From Paracoccaceae bacterium (GTDB lineage: Bacteria; Pseudomonadota; Alphaproteobacteria; Rhodobacterales; Rhodobacteraceae), in NCBI GenBank assembly GCA_014323785.1, contig JACONJ010000007.1:1-64000 (forward strand): DNA of 64,000 nucleotides, read 5' to 3'. The position numbers were made by a program, and so were the translations under genes. The stretch's first letter is position 1. Every line of letters begins with the position of its first letter. This document shows positions 1 to 64,000 of this stretch, in pieces. The notes beneath the pieces are model-generated. The model was given only the letters and a program-made list of their open reading frames with translations, was not told the origin of the DNA and made no database searches.

Positions 1-173
1 AGAAGTGCTGTCAGATGCACCCGATCCAGTGCCCTGTCCCGCTTGGCCGCATCCTTCGGCTGTTTGATCGCCAGAAAGGCCACCTGACCAGGCCAGGACA
101 GCGACGGGAACGGCCTGGCATGCAATTCATTGGCCAGTTGAAACCGAAGCGGATGATCGTTGATGGGTGGCAT
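1..173 (-). CDS. DUF3422 family protein, N-terminal part (runs off the window edge)
   Basis: Reading the minus strand from an ATG at 173 gives 57 codons that begin MPPINDHPLRFQLANELHAR and continue into a hydrophobic strand (VAFLAIKQ). The HPLR..LANELHARPFP opening is the hallmark of the DUF3422 family of predicted membrane-anchored proteins, which are common in alphaproteobacteria. Only the N-terminus is present; a full member is several hundred residues. It diverges from pntA, so about 300 bases between the two starts hold both promoters. Family membership rests on the N-terminal motif; function is unknown. Confidence 0.8.
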   Translation of the reverse strand, partial: MPPINDHPLRFQLANELHARPFPSLSWPGQVAFLAIKQPKDAAKRDRALDRVHLTAL

Positions 174-482
174 GGCGCAGTTTCCTGCAAACTAAGGGGG
201 GATGTAACAAAATCTACCTGCCAGTAAACAAAAATATCCATGAAATACCTAGCGAGCGGTGCGCCATCGTATACACATAACGCGCCGCGTCAGCCAGTCG
301 ATGATATTCATCTGCGGGGGAAACGGTGGCCCGTGTTCAAACGCCTCTCTGTACCGATAGATAGGCCAGGCATCCCGGGGATCGTGGATCATGGGCGGGG
401 AAGGTATTGCCCAGATGCGCCGTTGCGTAACATCCGCCAGGTTGCTAAACGGAGAGTCTGTTGCAGCGAAAGCGAAAAGGGG

Positions 483-2063
483 ATGCCAGTGAAAATCGGG
501 GCACCAAAAGAAATCGAACCCGGCGAAGCCCGCGTGGCGATAACGCCGGACAGTGCGCTGCAATTGCAAAAACTGGGCCATGAATGCGCCATCGAGACCG
601 GCGCGGGAGAAGCGGCTGGCTTCTCTGATGCCGCCTATGAGGTAGCCAGCGTGCAAATCCACAAAACGGCTGCCAGTTTGTGGGACGCCGTGGATGTGGT
701 GGCCAAGGTTCGCCCGCCCACGGAAACCGAGGCCAGGAACCTGACCCATGGCCAGCTTTTGATCTCTTTCTTTTATCCCGGTGCCAATGACGAACTGATG
801 GAACTGGCAAAGGGCAAGGGTGCCAATGTCATCGCCATGGATATGGTTCCACGGATCAGCCGTGCGCAAAAGATGGACGCACTGAGTTCCATGGCTAATA
901 TCGCAGGTTACCGTGCAGTGATCGAGGCGGGCAGCAATTTTGGCCGCTTTTTTACCGGCCAAGTGACGGCGGCGGGCAAGGTGCCACCAGCAAAGGTTCT
1001 GGTTGTGGGCGCGGGCGTTGCTGGCCTTGCTGCCATTGGCACTGCCACATCCCTGGGCGCGATCACCTATGCCTTTGACGTGCGGCCGGAAGTGGCCGAA
1101 CAGATCGAATCCATGGGCGCAGAATTTGTGTTTCTGGCGTTTTCCGACGATGAGCTGCCCGATGGAGCCGAAACCGGGGGCTATGCGGCACCATCCACAC
1201 CTGCGTTCCAGGCGAAACAGCTTGAAAAATTCCGCGAGATCGCGCCGGAGATGGATATCGTCATCACCACCGCACTAATCCCCAACCGCCCGGCACCGGT
1301 ACTCTGGACCGCGGACATGGTAGAGAGCATGAAACCGGGGTCGGTTATCGTTGATCTGGCCGCTGAACGCGGTGGCAATTGCGCTTTGACACAGAGGGAT
1401 AAAAAAGTTGTCAGCGACAATGGTGTGACGATCATCGGCTACACGGATTTCCCATCGCGGATGGCGGCACAAAGTTCCACGCTTTATGCCACGAACATCC
1501 GCCATATGATAACCGATCTGACGCCCGGGAAGGACGGCCGGATCGTCCATAACATGGAAGATGACGTGATTCGCGGCGCGACCGTGACTTATGGCGGAAA
1601 AATTACCTTTCCGCCGCCGCCGCTAAAAAAGGCCGCGATTGCGGTGCAAAAAACGCAAAAGCCGAAAGAATCGACACCCGAGGATATCCGTGCGCAAGAA
1701 GCCGCCGCCTTCAAGGCGCAGACCAGGCAACAGGTCACGCTGATCGCGGCAGGCGGAGCCGCGTTGCTGGCCATCGGCCTGATCGCGCCAGCCAGTTTCA
1801 TGCAGCATTTTATCGTGTTCATCCTGTCGGTCTTCATCGGCTTCCAGGTGATCTGGAACGTGGCCCACAGTTTGCACACACCACTGATGGCGGTGACCAA
1901 CGCCATTTCCTCGATCATCATCCTGGGCGCACTGATACAGGTCGGATCAAGCACACACTTGATCACGATTCTTGCGGCACTTGGCATCTTCATGGCTGCG
2001 GTGAACATCTTCGGCGGCTTCCTTGTGACACGGCGCATGCTTGCCATGTTCCGGAAATCTTGA
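483..2063 (+). CDS. pntA: NAD(P) transhydrogenase subunit alpha
   Basis: A 526-residue protein. The NAD(H)-binding dI part opens with [19 protein letters not shown] and carries a Rossmann fingerprint [15 protein letters not shown] near residue 180; the last ~110 residues contain several hydrophobic helices, so the alpha subunit has dI and membrane parts fused as in E. coli. With PntB it couples proton re-entry across the inner membrane to hydride transfer from NADH to NADP+, supplying NADPH. An open frame extends upstream to 240, but family similarity begins only at 483, which is preceded by AAAAGGGG as ribosome binding site; a GTG at 489 is an alternative. pntB follows after 19 bases, so the two form an operon. 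Confidence 0.95.
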
Positions 2064-2082
2064 ACCGGCAGGGGTAGGGACA

Positions 2083-3591
2083 ATGGATTTCGGATTTACG
2101 GTTGCATCCTATGCAGTCGCGGGGGTTCTTTTTATCCTCTCGCTTGGCGGTCTATCGGGTCAGGAAAGTGCAAAACGTGCCGTTTGGTACGGCATCGCCG
2201 GGATGGCCATCGCGGTCGTTGCCACGATGATCGGGCCAGGCCAGGGGCTGTGGCTTCTGTCGATCATCTTGGTCGTTTGCGGGGCGGCTGTGGGTTATCA
2301 ACTGGCCACGCGGGTACAGATGACCCAAATGCCCGAGCTTGTGGCGATCATGCACAGCCTTGTGGGCTTGGCTGCCGTTTTTGTCGGCTTCAATGCCCAC
2401 ATTGAAATTGAACGTATCGCGGCAGAATTCGCGGGGGCGGATCTGGACTTCCCCCAGCCTGCAGGCCCGCTGAGTGAAGCCGCTTATGCACTTCTTGGCA
2501 CATTGTCGAATTTCGGCGCACTTGTGGGCAAGAAAACCGGGGTTGAGATCGGCATCCTGCAAATCGAACTGGCCCTTGGCATCTGGATCGGGGCGGTCAC
2601 CTTCACCGGGTCGGTTGTGGCTTATGGCAAGCTTTCCGGCAATTCCACCATGCTTCCCTTCAGGATTGATACCAGCGCAAGGCAATTGCCCGGTGGCCAT
2701 ATGCTGAACGCGGCTGCTGCTGCGTTATCGGCCATCCTGCTGATCATGTATCTTGGCGGGGCGGGCGGCTGGACGCTGATCCTTCTGGCAATTCTGGCGT
2801 TTTTCATCGGCTATCATCTGATCATGGGGATCGGCGGTGCGGACATGCCTGTTGTTGTGTCGATGTTGAACAGCTACTCTGGATGGGCGGCTGCGGCGAT
2901 CGGTTTTTCGCTGTCGAACGATCTTCTGATCATGGTAGGTGCTCTGGTCGGATCATCGGGTGCAATCCTCAGCTACATCATGTGCAAGGCGATGAACCGC
3001 TCCTTTGTCTCGGTGATCCTGGGTGGCTTTGGCGGTGCATCCGGTCCGGTGGCCAGGATCGAGGGTGAGCAGGTTGCCATCGACGCCGATGGTGTGGCCG
3101 CGGTTTTGAACGAGGCCGACAGCATTATCATCGTCCCGGGCTACGGCATGGCAGTAGCGCAGGCGCAGCAATCGGTCAGCGAGTTGACCCGGAAACTGCG
3201 CGCACAGGGTAAAGAGGTGCGCTTTGCCATCCACCCGGTCGCGGGGCGTCTGCCGGGGCATATGAATGTGCTTCTGGCCGAAGCGAGGGTTCCCTATGAC
3301 ATTGTGCTGGAGATGGAGGAGATCAACAACGATTTCCCCAAGACCGATGCGGTCATCGTCATCGGCTCAAACGATATCGTAAACCCCGCCGCGCAGGACG
3401 ACCCGAACAGCCCCATCGCTGGCATGCCGGTTCTGGAGGTGTGGAAGGCCAGGCAAGTCTTCGTTTCCAAGCGCGGGCAGGGTACGGGCTATTCCGGTAT
3501 TGAGAACCCGCTGTTCTTCAAAGAGAATACCCGCATGTTCTATGGAGATGCTAAAATATCGATCGACAGTCTGTTGCCGAAAATCGACTGA
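2083..3591 (+). CDS. pntB: NAD(P) transhydrogenase subunit beta
   Basis: A 502-residue protein with about nine hydrophobic segments in the first ~290 residues (dII, proton channel) and a soluble C-terminal NADP(H)-binding dIII domain with the typical [14 protein letters not shown] fingerprint, the [19 protein letters not shown] stretch and [11 protein letters not shown]. It partners PntA in the proton-translocating transhydrogenase. The ATG at 2083 is preceded by GGGGTAGGGA at 2071-2080 as ribosome binding site; the open frame technically extends back to 2041, but that overlaps pntA and lacks similarity. Full length for the family. Confidence 0.95.
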
Positions 3592-3882
3592 TCGACACCG
3601 GAACCGGGGGCCGCTTACCGGTCGCCCCGGCCGCTTTGTGCATTGTGTTGACCATCGGCTGTGCACCTGCCGCGGGGACTGACCCTGCACGGGATACCAT
3701 CACATGCGCCTTGTTTTGATCATCACCGCCTTGCTCCGGACCGCCCGCACCGCCATTGCGCGATGTGCGGTTTTATATCCACGGACACCTGTTGGGATGT
3801 CATGTCTTTTAGCCAGGCGGTGCATCCAGCCCGGCCGGGTATCAGCCAGAACTCATAAGCCTGTGCCCGGTGGTGCGCGACC
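3592..3882. other. Intergenic stretch after pntB without a confident gene
   Basis: These 291 bases hold one short plus-strand frame (3704-3886, 60 codons) that starts with a hydrophobic signal-like MRLVLIITALL but soon loses any protein-like pattern and slightly overlaps the next start. It may be the remnant of a small exported protein; it is not called as a gene. Confidence 0.4.
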
Positions 3883-4452
3883 GTGAATACGCCCGCGCAT
3901 CTGCTTCTGGGGGCGGCGCTCTTTGCCCGGCCCGGACGGCGGGGTACCACACCCGCCGCGCTGCTCGGGGCCCTGGTGCCCGATATGTCGCTTTATCTGA
4001 TGGCTGGCACTGCCCTGTTCCTGCTGCAAATTCCGCCGCAGGTCGTGTTTGATGAGCTCTATTTCTCGGACAGCTGGCAAACGGTCTTTGCCATCGACAA
4101 TTCGATCTTCCTTTGGGGTGCGGTCTTTGCCTTTGGGCTGTGGCGGCGGGTGCCATGGGTCATGGCCTTCGCCGGGGCGGGCCTGATCCATTTGGCGACG
4201 GATTTTGCCCTGCATCATGACGATGGGCGCCCGCATTTTTGGCCCCTGACTATGTGGGTCTTTGAAAGCCCGCTCAGCTATTGGGACAGCCGCCAGGGTG
4301 CCTGGCTGGTGGCCCCTCTTGAAGGGCTTTTGGCCGCGCTCTGCTTGGGTCTGCTGTGGTGGCGGTTTACGCATTGGGCGGCGCGGCTTGGCTGGATCAC
4401 GCTTTTTGCCTTGCAGGTCTATGTTATCCGGCACTGGCTTGTATTCTTTTGA
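3883..4452 (+). CDS. Multi-pass membrane protein (YdjM-like; often mislabelled CobQ in Rhodobacterales)
   Basis: A 189-residue protein from a GTG start (MNTPAHLLLGAALFARPGRR). It has four or five hydrophobic helices and conserved acidic and histidine residues (PDMSLY, HLATDFALHHDDGRPHFWP) like those in YdjM/metal-dependent membrane hydrolases. Relatives in Rhodobacterales are often labelled 'cobalamin biosynthesis protein CobQ', but nothing here resembles a glutamine amidotransferase. The HxxxDFxxHHDDG cluster could bind metal; this is inference. It stands alone, about 180 bases ahead of the DUF1178 gene. Confidence 0.7.
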   Translation: MNTPAHLLLGAALFARPGRRGTTPAALLGALVPDMSLYLMAGTALFLLQIPPQVVFDELYFSDSWQTVFAIDNSIFLWGAVFAFGLWRRVPWVMAFAGAGLIHLATDFALHHDDGRPHFWPLTMWVFESPLSYWDSRQGAWLVAPLEGLLAALCLGLLWWRFTHWAARLGWITLFALQVYVIRHWLVFF

Positions 4453-4634
4453 TTTGTGTCAGGGTTGCCCTTTATCGCCATGTGATCAGGCCGCGCTGTC
4501 CTTTGCCCGGGAAAGCCGCGGCCCGGGTGAAGGAATTGGAACCTGGGCTTATTCTGCGGGAATTTGACCCGGCCCGGTTGCGGCAAAGGGATATTACTTG
4601 AACGCGTCGCAAATCTGCGTAGGTTGTTCTGACT

Positions 4635-5111
4635 ATGATCCGATACGCGCTGAAATGTACCAATGGCCATCGCTTTGAAAGCTGGTTCCAATCGGCGGAT
4701 GCTTTTGAGGCACTGACCAGGCGCGGCCTGCTGACGTGCACGGTGTGCGGGTGCAGTGATGTGTCAAAGGCCATGATGACCCCCCAGGTAAAGATAGGTG
4801 AAGATGTACCCCCCGCGGACGATGCTTCCCGCCCTCCGGTGCCTTCTGTACCCGCCAGGACTGCGGCACCAGTACTTAAGGCCGAGGCGCACCCGCTGGA
4901 GGCCGCGATCAGGGCAATACGCAAGCATGTCGAAGAGAACTCAACCTATGTCGGCGGTAAATTTGCGTCCGAGGCACGGGCGATCCATCTGGGCAACGCG
5001 CCAGACCGGCTCATCCATGGAGAGGCAAGCCCGGAGGAGGCGAAATCCCTGGTTGAAGACGGCGTACCCATCGCGCCATTGCCGGGGGGTCCGCGATCAA
5101 AGAGCAACTGA
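4635..5111 (+). CDS. DUF1178 family protein
   Basis: A 158-residue soluble protein starting MIRYALKCTNGHRFESWF, with an early Cys-His pair (C8, H12) and a CTVCGC cluster near residue 35, as in a zinc ribbon. The C-terminal half (RKHVEENSTYVGGKFASEAR, then RLIHGEASPEEAKSLVEDGVP) is the conserved DUF1178 signature. The family is widespread in alphaproteobacteria and has no assigned function. Length matches the family. It ends about 110 bases before the accessory patch at 5.2 kb. Confidence 0.92.
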   Translation: MIRYALKCTNGHRFESWFQSADAFEALTRRGLLTCTVCGCSDVSKAMMTPQVKIGEDVPPADDASRPPVPSVPARTAAPVLKAEAHPLEAAIRAIRKHVEENSTYVGGKFASEARAIHLGNAPDRLIHGEASPEEAKSLVEDGVPIAPLPGGPRSKSN

Positions 5112-5222
5112 CACCAATCCATAACGTAGCATGAGTTCTTCCAGGGAAAGGGAAAACTGCCTCTGGAATCCGATTTGTGCAACAAAGCCATGCACCAGGT
5201 TGAAACAGACTGAAAGGGCCAG

Positions 5223-6983
5223 ATGATTACCGATGACGAAATCCGCAGGCAGCTCCGTTTGGGGGAGGATAGCCGATGGGAATTCAAGCAGATTGAATTC
5301 AGGGGCAACAAACCTTTTAGCCCCAAAAGGGAAGATCTGGCGGATGAAATTGGCGCATTCGCCAATGCAGAGGGCGGAATCCTGCTTTGCGGGGTAACTG
5401 ACGGCGGAGACATTCAAGGCATGTCACGTGAACAGTTGAAAAAACTGGATCGTCTTCTGGCGGAAGTCTGTAGTGACACGATTAAACCGCCGTTGTGCCC
5501 CGCAATTTACCACAGAGAGATTGATGACAAGGCATTCATAGTCGTTGAAATTCCACGGGGTGAAGCACTGCACACGCGAGATGGGCAGGCGTTTCGCCGC
5601 GTTGGCGGAAGAAAAAGCAAACTAACCGAAGATGAAAAGCTGCGGCTGGCGAACAATCGTGCTCAGCACCGGTATCGCTGGTTTGACAAGCAGACTGTAC
5701 CCGGAACAGGGTTCGAAACCCTTGACAGGCAACTTTGGGAACCGTTGTTAAGTGCCACAGGGGCTGCTGACCCAGAGCGCGGATTGCTGAATCTCCGGCT
5801 TCTTGCGCTGGATCAGTTCGGCATTGTTCGTGCAACAAACGCCGGAATACTGCTTTGCACACAGACACCGCAAGACTGGTTGCCGCGTGCCATGATCATC
5901 GCAACGCATTATCGGGGCTCTGATCGCGCTTCCGGGCAGCTGGATGCCCGGGAAATTACGGGTCCACTTGCCCAACAGATTTCGGAAGCCGTTCAGTTTG
6001 TCATCCGCAACATGCGCGTTTCCGCACGCAAGACGCCTGCGCGGGAAAATCTTGCTCAATATAGCAAGGATGCTGTATTTGAAGCGGTCGTTAATGCGGT
6101 CGCGCATCGGGATTATGCCATGTCATCCCGAAACATCCGTTTGTCCATGTTTAAGGACCGTCTGGAAATCGAGTCACCCGGCACTCTTCCAAATGGCATG
6201 ACCATCGAAGGTATGGAATCAAGCTAGGCCACACGGAACGAAGTTATCACCTCCGTATTCGGTCGTATCCCTGTTGCCGATACAGCAGGTTCTGACCATC
6301 GCAGGTATTTGATGGAGCGCAGGGGGGATGGGGTGTCGATTATCCGGGCTAAAACCAGGGAAACAGCAGGTAAATTACCCGATTATGAACTGGTCGATGA
6401 ATCGAGTCTGGTATTGCGCATTCCTGCCGCCAGGCTCGAGATTGTTCCTGCGGATGCAACAGTTGCTGTGCATTCCAAAGGCGATGTCCTTGCCGGTATT
6501 GAAGTGCTTGCGCTCTTTCCCAACAAGACTTGGGTTCGGGCCATAACCGATGAGACTGGTTGTGCGACGCTGAACCTTTACACAACAAATCTGCCGATGA
6601 CGGTTTACGCGGCCGGGCACGGTTACGCAGCCGGGCTGATGCGCGAATGGGTGCCAGGGCAGGGTGGATTGACGCTGGAACTCAAAACGCTTGCCCTTGG
6701 TGGTTCCGTAATTTTTGAAAATGCTACAGGGCACCTCCCCGGATTGAATGGCCGGCTGAATCCGATACTTGATACGTCTGATCGGACGTATCTGTATGCT
6801 GACAATATCGCAATTGATGAAGGAAAACAGCAACCGGTAACGTTTTTTCCGGGTAGACCAATACGGCTTACAGACGCCTATGGGGTGGAAATGTCAGTTA
6901 CAATTATTGATATTACAGGGCGATCTGCTCTGGTTGAATACCAGCCCTTTCTTTGTCATCCTCTTTACGAAGAAGACGCTTAA
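5223..6983 (+). pseudogene. AlbA_2 / HATPase putative DNA-binding protein, interrupted by an in-frame TAG
   Basis: One reading frame codes for 586 residues but has TAG at codon 335 (6225-6227). Before it: an AlbA_2 (Schlafen-type) domain (residues about 15-130; EFKQIEF, DEIGAFANAEGGILLCGV) and the start of a HATPase_c_4 domain with its N-box VVNAVAHRDYAMS near residue 290. After it, the same frame continues in perfect family register (ATRNEVITSVFGRIP, then RRYLMERRGDGVSII), ending at 6983. Relatives have Gln here (S-Q-A-T-R-N-E), so a single CAG-to-TAG change explains the stop. The N-terminal product is 334 residues; a TTG at 6309 or ATG at 6312 could restart the C-terminal half. Such proteins are putative transcriptional regulators or defence-associated ATPases. 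Confidence 0.88.
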
Positions 6984-7022
6984 GAAGGCTACACGTCGAA
7001 CGAAAAAACAACCGGCCCTCAC

Positions 7023-7607
7023 CTATGCGGAACCGGCGGTAAGGGTGCCCGTTTTGCCCGGATGTTGGGCACCGGGCTTTTCGCGCCAGACGAACATGAC
7101 CCGCACGGGGATCCGGTACTTGTCGGCCAGCCGCGCCGTTTCTTTCCACGCGGTATTAGCAGACACATACTGGATTGAAAGCCCGAGTTCATGATAATAC
7201 TGGTAGCTGTATTCTTCACACTTGAAAACCTCGGCCCCAACCTCCAATTCCCGAACCAGTTGCTCACCTTCCAATCCTGTAGATTGCTTCACTGCCGCAA
7301 TCATACCAACCGTGACGTACATCCATTTCGGGTTCCGTATCGGTTTTCCGTCTATCAATGCCTCGACCAGCTTCGTATGGGTAAGGTTTGGCACAGTTTC
7401 AAATGTCATGAAGTCATCATCTGACATATCGGATGTGCCCGGCACGTCATGGTCACGTTCCAAGCCGAGCTCCTCTATTACGAATTGGGTGATGTGGTCA
7501 ATCGTTTCACTTGGTGACCTAGCACCGAACCAGAGTTTGAGCATGCCGATATCGGCAAATGTTGCGTCACTGATCTGAACCTTCACAGGCACGATGAATA
7601 CCTCCAT
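7023..7607 (-). CDS. Unassigned protein with ribbon-helix-helix-like N-terminus
   Basis: A 194-residue protein not recognised with confidence. The start (VKVQISDATFADIGMLKLW, then SETIDHITQFVIEELG) has the beta-strand plus two-helix look of a ribbon-helix-helix or SeqA-N-like DNA-binding unit. The second half has a conserved-looking frame NPKW ... SIQYVSANTAWKETARLA ... VRVMFVWREKPGAQHPGKTG; I recall similar endings in uncharacterised proteins of accessory regions but cannot verify it. The ATG at 7607 is used; a GTG at 7628 would add seven residues. It is convergent with the broken AlbA_2 gene, 39 bases away, in the same AT-richer patch, so both may have arrived together. Confidence 0.7.
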   Translation of the reverse strand: MEVFIVPVKVQISDATFADIGMLKLWFGARSPSETIDHITQFVIEELGLERDHDVPGTSDMSDDDFMTFETVPNLTHTKLVEALIDGKPIRNPKWMYVTVGMIAAVKQSTGLEGEQLVRELEVGAEVFKCEEYSYQYYHELGLSIQYVSANTAWKETARLADKYRIPVRVMFVWREKPGAQHPGKTGTLTAGSA

Positions 7608-7682
7608 CAACGGAAACCAACCAAACACCTAACATTAAATCCGATCCGGGGCAATATGCGGAAGGATCGCCCGGTGCCCGGT

Positions 7683-8279
7683 TCAGACGATGGGGCTGAT
7701 AATGATCTCTACCCGGCGGTTCATATGCCTTCCCTCGGGCGTCAGGTTTGTGGCCACGGGTGCGTCTTCCCCACGGCCGAAAGTGCGCACGCGAGAGGGG
7801 CTGACGATGCCCTGTTCCAGAAGCACCCTCACCACTGCCGAGGCGCGGTGGCCAGAGATCTCCTGATTGTAAGCGGCCGAACCCGTATTGTCCGTGTGGC
7901 CGATCACATCCACAGTGCTGTCGGGATACTGCCAGAGGTTCCGGGCCAGGGCGCGGATGTCGGTTTGCAGGTTTGCGCGGAGCGCGGAGCCGTCGACGTC
8001 AAACAGGATGCCCTCTGGCATCGTCACGATTATCTCTGAGCCAGTGTTCCGGATATCGATCTGCTGATTGGCCATCGAGGCACGCAAGTCCTGGGCCTGC
8101 CGGTCAAGCATATGGCCAATTGTGCCACTGGCGAACGTACCGTCTGCCGCGCTGGGCACAGCACCCGAAATCGCCCCGTCCTGGGCGTGCCCGCCATCGG
8201 GGCTGGTGCTCTGCACGCAGCCTGTCAGCACCAGAACGGCGATGCAGCAGGCGATGCTGCCGGTTTTCCCAGGGATCAT
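7683..8279 (-). CDS. OmpA-family lipoprotein
   Basis: A 198-residue protein with a lipoprotein signal (lipobox LTGC, modified Cys21), a ~80-residue spacer, and a C-terminal OmpA peptidoglycan-binding domain from about residue 85 (GILFDVDGSALR, VIGHTDNTGS, SGHRASAVVRVLLEQGI, GRGEDAPVATN, MNRRVEIII). The Asp and Arg that contact diaminopimelate in OmpA domains (TDN and NRRVEI) are present. It likely anchors the outer membrane to peptidoglycan. Monocistronic, with about 140 bases to the next gene upstream. Confidence 0.93.
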   Translation of the reverse strand: MIPGKTGSIACCIAVLVLTGCVQSTSPDGGHAQDGAISGAVPSAADGTFASGTIGHMLDRQAQDLRASMANQQIDIRNTGSEIIVTMPEGILFDVDGSALRANLQTDIRALARNLWQYPDSTVDVIGHTDNTGSAAYNQEISGHRASAVVRVLLEQGIVSPSRVRTFGRGEDAPVATNLTPEGRHMNRRVEIIISPIV

Positions 8280-8420
8280 TCTTTGCCCTTTCCCAGGCTG
8301 GATTGTCGGCCCGGGGCCACCCGGGTCTGCTTATGATGCACGTATAACAGTGTCGCTTGCGGGCGTAAAGGGGAAATGCAGGCGGACAGAAACGCGCCAT
8401 TGCCGCACCTGCCCCGCGGC

Positions 8421-9293
8421 TCAGGCGTGTTCCCGCGCGTCGGCCTCGGCATGTTCCCAGGCCAGCATCGCGCGTTTGATTGGCAGGCCCCAGTGATACC
8501 CCGCCAAGGCCCCGGAGGTACGGATTGCCCGGTGGCAGGGGATCAGCCAGCTGACCGGATTGCGCCCCACGGCGGAGCCCACGGCGCGCGCGGCCTTCGG
8601 GTTGCCAATGGCGCGGGCGATTCCGGAATAGGTCGTGACCTGGCCAGAGGGGATGCCAAGAAGTGCTTCCCACACCTTGATTTGAAAGGGTGCGCCGATC
8701 ATGTGCAGCCGCGCCTTACCGCTTTGGCTGAAGGCGGCGTTCACCCAACCGGCCAGGGGTGCAGCATCTTTGACAAAGGTGGCCTTGGGCCAGCGGGCGG
8801 TCATGTCGGCCAGGGCCGCAGTGCGCCCGATTTCAGCGGCAAAGGCCAGGCCGCAAATCCCGCGGTCTGTGCCCAGGGCCAAAGCCTCACCAAACGGGCT
8901 GTCGAACCAGCCGTAGCGGATGGTGAGCCCTTGGCCACCGCGTGCGTAATCCCCCGGGCTCATCGCTTCCCATCGCAGGAACAGGTCATGCAGCCGCCCG
9001 CCGCTGGACAGGCCCGTTCCGGCCACTGTGCCAAGCACCGTGAAGCGGTTGGCAAGCAGCCGCCTGGCGTGGTCCAGCATCAGGTATTGCTGGTAGCGTT
9101 TGGGCGATACACCAACCCACTGGCTGAACACCCGTTGCAAATGCGCGGGGCTCATCGACAGGGCGCGGGCCAGTTCCTCTAACGAGGGGCCCGGCGGCGG
9201 GGCGGCATCAATCACATCCATCGCGCGGCGCACGACATTGTAGTGATAACGGGATTCGGTCTGATCGCTGTGGTTCTCGGTTGTATGGGTCAT
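8421..9293 (-). CDS. Ada-like protein: AraC-type HTH plus O6-alkylguanine-DNA methyltransferase
   Basis: A 290-residue protein. Residues about 15-105 are an AraC-type helix-turn-helix (LEELARALSMSPAHLQRVFS, GVSPKRYQQYLMLDHARRLL). The C-terminal half is a methylated-DNA-cysteine methyltransferase with the active-site motif IPCHRAI and the DNA-recognition segment ARAVGSAVGRNP. It repairs O6-methylguanine by irreversible transfer to the PCHR cysteine. The N-terminal zinc-binding phosphotriester domain of E. coli Ada is absent, so methyl-phosphotriester sensing is unlikely. The minus-strand frame stays open upstream to 10037, but that part is antisense to nth; family similarity starts at the ATG at 9293. 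Divergent from nth, another DNA-repair gene. Confidence 0.93.
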   Translation of the reverse strand: MTHTTENHSDQTESRYHYNVVRRAMDVIDAAPPPGPSLEELARALSMSPAHLQRVFSQWVGVSPKRYQQYLMLDHARRLLANRFTVLGTVAGTGLSSGGRLHDLFLRWEAMSPGDYARGGQGLTIRYGWFDSPFGEALALGTDRGICGLAFAAEIGRTAALADMTARWPKATFVKDAAPLAGWVNAAFSQSGKARLHMIGAPFQIKVWEALLGIPSGQVTTYSGIARAIGNPKAARAVGSAVGRNPVSWLIPCHRAIRTSGALAGYHWGLPIKRAMLAWEHAEADAREHA

Positions 9294-9479
9294 GCTTGGC
9301 CTCCTGTTGCCAGACAGGCTAGGGGGGCAGGCGTAGCGGTGCGACCCGGTTCTTGCGCGAAATCGCCCGGTCCCATCGCCCGGTCCTACGGCGGGAGCGG
9401 CCATCGGCCGCGCACATCCCCGCCCTTTCCGGTCAGTTCGGGCTTGCCCGTCGGGGGCTTCGGGCTCTATGCAAGGGGC

Positions 9480-10139
9480 ATGGCCAAGCAACTGTCCTAT
9501 CACGTCATCCACAAGATTTTCTCTCGCTTCCGTGCGGCCCGGCCGGAACCAAAGGGGGAGCTGCATCACACCAACGCCTATACGCTGCTCGTTGCCGTTG
9601 CCCTGTCGGCGCAGGCAACGGATGCAGGCGTCAACAAGGTGACCAGGGCACTGTTCAAAGCTGCCGACACGCCGCAAAAGATGCTGGATCTGGGCGAAGA
9701 GGCACTGATCGAACACATCAAGACAATCGGGCTGTTCCGCAACAAGGCCCGGAATGTAATGAAACTGAGCCGCCTTTTGGTTGGGGACTACGGGGGCGAG
9801 GTGCCCTCGTCCCGCGCGGCACTGCAATCCCTGCCTGGGGTGGGGCGCAAGACCGCCAATGTGGTGCTGAACATGTGGTGGCGGCACCCGGCACAGGCGG
9901 TGGATACGCATATCTTTCGCCTGGGCAACCGTTCGGGGATCGCGCCGGGCAAGGATGTCGACGCGGTCGAGCGCGCCATCGAGGATCACATCCCGGCGGA
10001 GTTTCAGCTTCACGCCCATCACTGGATGATCCTGCATGGCCGCTACGTCTGTGTCGCGCGCAAGCCCAAATGCGGTGGCTGCATTATCCGTGACCTGTGC
10101 CAGTTTGAGGAGAAGACCAAAGATGACGGACAGTTATGA
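9480..10139 (+). CDS. nth: Endonuclease III
   Basis: A 219-residue base-excision-repair glycosylase/lyase. It has the helix-hairpin-helix SLPGVGRKTANVVLN with the catalytic Lys (GRKTA), the downstream catalytic Asp in AVDTHIFRLGNR, and a C-terminal cysteine cluster for a 4Fe-4S centre (CVARKPKCGGCIIRDLC; C-x6-C-x2-C-x5-C spacing). It removes oxidised pyrimidines. The ATG at 9480 follows AAGGGGC; the frame is open further upstream but without similarity. The next gene starts 17 bases before this stop, so the two are translationally coupled. Confidence 0.95.
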   Translation: MAKQLSYHVIHKIFSRFRAARPEPKGELHHTNAYTLLVAVALSAQATDAGVNKVTRALFKAADTPQKMLDLGEEALIEHIKTIGLFRNKARNVMKLSRLLVGDYGGEVPSSRAALQSLPGVGRKTANVVLNMWWRHPAQAVDTHIFRLGNRSGIAPGKDVDAVERAIEDHIPAEFQLHAHHWMILHGRYVCVARKPKCGGCIIRDLCQFEEKTKDDGQL

Positions 10140-11115
10140 CGTGGTCGGCTTGGGCAACGCGATTGTCGATGTCATTTCCCACGGGGATGACAGTTTCCTG
10201 GACAACATGGGCATATCCAAGGGTATCATGCAACTGGTGGGGCGGGATCGGGCCGAGGTACTTTATGCCGCAATGTCCAACCGGGTGCAGACCCCGGGCG
10301 GCTCGGTTGCCAATACGATCGCGGGTGTGGGCACGCTGGGCCTGAAGACCGCGTTTCTGGGCAAGGTTAAGGATGATGCGCTGGGCCGGTTCTATGCCGA
10401 TGGGATGCGTGCGGAAGGCACGGAATTTCCAAATCCGCCAGCAACGGGGGATATCCCGCCCACCTCGCGCTCGATGATCTTCGTCTCTCCCGACGGGGAG
10501 CGGTCGATGAACACCTATCTGGGCGCGGGTGCCGATTTTGACGAGGGCGATGTGCTCCCGCAGGTAACAGGTGCCGCGCGCTGGCTGTTCCTGGAAGGCT
10601 ATCTGTATGACAAGCCCCAGGGCAAGGCGGCCTTTACCGCCGCTGCCGCGCAATGCCGGGCAGGCGGCGGCAAAACCGGGATCACCCTAAGCGATCCGTT
10701 CTGCGTGGATCGTCATCGAGAGGATTTCAAACGCCTGATTGCAAAGGAAATGGATTACACCATCGGCAATCACGAAGAATGGCTGGCACTGTTCAAGACC
10801 GAGGATTTGGATGAGGTTTTGGATCAGGCGTCTGAGATGTGCGCCCTGGTCGTATGCACCCGTTCCGGGAACCCCGTGCAGCTGATCCGGGGCCGCGAAA
10901 GGGCCGAGGTACCTGTAGAGACCATCACGCCCGTTGATGCCACAGGCGCAGGCGATCAGTTCGCGGCAGGGTTTCTTTACGGCATGGCAACGGGGCAGGA
11001 TCTGGAGATTGCGGGGCGGATGGGGGTGGCCGCCGCCTCGGAAGTGATCCGCCATATCGGCCCGCGCCCGAAAACGCCCCTGCGCCAGGTGTTTCAGCGT
11101 CAGGGGCTGATCTGA
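10123..11115 (+). CDS. PfkB-family sugar/nucleoside kinase, probable adenosine kinase
   Basis: A 330-residue ribokinase-fold protein. It opens with YDVVGLGNAIVDVI, has the first PfkB signature in GGSVANTIAGVGTLGLKTAF, and the second signature with the anion hole and catalytic Asp in TPVDATGAGDQFAAGFLYG. The adenosine-kinase-like subgroup is the usual assignment for this architecture in Rhodobacterales; the true substrate (adenosine or a sugar) cannot be fixed from sequence alone. The start at 10123 is preceded by TGAGGAGAAG inside the nth coding end, giving a 17-base overlap with nth. Confidence 0.88.
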   Translation: MTDSYDVVGLGNAIVDVISHGDDSFLDNMGISKGIMQLVGRDRAEVLYAAMSNRVQTPGGSVANTIAGVGTLGLKTAFLGKVKDDALGRFYADGMRAEGTEFPNPPATGDIPPTSRSMIFVSPDGERSMNTYLGAGADFDEGDVLPQVTGAARWLFLEGYLYDKPQGKAAFTAAAAQCRAGGGKTGITLSDPFCVDRHREDFKRLIAKEMDYTIGNHEEWLALFKTEDLDEVLDQASEMCALVVCTRSGNPVQLIRGRERAEVPVETITPVDATGAGDQFAAGFLYGMATGQDLEIAGRMGVAAASEVIRHIGPRPKTPLRQVFQRQGLI

Positions 11116-11357
11116 TGGGGGGAACAGGCTTGGGTGGCGGAATGTCTCTGCACAGACGAGGGCTTGGCAATCTGCAATGCGAGGGGCGGCACAGCGGCCC
11201 GCGCGGCGATGATCAAACACTAGGGGGGGCGGTGTAGCGGCCCGCGAAAATTGAGAATGTCGGCTGCCAAAACCAGAACTCCGGCAATTTGGTGGCTTGA
11301 AAATCCGGCCGCGATCATCAACCAGGCCAAGCCGAGGGTTCCGCATCTACTCGCCGA

Positions 11358-12329
11358 TCAAGGCGCGTTCGGGCTTGCGTCTTTGTTGATCAGGCCGGGC
11401 CGGGCCGAGGTCAATTCGACAAAGACATCCTCTAAATCCGGTTCTTCGGTGGTGACGTCACGAATGTGAACCCCGGCCTGACGCACAGCCAGCAGGATAT
11501 CCCCGGCAGAGGTTGCCGACCTGCGATAGGTGAACACCAGGGCGTTGTCCTTGCGCGTGTTGCTTTCGACACCTGGCGGCAGGTTGACGGGCTCGGCGGG
11601 GGGATCCTCGGGGTGGATGACCAGCACCTTGCTATCCAGCCTGGCCAGAAGCCGCTCAGTCCGGTCCCGGATGATCATTGTGCCGTGGTTGATGATGGCG
11701 ATCTCGTCACACATCTCCTGCGCTTCTTCCAGGTAATGCGTGGTCAGGATGATGGTCATACCCTGGGCGTTCAGCCTGCGGATATTGGCCCAAAGCATCT
11801 GGCGCAGCTCGATATCGACGCCCGCGGTGGGCTCATCCAGCACCAGAATTTGCGGGTGATGCACCAGTGCCTTGCCCAGCAGCAGCCGCCGCCGCATTCC
11901 GCCTGACAGTGTGCGGGCATAGGCCTCGGCCTGCGCCTCTAACCCGATCAGGCGCAAAATGTCGTCGGTGCGGCGCTGCGCCTTGGGCACACCATAAAGC
12001 CCTGCCTGGACCTCTAACGCGCCCCGGGGGGTAAAGAATGGATCCAGGTTCAGCTCTTGCGGCATAACCCCGATTGCGGCGCGGGACTGGCGCGGGGTCA
12101 CATCCTGATCAAAGCCCCAGATTCGCACCTCGCCTGCGGATTTGATGGTCAGGCCCGCCAGAATGTTGATCAGGGTTGATTTTCCGGCACCGTTTGGCCC
12201 CAGAAGGCCAAAGATCGATCCCTGCGGAACATCCAGGTTGATGCCTTTCAGGGCTTGTTTCGGCGTGTTCCGCCCGGCTCCGGGATAGGTTTTGCGCAAG
12301 TTGCGCAACTCAATGGCGTTGTCGGGCAT
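11358..12329 (-). CDS. ABC transporter ATP-binding protein (ABC-2 export type)
   Basis: A 323-residue ATPase with Walker A GLLGPNGAGKSTLIN, signature LSGGMRRRLLLGKAL, Walker B ILVLDEPTAGVD and H-loop TTHYLEEAQEMCD. The C-terminal ~80 residues form the extension typical of drug or polysaccharide exporters of the DrrA/CcmA-like class. No permease gene is adjacent on either side, so its membrane partner must be encoded elsewhere. The ATG at 12329 (MPDNAIELRNLRKTYPGAG) is where family similarity begins; the open frame upstream to 12539 crosses the divergent zf-CHCC start region. Confidence 0.93.
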   Translation of the reverse strand: MPDNAIELRNLRKTYPGAGRNTPKQALKGINLDVPQGSIFGLLGPNGAGKSTLINILAGLTIKSAGEVRIWGFDQDVTPRQSRAAIGVMPQELNLDPFFTPRGALEVQAGLYGVPKAQRRTDDILRLIGLEAQAEAYARTLSGGMRRRLLLGKALVHHPQILVLDEPTAGVDIELRQMLWANIRRLNAQGMTIILTTHYLEEAQEMCDEIAIINHGTMIIRDRTERLLARLDSKVLVIHPEDPPAEPVNLPPGVESNTRKDNALVFTYRRSATSAGDILLAVRQAGVHIRDVTTEEPDLEDVFVELTSARPGLINKDASPNAP

Positions 12330-12430
12330 GTCGGTCCTTGGCCTGGGCTTGCCCTGCTGGGGCAACCTGCAATATAAAGGGCCCAGTTTAGGCCCTTGGC
12401 CACAGGCCCGCAAGATTGAGAGCAACCGGA

Positions 12431-12622
12431 ATGCCCCAAGCCCCCCCCGAGATCGAAGTTGTAAGTGCCTGGCGCGTGGCCTGTGACGGGGGCGAAGGGG
12501 CGTTGGGGCATCCGCGTGTCTGGCTGTCAATTGCGCCATTGACAGGCCAGGTTGAATGCGGCTATTGCGGCAAGTGCTTCATCCACCAGGATTTCGCGGA
12601 TGACGCCGAAAAGGCCAGGTGA
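12431..12622 (+). CDS. Zinc-finger domain protein, zf-CHCC family
   Basis: A 63-residue protein containing GHPRVWL and CGYCGKCF (His27; Cys43, Cys46 and Cys49), the conserved core of the zf-CHCC family (PF10276), related to the zinc-binding NDUFS6 accessory subunit of respiratory complex I. Alphaproteobacterial members are believed to be complex-I-associated. Start chosen at the ATG before [19 protein letters not shown], the usual family N-terminus. It diverges from the ABC ATPase, so the ~100-base gap is a shared promoter region. Confidence 0.93.
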
Positions 12623-12803
12623 TCCGTTGGATCGCTTGCGGGTTTCTCGCAAACGTGATCTACTCGCCCGCAGGGGCTTCGGCGCACTTAACCTGTTGAC
12701 ACGATCAGGAACGCTGCGTACCCTGCCATCATCCAGTGCCCATCATCACCCGGGCTCGTTTCAAAACCGAACGGGACAGTCCCCGTAAAACAGGAGGATG
12801 CTC

Positions 12804-13140
12804 ATGCGTCAATATATATATAGCCTTGCCAATTGCTGGCTTTTTGGCCTTGGGTGCTTGTGGGAACATGCCAACGGCAACGTCGCAAATTACAGGTTCC
12901 TATACTTCCGGGCTTCACTATGAGAATTTCAGCTGCAACAGGCTTGCTTCTGAGCTGGAGTCTCTTGCCCGCCGCGAGAACCAGCTTGTAATCGCGCAAG
13001 AGCAGCGCATAAAAACCAGCCGATGGCAAGCATTTTGGCGTGGGTATGGTGAAGGTGACGGCATTGAGGCGTCGGAGCTCGCCAACGTGCGTGGCCAGAA
13101 AGAAGCGGTGCGCACGGCAGTAGCTGCGAAGGGCTGCTAA
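12804..13140 (+). pseudogene. Small lipoprotein, out of frame at a TA repeat in its signal peptide
   Basis: A perfect AGGAGG (12792-12797) precedes ATG at 12804, but that frame stops after 39 codons. The frame shifted by two codes for a clear lipoprotein: hydrophobic NIYIALPIAGFLALGAC (lipobox LGAC) and a conserved body (FSCNRLASELESLARRE, WRGYGEGDGIEASELANVRG). The two frames meet in a run of five TA units; a sixth unit would join MRQYIYIALP... to the body and give an uninterrupted ~113-residue lipoprotein. Without it, translation must start upstream (ATG at 12736, giving 134 residues with an odd 25-residue leader) or slip. Similar lipoproteins are common in Rhodobacterales; their function is unknown. 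Confidence 0.72.
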
Positions 13141-13403
13141 TTCCAGGCTCTGGCTACAACGGGCTGAAGCGGATGACTGGTCCTCGGTGGAGGTCGGCCT
13201 GCCCGCGACCAGGGCAATGTGCTTGGGCAATGTGCCAAAGCCTTGCCTTCGGTGGCAGGGGTGGCGAGCGGTGAAAGCCGCCCCCCGTGTCGCCCGTCGC
13301 TTTGGCCGTTGGCCGGGGGGCTTCCTTTGTCAATTTTGAGGGTGCAGCCCCCACCTGCCTTGCGTAGAACGGGGATAACAGGCAAAGAAAGGGAGGCACT
13401 GTC

Positions 13404-16184
13404 ATGGGCGATGGGGCATTCGGCAAGGGCCATCATCTGCATCTGGTTGATGGTTCAGCCTTTATCTTTCGCGCCTATCATGCCTTGCCGCCCCTGACCC
13501 GCAAATCCGATGGGCTGCCGATTGGTGCGGTTAGCGGATTTTGCAACATGCTCCACAAGATGATTGAGGCCAATACCGGGCCTGACGCGCCAACCCATGC
13601 TGCCGTGGTGTTCGATAAGGGCAGCCACACGTTTCGCAATGTCATCTATGACCAATACAAGGCCAACCGCGATGAAATGCCCGAGGATTTGCGCCCGCAA
13701 ATTCCCCTGACACGAGAGGCGACGCGCGCCTTCAACATCGCCTGCCTGGAGTTAGAGGGGTATGAGGCCGACGACATCATCGCCACACTGGCCCGGCAGG
13801 CGTGCGCGGCGGGCGGGCGTTGCACGATCATCTCCTCGGACAAGGATCTGATGCAATTGGTCGGCGGCGGGGTCGAGATGTTCGATGTGATGAAGAACAC
13901 GCGCATCGACAGCGCAGGCGTAGAGGCAAAATTCGGCGTCGGCCCGGACAAGGTGATCGATGTACAGGCCCTGGCAGGCGACAGTGTGGATAACATCCCC
14001 GGCGCACCGGGGATCGGGATTAAGACCGCCGCGCATTTGATTCAGGAATACGGGGGGCTGGAGGAGCTTCTTGACCGCGCGTCAGAGCTCAAGCAGCTCA
14101 AGCGGCGGGAGGCGTTGATCAATTTCGCGGATCAAATCCGCCTGTCAAAGCGCCTGGTGACCCTGGATGTGAATACCCCCATCGACGTGACGCTGGAGGC
14201 ACTGGAGGTGAAGGCACCGGAGCCTGAGGCCCTTATGGCCTTTCTGTCCGAAATGGAGTTTCGCACGCTCACCCGCCGGATTGCTGAGCACCTGGGTATC
14301 GATCCGCCCGAGGTTAGGGAAGTGACCGCGCCCGCGGTTATCCCCTTTGACACCAGTACCTATCGCATTATCCGCGAACGGGCGGACCTGGAGGCAATCA
14401 TCGCCAGAGCCCATGCAACCGGCGCGGTGGCGGTGGATACCGAGACGACATCACTTGATGAGATGACGGCAGAATTGGCGGGCGTCTGCCTGTCAACCTC
14501 GGTGGGTGAGGGGGCCTATATCCCCGTCGGGCACACCTCCGGCGGCGACCTCTTTGGCGGGACCACCACCCTGGCCGAGGGGCAATTGCCGCTGGATGAG
14601 GTGCTGGAGGCCCTCAAGCCGATGCTGGAGGACGCCTCGGTCCTCAAGATCGGGCAGAACATGAAATACGATGCGAAAGTGCTTGCACGTTATGGCATTG
14701 ATATCGCGCCCATCGATGACACGATGCTGATGTCCTATGCGATGAATGCCGGGCTGCACGGGCATGGTATGGACACGCTAAGTGCGCGCTATCTGGGCCA
14801 CACGCCGATCCCGATTAAGACGCTGATTGGCAGCGGCAAGACGCAACGCACCTTTGACCAGGTTCCTGTTGCGCAGGCTGCCCCCTATGCAGCCGAAGAT
14901 GCCGATATCACGTTTCGGCTGTGGCGGCAGTTCAAGCCGGAGCTGCATCGGGCCCGGGTGACGACCGTTTATGAAACGCTGGAACGGCCCCTGATCCCGG
15001 TCCTGGCGCGGATGGAACGCGCAGGCATCAAGGTCGATCTCGACACGCTCAGCCGGATGTCCAATGCGTTTGCCCGGAAAATGGCGGGACTGGAGGCAGA
15101 GATTCACGCCCTTGCCGGTGAACCCTTCAACGTGCGATCACCCGCCCGGGTGGGTGAAATCCTGTTTGAACGGATGGGGCTGGAGGGCGGAACGCGCACC
15201 AAATCGGGGAAATGGTCCACCACCGCCGGGCAGTTAGAGGATTTGGCAACCGAGCATGATTTTCCGGCCCGGGTGCTGGATTACCGGCACCTGGCAACGC
15301 TGAAATCAACCTATACCGATGCGCTACAGGAACATATCAACGCCGGGACGGGGCGGGTTCATACCTCATACTCTATCGCGGGTGCCAATACCGGGCGCCT
15401 GGCCTCAACCGACCCGAACCTGCAGAACATTCCCGTGCGCACCGAGGATGGCCGACAGATCAGAGGGGCGTTCATCGCCGAACCGGGCAGGGTTCTGGTT
15501 TCGCTTGATTATTCGCAGATCGAATTGCGGATCCTGGCGCATATCGCCGGGATCGATGCATTGAAACAGGCATTCAGAGAGGGCCACGACATCCACGCCA
15601 TCACGGCGTCCGAAATGTTCAACGTACCCTTGGAAGGGATGACACCAGATGTGCGCCGCCAGGCCAAGGCGATCAATTTCGGTGTGATCTACGGCATCTC
15701 GGGCTTTGGCCTGGCGCGGAACCTGCGTATCCCCCGGACCGCGGCACAAAGGTTTATTGACCGGTATTTTGAGCGCTTCCCGGGCATCCGCGACTATATG
15801 GATGAGACGAAAGAATTCGCCAAAGCAAAGGGCTATGTTCAAACGCTGTTTGGGCGCAAAATCCACACGCCCGAGATCAATGCCAGGGGACCGAAGGCCA
15901 GTTTTGCCTATCGCGCGGCGATCAACGCGCCGATCCAGGGCACATCCGCCGATGTGATCCGCCGCGCGATGATCCGGATGGAGGCCGCGATTGCGGAGCT
16001 ACCCGCACGGATGCTGCTACAGGTCCATGACGAATTGCTGTTTGAGGTGGATGAGGGAGCCGCCGACGCGCTGATCTCCCGCGCCCGGGAGGTGATGGAG
16101 GGCGCGGCCGATCCGGCGGTAAAACTGTCAGTCCCCTTGACCGTCGATGCGGGGCAGGGGGCGAATTGGGCCGAGGCGCATTGA
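13404..16184 (+). CDS. polA: DNA polymerase I
   Basis: A 926-residue enzyme with all three classic domains. The 5'-nuclease domain opens with LVDGSAFIFRAYHALPP and includes YEADDIIATLA. The 3'-5' exonuclease domain keeps its acidic residues (VAVDTETTSL near 345; KYDAKVL; AEDADITF), so proofreading should be active. The polymerase domain has motif A SLDYSQIELRILAH near 705, motif B RRQAKAINFGVIYGISG near 750 and motif C QVHDELLFEV near 873. It fills gaps in repair and removes Okazaki primers. GGGAGG upstream of ATG 13404 is the ribosome binding site. Full family length. Confidence 0.97.
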   Translation: MGDGAFGKGHHLHLVDGSAFIFRAYHALPPLTRKSDGLPIGAVSGFCNMLHKMIEANTGPDAPTHAAVVFDKGSHTFRNVIYDQYKANRDEMPEDLRPQIPLTREATRAFNIACLELEGYEADDIIATLARQACAAGGRCTIISSDKDLMQLVGGGVEMFDVMKNTRIDSAGVEAKFGVGPDKVIDVQALAGDSVDNIPGAPGIGIKTAAHLIQEYGGLEELLDRASELKQLKRREALINFADQIRLSKRLVTLDVNTPIDVTLEALEVKAPEPEALMAFLSEMEFRTLTRRIAEHLGIDPPEVREVTAPAVIPFDTSTYRIIRERADLEAIIARAHATGAVAVDTETTSLDEMTAELAGVCLSTSVGEGAYIPVGHTSGGDLFGGTTTLAEGQLPLDEVLEALKPMLEDASVLKIGQNMKYDAKVLARYGIDIAPIDDTMLMSYAMNAGLHGHGMDTLSARYLGHTPIPIKTLIGSGKTQRTFDQVPVAQAAPYAAEDADITFRLWRQFKPELHRARVTTVYETLERPLIPVLARMERAGIKVDLDTLSRMSNAFARKMAGLEAEIHALAGEPFNVRSPARVGEILFERMGLEGGTRTKSGKWSTTAGQLEDLATEHDFPARVLDYRHLATLKSTYTDALQEHINAGTGRVHTSYSIAGANTGRLASTDPNLQNIPVRTEDGRQIRGAFIAEPGRVLVSLDYSQIELRILAHIAGIDALKQAFREGHDIHAITASEMFNVPLEGMTPDVRRQAKAINFGVIYGISGFGLARNLRIPRTAAQRFIDRYFERFPGIRDYMDETKEFAKAKGYVQTLFGRKIHTPEINARGPKASFAYRAAINAPIQGTSADVIRRAMIRMEAAIAELPARMLLQVHDELLFEVDEGAADALISRAREVMEGAADPAVKLSVPLTVDAGQGANWAEAH

Positions 16185-16354
16185 TATGAACCTGATTACC
16201 CGAACCGCGCAGAGCCCCAGGATAATCCGCGGGTATAAGACCCTGACCAGGTATGAAAAGGTGCTGAAGCCCACATGATGCGGGTATCTATGGGTAATGT
16301 CGGCTTCAATTGACAAGCGGGTTAAATGCCGAACAGCCTAACAATGCGCTGGCA

Positions 16355-16395
16355 AAAGCGAAGGGGCCGCACCAGGCAACACGCCCCCTTGCTTT
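16355..16395. terminator. Possible bidirectional terminator between polA and the pdh operon
   Basis: AAAGC-g-AAGGGG at 16355-16366 can pair with CCCCTTGCTTT at 16385-16395 (one bulged base, 18-base loop), between the convergent polA and pdhC ends. No strong T-run follows. The rest of 16185-16427 holds no gene; a 30-codon frame just after polA (MNLITRTAQSPRIIRGYKTL...) is not supported by anything else. Confidence 0.4.
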
Positions 16396-16427
16396 GCGGT
16401 GCCTCCCCCCGTCGTCCCCCGCAAACT

Positions 16428-17738
16428 TCAGGCCAGCATCATCATTGGATTTTCAAGATTATCCGCAATGGACTGCAGCAATTCGGCCCCAAGGGCACCA
16501 TCAATGACCCGGTGATCGACGCTGAGCGTGACCGACATCACGATTGCCACAGTCAATTCGCCATCTGCACCCACCACAGGTTTCTTCACGCCCGCGCCCA
16601 CCGCCAGGATCGCGCCATGGGGCGGGTTGATCACTGCGTCGAAATTATCGATGCCGAACATGCCAAGGTTTGAGATCGCGAAAGAGCCACCAACGTATTC
16701 ATGCGGCGCAAGTTTTCTGGCACGGGCGCGCGTGGCCAGATCCTTCATCTCGGCCGACAGTGCCGAGAGCGATTTCATCTCGGCATTTTTCAGAACCGGC
16801 GTGAACAGCCCGCCTTTGACAGCTACGGCGACGGCCACATCTGAGGGTTTCAGCCGCAGCATCCGGTCCCCCGCCCAAACCGCATTGGCATCGGGCACAG
16901 TTTGCAGGGCATTGGCGCAAGCCTTGATGATGAAGTCATTGACGGACAACTTGATGCCACGTGCCCCCAGCTGCGTATTCAATTCACTGCGGAATTTCAG
17001 CAGTGCATCAAGGTTGATATCACGGCGCAGGTAGAAATGCGGAATCGTCTGTTTGGCTTCAGTCAGGCGTGCAGCGACGGTCTTGCGCATTCCGTCCAGG
17101 GTGACCTCTTCATAGTCGCGGTCAGCATACATTTTCATGACCGTCTCAGCACCTGGTCCGGCAGGCATCGCGGCGGGGGCTGGCGCGGATTTGGCGGGGG
17201 CTGTGGGTATGATGGCGGTTGCAGGTGTACTTGCTGCCGCACTTGCCCCTTCCACATCGGCCTTCACGATGCGGCCATAGGGGCCGGTGCCCTTAATCCC
17301 GGCCATATCCAAGCCCATCTCCTTTGCGATCCGTCGGGCCAAAGGGCTGGCAAAGATGCGGTTTCCATCAGTGGCGCGGGGTGCGGCAGGGGCCGGGGCA
17401 ACCTCGGCGAGGGCTGGCCGAGGTGTCCCTGGGGGATCCGTTGCCCCGTCGGATGCAGGGGGCGCGGCAACCAGACCAATATCACCCGCGCTTTCGCCAT
17501 CGTCCAGCAGAATCGCGATCAGGCTGTTTACCGCTACATGCTCGGTTCCCTCGGCGACCAGCAGTTTGCCGATCACCCCTTCATCCACGGCTTCGAATTC
17601 CATCACGGCCTTGTCAGTCTCGATCTCGGCCAGAAGATCGCCAGAGGAGACCTTATCCCCTTCCTTCACCAGCCATTTGGCCAGTGTGCCTTCCTCCATC
17701 GTGGGCGACAGGGCAGGCATCAGAATTTCGGTGGGCAT
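16428..17738 (-). CDS. pdhC: Pyruvate dehydrogenase complex E2, dihydrolipoyllysine acetyltransferase
   Basis: A 436-residue protein. N-terminal lipoyl domain with the modified lysine in [13 protein letters not shown] (about residue 43); Ala/Pro-rich linker; E3/E1-binding domain near 130 ([35 protein letters not shown]); second Ala/Pro linker; catalytic domain with [16 protein letters not shown] containing the active-site His and Asp. It transfers the acetyl group from lipoyl-lysine to CoA. Last gene of the minus-strand operon pdhA-pdhB-two small genes-pdhC; 11 bases separate it from the small gene at 17750. No E3 (lpd) gene is in the window. Confidence 0.96.
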
Positions 17739-17749
17739 CAGCTGCTCTC

Positions 17750-18046
17750 CTATACAAGTACCAGGGCCTGGCAGGGCGCACGCGAAATGCTGCCCGCCGC
17801 AAGCGCACGGACGGCATCGGCCGAATCATGTTGCCGTACAGCGATCCATTCATCGGCGTCGGCGCGGCTGACCTTGCTGTTGCGGCCATATTCACAGGAA
17901 CGCAGCGGATCGCCAATATGCACCTCGCGCGGTGTTCTATCGAGCGGCACGGAAACCGGGCAAGCCCCGGCGTGTTTGTCTTTACCCTGTGGTTCCATCC
18001 CTGTTGCCTCAATCAAAACTGAAGTGCCGGTGGTTTTCAGCTGCAT
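17750..18046 (-). CDS. Small protein encoded inside the pdh operon
   Basis: A 98-residue protein of unknown function. Start ATG at 18046 is preceded by GAGGGGGAA, which overlaps the stop codon of the gene upstream, and its stop lies 11 bases before pdhC, so spacing strongly supports a real translated gene. The middle ([20 protein letters not shown], then [15 protein letters not shown]) looks like a compact folded segment; no family is recognised. No signal peptide or membrane helix. Confidence 0.65.
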
Positions 18047-18057
18047 TGCGTTCCCCC

Positions 18058-18348
18058 TCAACACAGAACCGCAGCATCTCGTACGACTCTCGACTCTGAT
18101 GCAAAGGTGGCGATCTGCTTGCAGTGCGTTTGAATGCGCCCCGGAACAGAGTCCCACATTGGCTGCAGCGCATTATAGGCGGCCTGTTCGGACTGGATGC
18201 AAAAATTATACATTTCGTTGCTGTAGGTTCCTCCGAACCCTGCGATCATATCGCAGTGGGCTTCCACATCATAACGCGGAATCTGCGCGAAAGCCAGTGT
18301 TGCGGTCGCACCGACAGAAACGGCTAAAGCGAATAGGAACAGCCGCAT
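18058..18348 (-). CDS. Small exported cysteine-containing protein inside the pdh operon
   Basis: A 96-residue protein with a clear Sec signal (MRLFLFALAVSVGATATLAFA, cleavage after AFA). The mature part has four cysteines (HCDMIAGFGG, YNFCIQSEQAAY, THCKQIATF, and a C-terminal Cys), likely in disulfides in the periplasm, and alternating amphipathic helices. Similar short exported proteins (HC..IA.FGG..S..MYN.CI..EQ.AY) occur in Rhodobacterales without known function. It sits 12 bases after pdhB and is followed directly by the 98-residue gene. Confidence 0.82.
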   Translation of the reverse strand: MRLFLFALAVSVGATATLAFAQIPRYDVEAHCDMIAGFGGTYSNEMYNFCIQSEQAAYNALQPMWDSVPGRIQTHCKQIATFASESRVVRDAAVLC

Positions 18349-18360
18349 TTTCTTTTACCC

Positions 18361-19722
18361 TCACCGATAGGTCACCTGTTTCACGGCATCAATCACCTCT
18401 TCTGTGGTCACAAGTGCCAGTTTTTCTAAATTCGCGGCATAGGGCATGGGGACATCTTTTCCGGTGCAGTTCAGAACCGGGGCATCCAGGTAATCGAAGG
18501 CGTGGGTCATAATATAGGCCGAGAGGTGATTGCCGACCGCGCAGACAGGGAAGCCTTCCTCGATGGTCACGCAGCGGTTGGTTTTCATCACACTCGCGAT
18601 CACCGTGCTATAATCAATGGGGCGAAGTGTGCGCAGGTCGATGACTTCGGCACTGATATCCTCTTCCGCCAGCGTATCGGCAGCTTCCAGGGCGTAATGC
18701 ATCCCGATCCCGAAACTCACCAGCGTCACATCCGTACCCTCGCGCCAAATCCGGGCCTTGCCGAAGGGGATGGTGAAATCCTCCAGCACTGGTACATCAA
18801 AACTGCGCCCATACAGTATCTCGTTTTCCAGGAAGATCACCGGGTTCGGATCGCGGATCGCGGTTTTCAGCAGACCCTTGGCATCCGCCGCCGAATAGGG
18901 CATAGCCACTTTCAGGCCGGGTACATGGGAATACCACGCGGCATAATCCTGGCTGTGCTGGGCCGCGACCCGTGCCGCCGCGCCATTGGGCCCCCGAAAC
19001 ACCACCGGCACGCTCATCTGACCGCCGGACATGTAAAGCGTTTTAGCGGCCGAGTTGATGATCTGGTCCATCGCCTGCATGGCAAAGTTAAAGGTCATGA
19101 ACTCGACAATGGGCCGAAGCCCGCCAAAGGCCGCACCAACACCAATCCCGGCAAAGCCATGCTCGGTGATTGGCGTGTCGATCACGCGCTTCGCGCCGAA
19201 CTCATCCAGGAGGCCCTGGCTGACCTTGTAAGCCCCCTGATACTCGGCGACCTCTTCACCCATCAGACAAACGGTCTCATCCCGGCGCATTTCCTCGGCC
19301 ATGGCATCGCGCAGGGCTTCGCGAACCGTGGCGGGCGTCATCCCGGTGCCATCCGGGGCGTCCGGCCCCGCTGGTTCAAAGGCCACAGGCGTAGTCGGCG
19401 GGGCGGCGGGTGCAGGGGCAGGTACCGCAGGTGATTCGGCGGCAGAGGTTTCGATGGTGGGCGCGGCCGACATATCCTCACCTTCCCCGCCAATGATGGC
19501 GATGGCGGTGTTGACCTTCACGCCTTCGGTACCTTCGGGGATCAGGATCTTGCCGATCACCCCTTCATCAACGGCTTCAAACTCCATCACCGCCTTGTCG
19601 GTTTCGATCTCGGCCAGGATGTCACCGGAGGCGACGGTGTCGCCCTCCTTCACCAGCCATTTTGCAAGTGTGCCTTCCTCCATCGTGGGTGACAAGGCGG
19701 GCATGAGAATTTCGGTGGCCAT
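18361..19722 (-). CDS. pdhB: Pyruvate dehydrogenase E1 component, beta subunit with N-terminal lipoyl domain
   Basis: A 453-residue protein. Residues 1-80 are a lipoyl domain nearly identical to that of PdhC ([17 protein letters not shown]); an Ala/Pro/Thr linker follows to about 125; then the transketolase-like E1-beta ([74 protein letters not shown]). The lipoyl fusion on E1-beta is a recognised alphaproteobacterial trait. With PdhA it decarboxylates pyruvate using thiamine diphosphate. 18 bases separate it from pdhA. Confidence 0.96.
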
Positions 19723-19740
19723 TATCTGTAATCCCCCTGG

Positions 19741-20748
19741 TTATGCGCTGGCCCAGATGTCGGACCAGAGTTCTGAGGCCTCAGGTTCGGGGCTGGCTTT
19801 GGAAAACTCGGCGGCTTCGTTCACGATTTCCTTGATCTTCTTGTCGATGGCCTTCAGGTCATCCTCGCCCGCGTGTTGACCGGTCAGCAGTAATTCGCGG
19901 ACATGCTGGATCGCATCGCGTTCCTCGCGCACCTTCTGCACCTCTTCCCGTGTGCGGTATTTCGCCGGGTCAGACATGGAGTGGCCGCGATAGCGGTAGG
20001 TCTTGATCTCCAGAATGTAGGGGCCCTTACCCGCACGGCAATGCGCCACCGCCTTTTCGCCCGCGCCTTTCACCGCCAGCACATCCATGCCATCAACCTC
20101 TTCCCCCGGAATACCATAGGCCGCGCCGCGTTCCCAATAACTTGGCGACATGGTCGAGCGTCTGGTAGAGGTACCCATAGCATACTGGTTATTCTCGATA
20201 ACAAAAATCACCGGCAGCATCCATAACTCGGCCATGTTGTAGGTCTCATAGACTTGGCCCTGATTCGCCGCGCCGTCACCGAAATAGGTAAAGGTCACGC
20301 GGTCGTTGCCTAGGTATTTATCAGCAAAGGCCAGCCCCGCGCCAATCGGCACCTGGGCCCCGACAATGCCATGACCGCCATAGAAATGCTTCCTTTTTGA
20401 GAACATGTGCATCGAGCCACCCTTGCCTTTGGAGTAGCCCCCTTCACGCCCCGTCAGCTCGGCCATCACGCCCTTGGGATCCATGCCACAGGCCAGCATA
20501 TGGCCGTGGTCGCGGTACGAGGTGACACGCTTGTCACCCTCTCCGGCGGTGGCTTCAAGACCTACGACAACAGCTTCCTGACCGATATAAAGGTGGCAGA
20601 ACCCGCCGATCAGGCCCATGCCGTAAAGCTGGCCAGCCTTTTCCTCGAATCTGCGGATCAGCAACATGTCATGGTAGTGTTTCAGAAGATCTTCGGCGGA
20701 AACACCTGGTTTTGCGGCAGATTTTGTCGTTGTATTCCTCGCGGCCAT
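19741..20748 (-). CDS. pdhA: Pyruvate dehydrogenase E1 component, alpha subunit
   Basis: A 335-residue protein with the thiamine-diphosphate motif GDGAANQGQVYETYNMA ending in ENN, the phosphorylation-loop region YRYRGHSMSDPAKYRTREEV, and the opening LLKHYHDMLLIRRFEEKAGQ. First gene of the operon; GTGAGGAGAACC upstream of ATG 20748 is the ribosome binding site, and the 136-base gap to the FtsB-like gene should hold the operon promoter. Full family length. Confidence 0.96.
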   Translation of the reverse strand: MAARNTTTKSAAKPGVSAEDLLKHYHDMLLIRRFEEKAGQLYGMGLIGGFCHLYIGQEAVVVGLEATAGEGDKRVTSYRDHGHMLACGMDPKGVMAELTGREGGYSKGKGGSMHMFSKRKHFYGGHGIVGAQVPIGAGLAFADKYLGNDRVTFTYFGDGAANQGQVYETYNMAELWMLPVIFVIENNQYAMGTSTRRSTMSPSYWERGAAYGIPGEEVDGMDVLAVKGAGEKAVAHCRAGKGPYILEIKTYRYRGHSMSDPAKYRTREEVQKVREERDAIQHVRELLLTGQHAGEDDLKAIDKKIKEIVNEAAEFSKASPEPEASELWSDIWASA

Positions 20749-20884
20749 TGGCGGTTCTCCTCACCAGGCTGGACAGATAGTTGAGCGTAAACCGATTCCT
20801 AGCAAAGGCTGCGGGAATTTGCACGTCCGAACTGTTCCCATACATCAAATTGTTATATCTGGTGGCCTTTGCCTGTGCCGGACG

Positions 20885-21181
20885 TCAGGGCAGGACGATC
20901 TCATCGGTGCGCATATAGCCCAGGACCGAACGCGCCCGTTCATCCAGAAGATCCAGGTCAAGATAGCCATCCGACAGCCGCCGGGTCAGGTTTTCCATCT
21001 CATCAACCTCGGCCTGCAATGCGGCCAGTTCGGCGCGAAGCGTGGCAACCTCGGCCTCCACCTGGATGCGGTGGAACAGACCATAGTTCCCCTGCACGGC
21101 GTAAAAGGCGAAATAAGCCCCCACAAAAAGAAGCGTTATGGGGATCAACAGCCCCGAGAGGGATCGCCGCCTGGTCGTCAT
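20885..21181 (-). CDS. FtsB/DivIC-type septum formation initiator protein
   Basis: A 98-residue bitopic membrane protein: short basic cytoplasmic tail (MTTRRRSLSG), one membrane helix (LLIPITLLFVGAYFAFYAV), then a periplasmic coiled coil (VEAEVATLRAELAALQAEVD) and a conserved tail LDLDLLDERARSVLGYMR. This is the FtsB/DivIC layout seen just upstream of pdhA in many Rhodobacterales, and it probably acts in the division complex. The frame is open to 21292, but the part before 21181 lacks similarity. Confidence 0.88.
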   Translation of the reverse strand: MTTRRRSLSGLLIPITLLFVGAYFAFYAVQGNYGLFHRIQVEAEVATLRAELAALQAEVDEMENLTRRLSDGYLDLDLLDERARSVLGYMRTDEIVLP

Positions 21182-21417
21182 CTGCCCCTGGCCTGCCTTC
21201 TGCCTTGCGCCCCTCTGCTTATGAAGGACCAAAGGAGAATCGCACATCGCCGGGCAAAAGGGAATCCCCCGGGATTCAGAATGATGCGTCATGCCGGGCC
21301 CTTACCGGAACCACAGACGCAAAGGTACGCGCCTTGACATCGGTCCCGACCCGGGCCATATGTGGGCCTTACCCCCGGTTACGGACCGGAACCCGAACTC
21401 ACGGAAAGGGTATCCCA

Positions 21418-21906
21418 ATGTCCCGTACATCCTTGGTGCTGGCCATTTCCATCGCCCTTGGTTCGGCCCTGCCGGGCAGCACCAAGGCCCAAATCATGAT
21501 CGAGGACGCCTATGTTCGGTCCTCGGGCACCATGGCACAATCCGGGGCCGCCTTCATGGCAATCCTGAACCAGGGTGAGCGTGATGACCGCATTATCTCT
21601 GCCACGGCCGATGTGGCCGTGCGGGTAGAACTTCACACCCACCTGCAGGATGACAACGGCGTGATGCGCATGATCAAGGTTGAAGACGGCTTCGCGCTGG
21701 TCGCCGGTGTGCCCCGTATGCTACAACGCGGCGGCGATCACCTTATGTTCCTGGGCCTGACTCGCCCCCTGGTCCATGGCGAACATGTGAAGGTCACGCT
21801 GACCTTTGAGCGTGCCGCCCCGATGACCATAACTATCCCGGTGGATTTGGAGCGGCAGGACCATGGCAACATGGGCCATGGGGCCCACGAGCATCACAGT
21901 CATTAG
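21418..21906 (+). CDS. Periplasmic copper chaperone PCu(A)C family
   Basis: A 162-residue exported protein: Sec signal (SLVLAISIALGSALPGSTKA), then the PCu(A)C fold with SSGTMAQSGAAFMAILNQG and the copper-binding set His..Met..HxM (ELHTHLQDDNGVMRM, PRMLQRGGDHLMFLGL). The C-terminus carries a His/Met-rich tail (DHGNMGHGAHEHHSH) that could bind additional copper. Family members deliver Cu(I) to the Cu(A) or Cu(B) site of cytochrome oxidase. The ATG at 21418 is chosen because the signal peptide begins there. Confidence 0.93.
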   Translation: MSRTSLVLAISIALGSALPGSTKAQIMIEDAYVRSSGTMAQSGAAFMAILNQGERDDRIISATADVAVRVELHTHLQDDNGVMRMIKVEDGFALVAGVPRMLQRGGDHLMFLGLTRPLVHGEHVKVTLTFERAAPMTITIPVDLERQDHGNMGHGAHEHHSH

Positions 21907-21948
21907 GGCATCCTGTGCTGAATCAGGCGGGATTGGGGCCCAGAGGGC

Positions 21949-22248
21949 TCAGCCGCACATCGCCTTAGCCGCGTTGCCAAAGGCGCGGTAGCGGTCCCAT
22001 AATGCTTCATCCCGCGGGCGGTCCGACATGCGCATATCCTGGGCACGCTGCGGGTTGCGGAAGAATCCCGCCACCTGCCGCTGGTCAGAACGGTTTAACG
22101 TCACCTGTGCCGCCGTACCAATGCAGCCGCACAGTTGCGGTGTGGCGGCGCGCTGGTCAGACTGGTTGCAGGCGCGCTCAATCGCATTGGCATGCCCCAT
22201 CGGTGCTGCCATCATCACCGTCACAGTCAGCAGGATCGTCTTCTTCAT
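21949..22248 (-). CDS. Small exported protein, Rhodobacterales-conserved (called 'arginine transporter' in databases)
   Basis: A 99-residue protein with a signal peptide (KKTILLTVTVMMAAPMGHANA) and four cysteines in ACNQSD..., QLCGCIGTAA and the terminal MCG. The segment VTLNRSDQRQVAGFFRNPQR and RDEALWDRYRAFG recur in Rhodobacterales homologues, some labelled 'arginine transporter' without evidence I can see. Likely a periplasmic disulfide-bonded protein. Convergent with the copper chaperone, 42 bases away. Confidence 0.8.
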   Translation of the reverse strand: MKKTILLTVTVMMAAPMGHANAIERACNQSDQRAATPQLCGCIGTAAQVTLNRSDQRQVAGFFRNPQRAQDMRMSDRPRDEALWDRYRAFGNAAKAMCG

Positions 22249-22446
22249 CTCTGGCTCTCATCCCCCATACCAGTGGCATGCCCCGCCTGCTGCCGTGCCA
22301 GCCACGGTGCAGCATAGCCACCCAAGCCGCGATGTTCAATACCGCATCAGAGGATTCATGCGCGGTGATTTGTGCTTTGACTTTGGCGTGTCTCCTGTTC
22401 AATCTTGCGCAGTCGGGGGGCCAGCACGAAAGGCGAAAGCGGGCGC

Positions 22447-24081
22447 ATGAACCACCTTTACTATGGCGACAACCTGCCGGTCCTGCGCGACTCCATCGCG
22501 GATGCCAGCGTGGACCTGATCTATCTGGACCCGCCGTTCAACTCTAACGCATCCTACAATGTGCTGTTCAAGGGGCCGGGCGGCACGGACAGCCCCGCGC
22601 AGATTGAGGCGTTTGACGACACCTGGCACTGGGATGATATGGTGTCGGGTCAAGCCCTGATCGAGGTGCGGGACAGCCCGTATCAGGATGCGGCGCGGAT
22701 GCTGGACGCCATGATCGGCTTTCTGGGCAAGAACCGGATGACAGCCTATCTGGCGATGATGGCTGTTCGCCTGCTGGAGTTGCACCGGGTATTGAAACCC
22801 GCTGGCTCCATCTGGCTGCACTGCGATGATGTGGCGGTGGATTATCTGAGATTGTTGATGGACGCGGTGTTTGGCCCTTGGAATTTTCGGGACAGGGTCG
22901 TCTGGAAACGTGTGGCAAGTGCGGCAAAGGGAAGCCAGCACGCGGCGCGCACCTTTGGACGCAATGTGGATTACATCCTGCATTATTCGCGGTCGGATGC
23001 TTACCTGCACCACGATGTCAGAATAAAACTGACCGAGGCGGAATTGCAGGCGAAGTTCCCCCACATTGATGACCAGGGGCGGCACTACAACACGGACACC
23101 CCGCTGTTCAGCGCACCCTCGATGGGTGCGCGGCCTAACCTGTGCTACACTTACAAGGGCGTCACAAACCCCCACCCTTCCGGCTGGCGGGTGAGCCGCG
23201 AACGGCTGGAAGCGATGGACGCAAACGGGGAAATCATCTGGCGCGAAGGAAAGCGGCCCCTGCGCAAGAGTTTCGCGGAAGGTTATGACGGCAAACCGCT
23301 TGGCAATCTGTGGGCGGACATTCCCAATGTCACGGGCGGCGCACGCCTCGGCTACCCGACGCAGAAGCCCATTGCCCTGCTGGAACGCATCATCGCCGCC
23401 TCTTCCAATCCCGGCGATCTGGTGCTGGACCCGTTCTGCGGCTGCGGCACCACCCTTGAAGCCGCCGAAAACCTGGGCCGGAAGTGGTACGGCATTGACA
23501 TCACGTATCTGGCCATCGGCGTGATCGAAACGCGCCTGTTCAACGCATTCGGGGACGAAGCCGGATACACGGTACACGGCGTACCCGCCGATATCGACGG
23601 GGCGCGCAACTTCTTTGACCGCGATGACCGCACCAAGAAGGAATTTGAAAAATGGGCGGTCAGCCTGCTCAGGGGGTACGCCCAGGCCAGCGGCAAAAAG
23701 GGCGCGGATGGCGGGGTGGACGGCTTCTTTCGCTTCGGGCGCGACCGCGAACATACCGCGATTATCTCGGTCAAGGGGGGCAAGGCACTTGGTGTTCCGA
23801 TGATCCGCGAACTTGACGCGGTGGTTTTGGCGCGCAAGGCACAGATTGGCATCTTCCTTACCCTCCATCCCCCAACAAGGCCGATGCGCGATTGGGCCGC
23901 CCAGGCAGGGACATTCCAGGTGGAAGGGTTCGCCCCTGTCCCGCGCCTTCAAATCGTCACGATTGAAGATGCGATGGAACGGGGCGTACGCGCCGTGGAC
24001 ACGCCCCTGCGTCATGGCAGCGAGCTTGGGAAAGCCGTGCGCGAGGACGACACAACCGCACAAAACAGGATGGATGTGTAA
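22447..24081 (+). CDS. Site-specific DNA methyltransferase fused to a nuclease-like domain
   Basis: A 544-residue protein. Residues 1-390 are an amino-methyltransferase of the order with catalytic motif IV first (YLDPPFNSN, D28) and the AdoMet-binding motif later (VLDPFCGCGTTLEAA, near 331), as in beta-class N6A/N4C enzymes; LHCDDV and YPTQKPIALLERI are also conserved. From about 400 the chain changes: KKGADGGVDGFFRFGRDR then AIISVKGG resembles a PD-(D/E)xK/Mrr-like nuclease core (Asp in GVDG, Lys in VKGG). So methylation and cleavage may lie on one chain, as a Type IIG-like or modification-dependent enzyme; recognition site unknown. GGGGCG-rich leader gives a weak ribosome site. No other restriction gene is adjacent. 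Confidence 0.85.
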   Translation: MNHLYYGDNLPVLRDSIADASVDLIYLDPPFNSNASYNVLFKGPGGTDSPAQIEAFDDTWHWDDMVSGQALIEVRDSPYQDAARMLDAMIGFLGKNRMTAYLAMMAVRLLELHRVLKPAGSIWLHCDDVAVDYLRLLMDAVFGPWNFRDRVVWKRVASAAKGSQHAARTFGRNVDYILHYSRSDAYLHHDVRIKLTEAELQAKFPHIDDQGRHYNTDTPLFSAPSMGARPNLCYTYKGVTNPHPSGWRVSRERLEAMDANGEIIWREGKRPLRKSFAEGYDGKPLGNLWADIPNVTGGARLGYPTQKPIALLERIIAASSNPGDLVLDPFCGCGTTLEAAENLGRKWYGIDITYLAIGVIETRLFNAFGDEAGYTVHGVPADIDGARNFFDRDDRTKKEFEKWAVSLLRGYAQASGKKGADGGVDGFFRFGRDREHTAIISVKGGKALGVPMIRELDAVVLARKAQIGIFLTLHPPTRPMRDWAAQAGTFQVEGFAPVPRLQIVTIEDAMERGVRAVDTPLRHGSELGKAVREDDTTAQNRMDV

Positions 24082-24309
24082 GCGGGCAGACCGGGCGCAC
24101 AAGGTATCTTTCCACCGCGATGGCCGGGGGGCTGTCTGGCCCGGCGGTTCAGGGTGACATTCTTGAAAGGGGTGCCATGACCGATTTTGTCCGCCACCGG
24201 CCGCTGGCAGAAAACGACGGATTCGCCTGATGCTGGTCTTTGCGCCGCCGTGCAGGGATCTTGCGCGGCATTATCACACGGATGCTCCGGCAATCGGAGA
24301 CAGGATAGG

Positions 24310-25299
24310 ATGCAGCCGGGACAGAAGAACCTGATCACCGATGTTGCGGGCCTGCGGGTCGGGCAGGCGGAAGATGTGCGGATCAAGACCGGGGTCTCGG
24401 TCCTGGTGGGCGATGTGCCCTTCACCGCGGCGGCTCACGTCATGGGCGGTGCGCCAGGAACGCGAGAGACCGAGCTTCTGGCACCGGACAAGACCGTGCA
24501 AATGGTTGATGCCCTGGTGCTCTCGGGCGGCTCGGCATTTGGCCTTGACGCGGCCTCGGGGGTGGCCGATGCGCTCAGGATCCAGGGACGCGGCTTTCCC
24601 GTGGGCGATCAGTCCGTGCCGATTGTTCCCGGTGCAATCCTGTTCGACCTGACCAATGGTGGCAGGAAGAACTGGGCCCGGAACCCCTATAAGCTGCTTG
24701 GGACGGCGGCACTGGCGGCGGCCGCAGACCGGTTCAAACTGGGCAGCGCAGGGGCAGGCACCGGGGCATTGATCGCTGATTTGAAGGGTGGAATTGGTTC
24801 CGCCTCGCTCTGCCTTGACCCCTTTACAGTCGGCGCACTTGTAGCGGTGAATGCGCTTGGCCGGGTGACGGTGGGCGAGGGGGCGCAGTTCTGGGCCGCG
24901 CCCTTTGAATTCGGGGATGAGTTCGGCGGGCTTGGCACCGCCACCGTGTTCGATCCTGCAGCACCTATACCAGTCAAGGGCGGGGGGAGCGCGACGACGA
25001 TTGCAATTGTTGCCACTGATGCTAGGCTTAGTCAGGCCCAGGCCACGCGCATGGCGGTGGTCGCCCACGACGGGATGGCGCGTGCAATCTACCCTAGCCA
25101 CACGCCAATGGATGGCGATCTGGTTTTTTCTGCCGCTACCGGGGCTGTGCCGCTGGCGGAAGCCGAGGCCGATCTGTTGCGTCTGGGGCATGCCGCGGCC
25201 CTGTGCCTGGCCCGCGCCATTGCGCGCGGGGTCTATGCGGCAACGCCAGCCAAGGGCGATCTGCTGCCCGCCTGGGCCGTGCGACACCGCGACGGTTGA
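24310..25299 (+). CDS. P1 family peptidase (DmpA/L-aminopeptidase type)
   Basis: A 329-residue protein of the self-processing DmpA-like superfamily. Conserved segments: LITDVAGLRVGQAED, GGAPGTRETELL, LVLSGGSAFGLDAASGV, and the autoproteolysis/nucleophile region GGGSATTIAIVATDA around residue 235, where cleavage would expose a Ser/Thr nucleophile at the new N-terminus. Members cleave N-terminal residues or beta-peptides; the natural substrate is unknown. ATG 24310 follows GGAGACAGG. The preceding 228 bases after the methyltransferase contain no gene I can support. Confidence 0.92.
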   Translation: MQPGQKNLITDVAGLRVGQAEDVRIKTGVSVLVGDVPFTAAAHVMGGAPGTRETELLAPDKTVQMVDALVLSGGSAFGLDAASGVADALRIQGRGFPVGDQSVPIVPGAILFDLTNGGRKNWARNPYKLLGTAALAAAADRFKLGSAGAGTGALIADLKGGIGSASLCLDPFTVGALVAVNALGRVTVGEGAQFWAAPFEFGDEFGGLGTATVFDPAAPIPVKGGGSATTIAIVATDARLSQAQATRMAVVAHDGMARAIYPSHTPMDGDLVFSAATGAVPLAEAEADLLRLGHAAALCLARAIARGVYAATPAKGDLLPAWAVRHRDG

Positions 25300-25564
25300 A
25301 TGCAAAACGCCCCGGCAGTTAGGGGGACAGCAGCAGTTGTTGGCATCGCATTCGGGTATCACCGCCCGAAGTCAGGGGGCATTGGCGGGACGTGTCCATA
25401 GGGTTGTTGGCATGATGGTACCCCCCCCAGCGTATTCCCCGGTATCCCCCTGCGGACGGGCATCTGCCATACCACCAATGGCCCTGCGGGCCGCAGATGG
25501 TACTCGGGGCCAGAACACGAGAATACCGAATCACCGGATAATCACCCTCGGGCGCACCCGGTGC

Positions 25565-26137
25565 CTAGTGCAGCCGCGCCTCGACATCGGCAATCGCGCT
25601 GTCGATCAGCCTGTTTTGATCCGCAGTGCTCGTCTGGTCGGCAATCACCTGGGCGGCAGCGGCAACCGCCACCTCAATCGCCCGGTCCCGCACTTCGCGC
25701 ACCGCGCTTTGCTCGGCATTGGTGATCCGGTCTTCGGCGGCGTGCAGGCGTCGCGTGATCGAGGCTTGCAGGTCGGCACTGGCTTGTTCGGCGATGGCCT
25801 CGGCCCGCGCATGGGCGATGATGCGCTCGGACTGTGCCGCCACGTCACGCTGTTTGCGCTCATAGTTGGCCAGGATCGACAGTGCCTCTTCCCGCAGCGC
25901 GCGCGCCTCGGCCAGCTCGGCCTGGATTTGTCTGGCGCGGCCATCCAGCAGGCCACCCAGCATCGAGGGGACGTTGAAATAGAACAGAATCGCCAGAAAC
26001 AGCAGGAAGCCGATCAGCACCACAAAATCTGTGTTGAAAAGTGAGGTGAAATCGTAGCCCGGCGTATAACCCGGCCCCGCGGTCGGGGCAGTACCAGCGG
26101 CCATGATCATCAGAACTGCAGTCAGGCGAATACGCAT
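25565..26137 (-). CDS. atpF: F0F1 ATP synthase subunit b
   Basis: A 190-residue protein with a signal-like N-terminus, one membrane helix (FVVLIGFLLFLAILFYFNVP) and a long charged helix (LAEARALREEALSILANYER ... HAAEDRITNAEQSAVREVRD) forming the peripheral stalk. It pairs with the b' subunit encoded just upstream (6 bases gap). Last gene of the F0 operon; the F1 genes are not in this window, as usual in alphaproteobacteria. The 265-base stretch to the peptidase gene contains no further gene. Confidence 0.93.
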   Translation of the reverse strand: MRIRLTAVLMIMAAGTAPTAGPGYTPGYDFTSLFNTDFVVLIGFLLFLAILFYFNVPSMLGGLLDGRARQIQAELAEARALREEALSILANYERKQRDVAAQSERIIAHARAEAIAEQASADLQASITRRLHAAEDRITNAEQSAVREVRDRAIEVAVAAAAQVIADQTSTADQNRLIDSAIADVEARLH

Positions 26138-26143
26138 CGGGCC

Positions 26144-26689
26144 CTATCCTTTCATCTGTGCCGCCACGGCACTGGCCACGGCGGACGGATCAGCACTTGC
26201 GGTGCCAAGCGCGGTGACAATCTCGGCAGCAGTGTCGCGGGCGACCTCTTCAACGCTTTGCATCGCGCCTGCGCGGATTTTGGCGATGCGCCCCTCACTC
26301 TCGGTGGCTTTCGCGGCAATCCGGGCATCAGCACGGGCCGTCGCCTCATCCAGGTCAGCCTGGATTTCGGCGCGGGTGGCGGCGATGATCTCCTGCGCCT
26401 CGGCACGGGCATCGGCCAGGGCCTTATCATACGCGGCTTCGGCCGCGGCAGCCTGGCGTTTTAAATCCTCGGCAGCAGCGATGTCATTGGTGATCGTCCC
26501 CGCACGTTCGGCCAGAACCGCCGATATCCGCGGCAGTGCCACACGGTTGAGGAACAGGAAAATAACCACCAGGGCCACCACCAGCCAGAAAATCTGATGC
26601 GGAAAGGTCGCAACATCCAGTTGCGGCATCCCGGGACCACTGGCGTGGGCGGTGGCGTCTGCGGCACTATGTGTGGCATCGTCTGCCAT
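26144..26689 (-). CDS. F0F1 ATP synthase subunit b'
   Basis: A 181-residue peripheral-stalk subunit: flexible Ala/His-rich start, conserved [20 protein letters not shown] membrane anchor, [19 protein letters not shown], then a long Ala/Glu-rich helix. The PQLD..TFP.QIFWL motif distinguishes b' from b. Makes a heterodimeric stator with the adjacent b. About 100 bases separate it from atpE. Confidence 0.93.
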
Positions 26690-26786
26690 GGGTGGCCCCT
26701 CCAGCGATGGGGTGTGCAGCGGTGCGCCTTGCCTGGATGGGAATCAGGGCGCACCAGACGTAAGGCATCCGCGCTTGCGTGAGGAT

Positions 26787-27023
26787 TCAGACCGCGAAGA
26801 GCAGCAGGATGGCTACAAGGAACGCAAACAGACCAAGCGCCTCGGCGAATGCGATCCCGATAAAGAGCGTTGCGGTCTGGCTGGCAGCCGCCGAGGGGTT
26901 GCGCAGGGCACCGGCCAGGAAGTTCCCTGCCACGTGGCCCACGCCGATGGCCGCTGCACCAGTCCCGATGGCCGCCAGGCCAGCACCGATGAATTGACCC
27001 ATATTTGCGATATCGCCTTCCAT
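26787..27023 (-). CDS. atpE: F0F1 ATP synthase subunit c
   Basis: A 78-residue two-helix proteolipid ([20 protein letters not shown]; loop [27 protein letters not shown]). The proton-carrying carboxylate is Glu61 in FAEALG. ATG at 27023 is preceded by AAGGAG; the open frame extends 16 codons upstream without similarity. Forms the rotor ring. The loop R-N-P that contacts subunit gamma/epsilon is intact. Confidence 0.95.
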
Positions 27024-27089
27024 GATTCTAGCTCCTTGCATTGGAAGTTCAGAAAGTCCTGGCCGCAGCACCGCATCGGGCGCGTCCGG

Positions 27090-27944
27090 TCAGTGATGCG
27101 GATGAAGCGCGTCCTTAAGATACACGCATGTCAGAATAGTGAACACATAGGCCTGGATCGCCGCCACCAGCGTCTCCAAGGCGTAGATTGCGATGACCCC
27201 GATGATGGGCGCAATGCCCGCGATGCCCAGCACCCCGGTGAAGCCTGCAAACACTTTCAGCACCGCGTGGCCGGCCATCATCGAGCCCGCCAGCCGCAAA
27301 CTGTGGCTGATCGGGCGAACAAGGTAGGAAATCACCTCAATCACCGCAAGCACGGGCCGGATCGGCAGCGGGGCAGAGGTGACCCAGAACAAGCCCAGAA
27401 ATCCGGTGCCATTCTTCACAAAGCCCAGGATCGTCACGGTAAAGAAGACGGCAAAACCCATCACCGCGGTCACGGCAATATGCGATGTGGTGGTAAAACT
27501 GCGCGGGATCAGGCCCAGGGCGTTCGCAAACAGGATGAACAGGAACAACGTGAAGATATAGGGAAAATAGGGCAGGGCGTCCTTGCCCGCGACATCTTCC
27601 ACCATTTTCCGCACAAAGCCATAAGCCACCTCCACCACGGACTGGCTGCGCGAGGGCACCACCGCCCGGCCCCGGGTGCCCAGATCCATCAAGGCCACGA
27701 TGCACAGCACCGTCGCCCCCATCAAAAGCGTCACGTTAGAGGGCGTGAACAGACCCACCTGCCCGTCACCGAACAGCGGCGCGACCCGGAACTGATCCAT
27801 CGGGTGGATCGACAGGCTGCCCGCATAATCATCGGTTACGCCCAGCACGAACAGAACAACCGCAACCGCCACCAGCACATAGGCCACCATGCGGTTGAAC
27901 CCGGTTTGGGGAACGTCCCGAGAGTTGATGCTGTCCGTCGCCAC
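27090..27944 (-). CDS. atpB: F0F1 ATP synthase subunit a
   Basis: A 284-residue membrane protein with five or six hydrophobic helices. The essential stator arginine is Arg217 in [19 protein letters not shown]. Most homologues read LRLFGNM here, so the F-to-A and N-to-S replacements next to the arginine are unusual (see findings). IHPMDQF and the [18 protein letters not shown] segment are typical. Four bases separate it from atpI. Confidence 0.95.
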
Positions 27945-27948
27945 GTGT

Positions 27949-28281
27949 CTATCCTTCTAAAGTCCCGGTGGCCCTGACCCCATCCATCGCCTTGTGCTGG
28001 ATCTCATTTGCCGAGCGGATCATGGTTTTGACCCCGGCAATAAATCCCAGAAGCAGGAACACCACCATCAGGACCGGGCCGGTTCCCAACAGGGCATCAA
28101 GCCCGTATCCCATGGCACACCCGATTACCAGGCCCGCCACCAATTCGATCACCATCCTCCAGGCCAGATGTGCCAAAGAATAGTGCTCCTCCATATGGGG
28201 TTTGGGCTCTTGCCCCTGTTTCGCATGTTCGATCCGCTTTTCCAGGGCCTTCAGGCGATCTTGATCGGGCCGGTCGGACAT
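27949..28281 (-). CDS. atpI: AtpI/AtpQ-like F0 accessory protein
   Basis: A 110-residue protein, first in the F0 operon: charged N-terminal coil ([18 protein letters not shown]), then two membrane helices ([38 protein letters not shown]), the AtpI fold, thought to help assemble the c ring or import Mg2+. ATG 28281 is chosen over the one two codons upstream (28287). Confidence 0.9.
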
Positions 28282-28428
28282 GTGCAAACATCCCCTTTTG
28301 AGGTTCCAAACACCCTAAGGCAAGGTGAAGGGCAGAGTCAACCCTGTCACTTCACAAAATAACATTCCCAATTTCAGCGGGTTATATTTCGTGCCGCAAA
28401 TGCGATCTGGTGCCAGGTGCAGTGGTGA

Positions 28429-30141
28429 TCACGCGCAAGCGATGCTGAGTCCTTCATTCGACAGCCCATCCAGACGCGGCATCAGTGCCAGCAAATCCCG
28501 CGTATACGGGTGCTGCGGACTGGCGAAGAGCTGTTCTGTTTCGGCCATTTCCACCAACCGCCCGTTTTTCATCACGCCCACCCGGTTGCACATTTGCCGT
28601 ACCACTGGCAGATCATGGCTGATGAACAGCATTGTCAGGTTCAGATGCTCCTGCAAATCTTTCAGGATATTCAGGATCTGTGCCTGGATCGAGACATCCA
28701 GCGCACTGGTCGGCTCATCGCAGATCAGAAAGCGCGGCTGCGTCGCCAGGGCCCGCGCGATGGCGATTCGCTGCCGCTGACCGCCGGAAAACTCGTGCGG
28801 GTATTTCAGCCCCGCATCGGCCCCCAGTCCGACCAGATCCAGCAACTCGGCCACGCGGTCCCATAGTGCCTGGCCCGCCAAAAGGCCATGATGGCGGGCG
28901 GGCTCGGCCACGATCGCATCAACCCGCATCCGGGGGTTCAGGCTGGAATACGGATCCTGAAAGATCATCTGGATGTGTTTGCGGAACCCCTCTGGCACGC
29001 CCGTGCGGCCCGAGGTGACATCCTGCCCCTCGAACTGCACACTGCCGCCATCGACGGCATATAACCCCGCGATCATCCGTGCGATGGTCGATTTGCCGGA
29101 ACCCGATTCGCCCATCAGGCCGAACACCTCTCCCCGGTGGATATCGAACTGCACCTGCTCAACGGCCGTGAAATACTCCCGCCGCGATGGCAGGATGGCC
29201 CCTTTCTGCAGGAATCGCTTGGTCAGCCCCTTGACCTGTAAAAGCGGCTGGCCGCGTCCGTCGGCCGGTAAGGGCCAGTTGCGCACGAGGTCTTCGGGAT
29301 TGAACCCGGCCACTTGCCCGCCATCGTCGATCAGCGGAAAGTGGCGTAGTTTGACTGTCGGACGCGGCACCGCGGCGATCAGCGATTTGGTATAGGGGTG
29401 GTCCGGCTGGCCCAGAACCATCGCGGTTGCCCCGGTTTCCACAACCTGCCCCTGATGCATGACTGTGACAACATCGGTGGTATCCGCGATTACGCCCATA
29501 TCGTGGGTGATCAGGATGACACCCACCTGCCGCTCCCGCACCAGTTCTGTGATCAGCTTCAGAATCTGTGCCTGGGTCGAGACATCAAGCGCGGTTGTCG
29601 GCTCATCGGCGATAATCACATCCGGTTCTGAACAGAGTGCCAGCGCAATCACCACGCGCTGCCGCATGCCGCCAGAGAATTGGTGCGGATACTGGTTGAT
29701 GCGCACCTTGGGGTTCGGGATGCCAACGCGGTCAATCAGCGCAAGGGCCCGCGCCCCGGCCCTGGCCTCTGACAGGTTCAGATGCGCCTGGATCGTCTCA
29801 ACCAATTGCTGTTTGATGGTGAACAACGGGTTAAGCGCGGTCAGGGGATCCTGAAAGATCATGCTGATTTTCCTGCCGCGGAGCGCACCCATCGCCTTGG
29901 TATCCAGGCCCGAGATGTCCTTTCCCCGGAAGCGGATCGTGCCGCCGGTGATATGGCCCGGCCGATCCAACAGACCCATCACAGCCGCCCCGACGGTGGA
30001 TTTGCCCGCGCCGGATTCGCCCACCAGCCCGTGAATCTGCCCCGCCTGCACGGCCAGATGCGCACCCTTCACGGCCAGAACCATCCTGCGGCGGGTCGGG
30101 AATGCGACGGTCAGGTTGTCGATGTCCAGAAGAGCTGTCAA
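28429..30141 (-). CDS. Peptide-type ABC importer, fused double ATP-binding protein
   Basis: A 570-residue protein with two complete ATPase units (DppD-like and DppF-like). Unit 1: Walker A GESGAGKSTVG near 42, signature FSGGMRQRVVIA, Walker B IIADEPTTALD. Unit 2: GESGSGKSTIAR near 345, FSGGQRQRIAIA, LICDEPTSALD; each is followed by the oligopeptide-type tail (HPYTKSL / HPYTRDL). It powers uptake of peptides or similar solutes with the permeases at 30769 and 31774 and the binding protein at 33523. The only plausible start is TTG at 30141, with TGAGG just upstream, directly at the edge of the HEPN cassette. Confidence 0.93.
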   Translation of the reverse strand: MTALLDIDNLTVAFPTRRRMVLAVKGAHLAVQAGQIHGLVGESGAGKSTVGAAVMGLLDRPGHITGGTIRFRGKDISGLDTKAMGALRGRKISMIFQDPLTALNPLFTIKQQLVETIQAHLNLSEARAGARALALIDRVGIPNPKVRINQYPHQFSGGMRQRVVIALALCSEPDVIIADEPTTALDVSTQAQILKLITELVRERQVGVILITHDMGVIADTTDVVTVMHQGQVVETGATAMVLGQPDHPYTKSLIAAVPRPTVKLRHFPLIDDGGQVAGFNPEDLVRNWPLPADGRGQPLLQVKGLTKRFLQKGAILPSRREYFTAVEQVQFDIHRGEVFGLMGESGSGKSTIARMIAGLYAVDGGSVQFEGQDVTSGRTGVPEGFRKHIQMIFQDPYSSLNPRMRVDAIVAEPARHHGLLAGQALWDRVAELLDLVGLGADAGLKYPHEFSGGQRQRIAIARALATQPRFLICDEPTSALDVSIQAQILNILKDLQEHLNLTMLFISHDLPVVRQMCNRVGVMKNGRLVEMAETEQLFASPQHPYTRDLLALMPRLDGLSNEGLSIACA

Positions 30142-30673
30142 AAAACCTCACGAGTGCGTGATCTGCAAACTTTTCACCAAATCTCTCACAAAATGTTTTG
30201 AAGTTATTCGCCGTTACGGCAGTCAAATTATAGTTCTTTCCGTCTACTTTCAGATCACTCCCATGTGCGATGCAATTTCGAAGCTGATTTAGTCGGTCCA
30301 AATTCTGCTTGACAGTGGTGTTGGCGCATTTTTGCCAGCTCAATTCATCCAATACCTTGAAGCGGCCAAGTCGAAAAAATAGTCGTTCAATGTTATTGGA
30401 ATTCGGGTTCCCCCACCTGCTGAACGACTCACGATACTGCTTTAAGTCTTTTTCGTTGAACTTAGTACGGAAAACCTTCTCGGAACATTCAACGAATACA
30501 TCCTCCACATACGTTTGAAGCGATGCGCTTAGGACAATCAAGATGGTCTGATTCAACGCATCATGTATGCGCCTGCCAGATTCGTCTTTCCGCGGGGCAC
30601 CTTTACGGCCTCCGTGATCCCGTTTTCTCAACTCGGCGAGTTGGTTTGCGTTGTCAAGTTTCAATTCCGCCAT
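29831..30673 (-). CDS. HEPN-domain protein (RiboL-PSP/MAE_28990-like) inserted in the ABC operon
   Basis: Residues 1-177 are a HEPN-type all-helical domain: NQTILIVLSASLQTYVEDVF, FSRWGNPNSNNIERLFFRLG, VKQNLDRLNQLRNCIAHGSD and the catalytic-type Rx4H (Arg132-His137 in RNCIAH). This pattern fits RiboL-PSP-HEPN, linked to RNA cleavage in defence or toxin systems. From residue ~178 (30139) to the stop at 29831 the frame runs through the downstream ABC ATPase gene in the wrong frame, so the last 103 residues are not native and the original C-terminus is missing. The gene is visibly AT-richer than its neighbours. The ATG at 30673 is in one of two tandem 22-bp copies of the ribosome site; an upstream ATG (30739) is also in frame. 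Confidence 0.82.
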   Translation of the reverse strand: MAELKLDNANQLAELRKRDHGGRKGAPRKDESGRRIHDALNQTILIVLSASLQTYVEDVFVECSEKVFRTKFNEKDLKQYRESFSRWGNPNSNNIERLFFRLGRFKVLDELSWQKCANTTVKQNLDRLNQLRNCIAHGSDLKVDGKNYNLTAVTANNFKTFCERFGEKFADHALVRFFDSSSGHRQPDRRIPDPPQDGSGREGCASGRAGGADSRAGGRIRRGQIHRRGGCDGSVGSAGPYHRRHDPLPGKGHLGPGYQGDGCAPRQENQHDLSGSPDRA

Positions 30674-30712
30674 GAGTCTTCTCCAAATCTGCCATGAGTC
30701 TTCTCCAAATCT
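30669..30712 (-). repeat. Tandem 22-bp duplication carrying the HEPN ribosome site and start codon
   Basis: Two exact adjacent copies (30669-30690 and 30691-30712). On the minus strand each contains GGAGAAGACTC followed by ATGGC. Because 22 is not a multiple of three, the outer copy's ATG leads only to a 13-codon frame, whereas the inner copy's ATG (30673) opens the HEPN frame. Confidence 0.9.
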
Positions 30713-30730
30713 CACATTTCGCATCAAAAC

Positions 30731-30760
30731 ATAATACACGGCACCATCCTATGGTGTCAA
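30731..30760 (-). promoter_or_regulatory. Sigma-70-type promoter with palindromic spacer for the HEPN gene
   Basis: On the minus strand TTGACA (30755-30760) and TATTAT (30731-30736) are separated by 18 bases. The spacer overlaps a perfect 6-3-6 inverted repeat, CACCATaggATGGTG (30742-30756), well placed for a repressor. Just downstream of the permease stop codon, so the HEPN gene has its own control inside the operon. Confidence 0.6.
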
Positions 30761-30768
30761 GTCTGCGA

Positions 30769-31767
30769 TCACCTCAGCCTGGGGTTCAGCGCATCGCGCA
30801 GCCAGTCGCCCAGCAGGTTCACCGCCAGTGCCAGCACCAGCAGCGTACAGGCCGGAAAGGCCAGGATCCACCACTCACCCGAAAACAAAAAGCCCTGGCC
30901 AATGCGGATCAGCGTGCCAAGCGAGGGCTGTGTCGGCGGGGCACCCACGCCCAGGAAGCTCAGCGTTGCCTCGGCGATGATCGCCAGGGCCAGCGAAATC
31001 GTGGCGATGACCAGAACCGGCGACAGCACATTGGGCAGAATATGGCGCACCATAATCGCCACAGAAGAGCACCCGATCAGCCGTGCGGCCTGTACGTAGT
31101 CCCTGGATGCCTCTACCAGTGTGGCCCCGCGCACGACGCGGGCGAATTGCACCCAGTCGCTGAGCCCGATGGCCAGGATCAGCACCCATATCGCCACCTG
31201 ATCGCGGTATTCGATGGGGGTAATGCCCTTGGCGATGCCAAAGATCAGCATCGCCACCAGGATTGCGGGAAAGGTCAACTGCACATCGGCGATGCGCATG
31301 ATGATCGCCTCGGTCCAGCCGCCAAAGTAGCCCGCCAGAAGCCCAAGCGTGACGCCCAGAACCATTGCGAACAGAACAGCTGAGAACCCCACGAAAAGCG
31401 ATACGCGCAGCCCGTAAAGGATGGTTGAAAACACATCGCGGCCCTGATCATCTGTGCCCAACAGGAAACGCTCTCCGGTGAAGGCATTGGCCTCTCCGGG
31501 GGGCGTGAAGCCGTTCAGCAGGTTCAGGGTTGCCGGGTTGAACGGATCATGCGGCGCGAGCAGCGGCGCACAGACCGCCGACAGGATCAACAGCAGCGTC
31601 AGGGCCAGCGATACAACCGCAACCGGCGAGTGGCGAAAGGACCAGGCCAAATCGCTATCCCAGGCGCGCAGGGCCCAGGGGAACACCGACCGCCCCGCCG
31701 GGGGCTGCCCCTGTGCGGCTGCGTTGAACAGCGCGGTGTCCTGATCGGGGGGCGGGGTGTCGGCCAT
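30769..31767 (-). CDS. Peptide-type ABC importer permease (DppC-like)
   Basis: A 332-residue inner-membrane permease with N-terminal helix (PVAVVSLALTLLLILSAVCA), a periplasmic loop with GTDDQGRDVFSTILYGLRVS (the DppC hallmark) and the EAA loop (GATLVEASRDYVQAARLIGC, RHILPNVLSPVLVIAT). Pairs with the DppB-like permease 6 bases upstream. Its stop codon is 8 bases from the TTGACA that marks the HEPN cassette edge. Confidence 0.94.
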   Translation of the reverse strand: MADTPPPDQDTALFNAAAQGQPPAGRSVFPWALRAWDSDLAWSFRHSPVAVVSLALTLLLILSAVCAPLLAPHDPFNPATLNLLNGFTPPGEANAFTGERFLLGTDDQGRDVFSTILYGLRVSLFVGFSAVLFAMVLGVTLGLLAGYFGGWTEAIIMRIADVQLTFPAILVAMLIFGIAKGITPIEYRDQVAIWVLILAIGLSDWVQFARVVRGATLVEASRDYVQAARLIGCSSVAIMVRHILPNVLSPVLVIATISLALAIIAEATLSFLGVGAPPTQPSLGTLIRIGQGFLFSGEWWILAFPACTLLVLALAVNLLGDWLRDALNPRLR

Positions 31768-31773
31768 GTGCCC

Positions 31774-32736
31774 TCAGGTTCTCAGCCGCGGGTCAATTGC
31801 TGCGTAAAGCAGATCAACCGCCAGATTGATACCCACGAACATCACCGAGATCAGCATCAGATAGGCTGCCATCACGGGGATATCGACAAACTGGATCGCG
31901 TTGATGAACAGCAGCCCCACGCCCGGCCACTGAAACACCGTCTCGGTGATGATCGCGAAGGCGATGATGGACCCCAGTTGCAACCCTGCCACCGTGATCA
32001 CCGGCACCAGCGTGTTCTTCAGCGCATGGCGGAAATGGATCACCCTGTCCGGCAGCCCGCGCGCCCGGGCAAAGCGGATATAATCCTGGCGCAGCACCTC
32101 TAGCATTTCGGACCGGACCAGCCGCATGATCAGCGTCATCTGATACAGCCCAAGCGTGATTGATGGCAGGATCAGGGCCACCCGCCCCGAGCGCGTCAGG
32201 AACCCGGTTGACCAGCCCCCAAGCTGAACAACCTCTCCACGCCCGAAGGAGGGGAGCCAGCCAAACTCTACCGAGAACAGATAAATCAACAGAATGCCGA
32301 TTAGAAAGGTCGGTACGGACACCCCGATCAGTGAAAGCGTCATCACCGCGTTGGCCACAAACCCGTTTCGCCGGATCGCCGTCAGAACGCCTAGGCCGAT
32401 GCCCGCCACCAACGCGAAAGCACCCGAGACCGCGGCCAGTTCCAGCGTGGCGGGCAGGCGTTCGGCGATGATCCGGGCCACCGGGCGACCTTGGCGGTAG
32501 GATATCCCGAAATCGCCCCGCACCGCCCCGCTCAGAAAGTGCCAGTATTGCACGGCAAAGGGCTGATCAAGGCCCAGTTGCGCGCGCAGGTGCGCAACGT
32601 CTTCCTGGGTGCGTTCCTGGCCCAGCATGGTGTCGATGGGGTCGCCCATGAAACGAAACATCGCAAAGGCCACAAGCCCCACGACAAGCAGCACCAGAAC
32701 CGACTGCAGCACCCGGCGGAGCATATAGGACAGCAT
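31774..32736 (-). CDS. Peptide-type ABC importer permease (DppB-like)
   Basis: A 320-residue inner-membrane permease beginning MLSYMLRRVLQSVLVLLVVG, with the DppB segment GLDQPFAVQYWHFLSGAVRG, GDFGISYRQGRPV and EAA loop RARGLPDRVIHFRHALKNTL. Six membrane helices expected. ATG 32736 is where family similarity begins; the frame is open to 32787. First permease of the operon; the binding-protein gene lies upstream on the same strand, separated by the plus-strand TagO-like gene. Confidence 0.94.
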   Translation of the reverse strand: MLSYMLRRVLQSVLVLLVVGLVAFAMFRFMGDPIDTMLGQERTQEDVAHLRAQLGLDQPFAVQYWHFLSGAVRGDFGISYRQGRPVARIIAERLPATLELAAVSGAFALVAGIGLGVLTAIRRNGFVANAVMTLSLIGVSVPTFLIGILLIYLFSVEFGWLPSFGRGEVVQLGGWSTGFLTRSGRVALILPSITLGLYQMTLIMRLVRSEMLEVLRQDYIRFARARGLPDRVIHFRHALKNTLVPVITVAGLQLGSIIAFAIITETVFQWPGVGLLFINAIQFVDIPVMAAYLMLISVMFVGINLAVDLLYAAIDPRLRT

Positions 32737-32899
32737 GTTGGCCCCTTTCGCTCCGCCCATGCTGCGCGGGCCGGGCGGCGGCGTCAAGCCGTGGCCTGAA
32801 TGCCCCGGTCATGCCCCCTTGCGCCCGCACCGCCGGTGCGATAGTTTACCCATCCTGGAAAGGGTCGCCCGGCCCTTCAAACCTTCAAGGAGTAAGCCC

Positions 32900-33406
32900 G
32901 TGAAACGCACACTGATTGCCGCACTGGCCATGATCGCTGCCCTCTCAAAGCCGGTGCTGGCGTGGGAGGTTGATATTGAAACCTCCCTGATGGATGACAG
33001 CACCAACGTGTTCATGTATGTAGTCGCAGATGAGCCGAACCTGTCGGCTCAGCCCGGCCCCTATTACACGCCAGAACTTTGGATTCGCTGCTTGGAAGGC
33101 GTAACCGAAATATTTGTGGTGTTTGGTGGCCATGACATGGCCGGGTATGGTGAAAACCCCGTAATCTATAGAATCGGGGCCGAAGCCGCGCAACAGACAA
33201 CCCGGTCCGCATTGGATACATCTCACGAGGCTCTCTCCCTCGAAGACGTAACAGGATCCGGGCTCAACTTTGTCAAGTCACTTCTGGGCCATGACAGGTT
33301 TGTTATCCAGGCAACACCGTCCGGCGAAATCCCTATCAGGGCTACCTTTGACACCACCGGGATCGATCAGGCGATCATCCCCCTTCGCGAATCCTGCGGC
33401 TGGTGA
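32900..33406 (+). CDS. Exported protein similar to VasI/TagO (type VI-associated) family
   Basis: A 168-residue protein from GTG 32900 (AAGGAG 13 bases upstream) with a signal peptide (KRTLIAALAMIAALSKPVLA). The mature part (PELWIRCLEGVTEIFVVFGG, VIYRIG, GHDRFVIQATPSGEIP, ATFDTTGIDQAIIPLRESCG) matches the recurring pattern of VasI/TagO-like beta-sandwich proteins: ELW.RC, T.v.v.fgg, Y R.., F...l.g.d.l..r.tP, FD..Gl..a..plr.aC. No other type VI gene is nearby, so it is an orphan member; a role in envelope or stress is a guess. It lies on the opposite strand inside the peptide-transporter locus. Confidence 0.78.
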   Translation: MKRTLIAALAMIAALSKPVLAWEVDIETSLMDDSTNVFMYVVADEPNLSAQPGPYYTPELWIRCLEGVTEIFVVFGGHDMAGYGENPVIYRIGAEAAQQTTRSALDTSHEALSLEDVTGSGLNFVKSLLGHDRFVIQATPSGEIPIRATFDTTGIDQAIIPLRESCGW

Positions 33407-33416
33407 CAGGAATAAT

Positions 33417-33442
33417 GGGGAAGGGCCGATGATCTCTTCCCC
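33417..33442. terminator. Hairpin between the TagO-like gene and the binding-protein gene
   Basis: GGGGAAG (33417-33423) pairs with CTTCCCC (33436-33442) around a 12-base loop, just after the plus-strand stop and before the convergent binding-protein stop. No strong T-run, so termination is only inferred. Confidence 0.35.
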
Positions 33443-33522
33443 GCCCCAGGCCATCCGCCGCGCCCTGCCGCCCGAAGGCCCCGTGCCAACGGGCGGTATC
33501 AGTATCAGGGGGGCGGACCTTC

Positions 33523-35070
33523 TTACTCTACCGTCACCCAGCGCAGGATAAAGAAATTGTCCGGGCGTTGCGTCAATGAAACCCCGTCGCGCACCCCCCA
33601 AAGTAGGGGCTGCACATACATCGGCACATAGACCACGTCATCCTGGATGATCGCGGCGGCCTCATCCAGCAGGGCTTGGCGTGCGCCATCGTCAATCTCG
33701 GACTGGATCATCGGCAGCATCTCATCAATGCGCGGGTTGGAATAGCCGCCGAAATTCCACGTTCCCAGGCGATCACCACTGGTATGGACCAGAAAGCGGA
33801 TCGGATGCTCGGCGTCAAAGGTGCCGGGCGACCAGCCCAGAAGATACATATCAAAATTGTCGGCCCGCAGCTCTGGCCAGTAGTTTGACACCGGCATGCT
33901 GTCCAGTGCGGCCTCCAGCCCGATCTGCGCCAGCATCGCCACGATGGCCTGGCACACGGCCTCATCATTCAGGTAGCGGTCATTGGGACAGGAGAGGTCA
34001 AAGGCGAACCCGTCAGGATAGCCCGCTTCGGCCAGAAGTGCGCGCGCCGCCCCTGGATCCGGCATCGGGCGTTCGGCATTGGCTTTGGAATACCCGCGCA
34101 TGGCCGGGCTGACCAACTGGCTGGCAGGTTCCGCCGCACCGCGCATAATGGTTTGCAGGATCGCGGGCACGTTCACCGCATGGGCCACGGCCTGGCGCAC
34201 GCGGACATCGCGGAACGGGTTCGGCGCACCGTTGCGCAGCGTTTCATGGTCATGGGCGAACCCCAGCATGATCACCCGCGCCTCGATCCCGCGGATGACA
34301 TCGGCAGCGGCACTTGCGGCGATCCGCCGGGCATCCTGTATCGGCACCGGGGTGATCATATCAACCTCTCCGGACAAAAGCGCGGCCACCGCGGTGGCAG
34401 AGTTTTGAATCGGCGTGAAAATCCCCCTGGTGATGTTGTGCTGCGGCTGCCCCCACCATCCCCCGAAGGGAACCAGAACCGTTTGCAAATCCGGCTGACG
34501 CTCGGACAACATGAAGGCGGCGGTGCCATTGGCATGGCGGGTCGCAAAATTTTCTTCATCCCGGGCCGGGCGTGCGGCCCCGTTGGCCACGGCCCAGCCG
34601 CTGTCCATGATCATCCAATTGGCGATGGAATCGGGGAAGATCGGCTGTGGCGATGTGGTCAGGATATCGACCGTGAAATCATCAACCATCACCACGTCCA
34701 AGACCGGCGCGAACCAGGACCGGACATCGGACTCCTCGGACGCGGCCCGTTCATAGCTGAAAACCACATCCTCGGCGGTGAAGGCACTGCCATCGTGAAA
34801 GGTCACGCCCCGGCGCAGGGTAAAACGCCAGCCTGCACCCCCGCCAATCGGCACCCACCCGGTGGCGAGCGCGGGTTCGATCGACATGTCCCGGCCACGG
34901 CGCACGAGACCCTCATAGATATTGTTCAGAAAGCCCAAAACCGGCGCGGATGAAACCGCATGAGGATCCATCGTCTGCGGATCGGTGGTAGAGGCCCAGC
35001 GAAAGGTCTCTGCCAGTGCGGGCAGTGCAAGCCCCATGGACAGGGCTGTGGCAAGCAGAAGTCGGTGCAT
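33523..35070 (-). CDS. Peptide-type ABC importer substrate-binding protein
   Basis: A 515-residue periplasmic protein of the SBP_bac_5 family: signal peptide (HRLLLATALSMGLALPALA), FRWASTTDPQTMDPHAVSS, LEGY-type region NNIYEGLVRRGRDMSIEPAL, WRFTLRRGVTFHDGSAFTAE, FRDVRVRQAVAHAVN, LLAEAGYPDGF and C-terminal QDDVVYVPMYVQPLLWGVRD. It captures peptides or related solutes for the DppBC-like channel. ATG 35070 gives the signal peptide directly; the longer open frame (to 35136) does not. Confidence 0.95.
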   Translation of the reverse strand: MHRLLLATALSMGLALPALAETFRWASTTDPQTMDPHAVSSAPVLGFLNNIYEGLVRRGRDMSIEPALATGWVPIGGGAGWRFTLRRGVTFHDGSAFTAEDVVFSYERAASEESDVRSWFAPVLDVVMVDDFTVDILTTSPQPIFPDSIANWMIMDSGWAVANGAARPARDEENFATRHANGTAAFMLSERQPDLQTVLVPFGGWWGQPQHNITRGIFTPIQNSATAVAALLSGEVDMITPVPIQDARRIAASAAADVIRGIEARVIMLGFAHDHETLRNGAPNPFRDVRVRQAVAHAVNVPAILQTIMRGAAEPASQLVSPAMRGYSKANAERPMPDPGAARALLAEAGYPDGFAFDLSCPNDRYLNDEAVCQAIVAMLAQIGLEAALDSMPVSNYWPELRADNFDMYLLGWSPGTFDAEHPIRFLVHTSGDRLGTWNFGGYSNPRIDEMLPMIQSEIDDGARQALLDEAAAIIQDDVVYVPMYVQPLLWGVRDGVSLTQRPDNFFILRWVTVE

Positions 35071-35225
35071 GTTTGATCTTCCTGTGTGTCCCACGCGCGT
35101 GATTGCACCCCAACATGCCGTGGTTTGCCAAGGCATGCAAACGGAAAGGTGCTCCCGGCCTACGGAACCACGGCCAGCTGCGAATTGCCATTGAAGCCCC
35201 GGCCATGTTGCGCCACAATGGGCTT

Positions 35226-35915
35226 ATGACGCACCGGATTACAGCCTATCTTGTTCACTGCTTTACCGCGACTGGTGCTGCCTTGGCCATGCTGGCCCTT
35301 TTGGCCGCGATGGATCAGAACTGGTCTGTCATGGCACTCTGGCTGGCAGTGGCACTGGTGGTTGATGCGGTTGACGGCCCCCTTGCGCGGCATTTTGAGG
35401 TCAAGACCAACGCCTCCACCATTAACGGTGCCCTTCTGGATTTGATCATCGATTTTCTGACCTATGTCGTGATTCCGGCCCTTGCGCTTTATGCCTCGGG
35501 CCTGCTGCCCGGCTGGACGGGCTGGTTCGCGGTTCTGCTGATCCCCTATGCCAGCGCACTCTACTTTGCGGACATAAGGATGAAAACGCCGGATGCGAGC
35601 TTTTCCGGCTTTCCGGGCTGCTGGAATATGCTTGTTCTGGCACTTCTGGTTATCCGGCCGGGTGAGTGGAGCACGCTTGTTCTGGTCGTCCTGCTTTCGG
35701 TTGCGATGTTCCTGCCGCTAAGATTCGTACACCCCATTCGCACTGTGCGGTGGCGACATGTCACCTTTCCAATCGCGTTTGTCTGGACATCGGCGATTGG
35801 CTGGGCTGCATGGACGGATTTTGGCCCGGCCCCCGTCCTGACCGTGACTGTGGCCATTACATCGCTTTACCTTATGCTGGCAGGCATCGCGCAGCAGATT
35901 TTGCCAGCCCGCTAA
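35226..35915 (+). CDS. pcs: Phosphatidylcholine synthase
   Basis: A 229-residue membrane enzyme that condenses choline with CDP-diacylglycerol to form phosphatidylcholine and CMP. The CDP-alcohol phosphotransferase residues are D50-G51, A54-R55, G68, D72 and D76 (DAVDGPLARHF ... NGALLDLIIDFLTYV), in the variant spacing typical of Pcs. About seven hydrophobic segments. ATG 35226 (MTHRITAYLVHCFTATGAAL) matches the family N-terminus. Convergent with suhB, overlapping it by 4 bases. Confidence 0.93.
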   Translation: MTHRITAYLVHCFTATGAALAMLALLAAMDQNWSVMALWLAVALVVDAVDGPLARHFEVKTNASTINGALLDLIIDFLTYVVIPALALYASGLLPGWTGWFAVLLIPYASALYFADIRMKTPDASFSGFPGCWNMLVLALLVIRPGEWSTLVLVVLLSVAMFLPLRFVHPIRTVRWRHVTFPIAFVWTSAIGWAAWTDFGPAPVLTVTVAITSLYLMLAGIAQQILPAR

Positions 35916-36712
35916 GGCGCAGGGCCATCGCGGATCACCGTGGTGAAACTTTCGAAAATTGCGCCGTTCGCGGCAATCACCTGACCGGTGTCCAGAATGC
36001 TCTGTTGCGGCAGGACAGACTCTGCCAGACCACCGGATTCACGCACCAAAAGAAGCCCCGCCGCCATATCCCAGGGGTTCAGCCCGCGTTCCCAATACCC
36101 GTCATATCGCCCGGCCGCGACATAGGCCAAATCCAGTGCCGCCGCCCCCCAGCGCCGAACCCCGGCGCATTGCGGCATAAGGTGCGTCAGGTCTTGCAGG
36201 GTTGCGGGCAGAGAGGCGCGACCGCCAAAAGGTACACCGGTGGCGAACACGCATTCGATCATCCGTCTTCGGCTGGAAACGCGCAGGCGCCGGCTGTTGT
36301 TCAGCCACGCGCCTTGCCCTTTCTCGGCATAAAACATCTCATCCTTGACCGGGTCAAAAACGGTCCCCGCGACGATCTCGCCCTTATGTTCCAGGGCGAT
36401 GGATACGGCCCAGTGCGGCATCCCGTGAAGGAAGTTCGTGGTGCCATCCAGCGGGTCCACGATCCATCGGCGGGTGGGATCAGCACCGTGGATATCCGTA
36501 CCCTCCTCACCCAGGAACCCGTAATTCGGACGCGCACCCAGCAGCTCGTCACGCAGAATCTGTTCCGCGTTCCGATCCGCCCTGGTGACAAAATCCCCCG
36601 GTCCCTTAACGCTGACCTGAAGCTGTTCAACTTCGCGGAAATCCTTGACCAGCGCGCGCCCGGCCTTGCGCGCTGCCTTGATCATGATGTTGATATTGGC
36701 AGAGCCCTGCAT
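35912..36712 (-). CDS. suhB: Inositol monophosphatase family protein
   Basis: A 266-residue enzyme with the metal-binding motifs GEEGTDIHG and WIVDPLDGTTNFLHGMP, and the C-terminal ERGLNPWDMAAGLLLV with the third metal Asp. Dephosphorylates inositol phosphates; SuhB homologues also influence ribosomal transcription. The ATG at 36712 (MQGSANINIMIKAARKAGRA) is the family start. Confidence 0.94.
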   Translation of the reverse strand: MQGSANINIMIKAARKAGRALVKDFREVEQLQVSVKGPGDFVTRADRNAEQILRDELLGARPNYGFLGEEGTDIHGADPTRRWIVDPLDGTTNFLHGMPHWAVSIALEHKGEIVAGTVFDPVKDEMFYAEKGQGAWLNNSRRLRVSSRRRMIECVFATGVPFGGRASLPATLQDLTHLMPQCAGVRRWGAAALDLAYVAAGRYDGYWERGLNPWDMAAGLLLVRESGGLAESVLPQQSILDTGQVIAANGAIFESFTTVIRDGPAP

Positions 36713-37059
36713 GGTTGTTTCCCAGGTAACAGGTTCCGGCCCATACACCAGACCGCGGTGTGTGCCAAGGGGCAAAGCCTTTTGCAAAAAGTCCCGAACA
36801 GATTCTCGAGAATCTGTTTACGCGCGCGGCTGCAATCCACAATGGCCGGGTAGATTTGCGACCAACGGCGTTATGTCTACACCCTGAATGCGCTGGACGT
36901 GGCCTGAACGGTCTGCATTGCCCCCTGGGGCCACTCTGATAACGGCCTTGTCCCGTGTCACCTGACGCCGGGCTGGTTTCACCCTTGAACAACCAGCTTG
37001 CATCCTGCCCGGTGGCGCGATTGTATGGGGTACCGCGAAATCATGCAGGATTCGGGCGG
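36713..37059. other. Divergent promoter region between suhB and the thioesterase gene
   Basis: About 350 bases with no supported gene. A plus-strand frame continuous with the thioesterase stays open back to 36955, but those 35 codons show no family similarity. A short inverted element TTCTCGAGAATC lies near 36803-36814 but has no recognised role. Confidence 0.4.
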
Positions 37060-37572
37060 ATGCAGCCTCAAGGATACCCCGGTTCGGTGGAAGAGCTCGC
37101 CACGCACGACCAGCTCCTCTCCATGTCCGGGCTGGCCTTCATGCAGGCGATGCTGCGGGGCGAACTCCCCCTGCCGCCGATTTCAAAAACGATGGGCTAT
37201 CGGCTGGATACGGTCGAGGATGGGCATGTCATCTTTCGCGGCACTCCGGAATTTCCGCATCTCAACCCGATGCGGGGCGTTCATGGCGGCTGGTACGGGA
37301 CGCTGCTGGACAGTGCCATGGCCTGTGCGGTAATGACCAAACTGCCCCAGGGGGCCGTCTATACAACGCTGGAATACAAGATAAATATCACGCGGGCACT
37401 GCCGGAAGGCATGGAAATCCTGTCCAAGGGCGTGGTATCCCACGCTGGCTGGTCCAGTGGCGTGGCCGAGGGCACAATCAGGGGTGCGGCGGACGGGCGG
37501 CTTTATGCCACTGGCTCAACCACATGTTTGATCATGAATGTGTGCGATGCTGCATCATCCGGTTTGAATTGA
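37060..37572 (+). CDS. PaaI-family hotdog thioesterase
   Basis: A 170-residue hotdog-fold protein with the active-site helix HGGWYGTLLDSAMACAV and the strand AVYTTLEYKINITRALPEG, as in PaaI/YdiI-type acyl-CoA thioesterases. The substrate acyl-CoA is not predictable. ATG 37060 is selected as the first Met before the conserved region, though its ribosome site is weak. It lies 55 bases upstream of argD on the same strand. Confidence 0.88.
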   Translation: MQPQGYPGSVEELATHDQLLSMSGLAFMQAMLRGELPLPPISKTMGYRLDTVEDGHVIFRGTPEFPHLNPMRGVHGGWYGTLLDSAMACAVMTKLPQGAVYTTLEYKINITRALPEGMEILSKGVVSHAGWSSGVAEGTIRGAADGRLYATGSTTCLIMNVCDAASSGLN

Positions 37573-37627
37573 CTGGGGTGTGCTGTTCCGGTAGTCTGGA
37601 TTTTTTGCACCCCCAACGGAGATGGCC

Positions 37628-38824
37628 ATGATTTCCCCGGTCTTGCCCAGCTATGCGCGCGCTGACCTCTCCTTTGTTACGGGCAAGGGGGCCTGGCTGA
37701 TCACGGCGGATGGGCGGCGTTTTCTGGATTTTGGCGGTGGTATCGCGGTGATGGCACTTGGCCATGGCCACCCGGTGCTGGTGCAGGCCCTGAAGGATCA
37801 GGCCGGGAAACTGTGGCACACATCAAACCTTTACACTGTGCCGGAACAGCAGGAATTGGCCGCAAAACTGGTCGAACACACCTTTGCCGACACCACGTTC
37901 TTTTGCAACTCGGGCACGGAAGCAGGCGAGTTGGCGGTAAAGATGGCCCGCAAATACTGGCATGCGCATGGCCAGCCCGAACGTACGACCGTGCTGTGCT
38001 TCAAAGGCGCGTTCCACGGGCGTTCCATCGGAATGATCTCGGCCGCCGGGGCGGAGAAGCTGGTAAAGGGCTTCGGCCCCCTGGCCCCCGGATTCGAACA
38101 CCTGCCCTTTGGCGATCATGACGCCCTGCGCACGGCCGCGGCGCGTCCCGATGTGGGGGCGATCATGCTGGAACCCGTGCAGGGTGAAAGCGGCATCAAA
38201 CCGGTTCCGGATCACTGCCTCAAGGGCTTGCGGGATTTATGCGATGCGTATGGGCTGCTTCTGATCCTGGATGAGATCCAATGCGGCATGGGGCGCACCG
38301 GCAGGCTGTTCGCGCACGAATGGGCCGGGATTGCCCCCGATATCATGATGATCGCCAAGGGCATCGGCGGTGGCTTTCCCATCGGTGCACTTCTGGCGAC
38401 CGAGGCTGCGGCGGTCGGCATGACGCCGGGCACCCATGGGTCCACCTATGGCGGCAATCCGCTTGGCTGTGCCGTGGCATCGGCAGTGATGGATGAGATC
38501 ACGCGCGACGGGTTCCTGGACGATGTGAACCGCCGTGCGGGTTTGCTTCGGCAAAAGGCCGAGGGGCTGGTTGCCAGCCACCCGGATGTTTTCGAAGCCG
38601 TGCGGGGGGCGGGCTTTATGCTGGGGCTTGTGTGCAGGAAACCCAATCTTGATGTGATCAACGCGGCCTACGCCGAAGAGATGCTGACCGTCCCTGCAGG
38701 CGACAATGTCGTCCGGCTTCTACCGGCTCTGACACTGACCGAAGCCGAGATCGCCGAGGGGGTCGCCCGGCTTGACCGGGCCGCGACCGCACTGTCAGCC
38801 CAGGGTTCATCCGCCGCGGAATGA
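37628..38824 (+). CDS. argD: Acetylornithine aminotransferase
   Basis: A 398-residue class-III PLP aminotransferase: FLDFGGGIAVMALGHGHPVL, NSGTEAGELAVKMARKY, LEPVQGESGIKP, LILDEIQCGMGRTG and the PLP lysine in IMMIAKGIGGGFPIGA. It converts N-acetylglutamate semialdehyde to acetylornithine and probably acts as the succinyl-DAP aminotransferase as well. GGAG at 37618-37621 is best spaced for ATG 37628, two codons after another ATG. Followed 23 bases later by argF, the usual argDF pair. Confidence 0.95.
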   Translation: MISPVLPSYARADLSFVTGKGAWLITADGRRFLDFGGGIAVMALGHGHPVLVQALKDQAGKLWHTSNLYTVPEQQELAAKLVEHTFADTTFFCNSGTEAGELAVKMARKYWHAHGQPERTTVLCFKGAFHGRSIGMISAAGAEKLVKGFGPLAPGFEHLPFGDHDALRTAAARPDVGAIMLEPVQGESGIKPVPDHCLKGLRDLCDAYGLLLILDEIQCGMGRTGRLFAHEWAGIAPDIMMIAKGIGGGFPIGALLATEAAAVGMTPGTHGSTYGGNPLGCAVASAVMDEITRDGFLDDVNRRAGLLRQKAEGLVASHPDVFEAVRGAGFMLGLVCRKPNLDVINAAYAEEMLTVPAGDNVVRLLPALTLTEAEIAEGVARLDRAATALSAQGSSAAE

Positions 38825-38847
38825 TGGCGGACAGCGTGTGACAGACG

Positions 38848-39780
38848 ATGGATATGCCGCATTTTCTGGACATCAACAGGACCGATCCCAAGGCACTGCG
38901 GGGCATGATCGACCAGGCTGGCCAGATGAAATCGGCCCGCGCCGGACGCCCCAGGGGCATGGCCGATGACGAACAGCCGCTTGCAGGCCATATGGTGGCA
39001 CTGATCTTCGAAAAACCCTCTACTAGGACGCGGGTCAGCTTTGACGTGGGGGTGCGGCAGATGGGCGGGCAAACAATGGTTCTGTCCGGCCATGATCTCC
39101 AGCTTGGCCATGGGGAAACCATCGCCGACACCGCCCGGGTTCTCTCACGCTATGTCGATCTGCTTATGCTCCGCACGTTTAATGAGGGTGTTCTGCTGGA
39201 ACTGGCCGAACATGCGACCGTTCCGGTCATCAATGGCTTGACCAACCGTACCCACCCCTGCCAGATCATGGCAGATATCCTGACTTATGAGGAATATCGC
39301 GGCCCCATCGTGGGTAAAAAGGTTGTCTGGGCCGGGGACGGAAATAATGTCTGTGCCAGTTTTCTGCACGCCGCGGGCCAGTTTGGCTTTGACTTCACCT
39401 TTACCGGGCCGGAACCGCTGGATCCAGAGCGTGTGTTCATCGAACAGGCGCGTGAAAAGGGCGTGACCGTAGAGGTCGTGCGAGATCCGTTTCGCGCGGT
39501 CGAGGGGGCCGATCTGGTGGTCACCGACACCTGGGTTTCGATGCATGACAGCCAGTCCATGAAAGAACGGCGGCATAACCAGTTGCGGGGCTATCAGGTG
39601 GGTACGGCGTTGATGTCCCGCGCCAGGCCCGATGCGCTCTTCATGCATTGCCTGCCCGCCCATCGTGAGGATGAGGCAACAAGTGCGGTAATGGATGGCC
39701 CGCATTCAGTTATCTTTGATGAGGCAGAAAACCGGTTGCACGCGCAAAAGGCGATCCTGCGCTGGTGCCTGGGCGTGTGA
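38848..39780 (+). CDS. argF: Ornithine carbamoyltransferase
   Basis: A 310-residue enzyme with the carbamoyl-phosphate loop [11 protein letters not shown] (S58-R62), HPCQIMAD, the ornithine-binding DTWVSMHD region and the catalytic Cys in [11 protein letters not shown]. It makes citrulline from ornithine and carbamoyl phosphate. Downstream of argD in the same operon. Its substrate comes from carB at 42-45 kb. Confidence 0.96.
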
Positions 39781-40243
39781 CCTTGCGCACCCTTTCTGCC
39801 TGTGCGGGCGAGCTGTGCATGATCTGACCAGTTCAGCGTACCTGTTCAGACGGCGCACCTGCCGCTACAACTGCCACGCCTCCGGTGTGACTATCACCGC
39901 CGTATGTCACACGCCAACATCCGCGCTATGGACGAGGGTCCGGGCCAGCCGTACGCGCCTGACGCTACAACAGTGCCTTGATGACCACCGGGCAGCGGAT
40001 GGCATCACCCCCCGATCCGGTGCCGGATTTTCGGACCTTTCTTGTGAATGGCGACAGCCTTTGCTGCGAAATTTGCGAATTCACATTTTACGGCTTTACA
40101 AATCCCTGAAGAACGCCCACAATATATTGTATGGGGTCGGCACAAACCGGCAACCAGTAGTCACAACACCCAGCCTGTAGTGGGTATCATGGTCAACAGG
40201 GCCAGGCCCCGCCAAGGCTGCCAAAACTAAAGGGGCTTGGGCA
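39781..40243. other. Non-coding stretch between argF and the YbjN-like gene
   Basis: About 460 bases without a supported gene; codon pattern is lost right after the argF stop. From 40070 the sequence becomes AT-richer and contains a 12-bp perfect palindrome ACAATATATTGT (about 40120-40131) and likely the promoter of the gene at 40244. No tRNA or repeat was seen. Confidence 0.5.
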
Positions 40244-40747
40244 ATGCCACTTTCCAGGCAGTATCCTGAAACCGATGATATTCACCTGATCGACATCGTG
40301 AAGATGATCTCTGCCCGTCACGATTGGGATTTTGACCACGTTGCCGATGATCGGATCGTGATGGCTATTGAGGGGCAATGGCGCACCTATTCGGTGACGC
40401 TGGCCTGGTCGGCCAGTGATGAGATGCTGCGGATGATCTGCACCTTTGATATGAACCCGCCTGCCAGAAGCCTGCCGAAACTCTATGAGGTGCTGAACCT
40501 GGCCAATGACGCATGCTGGGCGGGCACCTTCAGCTATTGGCAGGCGCAGAAACTGATGGTCTATCGCTATGGTCTGGTTCTGGCGGGAGAGCAAATGGCA
40601 AGCGCACGCCAGATCACCCGCATTATCGAAATGGCGATTCTGGTTGCCGAGCGGTATTACCCGGCCTTTCAGCTTGCCTGCTGGGGCAATTCCACAGCAA
40701 AAGAAGCGGTTCAGGTCGCCATTGCAGAGGGTTACGGGCACGCCTGA
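40244..40747 (+). CDS. YbjN domain-containing protein
   Basis: A 167-residue protein (DDIHLIDIVKMISARHDWDF, YSVTLAWSASDEMLRMICTF, LPKLYEVLNLANDACWAGTF) of the YbjN family, whose fold resembles type III secretion chaperones. Its role in alphaproteobacteria is unknown. It immediately precedes proC, a pairing frequent in Rhodobacterales. ATG 40244 follows AAAGGGGCTTGGGC. Confidence 0.9.
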   Translation: MPLSRQYPETDDIHLIDIVKMISARHDWDFDHVADDRIVMAIEGQWRTYSVTLAWSASDEMLRMICTFDMNPPARSLPKLYEVLNLANDACWAGTFSYWQAQKLMVYRYGLVLAGEQMASARQITRIIEMAILVAERYYPAFQLACWGNSTAKEAVQVAIAEGYGHA

Positions 40748-40776
40748 TTTCCCCCGGCATACAGGACGGAGGGGGC

Positions 40777-41589
40777 ATGACACTCGACACAATTACGCGC
40801 GACGGCCTGGTGATGCTGGGCTGTGGCAAGATGGGTACGGCCATGCTGACCAGCTGGCTAAAGCAGGGCATGACTACGGACAGGGTTTGGGTGGTAGACC
40901 CGCAGCCATCGGCCTGGCTGCAGGCGTCCGGTGTTCATCTCAACGCAGAATTACCACCCGATCCGGCGGTTATCCTCGTCGCGGTGAAGCCGCAGATGAT
41001 GGGTCAGGCCCTGCCGCGGATTGCCCGATATGGCGGCGGGGGGAGCCTGGTGATTTCGGTTGCCGCTGGCACCACCATCGCCACGTTTGAGGCCGCGTTG
41101 GGGCCGGGCACGCGGATGATCCGCGCCATGCCGAACACACCCGCGGCAATCGGCAAGGGCCTGACCGCGATCATCGGCAATGCCGCTGCCACCGCCGCCG
41201 ATGGTGCATTGGCCGATGCCCTGTTGCAGGCCGTGGGGCAGGTCGTGCGGCTGGAAACCGAGGATCAAATTGATGCGGTCACTGGTGTCTCCGGCTCTGG
41301 TCCAGCCTATGTTTTCTGCATGATCGACGCTTTGGCGGCGGCTGGCGTGGCGGAAGGATTGCCCGAGGCGATGGCGATGCGCCTGGCCAAGGCCACCGTT
41401 GCGGGGGCTGGTGCGCTTGCAGACACCGCCGCGGACACGCCCGCGCAGTTGCGGATCAATGTCACCTCTCCCAATGGGACCACCCAGGCCGGGTTAGAGG
41501 TTCTGATGGATGAGGCCGCTGGCCTCGCGCCGCTGATCCGCCGCACCGTCGCCGCCGCCGCACATCGCAGCCGGGAGTTGAAGGGATGA
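40777..41589 (+). CDS. proC: Pyrroline-5-carboxylate reductase
   Basis: A 270-residue Rossmann enzyme: MLGCGKMGTAMLTSWL, AVKPQMMGQALP, SVAAGTTIATFE, RAMPNTPAAIGKG and the family signature TGVSGSGPAYVFCMIDALA with downstream TSPNGTTQAGLEVL. It performs the last step of proline synthesis. CGGAGGGGG precedes ATG 40777. The next gene overlaps its stop by four bases (ATGA). Confidence 0.95.
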   Translation: MTLDTITRDGLVMLGCGKMGTAMLTSWLKQGMTTDRVWVVDPQPSAWLQASGVHLNAELPPDPAVILVAVKPQMMGQALPRIARYGGGGSLVISVAAGTTIATFEAALGPGTRMIRAMPNTPAAIGKGLTAIIGNAAATAADGALADALLQAVGQVVRLETEDQIDAVTGVSGSGPAYVFCMIDALAAAGVAEGLPEAMAMRLAKATVAGAGALADTAADTPAQLRINVTSPNGTTQAGLEVLMDEAAGLAPLIRRTVAAAAHRSRELKG

Positions 41590-41927
41590 GCGGGACGATC
41601 AGTTTTGACGACTTCCTGAAGGTCGATATCCGCGTGGGTACCGTCACCCGCGCCGAACCCTTCCCCGAGGCGCATAAGCCTGCGATCAAACTCTGGGTTG
41701 ATTTCGGTGCAACGCTCGGGGTGAAGAAAAGCTCTGCCCAAATCACTGCGCATTACACGCCCGGGGGGTTGATCGGGCGTCAGGTCGTGGCGGTCGTGAA
41801 CTTTCCGCCGCGCCAGATCGGGCCGGTGATGTCCGAGGTTCTGGTCCTTGGCGTTTCCGACCCCGAGGGCGGGATCGTTCTGCTGCAGCCGGACCTGCCG
41901 GTCCAAAACGGTGAACGACTGCATTGA
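41586..41927 (+). CDS. csaA: CsaA-type tRNA-binding domain protein
   Basis: A 113-residue OB-fold protein (FDDFLKVDIRVGTVTRAEPF, KPAIKLWVDFG, AQITAHYTPGGLIGRQVVAV, LGVSDPEGGIVLLQPD) of the EMAP-II/CsaA type, which binds tRNA and has been described as an export chaperone. Translationally coupled to proC by an ATGA overlap. Confidence 0.93.
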   Translation: MSGTISFDDFLKVDIRVGTVTRAEPFPEAHKPAIKLWVDFGATLGVKKSSAQITAHYTPGGLIGRQVVAVVNFPPRQIGPVMSEVLVLGVSDPEGGIVLLQPDLPVQNGERLH

Positions 41928-41928
41928 G

Positions 41929-42072
41929 ATGACGAAACTTCTGATACCCCGCCGCCTGCCTGATAGCATGATGGCCCGGGGCGGGGCCCGGTTCGCCGTC
42001 ACCACGCGCGACACCACAGAGCCAATGCGCCATGACGAATGCGTCGCCGCCCTGGCCAAATATGACGTTTGA
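41929..42072 (+). pseudogene. N-terminal remnant of a 2-hydroxyacid dehydrogenase
   Basis: One base after csaA a 47-codon frame reads MTKLLIPRRLPDSMMARGGA and continues as RFAVTTRDTTEP...CVAALAKYDV then stop. This matches the first strand and helix of D-glycerate/hydroxypyruvate reductases of Rhodobacterales (KLLIPRRLPDAV..RA.ARFDVTVRD), which normally continue for some 270 more residues. The rest, including the NAD fold, is missing: carB starts on the other strand 125 bases on. Likely a deletion relic left in the proC-csaA operon. Confidence 0.7.
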
Positions 42073-42196
42073 GTCCTCAACGATTATGACCATTTGGGGG
42101 TATCATTCGTGGCCGCAAAGGATGTCAGTATTGCGGCCATCGCTTCGTGCCGATGACAACTTATGATGACCATCGTAACCGGCTCGGTTATGTGTG

Positions 42197-45100
42197 TTAC
42201 CCTTGCAAACTTCGCACGTCCAACGCACCCTCGCGCGCGGCTTTCATCGCCAGGGCGGTGGCGTGACTGGCGGCGAGCGTGGTGAAATAGGGAATCTTGT
42301 CATAAAGTGCAACGGTGCGCATGGACCGGCTGTCCTCCACTGCCTGCGTGCCTTCGGTGGTGTTGAACACCAGGCTTACGTGCCCGTCCTGCATTACATC
42401 GACGATGGTGCGCCCGCCCTCATGGGCCTTGTTCACCACATCCGAGGCGACTCCGTGCCTGGCCAGAAACGCTGCCGTGCCGCGGGTGGCCAGGATGCCA
42501 AAGCCCAGATCGATAAGGGTTTGCGCCGTCTCTACCAGTTGCGGGGTTTTGTCGGCATCCTTGATTGACAGGAATACGCGGCCAGCATCGGGCAGGGGTG
42601 TGCCCGCACCCAATTGCGCCTTCAGAAACGCGCGGGGGAAGCTGCGGTCCCAGCCCATCACCTCCCCGGTAGAGCGCATTTCAGGCCCCAGAAGCGTGTC
42701 AACACCGGGAAAGCGGGCAAAGGGCAGGACGGCCTCCTTCACGCTGAACCAGGGGGTGCGGAAATCGGTAAGCGACATCGGATCGCCGGGGATGATCGGC
42801 GTGGCGTCATCCACGGGCTGATGCGGTGCGGCGGCGGGAAAATCGGCGAGCGTCTCACCCGCCATAAGCCGCGCGGCGATTGAGGCAATGGCACTGTCCG
42901 TGGCCTTGGCAACAAAGGGTACAGTGCGAGAGGCGCGCGGATTCACCTCGATCAGGTAGATTTCGCCGTTTTTCACCGCAAATTGCACATTCATCAAGCC
43001 AACCACGTTCAGTGCCCTGGCCAGGGCCCCGGTCTGGCGGATGATTTCGGCCTGAATGTCAGCAGCCAGACTGTGGGGGGGCAGGGAACAGGCACTGTCG
43101 CCCGAATGCACACCCGCCTCCTCGATATGCTGCATGATGCCAGCAACATGAACATCGCGGCCATCGCAAAGCGCATCCACATCAACCTCTGTCGCGCCAT
43201 CCAGATAGCTGTCAAGCAGCACCGGACTGTCACCGGAAACGGCCACGGCATCGCGGATGTAACGGTCGAGCTGGGCGGCATCGCGGACGATCTCCATCGC
43301 CCGCCCGCCAAGAACGTATGACGGGCGAATGACAAGCGGATAGCCCAAGGTATCTGCCGCGTCACGCGCCTGTGCATCGGTAAAGGCGATCGCGTTTTCG
43401 GGTTGTTTCAGCCGCAGCCTGTTCACCAGCTGCTGGAAGCGTTCACGATCTTCGGCAAGGTCAATGGCGTCGGGTGCGGTTCCAAGGATCGGGATACCCG
43501 CATCATGCAGCGCATTGGCCAGTTTCAGGGGCGTCTGACCACCGAATTGCACGATTACGCCCCGGAGTGTGCCGTGTTCCTGCTCAACGCGGAGGATTTC
43601 CAGCACATGTTCCAGCGTCAGAGGTTCAAAATAAAGCCGGTCAGAGGTGTCATAATCCGTCGAGACCGTTTCAGGGTTGCAGTTAACCATAATCGTCTCA
43701 TAGCCCGCATCCGAGAGTGCGAAACAAGCGTGGCAGCAGCAGTAATCGAACTCGATCCCCTGGCCGATCCGGTTCGGACCTCCGCCCAGAATAACAATCT
43801 TTCTGGCAGCAGAGGGCCGCGCCTCACATTCTGCCGCCCCCATCACCGGGGCTTCATAGGTGGAATACAGGTAGGGCGTTTGCGCCTCGAATTCTGCCGC
43901 ACAGGTGTCAATGCGTTTGAACACTGCCGTCACGCCCGCACCGTGCCGGGCGCGGCGAATATCGGCCTCGGCCAGATGGGTCAGCCTGGCCAGACGTGCG
44001 TCGGAAAAGCCCATCATCTTTACGCGCCGGAATGCCTCGGGCGTGGCGGGCATACCGGTTTTGGAGATTCGCGCCTCCTCCTCGATGATCTCGCGGATGC
44101 GGGCCAGAAACCATGGGTCGAACCGGGTGACGGCCTGGATTTCGTCATCGCCCAGCCCGTGGCGCATGGCCTGGGCGATTACGCGCAGCCGGTCGGGGGT
44201 CTGTCGGGACAGGGCCCCGAGGATGGCAGCATTGTCAGGGGCACCGGCAATTCTGATCTCATCAAAACCGGTAAGGCCGGTTTCCAGGCTGACCAGCGCC
44301 TTCTGCATCGACTCGTGGAAGCTGCGGCCGATGGCCATGGCCTCGCCCACGGATTTCATGGCCGTCGTCAGGCAGGGCGTGGTGCCGGGGAATTTCTCAA
44401 AGGCAAAGCGCGGAATTTTGGTGACGACATAATCAATGGCCGGTTCGAAACTTGCCGGTGTGACCCTGGTAATGTCGTTATCGAGTTCATCAAGCGTGTA
44501 GCCCACGGCAAGTTTCGCCGCGATCCTGGCAATGGGGAAGCCAGTGGCCTTCGACGCCAGCGCGGAAGATCGTGAGACGCGCGGATTCATCTCGATCACC
44601 ACCATGCGTCCGTCCGCCGGGTTCACCGCCCATTGCACGTTGGAACCGCCGGTTTCCACCCCGATCTCGCGCAGGACGGCGATCGATCCGTTGCGCATGA
44701 TCTGGTATTCCTTATCGGTCAGCGTAAGCGCGGGGGCCACGGTGATTGAGTCGCCCGTATGTACGCCCATCGGATCGACATTTTCGATGGAACAGACGAT
44801 GATCGCGTTATCGGCCCTGTCGCGCACCACCTCCATTTCATACTCTTTCCAGCCCAGAAGGCTTTCATCAATCAGGATTTGAGAAACAGGCGAAGCATCA
44901 AGGCCGGATTTGCAGATGCGCACATAGGCATCGCGGTGATTGGCCACGCCGCCGCCAGTGCCGCCAAGGGTAAAGGCAGGGCGGATGATGGCGGGCAGCC
45001 CCACATGGTCAAGTGCGGCCATGCACTCTTCCATCGTCCGGGCGATGACGGCTTTGGGGGTTTCCAGGCCAATCCGCTTCATGGCATCGCGAAACAGCCC

Positions 45101-45487
45101 GCGATCCTCGGCCATCTCAATGGCTGGTCGTTTGGCACCGATCATCTTCACCCCGAATGTCGAAAGCGTGCCGCAAGCCTCCAGCGCAAGCGAGGTGTTA
45201 AGGCCGGTCTGCCCGCCCATGGTTGGCAAAAGCGCGTCCGGGCGTTCCTTTTCGATGATCCTGGCAACAACCTCGGGCGTGACCGGCTCAATATAGGTGG
45301 CATCGGCAAGGCCCGGATCAGTCATGATCGTCGCCGGGTTGGAATTAACCAGGATGACGCGGTAGCCCTCTTCCCTTAAGGCTTTGCAGGCTTGTGTGCC
45401 GGAATAGTCAAATTCGCATGCCTGGCCGATAATAATGGGGCCCGCACCGATGATCATGATCGACTGGATGTCGGTTCTTTTCGGCAT
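42197..45487 (-). CDS. carB: Carbamoyl-phosphate synthase large subunit
   Basis: A 1096-residue enzyme with two ATP-grasp halves: [20 protein letters not shown] near residue 12 and [20 protein letters not shown] near 570, substrate loops ([37 protein letters not shown]), and a C-terminal MGS-like allosteric domain from about 960 ([30 protein letters not shown]). It makes carbamoyl phosphate for arginine (argF at 38.8 kb) and pyrimidines. carA is not in the window. No defects seen; length is normal. Confidence 0.97.
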
Positions 45488-45777
45488 GAAGCGGCCCTTG
45501 GGGTGTCAGGCAAATTGCAGGCGTTATAGGGATCGGGCCGGGGGGACGCAAGCCATAACGGGCGGGGTGCGCCCAAAGGGTTACCAGGTCAGAACTACGG
45601 CCCCCCGGCAGGGATATTTCCGGAACAGGGAAACACGGAGCCTGTGGGCAAATCAACGCAACACAAGCTTGTCCCGCGGTTTGGGGTGCCGGGGGGCGAA
45701 ACAGAATGCCGCGGATGGCAGCACACCGATGCTCCAGGCAGAACGGCGGGGCTATGTTCTGTCACACAATCCTGACG

Positions 45778-46344
45778 TTAGTGGAGGTGAATATCTGCCA
45801 GTCTCGGCCGCATATCAGAAAGAACCTCTGTGGCCACATCGTCCTTGCAACGACGACCGCAGTTTGGACACCTTTGCGACTTTGGCCACAGTTCCTCGGA
45901 CGCTTGATGCCCGAAAACACACGCATACGTTCGAAGCGAATCGGCCCATGCGTCCGAAAGGTTCTTTTCATCATCTTCTCCCCGCATGCCAAAATAGGGA
46001 AAATGATGAAGGAAATAGCCGAAGAGCTTATCGCAATCATCAGCGTATTTTATGGTGTCCAAGATGTGCAGATGCCAGAAGTCATCGACGAAGCAGGAAG
46101 GAACCAGAGGCTTATCCGGGAACTTCCGGCAAAGCTCCAGGTAGCGGCGGTACTCTTCCGCAACCTTATGGACAAAGTCCAAGGTCCATCCGTAACCCTC
46201 TTCCTCGTCCATCGCCTTGACCATAATTGGTTCAAGGTCCAGATCAAAAGGCGAGAAATGCTTATTTTGAGCGGCAGACGCCTGCTTACCGCACTCGAAC
46301 TTCCGGGTATCTGGATGGTCTTCGTGACGCGTTTCATCCATCAT
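45778..46344 (-). CDS. GRDP-like (glycine-rich domain-containing protein-like) protein
   Basis: A 188-residue protein. The core (DLDLEPIMVKAMDEEEGYGW, EYRRYLELCRKFPDKPLVPS, VDDFWHLHILDTIKYADDC, DKLFGYFLHHFPYFGMR) matches the GRDP-like family (PF07173 type), with conserved WH.HI..T..Y..DC and FGxFLHHxP. The C-terminus adds a zinc-ribbon-like CPNCGRRC. GAAGGAGAAGACA precedes ATG 46344; the frame is open another 14 codons upstream. Function is unknown. The flanks (45488-45777 and 46345-46711) are AT-richer and gene-poor, suggesting acquisition. Confidence 0.8.
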   Translation of the reverse strand: MMDETRHEDHPDTRKFECGKQASAAQNKHFSPFDLDLEPIMVKAMDEEEGYGWTLDFVHKVAEEYRRYLELCRKFPDKPLVPSCFVDDFWHLHILDTIKYADDCDKLFGYFLHHFPYFGMRGEDDEKNLSDAWADSLRTYACVFGHQASEELWPKSQRCPNCGRRCKDDVATEVLSDMRPRLADIHLH

Positions 46345-46711
46345 TGTCTTCTCCTTCGTAGACTTTTGGGCGACCCGAATCACCACCGTTATTCATCATC
46401 AACATAAGGGATCCGGGCACCGTTGCAAGAGATATGAGTATTTCTTAAGAAATTTCTTGCGGGCGTCAAAAATTCAGCTTTTGATTTCAGGGAGATAAGC
46501 AAGCCTTGGTAGACGTTTACTTCAAAATTACGAAAAAATGCCCAAGGCAGCAGGCGGGATGCGGAATGTGTGTTGCTGGGCGGAATGCTGCCGGATAGGT
46601 GTCGACCATCGGTGCCCGGCTGGTGCCGGGGGCCAGGATACAGGCCACGCGCACGACAAAGGAAGCCAGCCTCCGCCAGTTGCCCCTAACGCCTCAGCCA
46701 GTCATAACGCC
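46345..46711 (-). promoter_or_regulatory. Upstream region of the GRDP-like gene with promoter and overlapping palindromes
   Basis: No gene is seen in these 367 bases. On the minus strand TTGCAA (46423-46428) and TATGTT (46401-46406) form a promoter with a 16-base spacer. Just upstream (46441-46458) two overlapping perfect 12-bp palindromes, TTTCTTAAGAAA and AAGAAATTTCTT, could be an operator. Confidence 0.45.
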
Positions 46712-47845
<1,134 letters not shown>

Positions 47846-47876
47846 TTATCCGACGCTGATGTTTTGAAGGCAGGAT

Positions 47877-47892
47877 GAGTCAAAAGCGATTC
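47877..47892. promoter_or_regulatory. Pair of GANTC sites upstream of ccrM
   Basis: GAGTC at 47877-47881 and GATTC at 47888-47892 lie 60-80 bases upstream of the ccrM start, in the gap to rnhB. In Caulobacter the ccrM promoter is itself controlled by methylation of GANTC sites, so this pair is a candidate feedback element. Confidence 0.5.
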
Positions 47893-47921
47893 GCGGTCAA
47901 TTTCTTTTTGGGATCAGGATG

Positions 47922-48530
47922 TCAGGATTTTTCTTGCCACAAGAGGTTGTGGACCGGCCTGAACGAACGCCTATGGACAGGGGTAACACCCAAATCCCGC
48001 AGGGCCACCAGATGCTCAGGGGTGCCATAACCCGCGTTCCGTTCCCAGCCATAGCCCGGATTTTGTTGCGCCAGGGCCACCATAACGCGGTCCCGTGCCA
48101 CCTTTGCCACGATCGAGGCCGCCGCAATCGAAAGCGACCGCGCGTCGCCCTTTACCAGGGCCGTTGCCGCGCAGGGCAGGCCAATCGGTACGGCGTTGCC
48201 ATCAATCAGCGCATGGTGCGGCACCCGCGGCAGCCCCTCTACCGCCCGCCGCATCGCCAGAAGTGCGGCCGCACGGATGTTCATCCGGTCAATCTCTTCT
48301 ACGCTGGCCCATCCAATCGCCAGGTCGGCAACCTTGTGAAGGTCTGCAAACACGGCTTCCCGTCGGGCAGGCGGCAAGGTTTTAGAGTCGTTTATGCCCT
48401 TGGGCAGGCGGCGCGGGTCAAGGATGACAGCGGCAGCGGTGACTGGCCCGGCCAAGGGCCCGCGGCCTGCCTCATCCACCCCGGCTACCAGGCCACCTGC
48501 CTGTTTCTCGTGCGTAAAATCCGGTGTCAT
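47922..48530 (-). CDS. rnhB: Ribonuclease HII
   Basis: A 202-residue enzyme with the catalytic motif GVDEAGRGPLAGPVTAAAVI (Asp, Glu), INDSKTLPPARRE, and SIAAASIVAKVARDRVM with later catalytic residues. It cleaves RNA in RNA-DNA hybrids and single ribonucleotides. The start is uncertain: ATG 48530 (MTPDFTHEKQ) is used, and TTG 48554 would add eight residues. Upstream of ccrM on the same strand, a common pairing in Rhodobacterales. Confidence 0.94.
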   Translation of the reverse strand: MTPDFTHEKQAGGLVAGVDEAGRGPLAGPVTAAAVILDPRRLPKGINDSKTLPPARREAVFADLHKVADLAIGWASVEEIDRMNIRAAALLAMRRAVEGLPRVPHHALIDGNAVPIGLPCAATALVKGDARSLSIAAASIVAKVARDRVMVALAQQNPGYGWERNAGYGTPEHLVALRDLGVTPVHRRSFRPVHNLLWQEKS

Positions 48531-48546
48531 GCCGCCAGAAACCACG

Positions 48547-48600
48547 TCAGGCAAGGATCAGGCAAGGATAAGGATCAGGCAAGGATTGGGCAAGGTTCGG
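48547..48600. repeat. Short 11-bp tandem repeats upstream of rnhB
   Basis: Three exact copies of TCAGGCAAGGA (48547-48557, 48558-48568, 48575-48585), then degenerate copies (TTGGGCAAGGT and beyond). They lie in the 130-base gap between rnhB and the flavoprotein gene. Confidence 0.85.
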
Positions 48601-48659
48601 CAAGCCACCCCGCCCCACGCCACTTGAACACGGGCTGGCCGGGCAAATGGCGCGATGGG

Positions 48660-49907
48660 TCAGCCCCGTGGACCAGCGGGATGAATTTCATCGGGTTCCG
48701 GGGTCAGCCCGTAGTGCGCACCCAGATGCCACACATGGGGCGGCACCATGTTCTTCATCTTTGCCTTATGTGCGCGGCGCAGATGCAGGATCGTCTCGAT
48801 GGCTTTCATCTCGACCCGGGCGCGGGCAAACTCCAGTCCCCGGGGCCCGAACCGCGGCTGCAGAAACGACACGACGGACCGCGCCCAGTCGGGCATGGAT
48901 CGCAGGGGCAGGCCACCCGCCGCGCGTTCGGTATTGGCCAGAAACCCCTTGACGGCACTGGCACGCCTGCCCTTGTCTGTCAGGGGCCGTGTCCGGATCC
49001 GGTTGCCCAGCATGTTCAGCATCTCTGCCCCGCGCACGTTGCGGATGATCACCCACTGGTCCCCGTCCCCGCCCATATAACCGATGGTAATGTCCGCCAG
49101 CCGGTTTGTGTAATCCACGCAGGTCTTGCAGGTCATCGGAAAGAAATCGGGTGGCAGTCTTGAAATGGGCAGCTTCAGAAAGGGTACTAGGCGGGTTGGG
49201 CGGCCATCATCAAACCGCAGTTCCACCCGGTAATCGGCGCGGAACTCCAGATAGCTGATGGCTTCGGGCTTTTTGTCCAGAAGTGCCAGGAATTGATGGA
49301 AATTTCCTGTGGTCGTATTGTCAGAACAGGGCGTGCCGATCACGTAGATCCGCTCAAACCCCAATTCAGCTTCCAGCGTGCGAAGCGCGTACACCTGACA
49401 GGGCACACCGATGACCGCAATCCGCCTGTGCCCGGCCTGTGCCGCCGGTTCCAGTGCCGCCAGAGTAGGGCCAAAGCCCATGCGCATGCCGCGACACTCC
49501 TTCATCCGGTCCGCCGCGGTAACGATGACCGGGCGCGGCTTCCAGCGATCCCTGGGGTCTGGCGCGACTGTCAGAACCGCATCAATCGCCCCCCGGCGCA
49601 GCAATTCCGCGGCCAGCGCGGTCGTCAGCCCGGTCCATTGCGCCCCATCCGCGGCGGGGACAAGCCGGGCGCGCAGCATCTTTTGCACAACCCCGAAAAA
49701 GCCCTCATCCCCCCGGTCGGGCCGGGCAACCTGGCCATGGGCCACCCATTCGCGCGTCTCATAGTCGGGCTGAATGAATTGGCAGGCCCGGCCACAGGCC
49801 CGGCCATCGCCAAGCCGGCTGACCCCGCAATCGGTACACAGGCCCGGGCGCACCGCACCCGTGATCACCGGTGCCAGAATGCCATCAGGGGAAATGTCTT
49901 GCGGCAT
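48660..49907 (-). CDS. FrhB/BciB-like iron-sulfur flavoprotein (coenzyme F420 hydrogenase beta subunit family)
   Basis: A 415-residue protein of the FrhB N- and C-terminal domain family: N-terminal cysteines C24, C27, C38, C42 (LCTDCGVSR, ACGRACQF), GFGPTLAALEPAAQAGHRRI, IGVPCQVYALRTLE, IGTPCSDNTTTGNFHQF and a second cluster TCKTCVDYTNRLADITIGYM near 275. Relatives include F420-reducing hydrogenase beta subunits, BciB 8-vinyl reductases and plant HCAR. No other photosynthesis gene is in this window, so chlorophyll chemistry cannot be claimed. It likely uses flavin and Fe-S to reduce a substrate with electrons from ferredoxin. Confidence 0.88.
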   Translation of the reverse strand: MPQDISPDGILAPVITGAVRPGLCTDCGVSRLGDGRACGRACQFIQPDYETREWVAHGQVARPDRGDEGFFGVVQKMLRARLVPAADGAQWTGLTTALAAELLRRGAIDAVLTVAPDPRDRWKPRPVIVTAADRMKECRGMRMGFGPTLAALEPAAQAGHRRIAVIGVPCQVYALRTLEAELGFERIYVIGTPCSDNTTTGNFHQFLALLDKKPEAISYLEFRADYRVELRFDDGRPTRLVPFLKLPISRLPPDFFPMTCKTCVDYTNRLADITIGYMGGDGDQWVIIRNVRGAEMLNMLGNRIRTRPLTDKGRRASAVKGFLANTERAAGGLPLRSMPDWARSVVSFLQPRFGPRGLEFARARVEMKAIETILHLRRAHKAKMKNMVPPHVWHLGAHYGLTPEPDEIHPAGPRG

Positions 49908-50006
49908 GGGCCACAGTGTCGGCCCCCGGACGCGCCCTGTCAATCAGGGGGTATACCCGAATCCGCGCGTCTGTGCGGCCTGGTCACCGGGTGCGCTGCG
50001 CCAGCC

Positions 50007-50083
50007 TGGCGACCCCGGCAGGATTCGAACCTGCAACCTATCCCTTAGGAGGGGATTGCTCTATCCGGTTGAGCCACGGGGCC
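50007..50083 (-). tRNA. tRNA-Arg (anticodon CCU)
   Basis: On the minus strand a full cloverleaf: acceptor GGCCCCG pairs with CGGGGTC, discriminator G and an encoded CCA; anticodon stem ATCCC/GGGAT around loop CTCCTAA, giving anticodon CCU (reads AGG); T arm GCAGG-TTCGAAT-CCTGC. 77 bases including CCA. It lies between the flavoprotein gene and the divergent trpB. Confidence 0.95.
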
Positions 50084-50204
50084 ACATACCCCTTTTCGGG
50101 GAATTTCCGGGCGTGCGCAACCGCCGCCATTCCCTTGCCCTTGCCCGCCCGCAGCGGGCGCACTAGCCTTTGCACTTGGCGAAGAACCCGCAGGAGGACG
50201 CGCA

Positions 50205-51434
50205 ATGCCCGATGACATTCTGAACAGTTTCACGAACGGCCCGGACCAGGATGGCCGGTTTGGAACCTTTGGCGGGCGGTTCGTGTCGGAAACCCTGATG
50301 CCGCTGATCCTGGAGCTGGAGCGGCACTACAAACACGCCCGGACCGACCAGTGTTTCTGGGATGAAATGCACCACCTGTGGACCCATTATGTGGGCCGTC
50401 CCTCTCCGCTGTACTTCGCCGCGCGGCTAACCGAACGCTTGGGCGGGGCCAGAATATACATGAAGCGCGATGAGCTGAACCACACCGGTGCCCACAAGAT
50501 CAACAATGTCCTGGGCCAGATCATCCTGGCCCGCCGCATGGGCAAAACCCGCATTATCGCGGAAACTGGCGCGGGCCAGCATGGCGTTGCCACGGCCACG
50601 GTCTGCGCCAAATTCGGGCTGGACTGCGTGGTTTACATGGGCGCACATGATGTGCAGCGTCAGGCCCCGAACGTTTTTCGAATGAAACTTCTGGGGGCCA
50701 GGGTTGTCCCCGTCACCTCGGGCCGTGGCACGCTGAAGGATGCAATGAACGATGCGCTGCGCGACTGGGTCACCAATGTGCGCGACACCTTCTATTGCAT
50801 CGGTACGGTAGCAGGCCCGCACCCTTACCCCGCCATGGTCCGCGATTTTCAGGCGATCATCGGCAAGGAAACCAAAGAACAGATGATGGCGGCCGAGGGC
50901 CGTTTGCCCGACACGCTGATCGCGGCCATCGGCGGCGGGTCAAACGCGATGGGCCTGTTCTTTCCCTTTCTGGACGACAGTGAGGTGCAGATCATCGGGG
51001 TAGAGGCTGGCGGCAAGGGCGTGGACGCCGCGATGGCGCATTGTGCCTCAATTACCGGCGGGCGGCCCGGTGTGCTGCATGGCAACCGAACCTATCTGCT
51101 GCAGGATGCGGATGGCCAGATTCTCGAGGGCTTCTCGATATCGGCCGGTCTTGATTACCCCGGCATCGGGCCTGAACACGCCTGGCTGCACGAGGTCGAG
51201 CGCGCAACCTATGTGGCTGTTACCGATGCAGACGCGCTGCACGCCTTCCGCCTGTGCTGCGAAACTGAGGGCATCATCCCGGCACTGGAACCGTCCCATG
51301 CCCTGGCCCATGCGATGAAAATCGCCCCTGCACTGCCGCCGGAACATATCATCTGCATGAATATGTGCGGCCGGGGGGATAAGGACATCTTTACCGTCGC
51401 CCGCGCACTTGGCGTTGAGATGGAGGGCGGCTGA
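50205..51434 (+). CDS. trpB: Tryptophan synthase beta chain
   Basis: A 409-residue PLP enzyme that joins indole and serine. PLP lysine is Lys98 in [31 protein letters not shown] and the phosphate-binding GGGSNAMG loop are intact. CAGGAGGACGC is the ribosome site of ATG 50205. trpF is not adjacent on the left (a tRNA and flavoprotein are), and trpA lies 6.6 kb away on the opposite strand, with an RTX gene in between. Confidence 0.96.
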
Positions 51435-51636
51435 GCTGCCCCCCCCTTATGTCTGCGCGGTGTGGTGTTCCGGAATGATTCGGCGATGGCCCTTTGCACG
51501 GCGGGTTTGAACAGGGGGTGCGCCCGTGCGGGGGTAAGGATTCGATTACTGGTGCCCTTGGCCCGGCTGTTAAAAAATGCTCTTGCACCCCTGCGGGTGC
51601 TGTTGACGTTGGCGGCAGCAGCGGCTACATCGCGCT

Positions 51637-51936
51637 ATGACCGCACCGGACCTGCACACCATCGCCCGCCAGCTTGCCGTATTGGAGGAGCGCATGAACA
51701 CCCATCAGGCAGACTACAAAACCGGCTGGGAGGCCATCCGCGCAAACATGGCCGACCTGAAAGCCGACATTGCCAAACGCGATGCCGACAGCCGCACAAA
51801 CATCGCCGACCTGAAAGCCGACATCGCCAAACGCGATGCCGAGGCCTCGCGGCGGGAGATGCGGCTTACCCTGACAGTGCTGGGTGCTGTCGGGCTGGCA
51901 ACGGCCATCCTCGGCTTTCTTATCCGCCTGTCCTGA
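51637..51936 (+). CDS. Small coiled-coil protein with C-terminal membrane helix
   Basis: A 99-residue protein: Asp/His-rich start, a coiled coil with an 18-residue tandem repeat (NMADLKADIAKRDADSR then NIADLKADIAKRDAEAS), and a final membrane helix (LTLTVLGAVGLATAILGFLI). This tail-anchored layout is typical of short phage-like or DUF1640-type proteins. No assigned function. The ~200 bases between it and trpB hold no other gene. Confidence 0.7.
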   Translation: MTAPDLHTIARQLAVLEERMNTHQADYKTGWEAIRANMADLKADIAKRDADSRTNIADLKADIAKRDAEASRREMRLTLTVLGAVGLATAILGFLIRLS

Positions 51937-52246
51937 AACATGTCTGATACGCGATGTTCTGTTGCGTCCCCGTGGCAAAAAACCTCTTGCCTTTGTGCCG
52001 CGGCCTGGTGTAAGGGTTTGTTTATGGTATTTGTGCTGACATACCCGCCCGCACATCCCCCCTGTTTGGGCGGCGGTGCGTATTTGTTACCGCACCCACA
52101 CAGGTGCCACAACGCCCGCGAAACCGCCCCCTGCGCCCCGTGTTGAAAAAAGTTTGCAAAAGTTTCGCCACCCCCCTTGAAAGAGCCGCACGGGTGGCCT
52201 ACGTCCCCCCCGCAACTACACATTGAACCAGAAAGGAACCTGACCG
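51937..52246 (+). promoter_or_regulatory. Leader region of the RTX gene
   Basis: About 310 bases without a gene. They include a GC-rich part and, near 52143-52165, an AAAAAAGTTTGCAAAAGTTT stretch. AAAGGAAC before ATG 52247 is the ribosome site of the RTX gene. No clear promoter could be assigned. Confidence 0.4.
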
Positions 52247-53487
52247 ATGGCACGTATTGAGATTCGCGGCTGGATCAACAACGACACCCTGACTGCACCG
52301 GCAGATGCTCCCGATGGCCAAGGGTACTGGCTGCGGGGCTTCAGTGGCAATGACATCCTGACCGGCGGTGCCGGCAATGACTGGCTGGATGGTGGTCCGG
52401 GGGATGACACGCTCAACGGCGGCGGCGGTGATGACAGGCTGGACGCCGGCTACGGTACGGATAGCCTAAATGGCGGTTCTGGCAACGACCTGCTGGGCTA
52501 CGGTGGTGACCTGCTGGATGGGGAACAGGACACGGTGGATGGTGGCACCGGCCGCGACACGGTGGACTATACCAATGTCCTGTATTTTGCGGTACATGTG
52601 GATTTGGCCGCTGATACCGACGGTACCGACGCTGTCCTGTACGACATCCTGCGGAATATCGAGGATGTCCAGGGCGGCGATCTGGACGACACGCTTGGCG
52701 GCGATGACGGCATGAACCGCCTGCATGGCGGTGCCGGTGCCGATATCATCGACGGCAGGGGCGGCAACGACGTGCTGGACGGTGGCAAAGGCAATGACAG
52801 CCTCACTGGCGGCGCGGGCAGCGATACCGCCAGCTACGCAGGGTCAGACGCTGGCGTGAATGTGAACCTGGGCAGTGGCACCGCCTCTGGCGGCCACGCG
52901 GCGGGCGATGTGCTGAACAGCATCGAGAATCTCGTGGGGTCGCGCCATGCTGACCGCCTGTTCGGCGACGATGGCGACAACCTAATGGACGGCGGCAGGG
53001 GCAATGACTGGCTGAGCGGCGGCGCGGGCAACGACACACTGGACGGTGGCACCGGCACCGATACCGCCAGCTATGCGGGTTCGGACGCAGGCGTGCGTGT
53101 GACAATTAATAAGGATGGGGATGGATGGAGCGGAGAGATATGGGACGCAGGCGGGCGTACAGAGTATAGCAGTGACACCTTGCGCAACATCGAGAACCTC
53201 ATCGGCTCGGTCCACGCCGACACCCTCACCGGCGATTCGGGTGATAACCTGCTGGACGGCGGCACGGGCAATGACTGGCTGAGCGGCGGCGCGGCGGGGG
53301 CCGACACGCTGCACGGTGGTGCGGGTAACGACACCGTGGCCAGTGGTGCGGGCAACGACACGCTGTACGGCGGTGCGGATAATGATTTACTGGATGGAGG
53401 TAGAGACAATGATCTGATCTGCTGGACGGTGGCACGGGCAACGACACGCTGCGCGGCGATACCGGCAACGACCGGCTCATTGGCGGC

Positions 53488-56400
53488 ATGGGCAACGACC
53501 GGCTCATTGGCGGCGCGGGGGCTGACACCCTGGACGGTGGCACCGGCACCGATACCGCCACTTACGCGGGTTCGGACGCAGGCGTGTATGTGAGTCTCTC
53601 TGATCTTGGCCTCTTTGGAAAGCTCGCAGGTAACGGGCATGCGCGTGGCGACACCTTGCGCAATATCGAAAACCTTATCGGCTCCAGCCACAAAGACAGC
53701 CTCGCTGGTGATGCCGCGGCCAACCTGCTCGATGGCGGCGCGGGCGATGATACGCTCATCGGCGGCGCGGGGGCGGATACGCTGATTGGCGGTGATGGCA
53801 CCGATACCGCCGACTACGCGGAATCAAGAGCGGTTGTGAATGTAAACCTGAGCACCGGCACTGGCATATTTCGTAGCCACGCGGCGGGCGATGTGCTGAA
53901 GGGTATCGAGAACGTGGTCGGTAGCCTAGGCAACGACACCCTCACCGGCGATTCCGGTGATAACATGCTGGACGGCTTCATCGGCAATGATGTGCTGGAC
54001 GGCGGCGCGGGGGCCGACACGCTGATTGGCGGCTACGGCACCGATACCGCCAGTTACGCAGGATCAAACGCGGGCGTGAATGTGAACCTGGGTACTGGTG
54101 CCGCATCCGGTGGGCACGCTTTGGGCGATGTGCTGAACAGCATTGAAAACGTGGTCGGCTCCGCCCACAACGACACGCTGACCGGCGATTCCGGTGATAA
54201 CATGCTGGAAGGCGGCGCGGGCAGCGATACCGCCAGCTATGCGGATTCGGACGCCGGCGTGAATGTGAACCTGGGCGATAGCACCGCCTCTGGTGGCCAC
54301 GCGGCGGGCGATGTGCTGAATAGCATCGAGAACCTCATAGGTTCCGCCCACGCCGACACCCTGGCCGGCGATGCCACGGCCAACCTGCTGGACGGCGGCG
54401 CGGGCAACGATACCGCCACCTACGCAAGATCAGACGCGGGCGTGAATGTCAACCTGGGCTTGGGCACCGGTGCTGGTGGCCACGCTTTGGGCGATGTGCT
54501 GCGCGGCATTGAGAACCTCATCGGCTCCGCCCACGCCGACACCCTCACCGGGGATACCACGGCCAACCTGCTGGACGGCGGCGCGGGCAATGACACGTTG
54601 CACGGCGGTGCGGGGGCCGACACGCTCACTGGCAGTACTGGCAGCGATACCGCCACCTACGCGGGCTCAGATGCGGGCGTGAATGTCAACTTGGGCCAGG
54701 GCACCGCCTCTGGTGGCCACGCGGCGGGCGATGTGTTGAGTGGCGTTGAGAACCTCATCGGCTCGAATCACGCCGACACCTTGGCTGGCGATGCCACGGC
54801 CAACATGCTGGACGGCGGCGCGGGTACCGATACCGCCATCTACGCAAGCTCAAATGCGGGCGTGAATGTAAACCTGGGCCGTGGCACCGCCTCTGGTGGT
54901 CATGCTTTGGGCGATGTGCTGCGCGGCATTGAGAACCTCATCGGCTCCGCCCACGCCGACACCCTGGCTGGCGATGCTACGGCCAACATGCTGGACGGCG
55001 GCGCGGGTAACGACACGCTTACCGGTGGCGCGGGCAACGACACGCTAAGGGGCGGTGCAGGGGCCGACACCCTGGACGGCGGCGCGGGCACCGATACCGC
55101 CGACTATGCGGGTTCGAATGCAGGCGTGCAGGTGTTTATCCACGGATTGGTATTTGGCTTTGAAGCGTATCCTTGGGGCGGGGATGCGCATGGCGATACC
55201 TTGCGCAACATCGAAAACCTTATCGGCTCTGGCCACAACGACATCCTCTCTGGGGATTTCAACAGCAACCATCTGGACGGCGGTGCGGGCAACGATACCC
55301 TCATCGGCTACAGCGGAGACGACACCTTGAACGGCTTCATCGGCAATGATGTGCTGAACGGCGGCGCGGGGTCTGACAGGCTTACCGGCGGCGACGGCAC
55401 CGATACCGCCACCTACAAACACTCCGACGCAGGCGTGAATGTGAACCTGGGCCTGGGCACCGCCTCCGGTGGCTTGGCGGCGGGCGATGTGCTGAACAGC
55501 ATCGAGAACGTGATCGGCGGTCAAGGCAACGACACGCTCACCGGCGATTCAGGTGATAACGTGCTGGACGGCGGCAACGGTGGTGACAACCTGACTGGCG
55601 GCGCGGGCAACGACACGCTAAGGGGCGGTGCGGGGGCGGATACGCTCACCGGCGGCGATGGCACCGATACCGCCACCTACAACAACTCCGACGCAGGCGT
55701 GAATGTGAACTTGGGCCGGGGCACCGCCTCCGGTGGCTTGGCGGCGGGCGATGTGCTGCGCGGCATCGAAAACCTCATCGGATCCGGCCACGCTGACAGC
55801 CTCACCGGGGATGTCACCGCCAACCTGCTGGACGGCGGCGCAGGCAATGATACGCTAAGGGGCAGTAAGCAGATTGACACGCTCATCGGCGGCACGGGCG
55901 ATGACGTTCTGGACGGCGGCAGGGCGGACGACACCCTGGACGGCGGTGCGGGTACGGATACCGCCACCTACGTACGTTCAAGAGAGGGCGTGAACGTTAG
56001 CCTGGGCACCGGCACTGGCAGCGGCGGGGATGCGCAGGGCGACACGCTGAAGGGCATCGAGAACCTTATCGGCTCGAACCACGCCGACACCCTGGCTGGC
56101 GATGTCGCGGCCAACCTGCTGGATGGCGGTGCGGGTGCGGATACGCTCATTGGCGGCACGGGCAACGATACGCTAAGGGGCGGCGCAGATGCCGACATTC
56201 TGGACGGCGGGGATGGCACGGATACGGCCAGTTACGCAGGTTCCGACGCGGGCGTGCATGTGAACCTGGGTGATGGTACTGGCACCGGTGGCCACGCACA
56301 GGGCGATGTGCTGCGCAATATCGAAAACCTCATCGGATCCGTCCACTCCGACGCCCTGCTTGGCAATTCCCGAGCCAATATGCTGGACGGCGGCACCGGG

Positions 56401-57837
56401 GCTGACACGCTGCAGGGCGGCGCGGGGGCCGATACGCTGATTGGTGGCGACGGCACGGATACCGCCAGCTATGCGGGTTCGGACACGGGCGTCACGGTGA
56501 ACCTGGGCACTGGCACCGCCTCTGGTGGCCATGCTTTGGGCGATATGCTGAACGGAATCGAGAACCTGACCGGCTCTGATCACGCCGACAGCCTGACCGG
56601 CGATGCCACGGCCAACCTGCTGGATGGCGGCACAGGCGACGACACACTCACTGGCGGAGCGGGTGCCGATACGCTGCAGGGCGGTGACGGCACCGATACC
56701 GCCAGCTATGCGGGTTCGGACACGGGCGTCACGGTGAACCTGGGCACTGGCACCGCCTCTGGTGGCCATGCTTTGGGCGATGTGCTCAGCAGCATCGAGA
56801 ACCTCATCGGCTCTGACCACGCCGACACCCTCACCGGGGATGACGGCAACAATCATCTGACCGGCGGCGCGGGCAACGATACGCTCACCGGCGGCGCGGG
56901 GGCCGACACGCTGGACGGCGGCATGGGCACCAACACAGCCAGTTACACGAACATATCCGCCGTCACGTCATGGTCAACGGAATCCGTTCCGTTTGGCGTG
57001 TGGGTGAGCCTTGCCACTGGCAAGGGTGGTCTTAACTTTGCCTCGGGCGATGTGCTGCACAACATTCAGAATCTGCTGGGGTCACAATACAGGGATGTGC
57101 TGACTGGCGATGCCGCGGCCAACCTGCTGGACGGCGGCGCGGGCAACGATACGCTAAGGGGCGGCGCAGATGCCGACATTCTGGACGGCGGGGATGGCAC
57201 GGATACGGCCAGTTACGCAGGTTCCGACGCGGGCGTGCATGTGAACCTGGGTGATGGTACTGGCACCGGTGGCCACGCACAGGGCGATGTGCTCAGCAGC
57301 ATCGAGAACCTGACCGGCTCCGATCACGCCGACTTCCTTGCCAGCGATGCCGTGGCCAGCCTGCTGGACGGGCGCGCGGGCGCGGACACGCTGCGCGGCG
57401 GTGGCGGGGCTGATACGCTCACCGGTGGTACGGGCGATGACCGGCTCAGGGGGCATCAGGGTGATGACCACCTGACTGGCGGCGCAGACCACGACCGGCT
57501 GGATGGCGGCACCGGGCACGACACGCTGGATGGCGGCGCAGGCCAGGATACCATCATCGGCAGGTCCGGGAATGATGTTCTGATTGGCGGCGCGGACCGG
57601 GATGTTTTCCTGTTCAAGGATAACTTCGGCACTGATGTCATCACAGACTTTGAGGATGGCCTTGATCGGATCATGATCAGTGCCGACGGGGTCAGGTTCA
57701 AAGACCTGTCCATCACCGGCACGGGCACGGATGTGGACCGGGCAGCGGTCGTCACCTGGGGAACGGAGGGCGACAGCATCACGCTGGAGGGCGTGGACCA
57801 TACGGCCCTGACGCGGGCGGATTTCATCTTCTGGTGA
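53488..57837 (+). CDS. RTX protein, downstream intact part (cassettes 4-19 and C-terminal secretion domain)
   Basis: From ATG 53488 (MGNDRLIGGAGADTLDGG) 1449 residues run without interruption to the end, including sixteen of the nineteen cassettes and the C-terminal FKDNFGTDVITDFEDGLDRI ... FIFW region. There is no ribosome site worth noting at 53488, which is an internal codon of the intended gene, so independent expression is doubtful. Nucleotide repeats inside it make assembly errors possible. Confidence 0.7.
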   Translation: MGNDRLIGGAGADTLDGGTGTDTATYAGSDAGVYVSLSDLGLFGKLAGNGHARGDTLRNIENLIGSSHKDSLAGDAAANLLDGGAGDDTLIGGAGADTLIGGDGTDTADYAESRAVVNVNLSTGTGIFRSHAAGDVLKGIENVVGSLGNDTLTGDSGDNMLDGFIGNDVLDGGAGADTLIGGYGTDTASYAGSNAGVNVNLGTGAASGGHALGDVLNSIENVVGSAHNDTLTGDSGDNMLEGGAGSDTASYADSDAGVNVNLGDSTASGGHAAGDVLNSIENLIGSAHADTLAGDATANLLDGGAGNDTATYARSDAGVNVNLGLGTGAGGHALGDVLRGIENLIGSAHADTLTGDTTANLLDGGAGNDTLHGGAGADTLTGSTGSDTATYAGSDAGVNVNLGQGTASGGHAAGDVLSGVENLIGSNHADTLAGDATANMLDGGAGTDTAIYASSNAGVNVNLGRGTASGGHALGDVLRGIENLIGSAHADTLAGDATANMLDGGAGNDTLTGGAGNDTLRGGAGADTLDGGAGTDTADYAGSNAGVQVFIHGLVFGFEAYPWGGDAHGDTLRNIENLIGSGHNDILSGDFNSNHLDGGAGNDTLIGYSGDDTLNGFIGNDVLNGGAGSDRLTGGDGTDTATYKHSDAGVNVNLGLGTASGGLAAGDVLNSIENVIGGQGNDTLTGDSGDNVLDGGNGGDNLTGGAGNDTLRGGAGADTLTGGDGTDTATYNNSDAGVNVNLGRGTASGGLAAGDVLRGIENLIGSGHADSLTGDVTANLLDGGAGNDTLRGSKQIDTLIGGTGDDVLDGGRADDTLDGGAGTDTATYVRSREGVNVSLGTGTGSGGDAQGDTLKGIENLIGSNHADTLAGDVAANLLDGGAGADTLIGGTGNDTLRGGADADILDGGDGTDTASYAGSDAGVHVNLGDGTGTGGHAQGDVLRNIENLIGSVHSDALLGNSRANMLDGGTGADTLQGGAGADTLIGGDGTDTASYAGSDTGVTVNLGTGTASGGHALGDMLNGIENLTGSDHADSLTGDATANLLDGGTGDDTLTGGAGADTLQGGDGTDTASYAGSDTGVTVNLGTGTASGGHALGDVLSSIENLIGSDHADTLTGDDGNNHLTGGAGNDTLTGGAGADTLDGGMGTNTASYTNISAVTSWSTESVPFGVWVSLATGKGGLNFASGDVLHNIQNLLGSQYRDVLTGDAAANLLDGGAGNDTLRGGADADILDGGDGTDTASYAGSDAGVHVNLGDGTGTGGHAQGDVLSSIENLTGSDHADFLASDAVASLLDGRAGADTLRGGGGADTLTGGTGDDRLRGHQGDDHLTGGADHDRLDGGTGHDTLDGGAGQDTIIGRSGNDVLIGGADRDVFLFKDNFGTDVITDFEDGLDRIMISADGVRFKDLSITGTGTDVDRAAVVTWGTEGDSITLEGVDHTALTRADFIFW
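56159..57293 (+). repeat. Perfect 154-bp direct repeat inside the RTX gene (copies 981 bp apart)
   Basis: Bases 56159-56312 and 57140-57293 are identical by eye. The offset is 327 codons, so the repeat is in frame. A second pair, 56458-56544 and 56695-56781 (87 bp, offset 237 bp = 79 codons), is also identical. Exact identity contrasts with the diverged remainder and suggests recent duplication or gene conversion. Confidence 0.85.

Positions 57838-64000: not shown

Follow-up and report, generated by a model that had tools for sequence, protein, structure and literature searches.

Organization of the locus

The window analysed here, a stretch of 64,000 nucleotides (64 kb) from a Paracoccaceae genome, carries a peptide-transporter operon on its minus strand, in which the gene for a DppC-type permease (dppC, 30769-31767) is followed by a HEPN gene (start at 30673) and then by the gene for a fused DppDF-type ABC ATPase of 570 aa (28429-30141), which begins with TTG where its relatives begin with ATG. 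That the HEPN gene lies directly between the other two agrees with an earlier sequence-only reading, whose limits were off by only a few bases; the foreign DNA, absent in congeners, spans 30142-30761 (minus strand; 620 bp, GC 45%). Its left edge comes after AGGTGATCGCAGA, which is common to the sister-genus genome G011, and its right edge lies at the ATPase start codon. The same reading had called the segment AT-richer, and indeed no other 534-nt stretch in the 64 kb is as AT-rich as the HEPN stretch (GC 45.1%, z = -4.2). The gene is single-copy in its 2.55-Mb genome. DppC and the fused ABC ATPase are its only adjoining genes, with no MNT nucleotidyltransferase or other defence gene adjacent, as had been noted. 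An insertion-element reading of the segment was rejected: neither terminal inverted repeats nor a target duplication or transposase could be clearly made out, and end-to-end similarities were weak at best.

Other parts of the window also hold genes of note. A Schlafen AlbA_2 protein (PF04326, E 1e-18) is encoded at 5223-6227 (plus strand; GC 53%), near another AT-richer ORF (7023-7628, minus strand), the two possibly marking a second acquired patch. A protein that joins an N6/N4 DNA methylase to an Mrr-type nuclease domain (PF01555 + PF04471; 22405-24081, plus strand) is a possible single-chain restriction-modification protein. A CcrM-like methylase with a RAMA domain (46712-47815, minus strand) finds its best PADLOC match in an orphan methyltransferase, and the RTX calcium-binding repeat (PF00353, E 3e-135) recurs many times in a 1449-residue ORF (53488-57837, plus strand).

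Family, motif and fold of the HEPN protein

The HEPN coding region (30140-30673, minus strand), supported by Pfam match, alignment and structure model, runs for 178 codons from ATG to F178 and has no stop codon at its end. The encoded protein belongs to the RiboL-PSP-type HEPN proteins, and its Rx4H motif is intact. An HMM search against HEPN families, suggested earlier as a check, gave a match to PF18735 (HEPN_RiboL-PSP) of 40.7 bits, above the curated cut-off of 28.4, over positions 25-187 of 191; PF18735 was also found in 9/9 aligned relatives. The motif, RNCIAH (R132-H137; 30263-30280, minus strand), keeps R132, N133, A136 and H137, which are invariant across 10 aligned sequences, bearing out the first identification of a HEPN domain with Rx4H. 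A structure model built from the single sequence was poor (pLDDT 59), and a confident alignment-based model took its place (pLDDT 87, pTM 0.83), with a mostly helical core. Its best matches among solved structures were mostly HEPN proteins (MntA-HepT, AF_0298, HI0074), all weak, with E-values of 0.3 or worse; a BFVD search returned nothing meaningful, and no relative came up when a profile was run against solved-structure sequences. A Pfam scan of the protein gave no match to Abi_2 (AbiD/F) or to the classical HEPN model PF05168, and only sub-threshold ones to DUF3644 and MAE_28990. PADLOC models (to 2023) matched weakly and partially, around the motif only, the best being RTasHEPN (E 0.0019).

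Start and end of the HEPN gene

The claim that the gene has its own promoter stands. Within the 98 nt upstream of the gene, where the leader is unstructured, a -35 element TTGACA (30755-30760, minus strand) and a -10 element TATTAT (30731-30736, minus strand) are separated by a spacer of 18, an 11/12 match that is the only one of its kind in the 64 kb on either strand; its score is reached by 0.12% of shuffles of the 98-nt stretch. The spacer also contains a palindrome, CACCAT-AGG-ATGGTG (30742-30756), which was considered as a possible operator; it is the sole copy in the genome, yet 10% of shuffles reach an arm of 6 bp, which makes it weak, and it is not claimed. Downstream, the ribosome-binding site and start region are covered by a perfect 22-bp tandem duplication (30669-30712, minus strand; AGATTTGGAGAAGACTCATGGC twice), which created an out-of-frame upstream ORF of 13 codons (MADLEKTHGGIET; 30654-30695, minus strand) overlapping the HEPN start. 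The duplicated start region may weaken HEPN translation.

At the other end, the protein had been thought to lack its C-terminus. However, relatives are mostly stand-alone proteins of 177-185 aa, of which most end in H-A-L/M plus 2-5 residues, and the window protein reads HALVRFF where they end; the HEPN domain is therefore full length, and the stop codon alone is missing. It is absent because a T6 run (30140-30145, minus strand), not T7, precedes GAC in GTG AGG TTT TTT GAC, and the frame continues for about 100 Gly/Arg/Asp-rich codons within the ATPase gene before a stop is reached (29831-30139, minus strand). In five relatives this reading frame of the ATPase gene meets a stop after 4-26 codons. 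With one T added, or with a -1 slip on T6, the frame would read F-F-stop (TGA) exactly where relatives end, overlapping the TTG start of the ATPase gene. The T6 run may be true sequence or a sequencing error. Unless frameshifting ends the protein, about 100 unrelated residues would be added, and the window copy may be impaired. Within the last HEPN codons, a Shine-Dalgarno-like GAGG (30146-30149, minus strand) can be read as the putative ribosome-binding site of the ATPase gene. Because these codons would provide that site, the HEPN and ATPase genes are probably on one transcript, which would arise both at the new promoter and by upstream read-through.

Insertion at the dppC / dppDF junction

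The comparison of the dpp-like locus among relatives, proposed with the sequence-only reading, shows what the junction looks like elsewhere. In six congeners, whose orthologous dppC is 89-90% identical and whose ATPase is 79-81% identical, the HEPN gene is absent from the junction and from everywhere else in the genome (one of the genomes being 89% complete), and the segment is also absent from the junction in sister-genus genome G011. Three congeners (G397, G398, G400) have a dppC stop that overlaps the ATPase ATG, while in two (G168, G399) the junction carries a gene for a 56-residue membrane protein, and in the sixth (G401) it carries a 60-residue homologue of that protein together with an ORF with a signal-like N-terminus. 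A membrane gene is likewise found in G011, along with a methyltransferase gene, which we take from its sequence to be FkbM-like. In three outgroup genera dppC adjoins the ATPase gene. Since the congener and sister-genus junctions are closed or hold unrelated small genes, the segment is an insertion, specific to the window species among the species compared. At its left edge the window sequence AGGCTGAGGTGATCGCAGA matches AGGCTCAGGTGATGGCAGA of G011, which precedes the membrane gene there, so the HEPN segment probably replaced the gene for a membrane protein of 56-60 residues. The dppC / dppDF junction thus holds different small genes by species, as a variable cargo slot (L034 9512-10170, L045 433-1494).

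The earlier description of a recent insertion holds as far as the insertion goes, its recency being only bounded by these comparisons. Base composition as a clock was rejected: HEPN relatives, too, are AT-richer than their surroundings, and AT-richness, as a property of the HEPN family, means that low GC cannot date the event.

Relatives and their mobility

Searches with the single protein found two plasmids and nothing in scans of genome contigs and viral contigs; an alignment of four sequences was needed as query to reach eight genome loci and three viral loci. Homologues are sparse, occurring in 3/396 other sampled genomes of the family, and a profile search covering 395 genomes from the order gave two besides the window. 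The nearest relatives are 34-43% identical to the window protein. A solo HEPN gene is carried by a conjugative Roseovarius plasmid (L026) and by a chromosomal contig of Rhodobacter sp. TJ_12 (L052), and further relatives lie antisense between structural genes in a Wenxinia prophage (L055) and a related viral contig (L058), and on another viral contig (L060). In a Rhodobacter MAG (L056, chromosomal contig), there is a 4-nt overlap between the HEPN stop and the ATG of a DUF6638 gene. A truncated relative (L057) adjoins an IS21-like element; phage and IS21 labels of unannotated ORFs at these loci are presumptive, being our own reading of the sequences. At all relative loci, including those with conserved neighbours described next, the HEPN gene has a lower GC than its surroundings (43-58% vs 54-69%). 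Close relatives are under strong purifying selection, as between L050 and L026 (dS 0.51, dN 0.02), whose HEPN proteins are 94% identical. Of the two options left open earlier, a solo HEPN fits these stand-alone relatives on plasmids, prophages and chromosomes, several of them solo, while a fragment of a larger module does not, homologues being mostly stand-alone proteins that end where the window protein does.

Some relatives have conserved neighbours. In Chachezhania, Celeribacter and a MAG (L050, L053, L054), the HEPN gene directly follows a conserved 338-aa gene without Pfam match (L050 4759-5775, L053 1425-2441, L054 4756-5775), and L054 has a further weak HEPN match at 3663-4712. In Pararhizobium (L051) and Mesorhizobium (L027), the HEPN gene precedes a conserved gene of 178-203 aa that overlaps its stop by one base, a possible partner without Pfam or PADLOC match (L027 8534-9145, L051 6537-7073). 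Separately, a distant HEPN relative (~28% identical; L030 1229-3038) lies beside a TIR-domain gene (PF13676), in a possible two-gene defence unit.

Proposed function and alternative explanations

PF18735 domains occur in PD-T4-2, PD-T4-5, PD-T7-3 and ApeA, all tested defence systems (PMC10952713). PD-T4-5 is plasmid-borne, a distant relative of AbiF/D, and gives Abi defence (PMC9519451), and RiboL-PSP HEPN domains are predicted to be active, with a distant relationship to AbiF/AbiD (Anantharaman et al., 2013, PMC3710099). Because PF18735 is found in tested defence systems and has AbiF/AbiD kinship, the most likely function of the window protein is that of an RNase that would stop growth on phage infection. 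The reading we favour, at a probability of roughly 0.6, is that of a solo, horizontally moved PF18735 HEPN RNase acting as an abortive-infection gene, a single gene that came with its own promoter into the dppC / dppDF junction, most likely in place of the small membrane-protein gene. As to the predicted RNase activity, its restraint and its trigger, we infer that the protein would dimerise, two Rx4H motifs forming the RNase site, that it would stay quiet or weakly expressed until phage infection, and that on infection the predicted RNase would cleave RNA, so that growth stops (abortive infection).

Alternatively, the insertion may be dying, the foreign gene no longer making a working protein. 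The stop codon missing at the natural end, with the resulting fusion to a nonsense tail of ~100 residues, and the decoy upstream ORF that the duplication lays out of frame over the HEPN start are consistent with decay, and such genes do decay, as truncated L057 illustrates. However, apart from its end the frame stays open through all 178 codons and has every invariant residue, the strong promoter is retained, and a slip on the T6 run or one more T would restore the usual end, so that we consider decay unlikely, though a serious contender.

It is rather improbable that the protein is the toxin of a toxin-antitoxin pair, whose antitoxin would be an AbiF-like RNA or a protein from another locus. 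A noncoding RNA keeps the HEPN toxins of the related AbiD/F group in check (PMC12373285), and some relatives have the conserved 338-aa or overlapping 178-203-aa neighbour described above. However, Rfam searches gave no RNA family and no abiF motif at the locus or close to the HEPN gene in any of ten related loci, no noncoding stretch common to the window locus and its relatives was found, and the 98-nt upstream stretch has an unstructured leader, so a noncoding RNA antitoxin was rejected. No homologue of the 338-aa gene was found in the window genome, in a search run without positive control, and neither conserved neighbour is present at L026, L052, L055 or L060. L026 shares its HEPN gene with L050, but the 338-aa gene found ahead of its relatives of 92-94% identity is missing there, so this gene is not obligatory.

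A housekeeping regulator native to the transporter operon would suit the co-directional, tightly packed arrangement, in which the gene end supplies the ATPase ribosome-binding site, but the absence of the gene from the junction and genomes of six congeners contradicts this reading, and its foreign composition and the location of its relatives on mobile elements also speak against it, which leaves it barely credible.

The abortive-infection reading can be extended, speculatively and at long odds, to a new clade of stand-alone HEPN defence genes, each travelling alone between prophages, plasmids and chromosomal operons in Rhodobacterales and Rhizobiales and settling at the start of the next gene. 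The overlap of the HEPN end with the next start codon (ATPase here, DUF6638 in L056) would tie it to a host gene, and the T6 slippery run would here decide between the normal HEPN end and the long fusion.

Relation to known systems and significance

One close parallel is the RiboL-PSP HEPN group, with the same domain by curated cut-off, the same Rx4H motif and predicted RNase activity; its founding forms, however, are fused to an L-PSP domain or lie beside a ParB gene, whereas the window HEPN stands alone (PMC3710099). PD-T4-5 and AbiD/AbiF are likewise HEPN proteins on mobile DNA (PMC9519451, PMC12373285). AbiF of Clostridioides difficile has RNQCAH where the window protein has RNCIAH, and, unlike AbiD/F, the latter falls outside the Abi_2 Pfam family and its locus yielded no abiF RNA motif. 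Tha, a tail-activated HEPN of S. aureus prophages, is likewise a prophage-carried HEPN gene (PMC11087260), to which the relatives L055 and L058, antisense within prophage structural genes, can be likened; at 301 aa with an extra N-terminal region, it differs from the window HEPN. HEPN-MNT toxin-antitoxin pairs (MntA-HepT) gave the best, though weak, fold matches of the model, but the window HEPN has neither an adjacent MNT gene nor a PF05168 match.

The window HEPN thus joins an already known kind of mobile anti-phage gene, and what is unusual is its place and its missing stop codon. A small solo HEPN clade is added, which PADLOC 2023 models match marginally at best and which is recurrent mobile cargo in alphaproteobacteria; in this genus, the dppC / dppDF junction is a slot for different small genes in different species.
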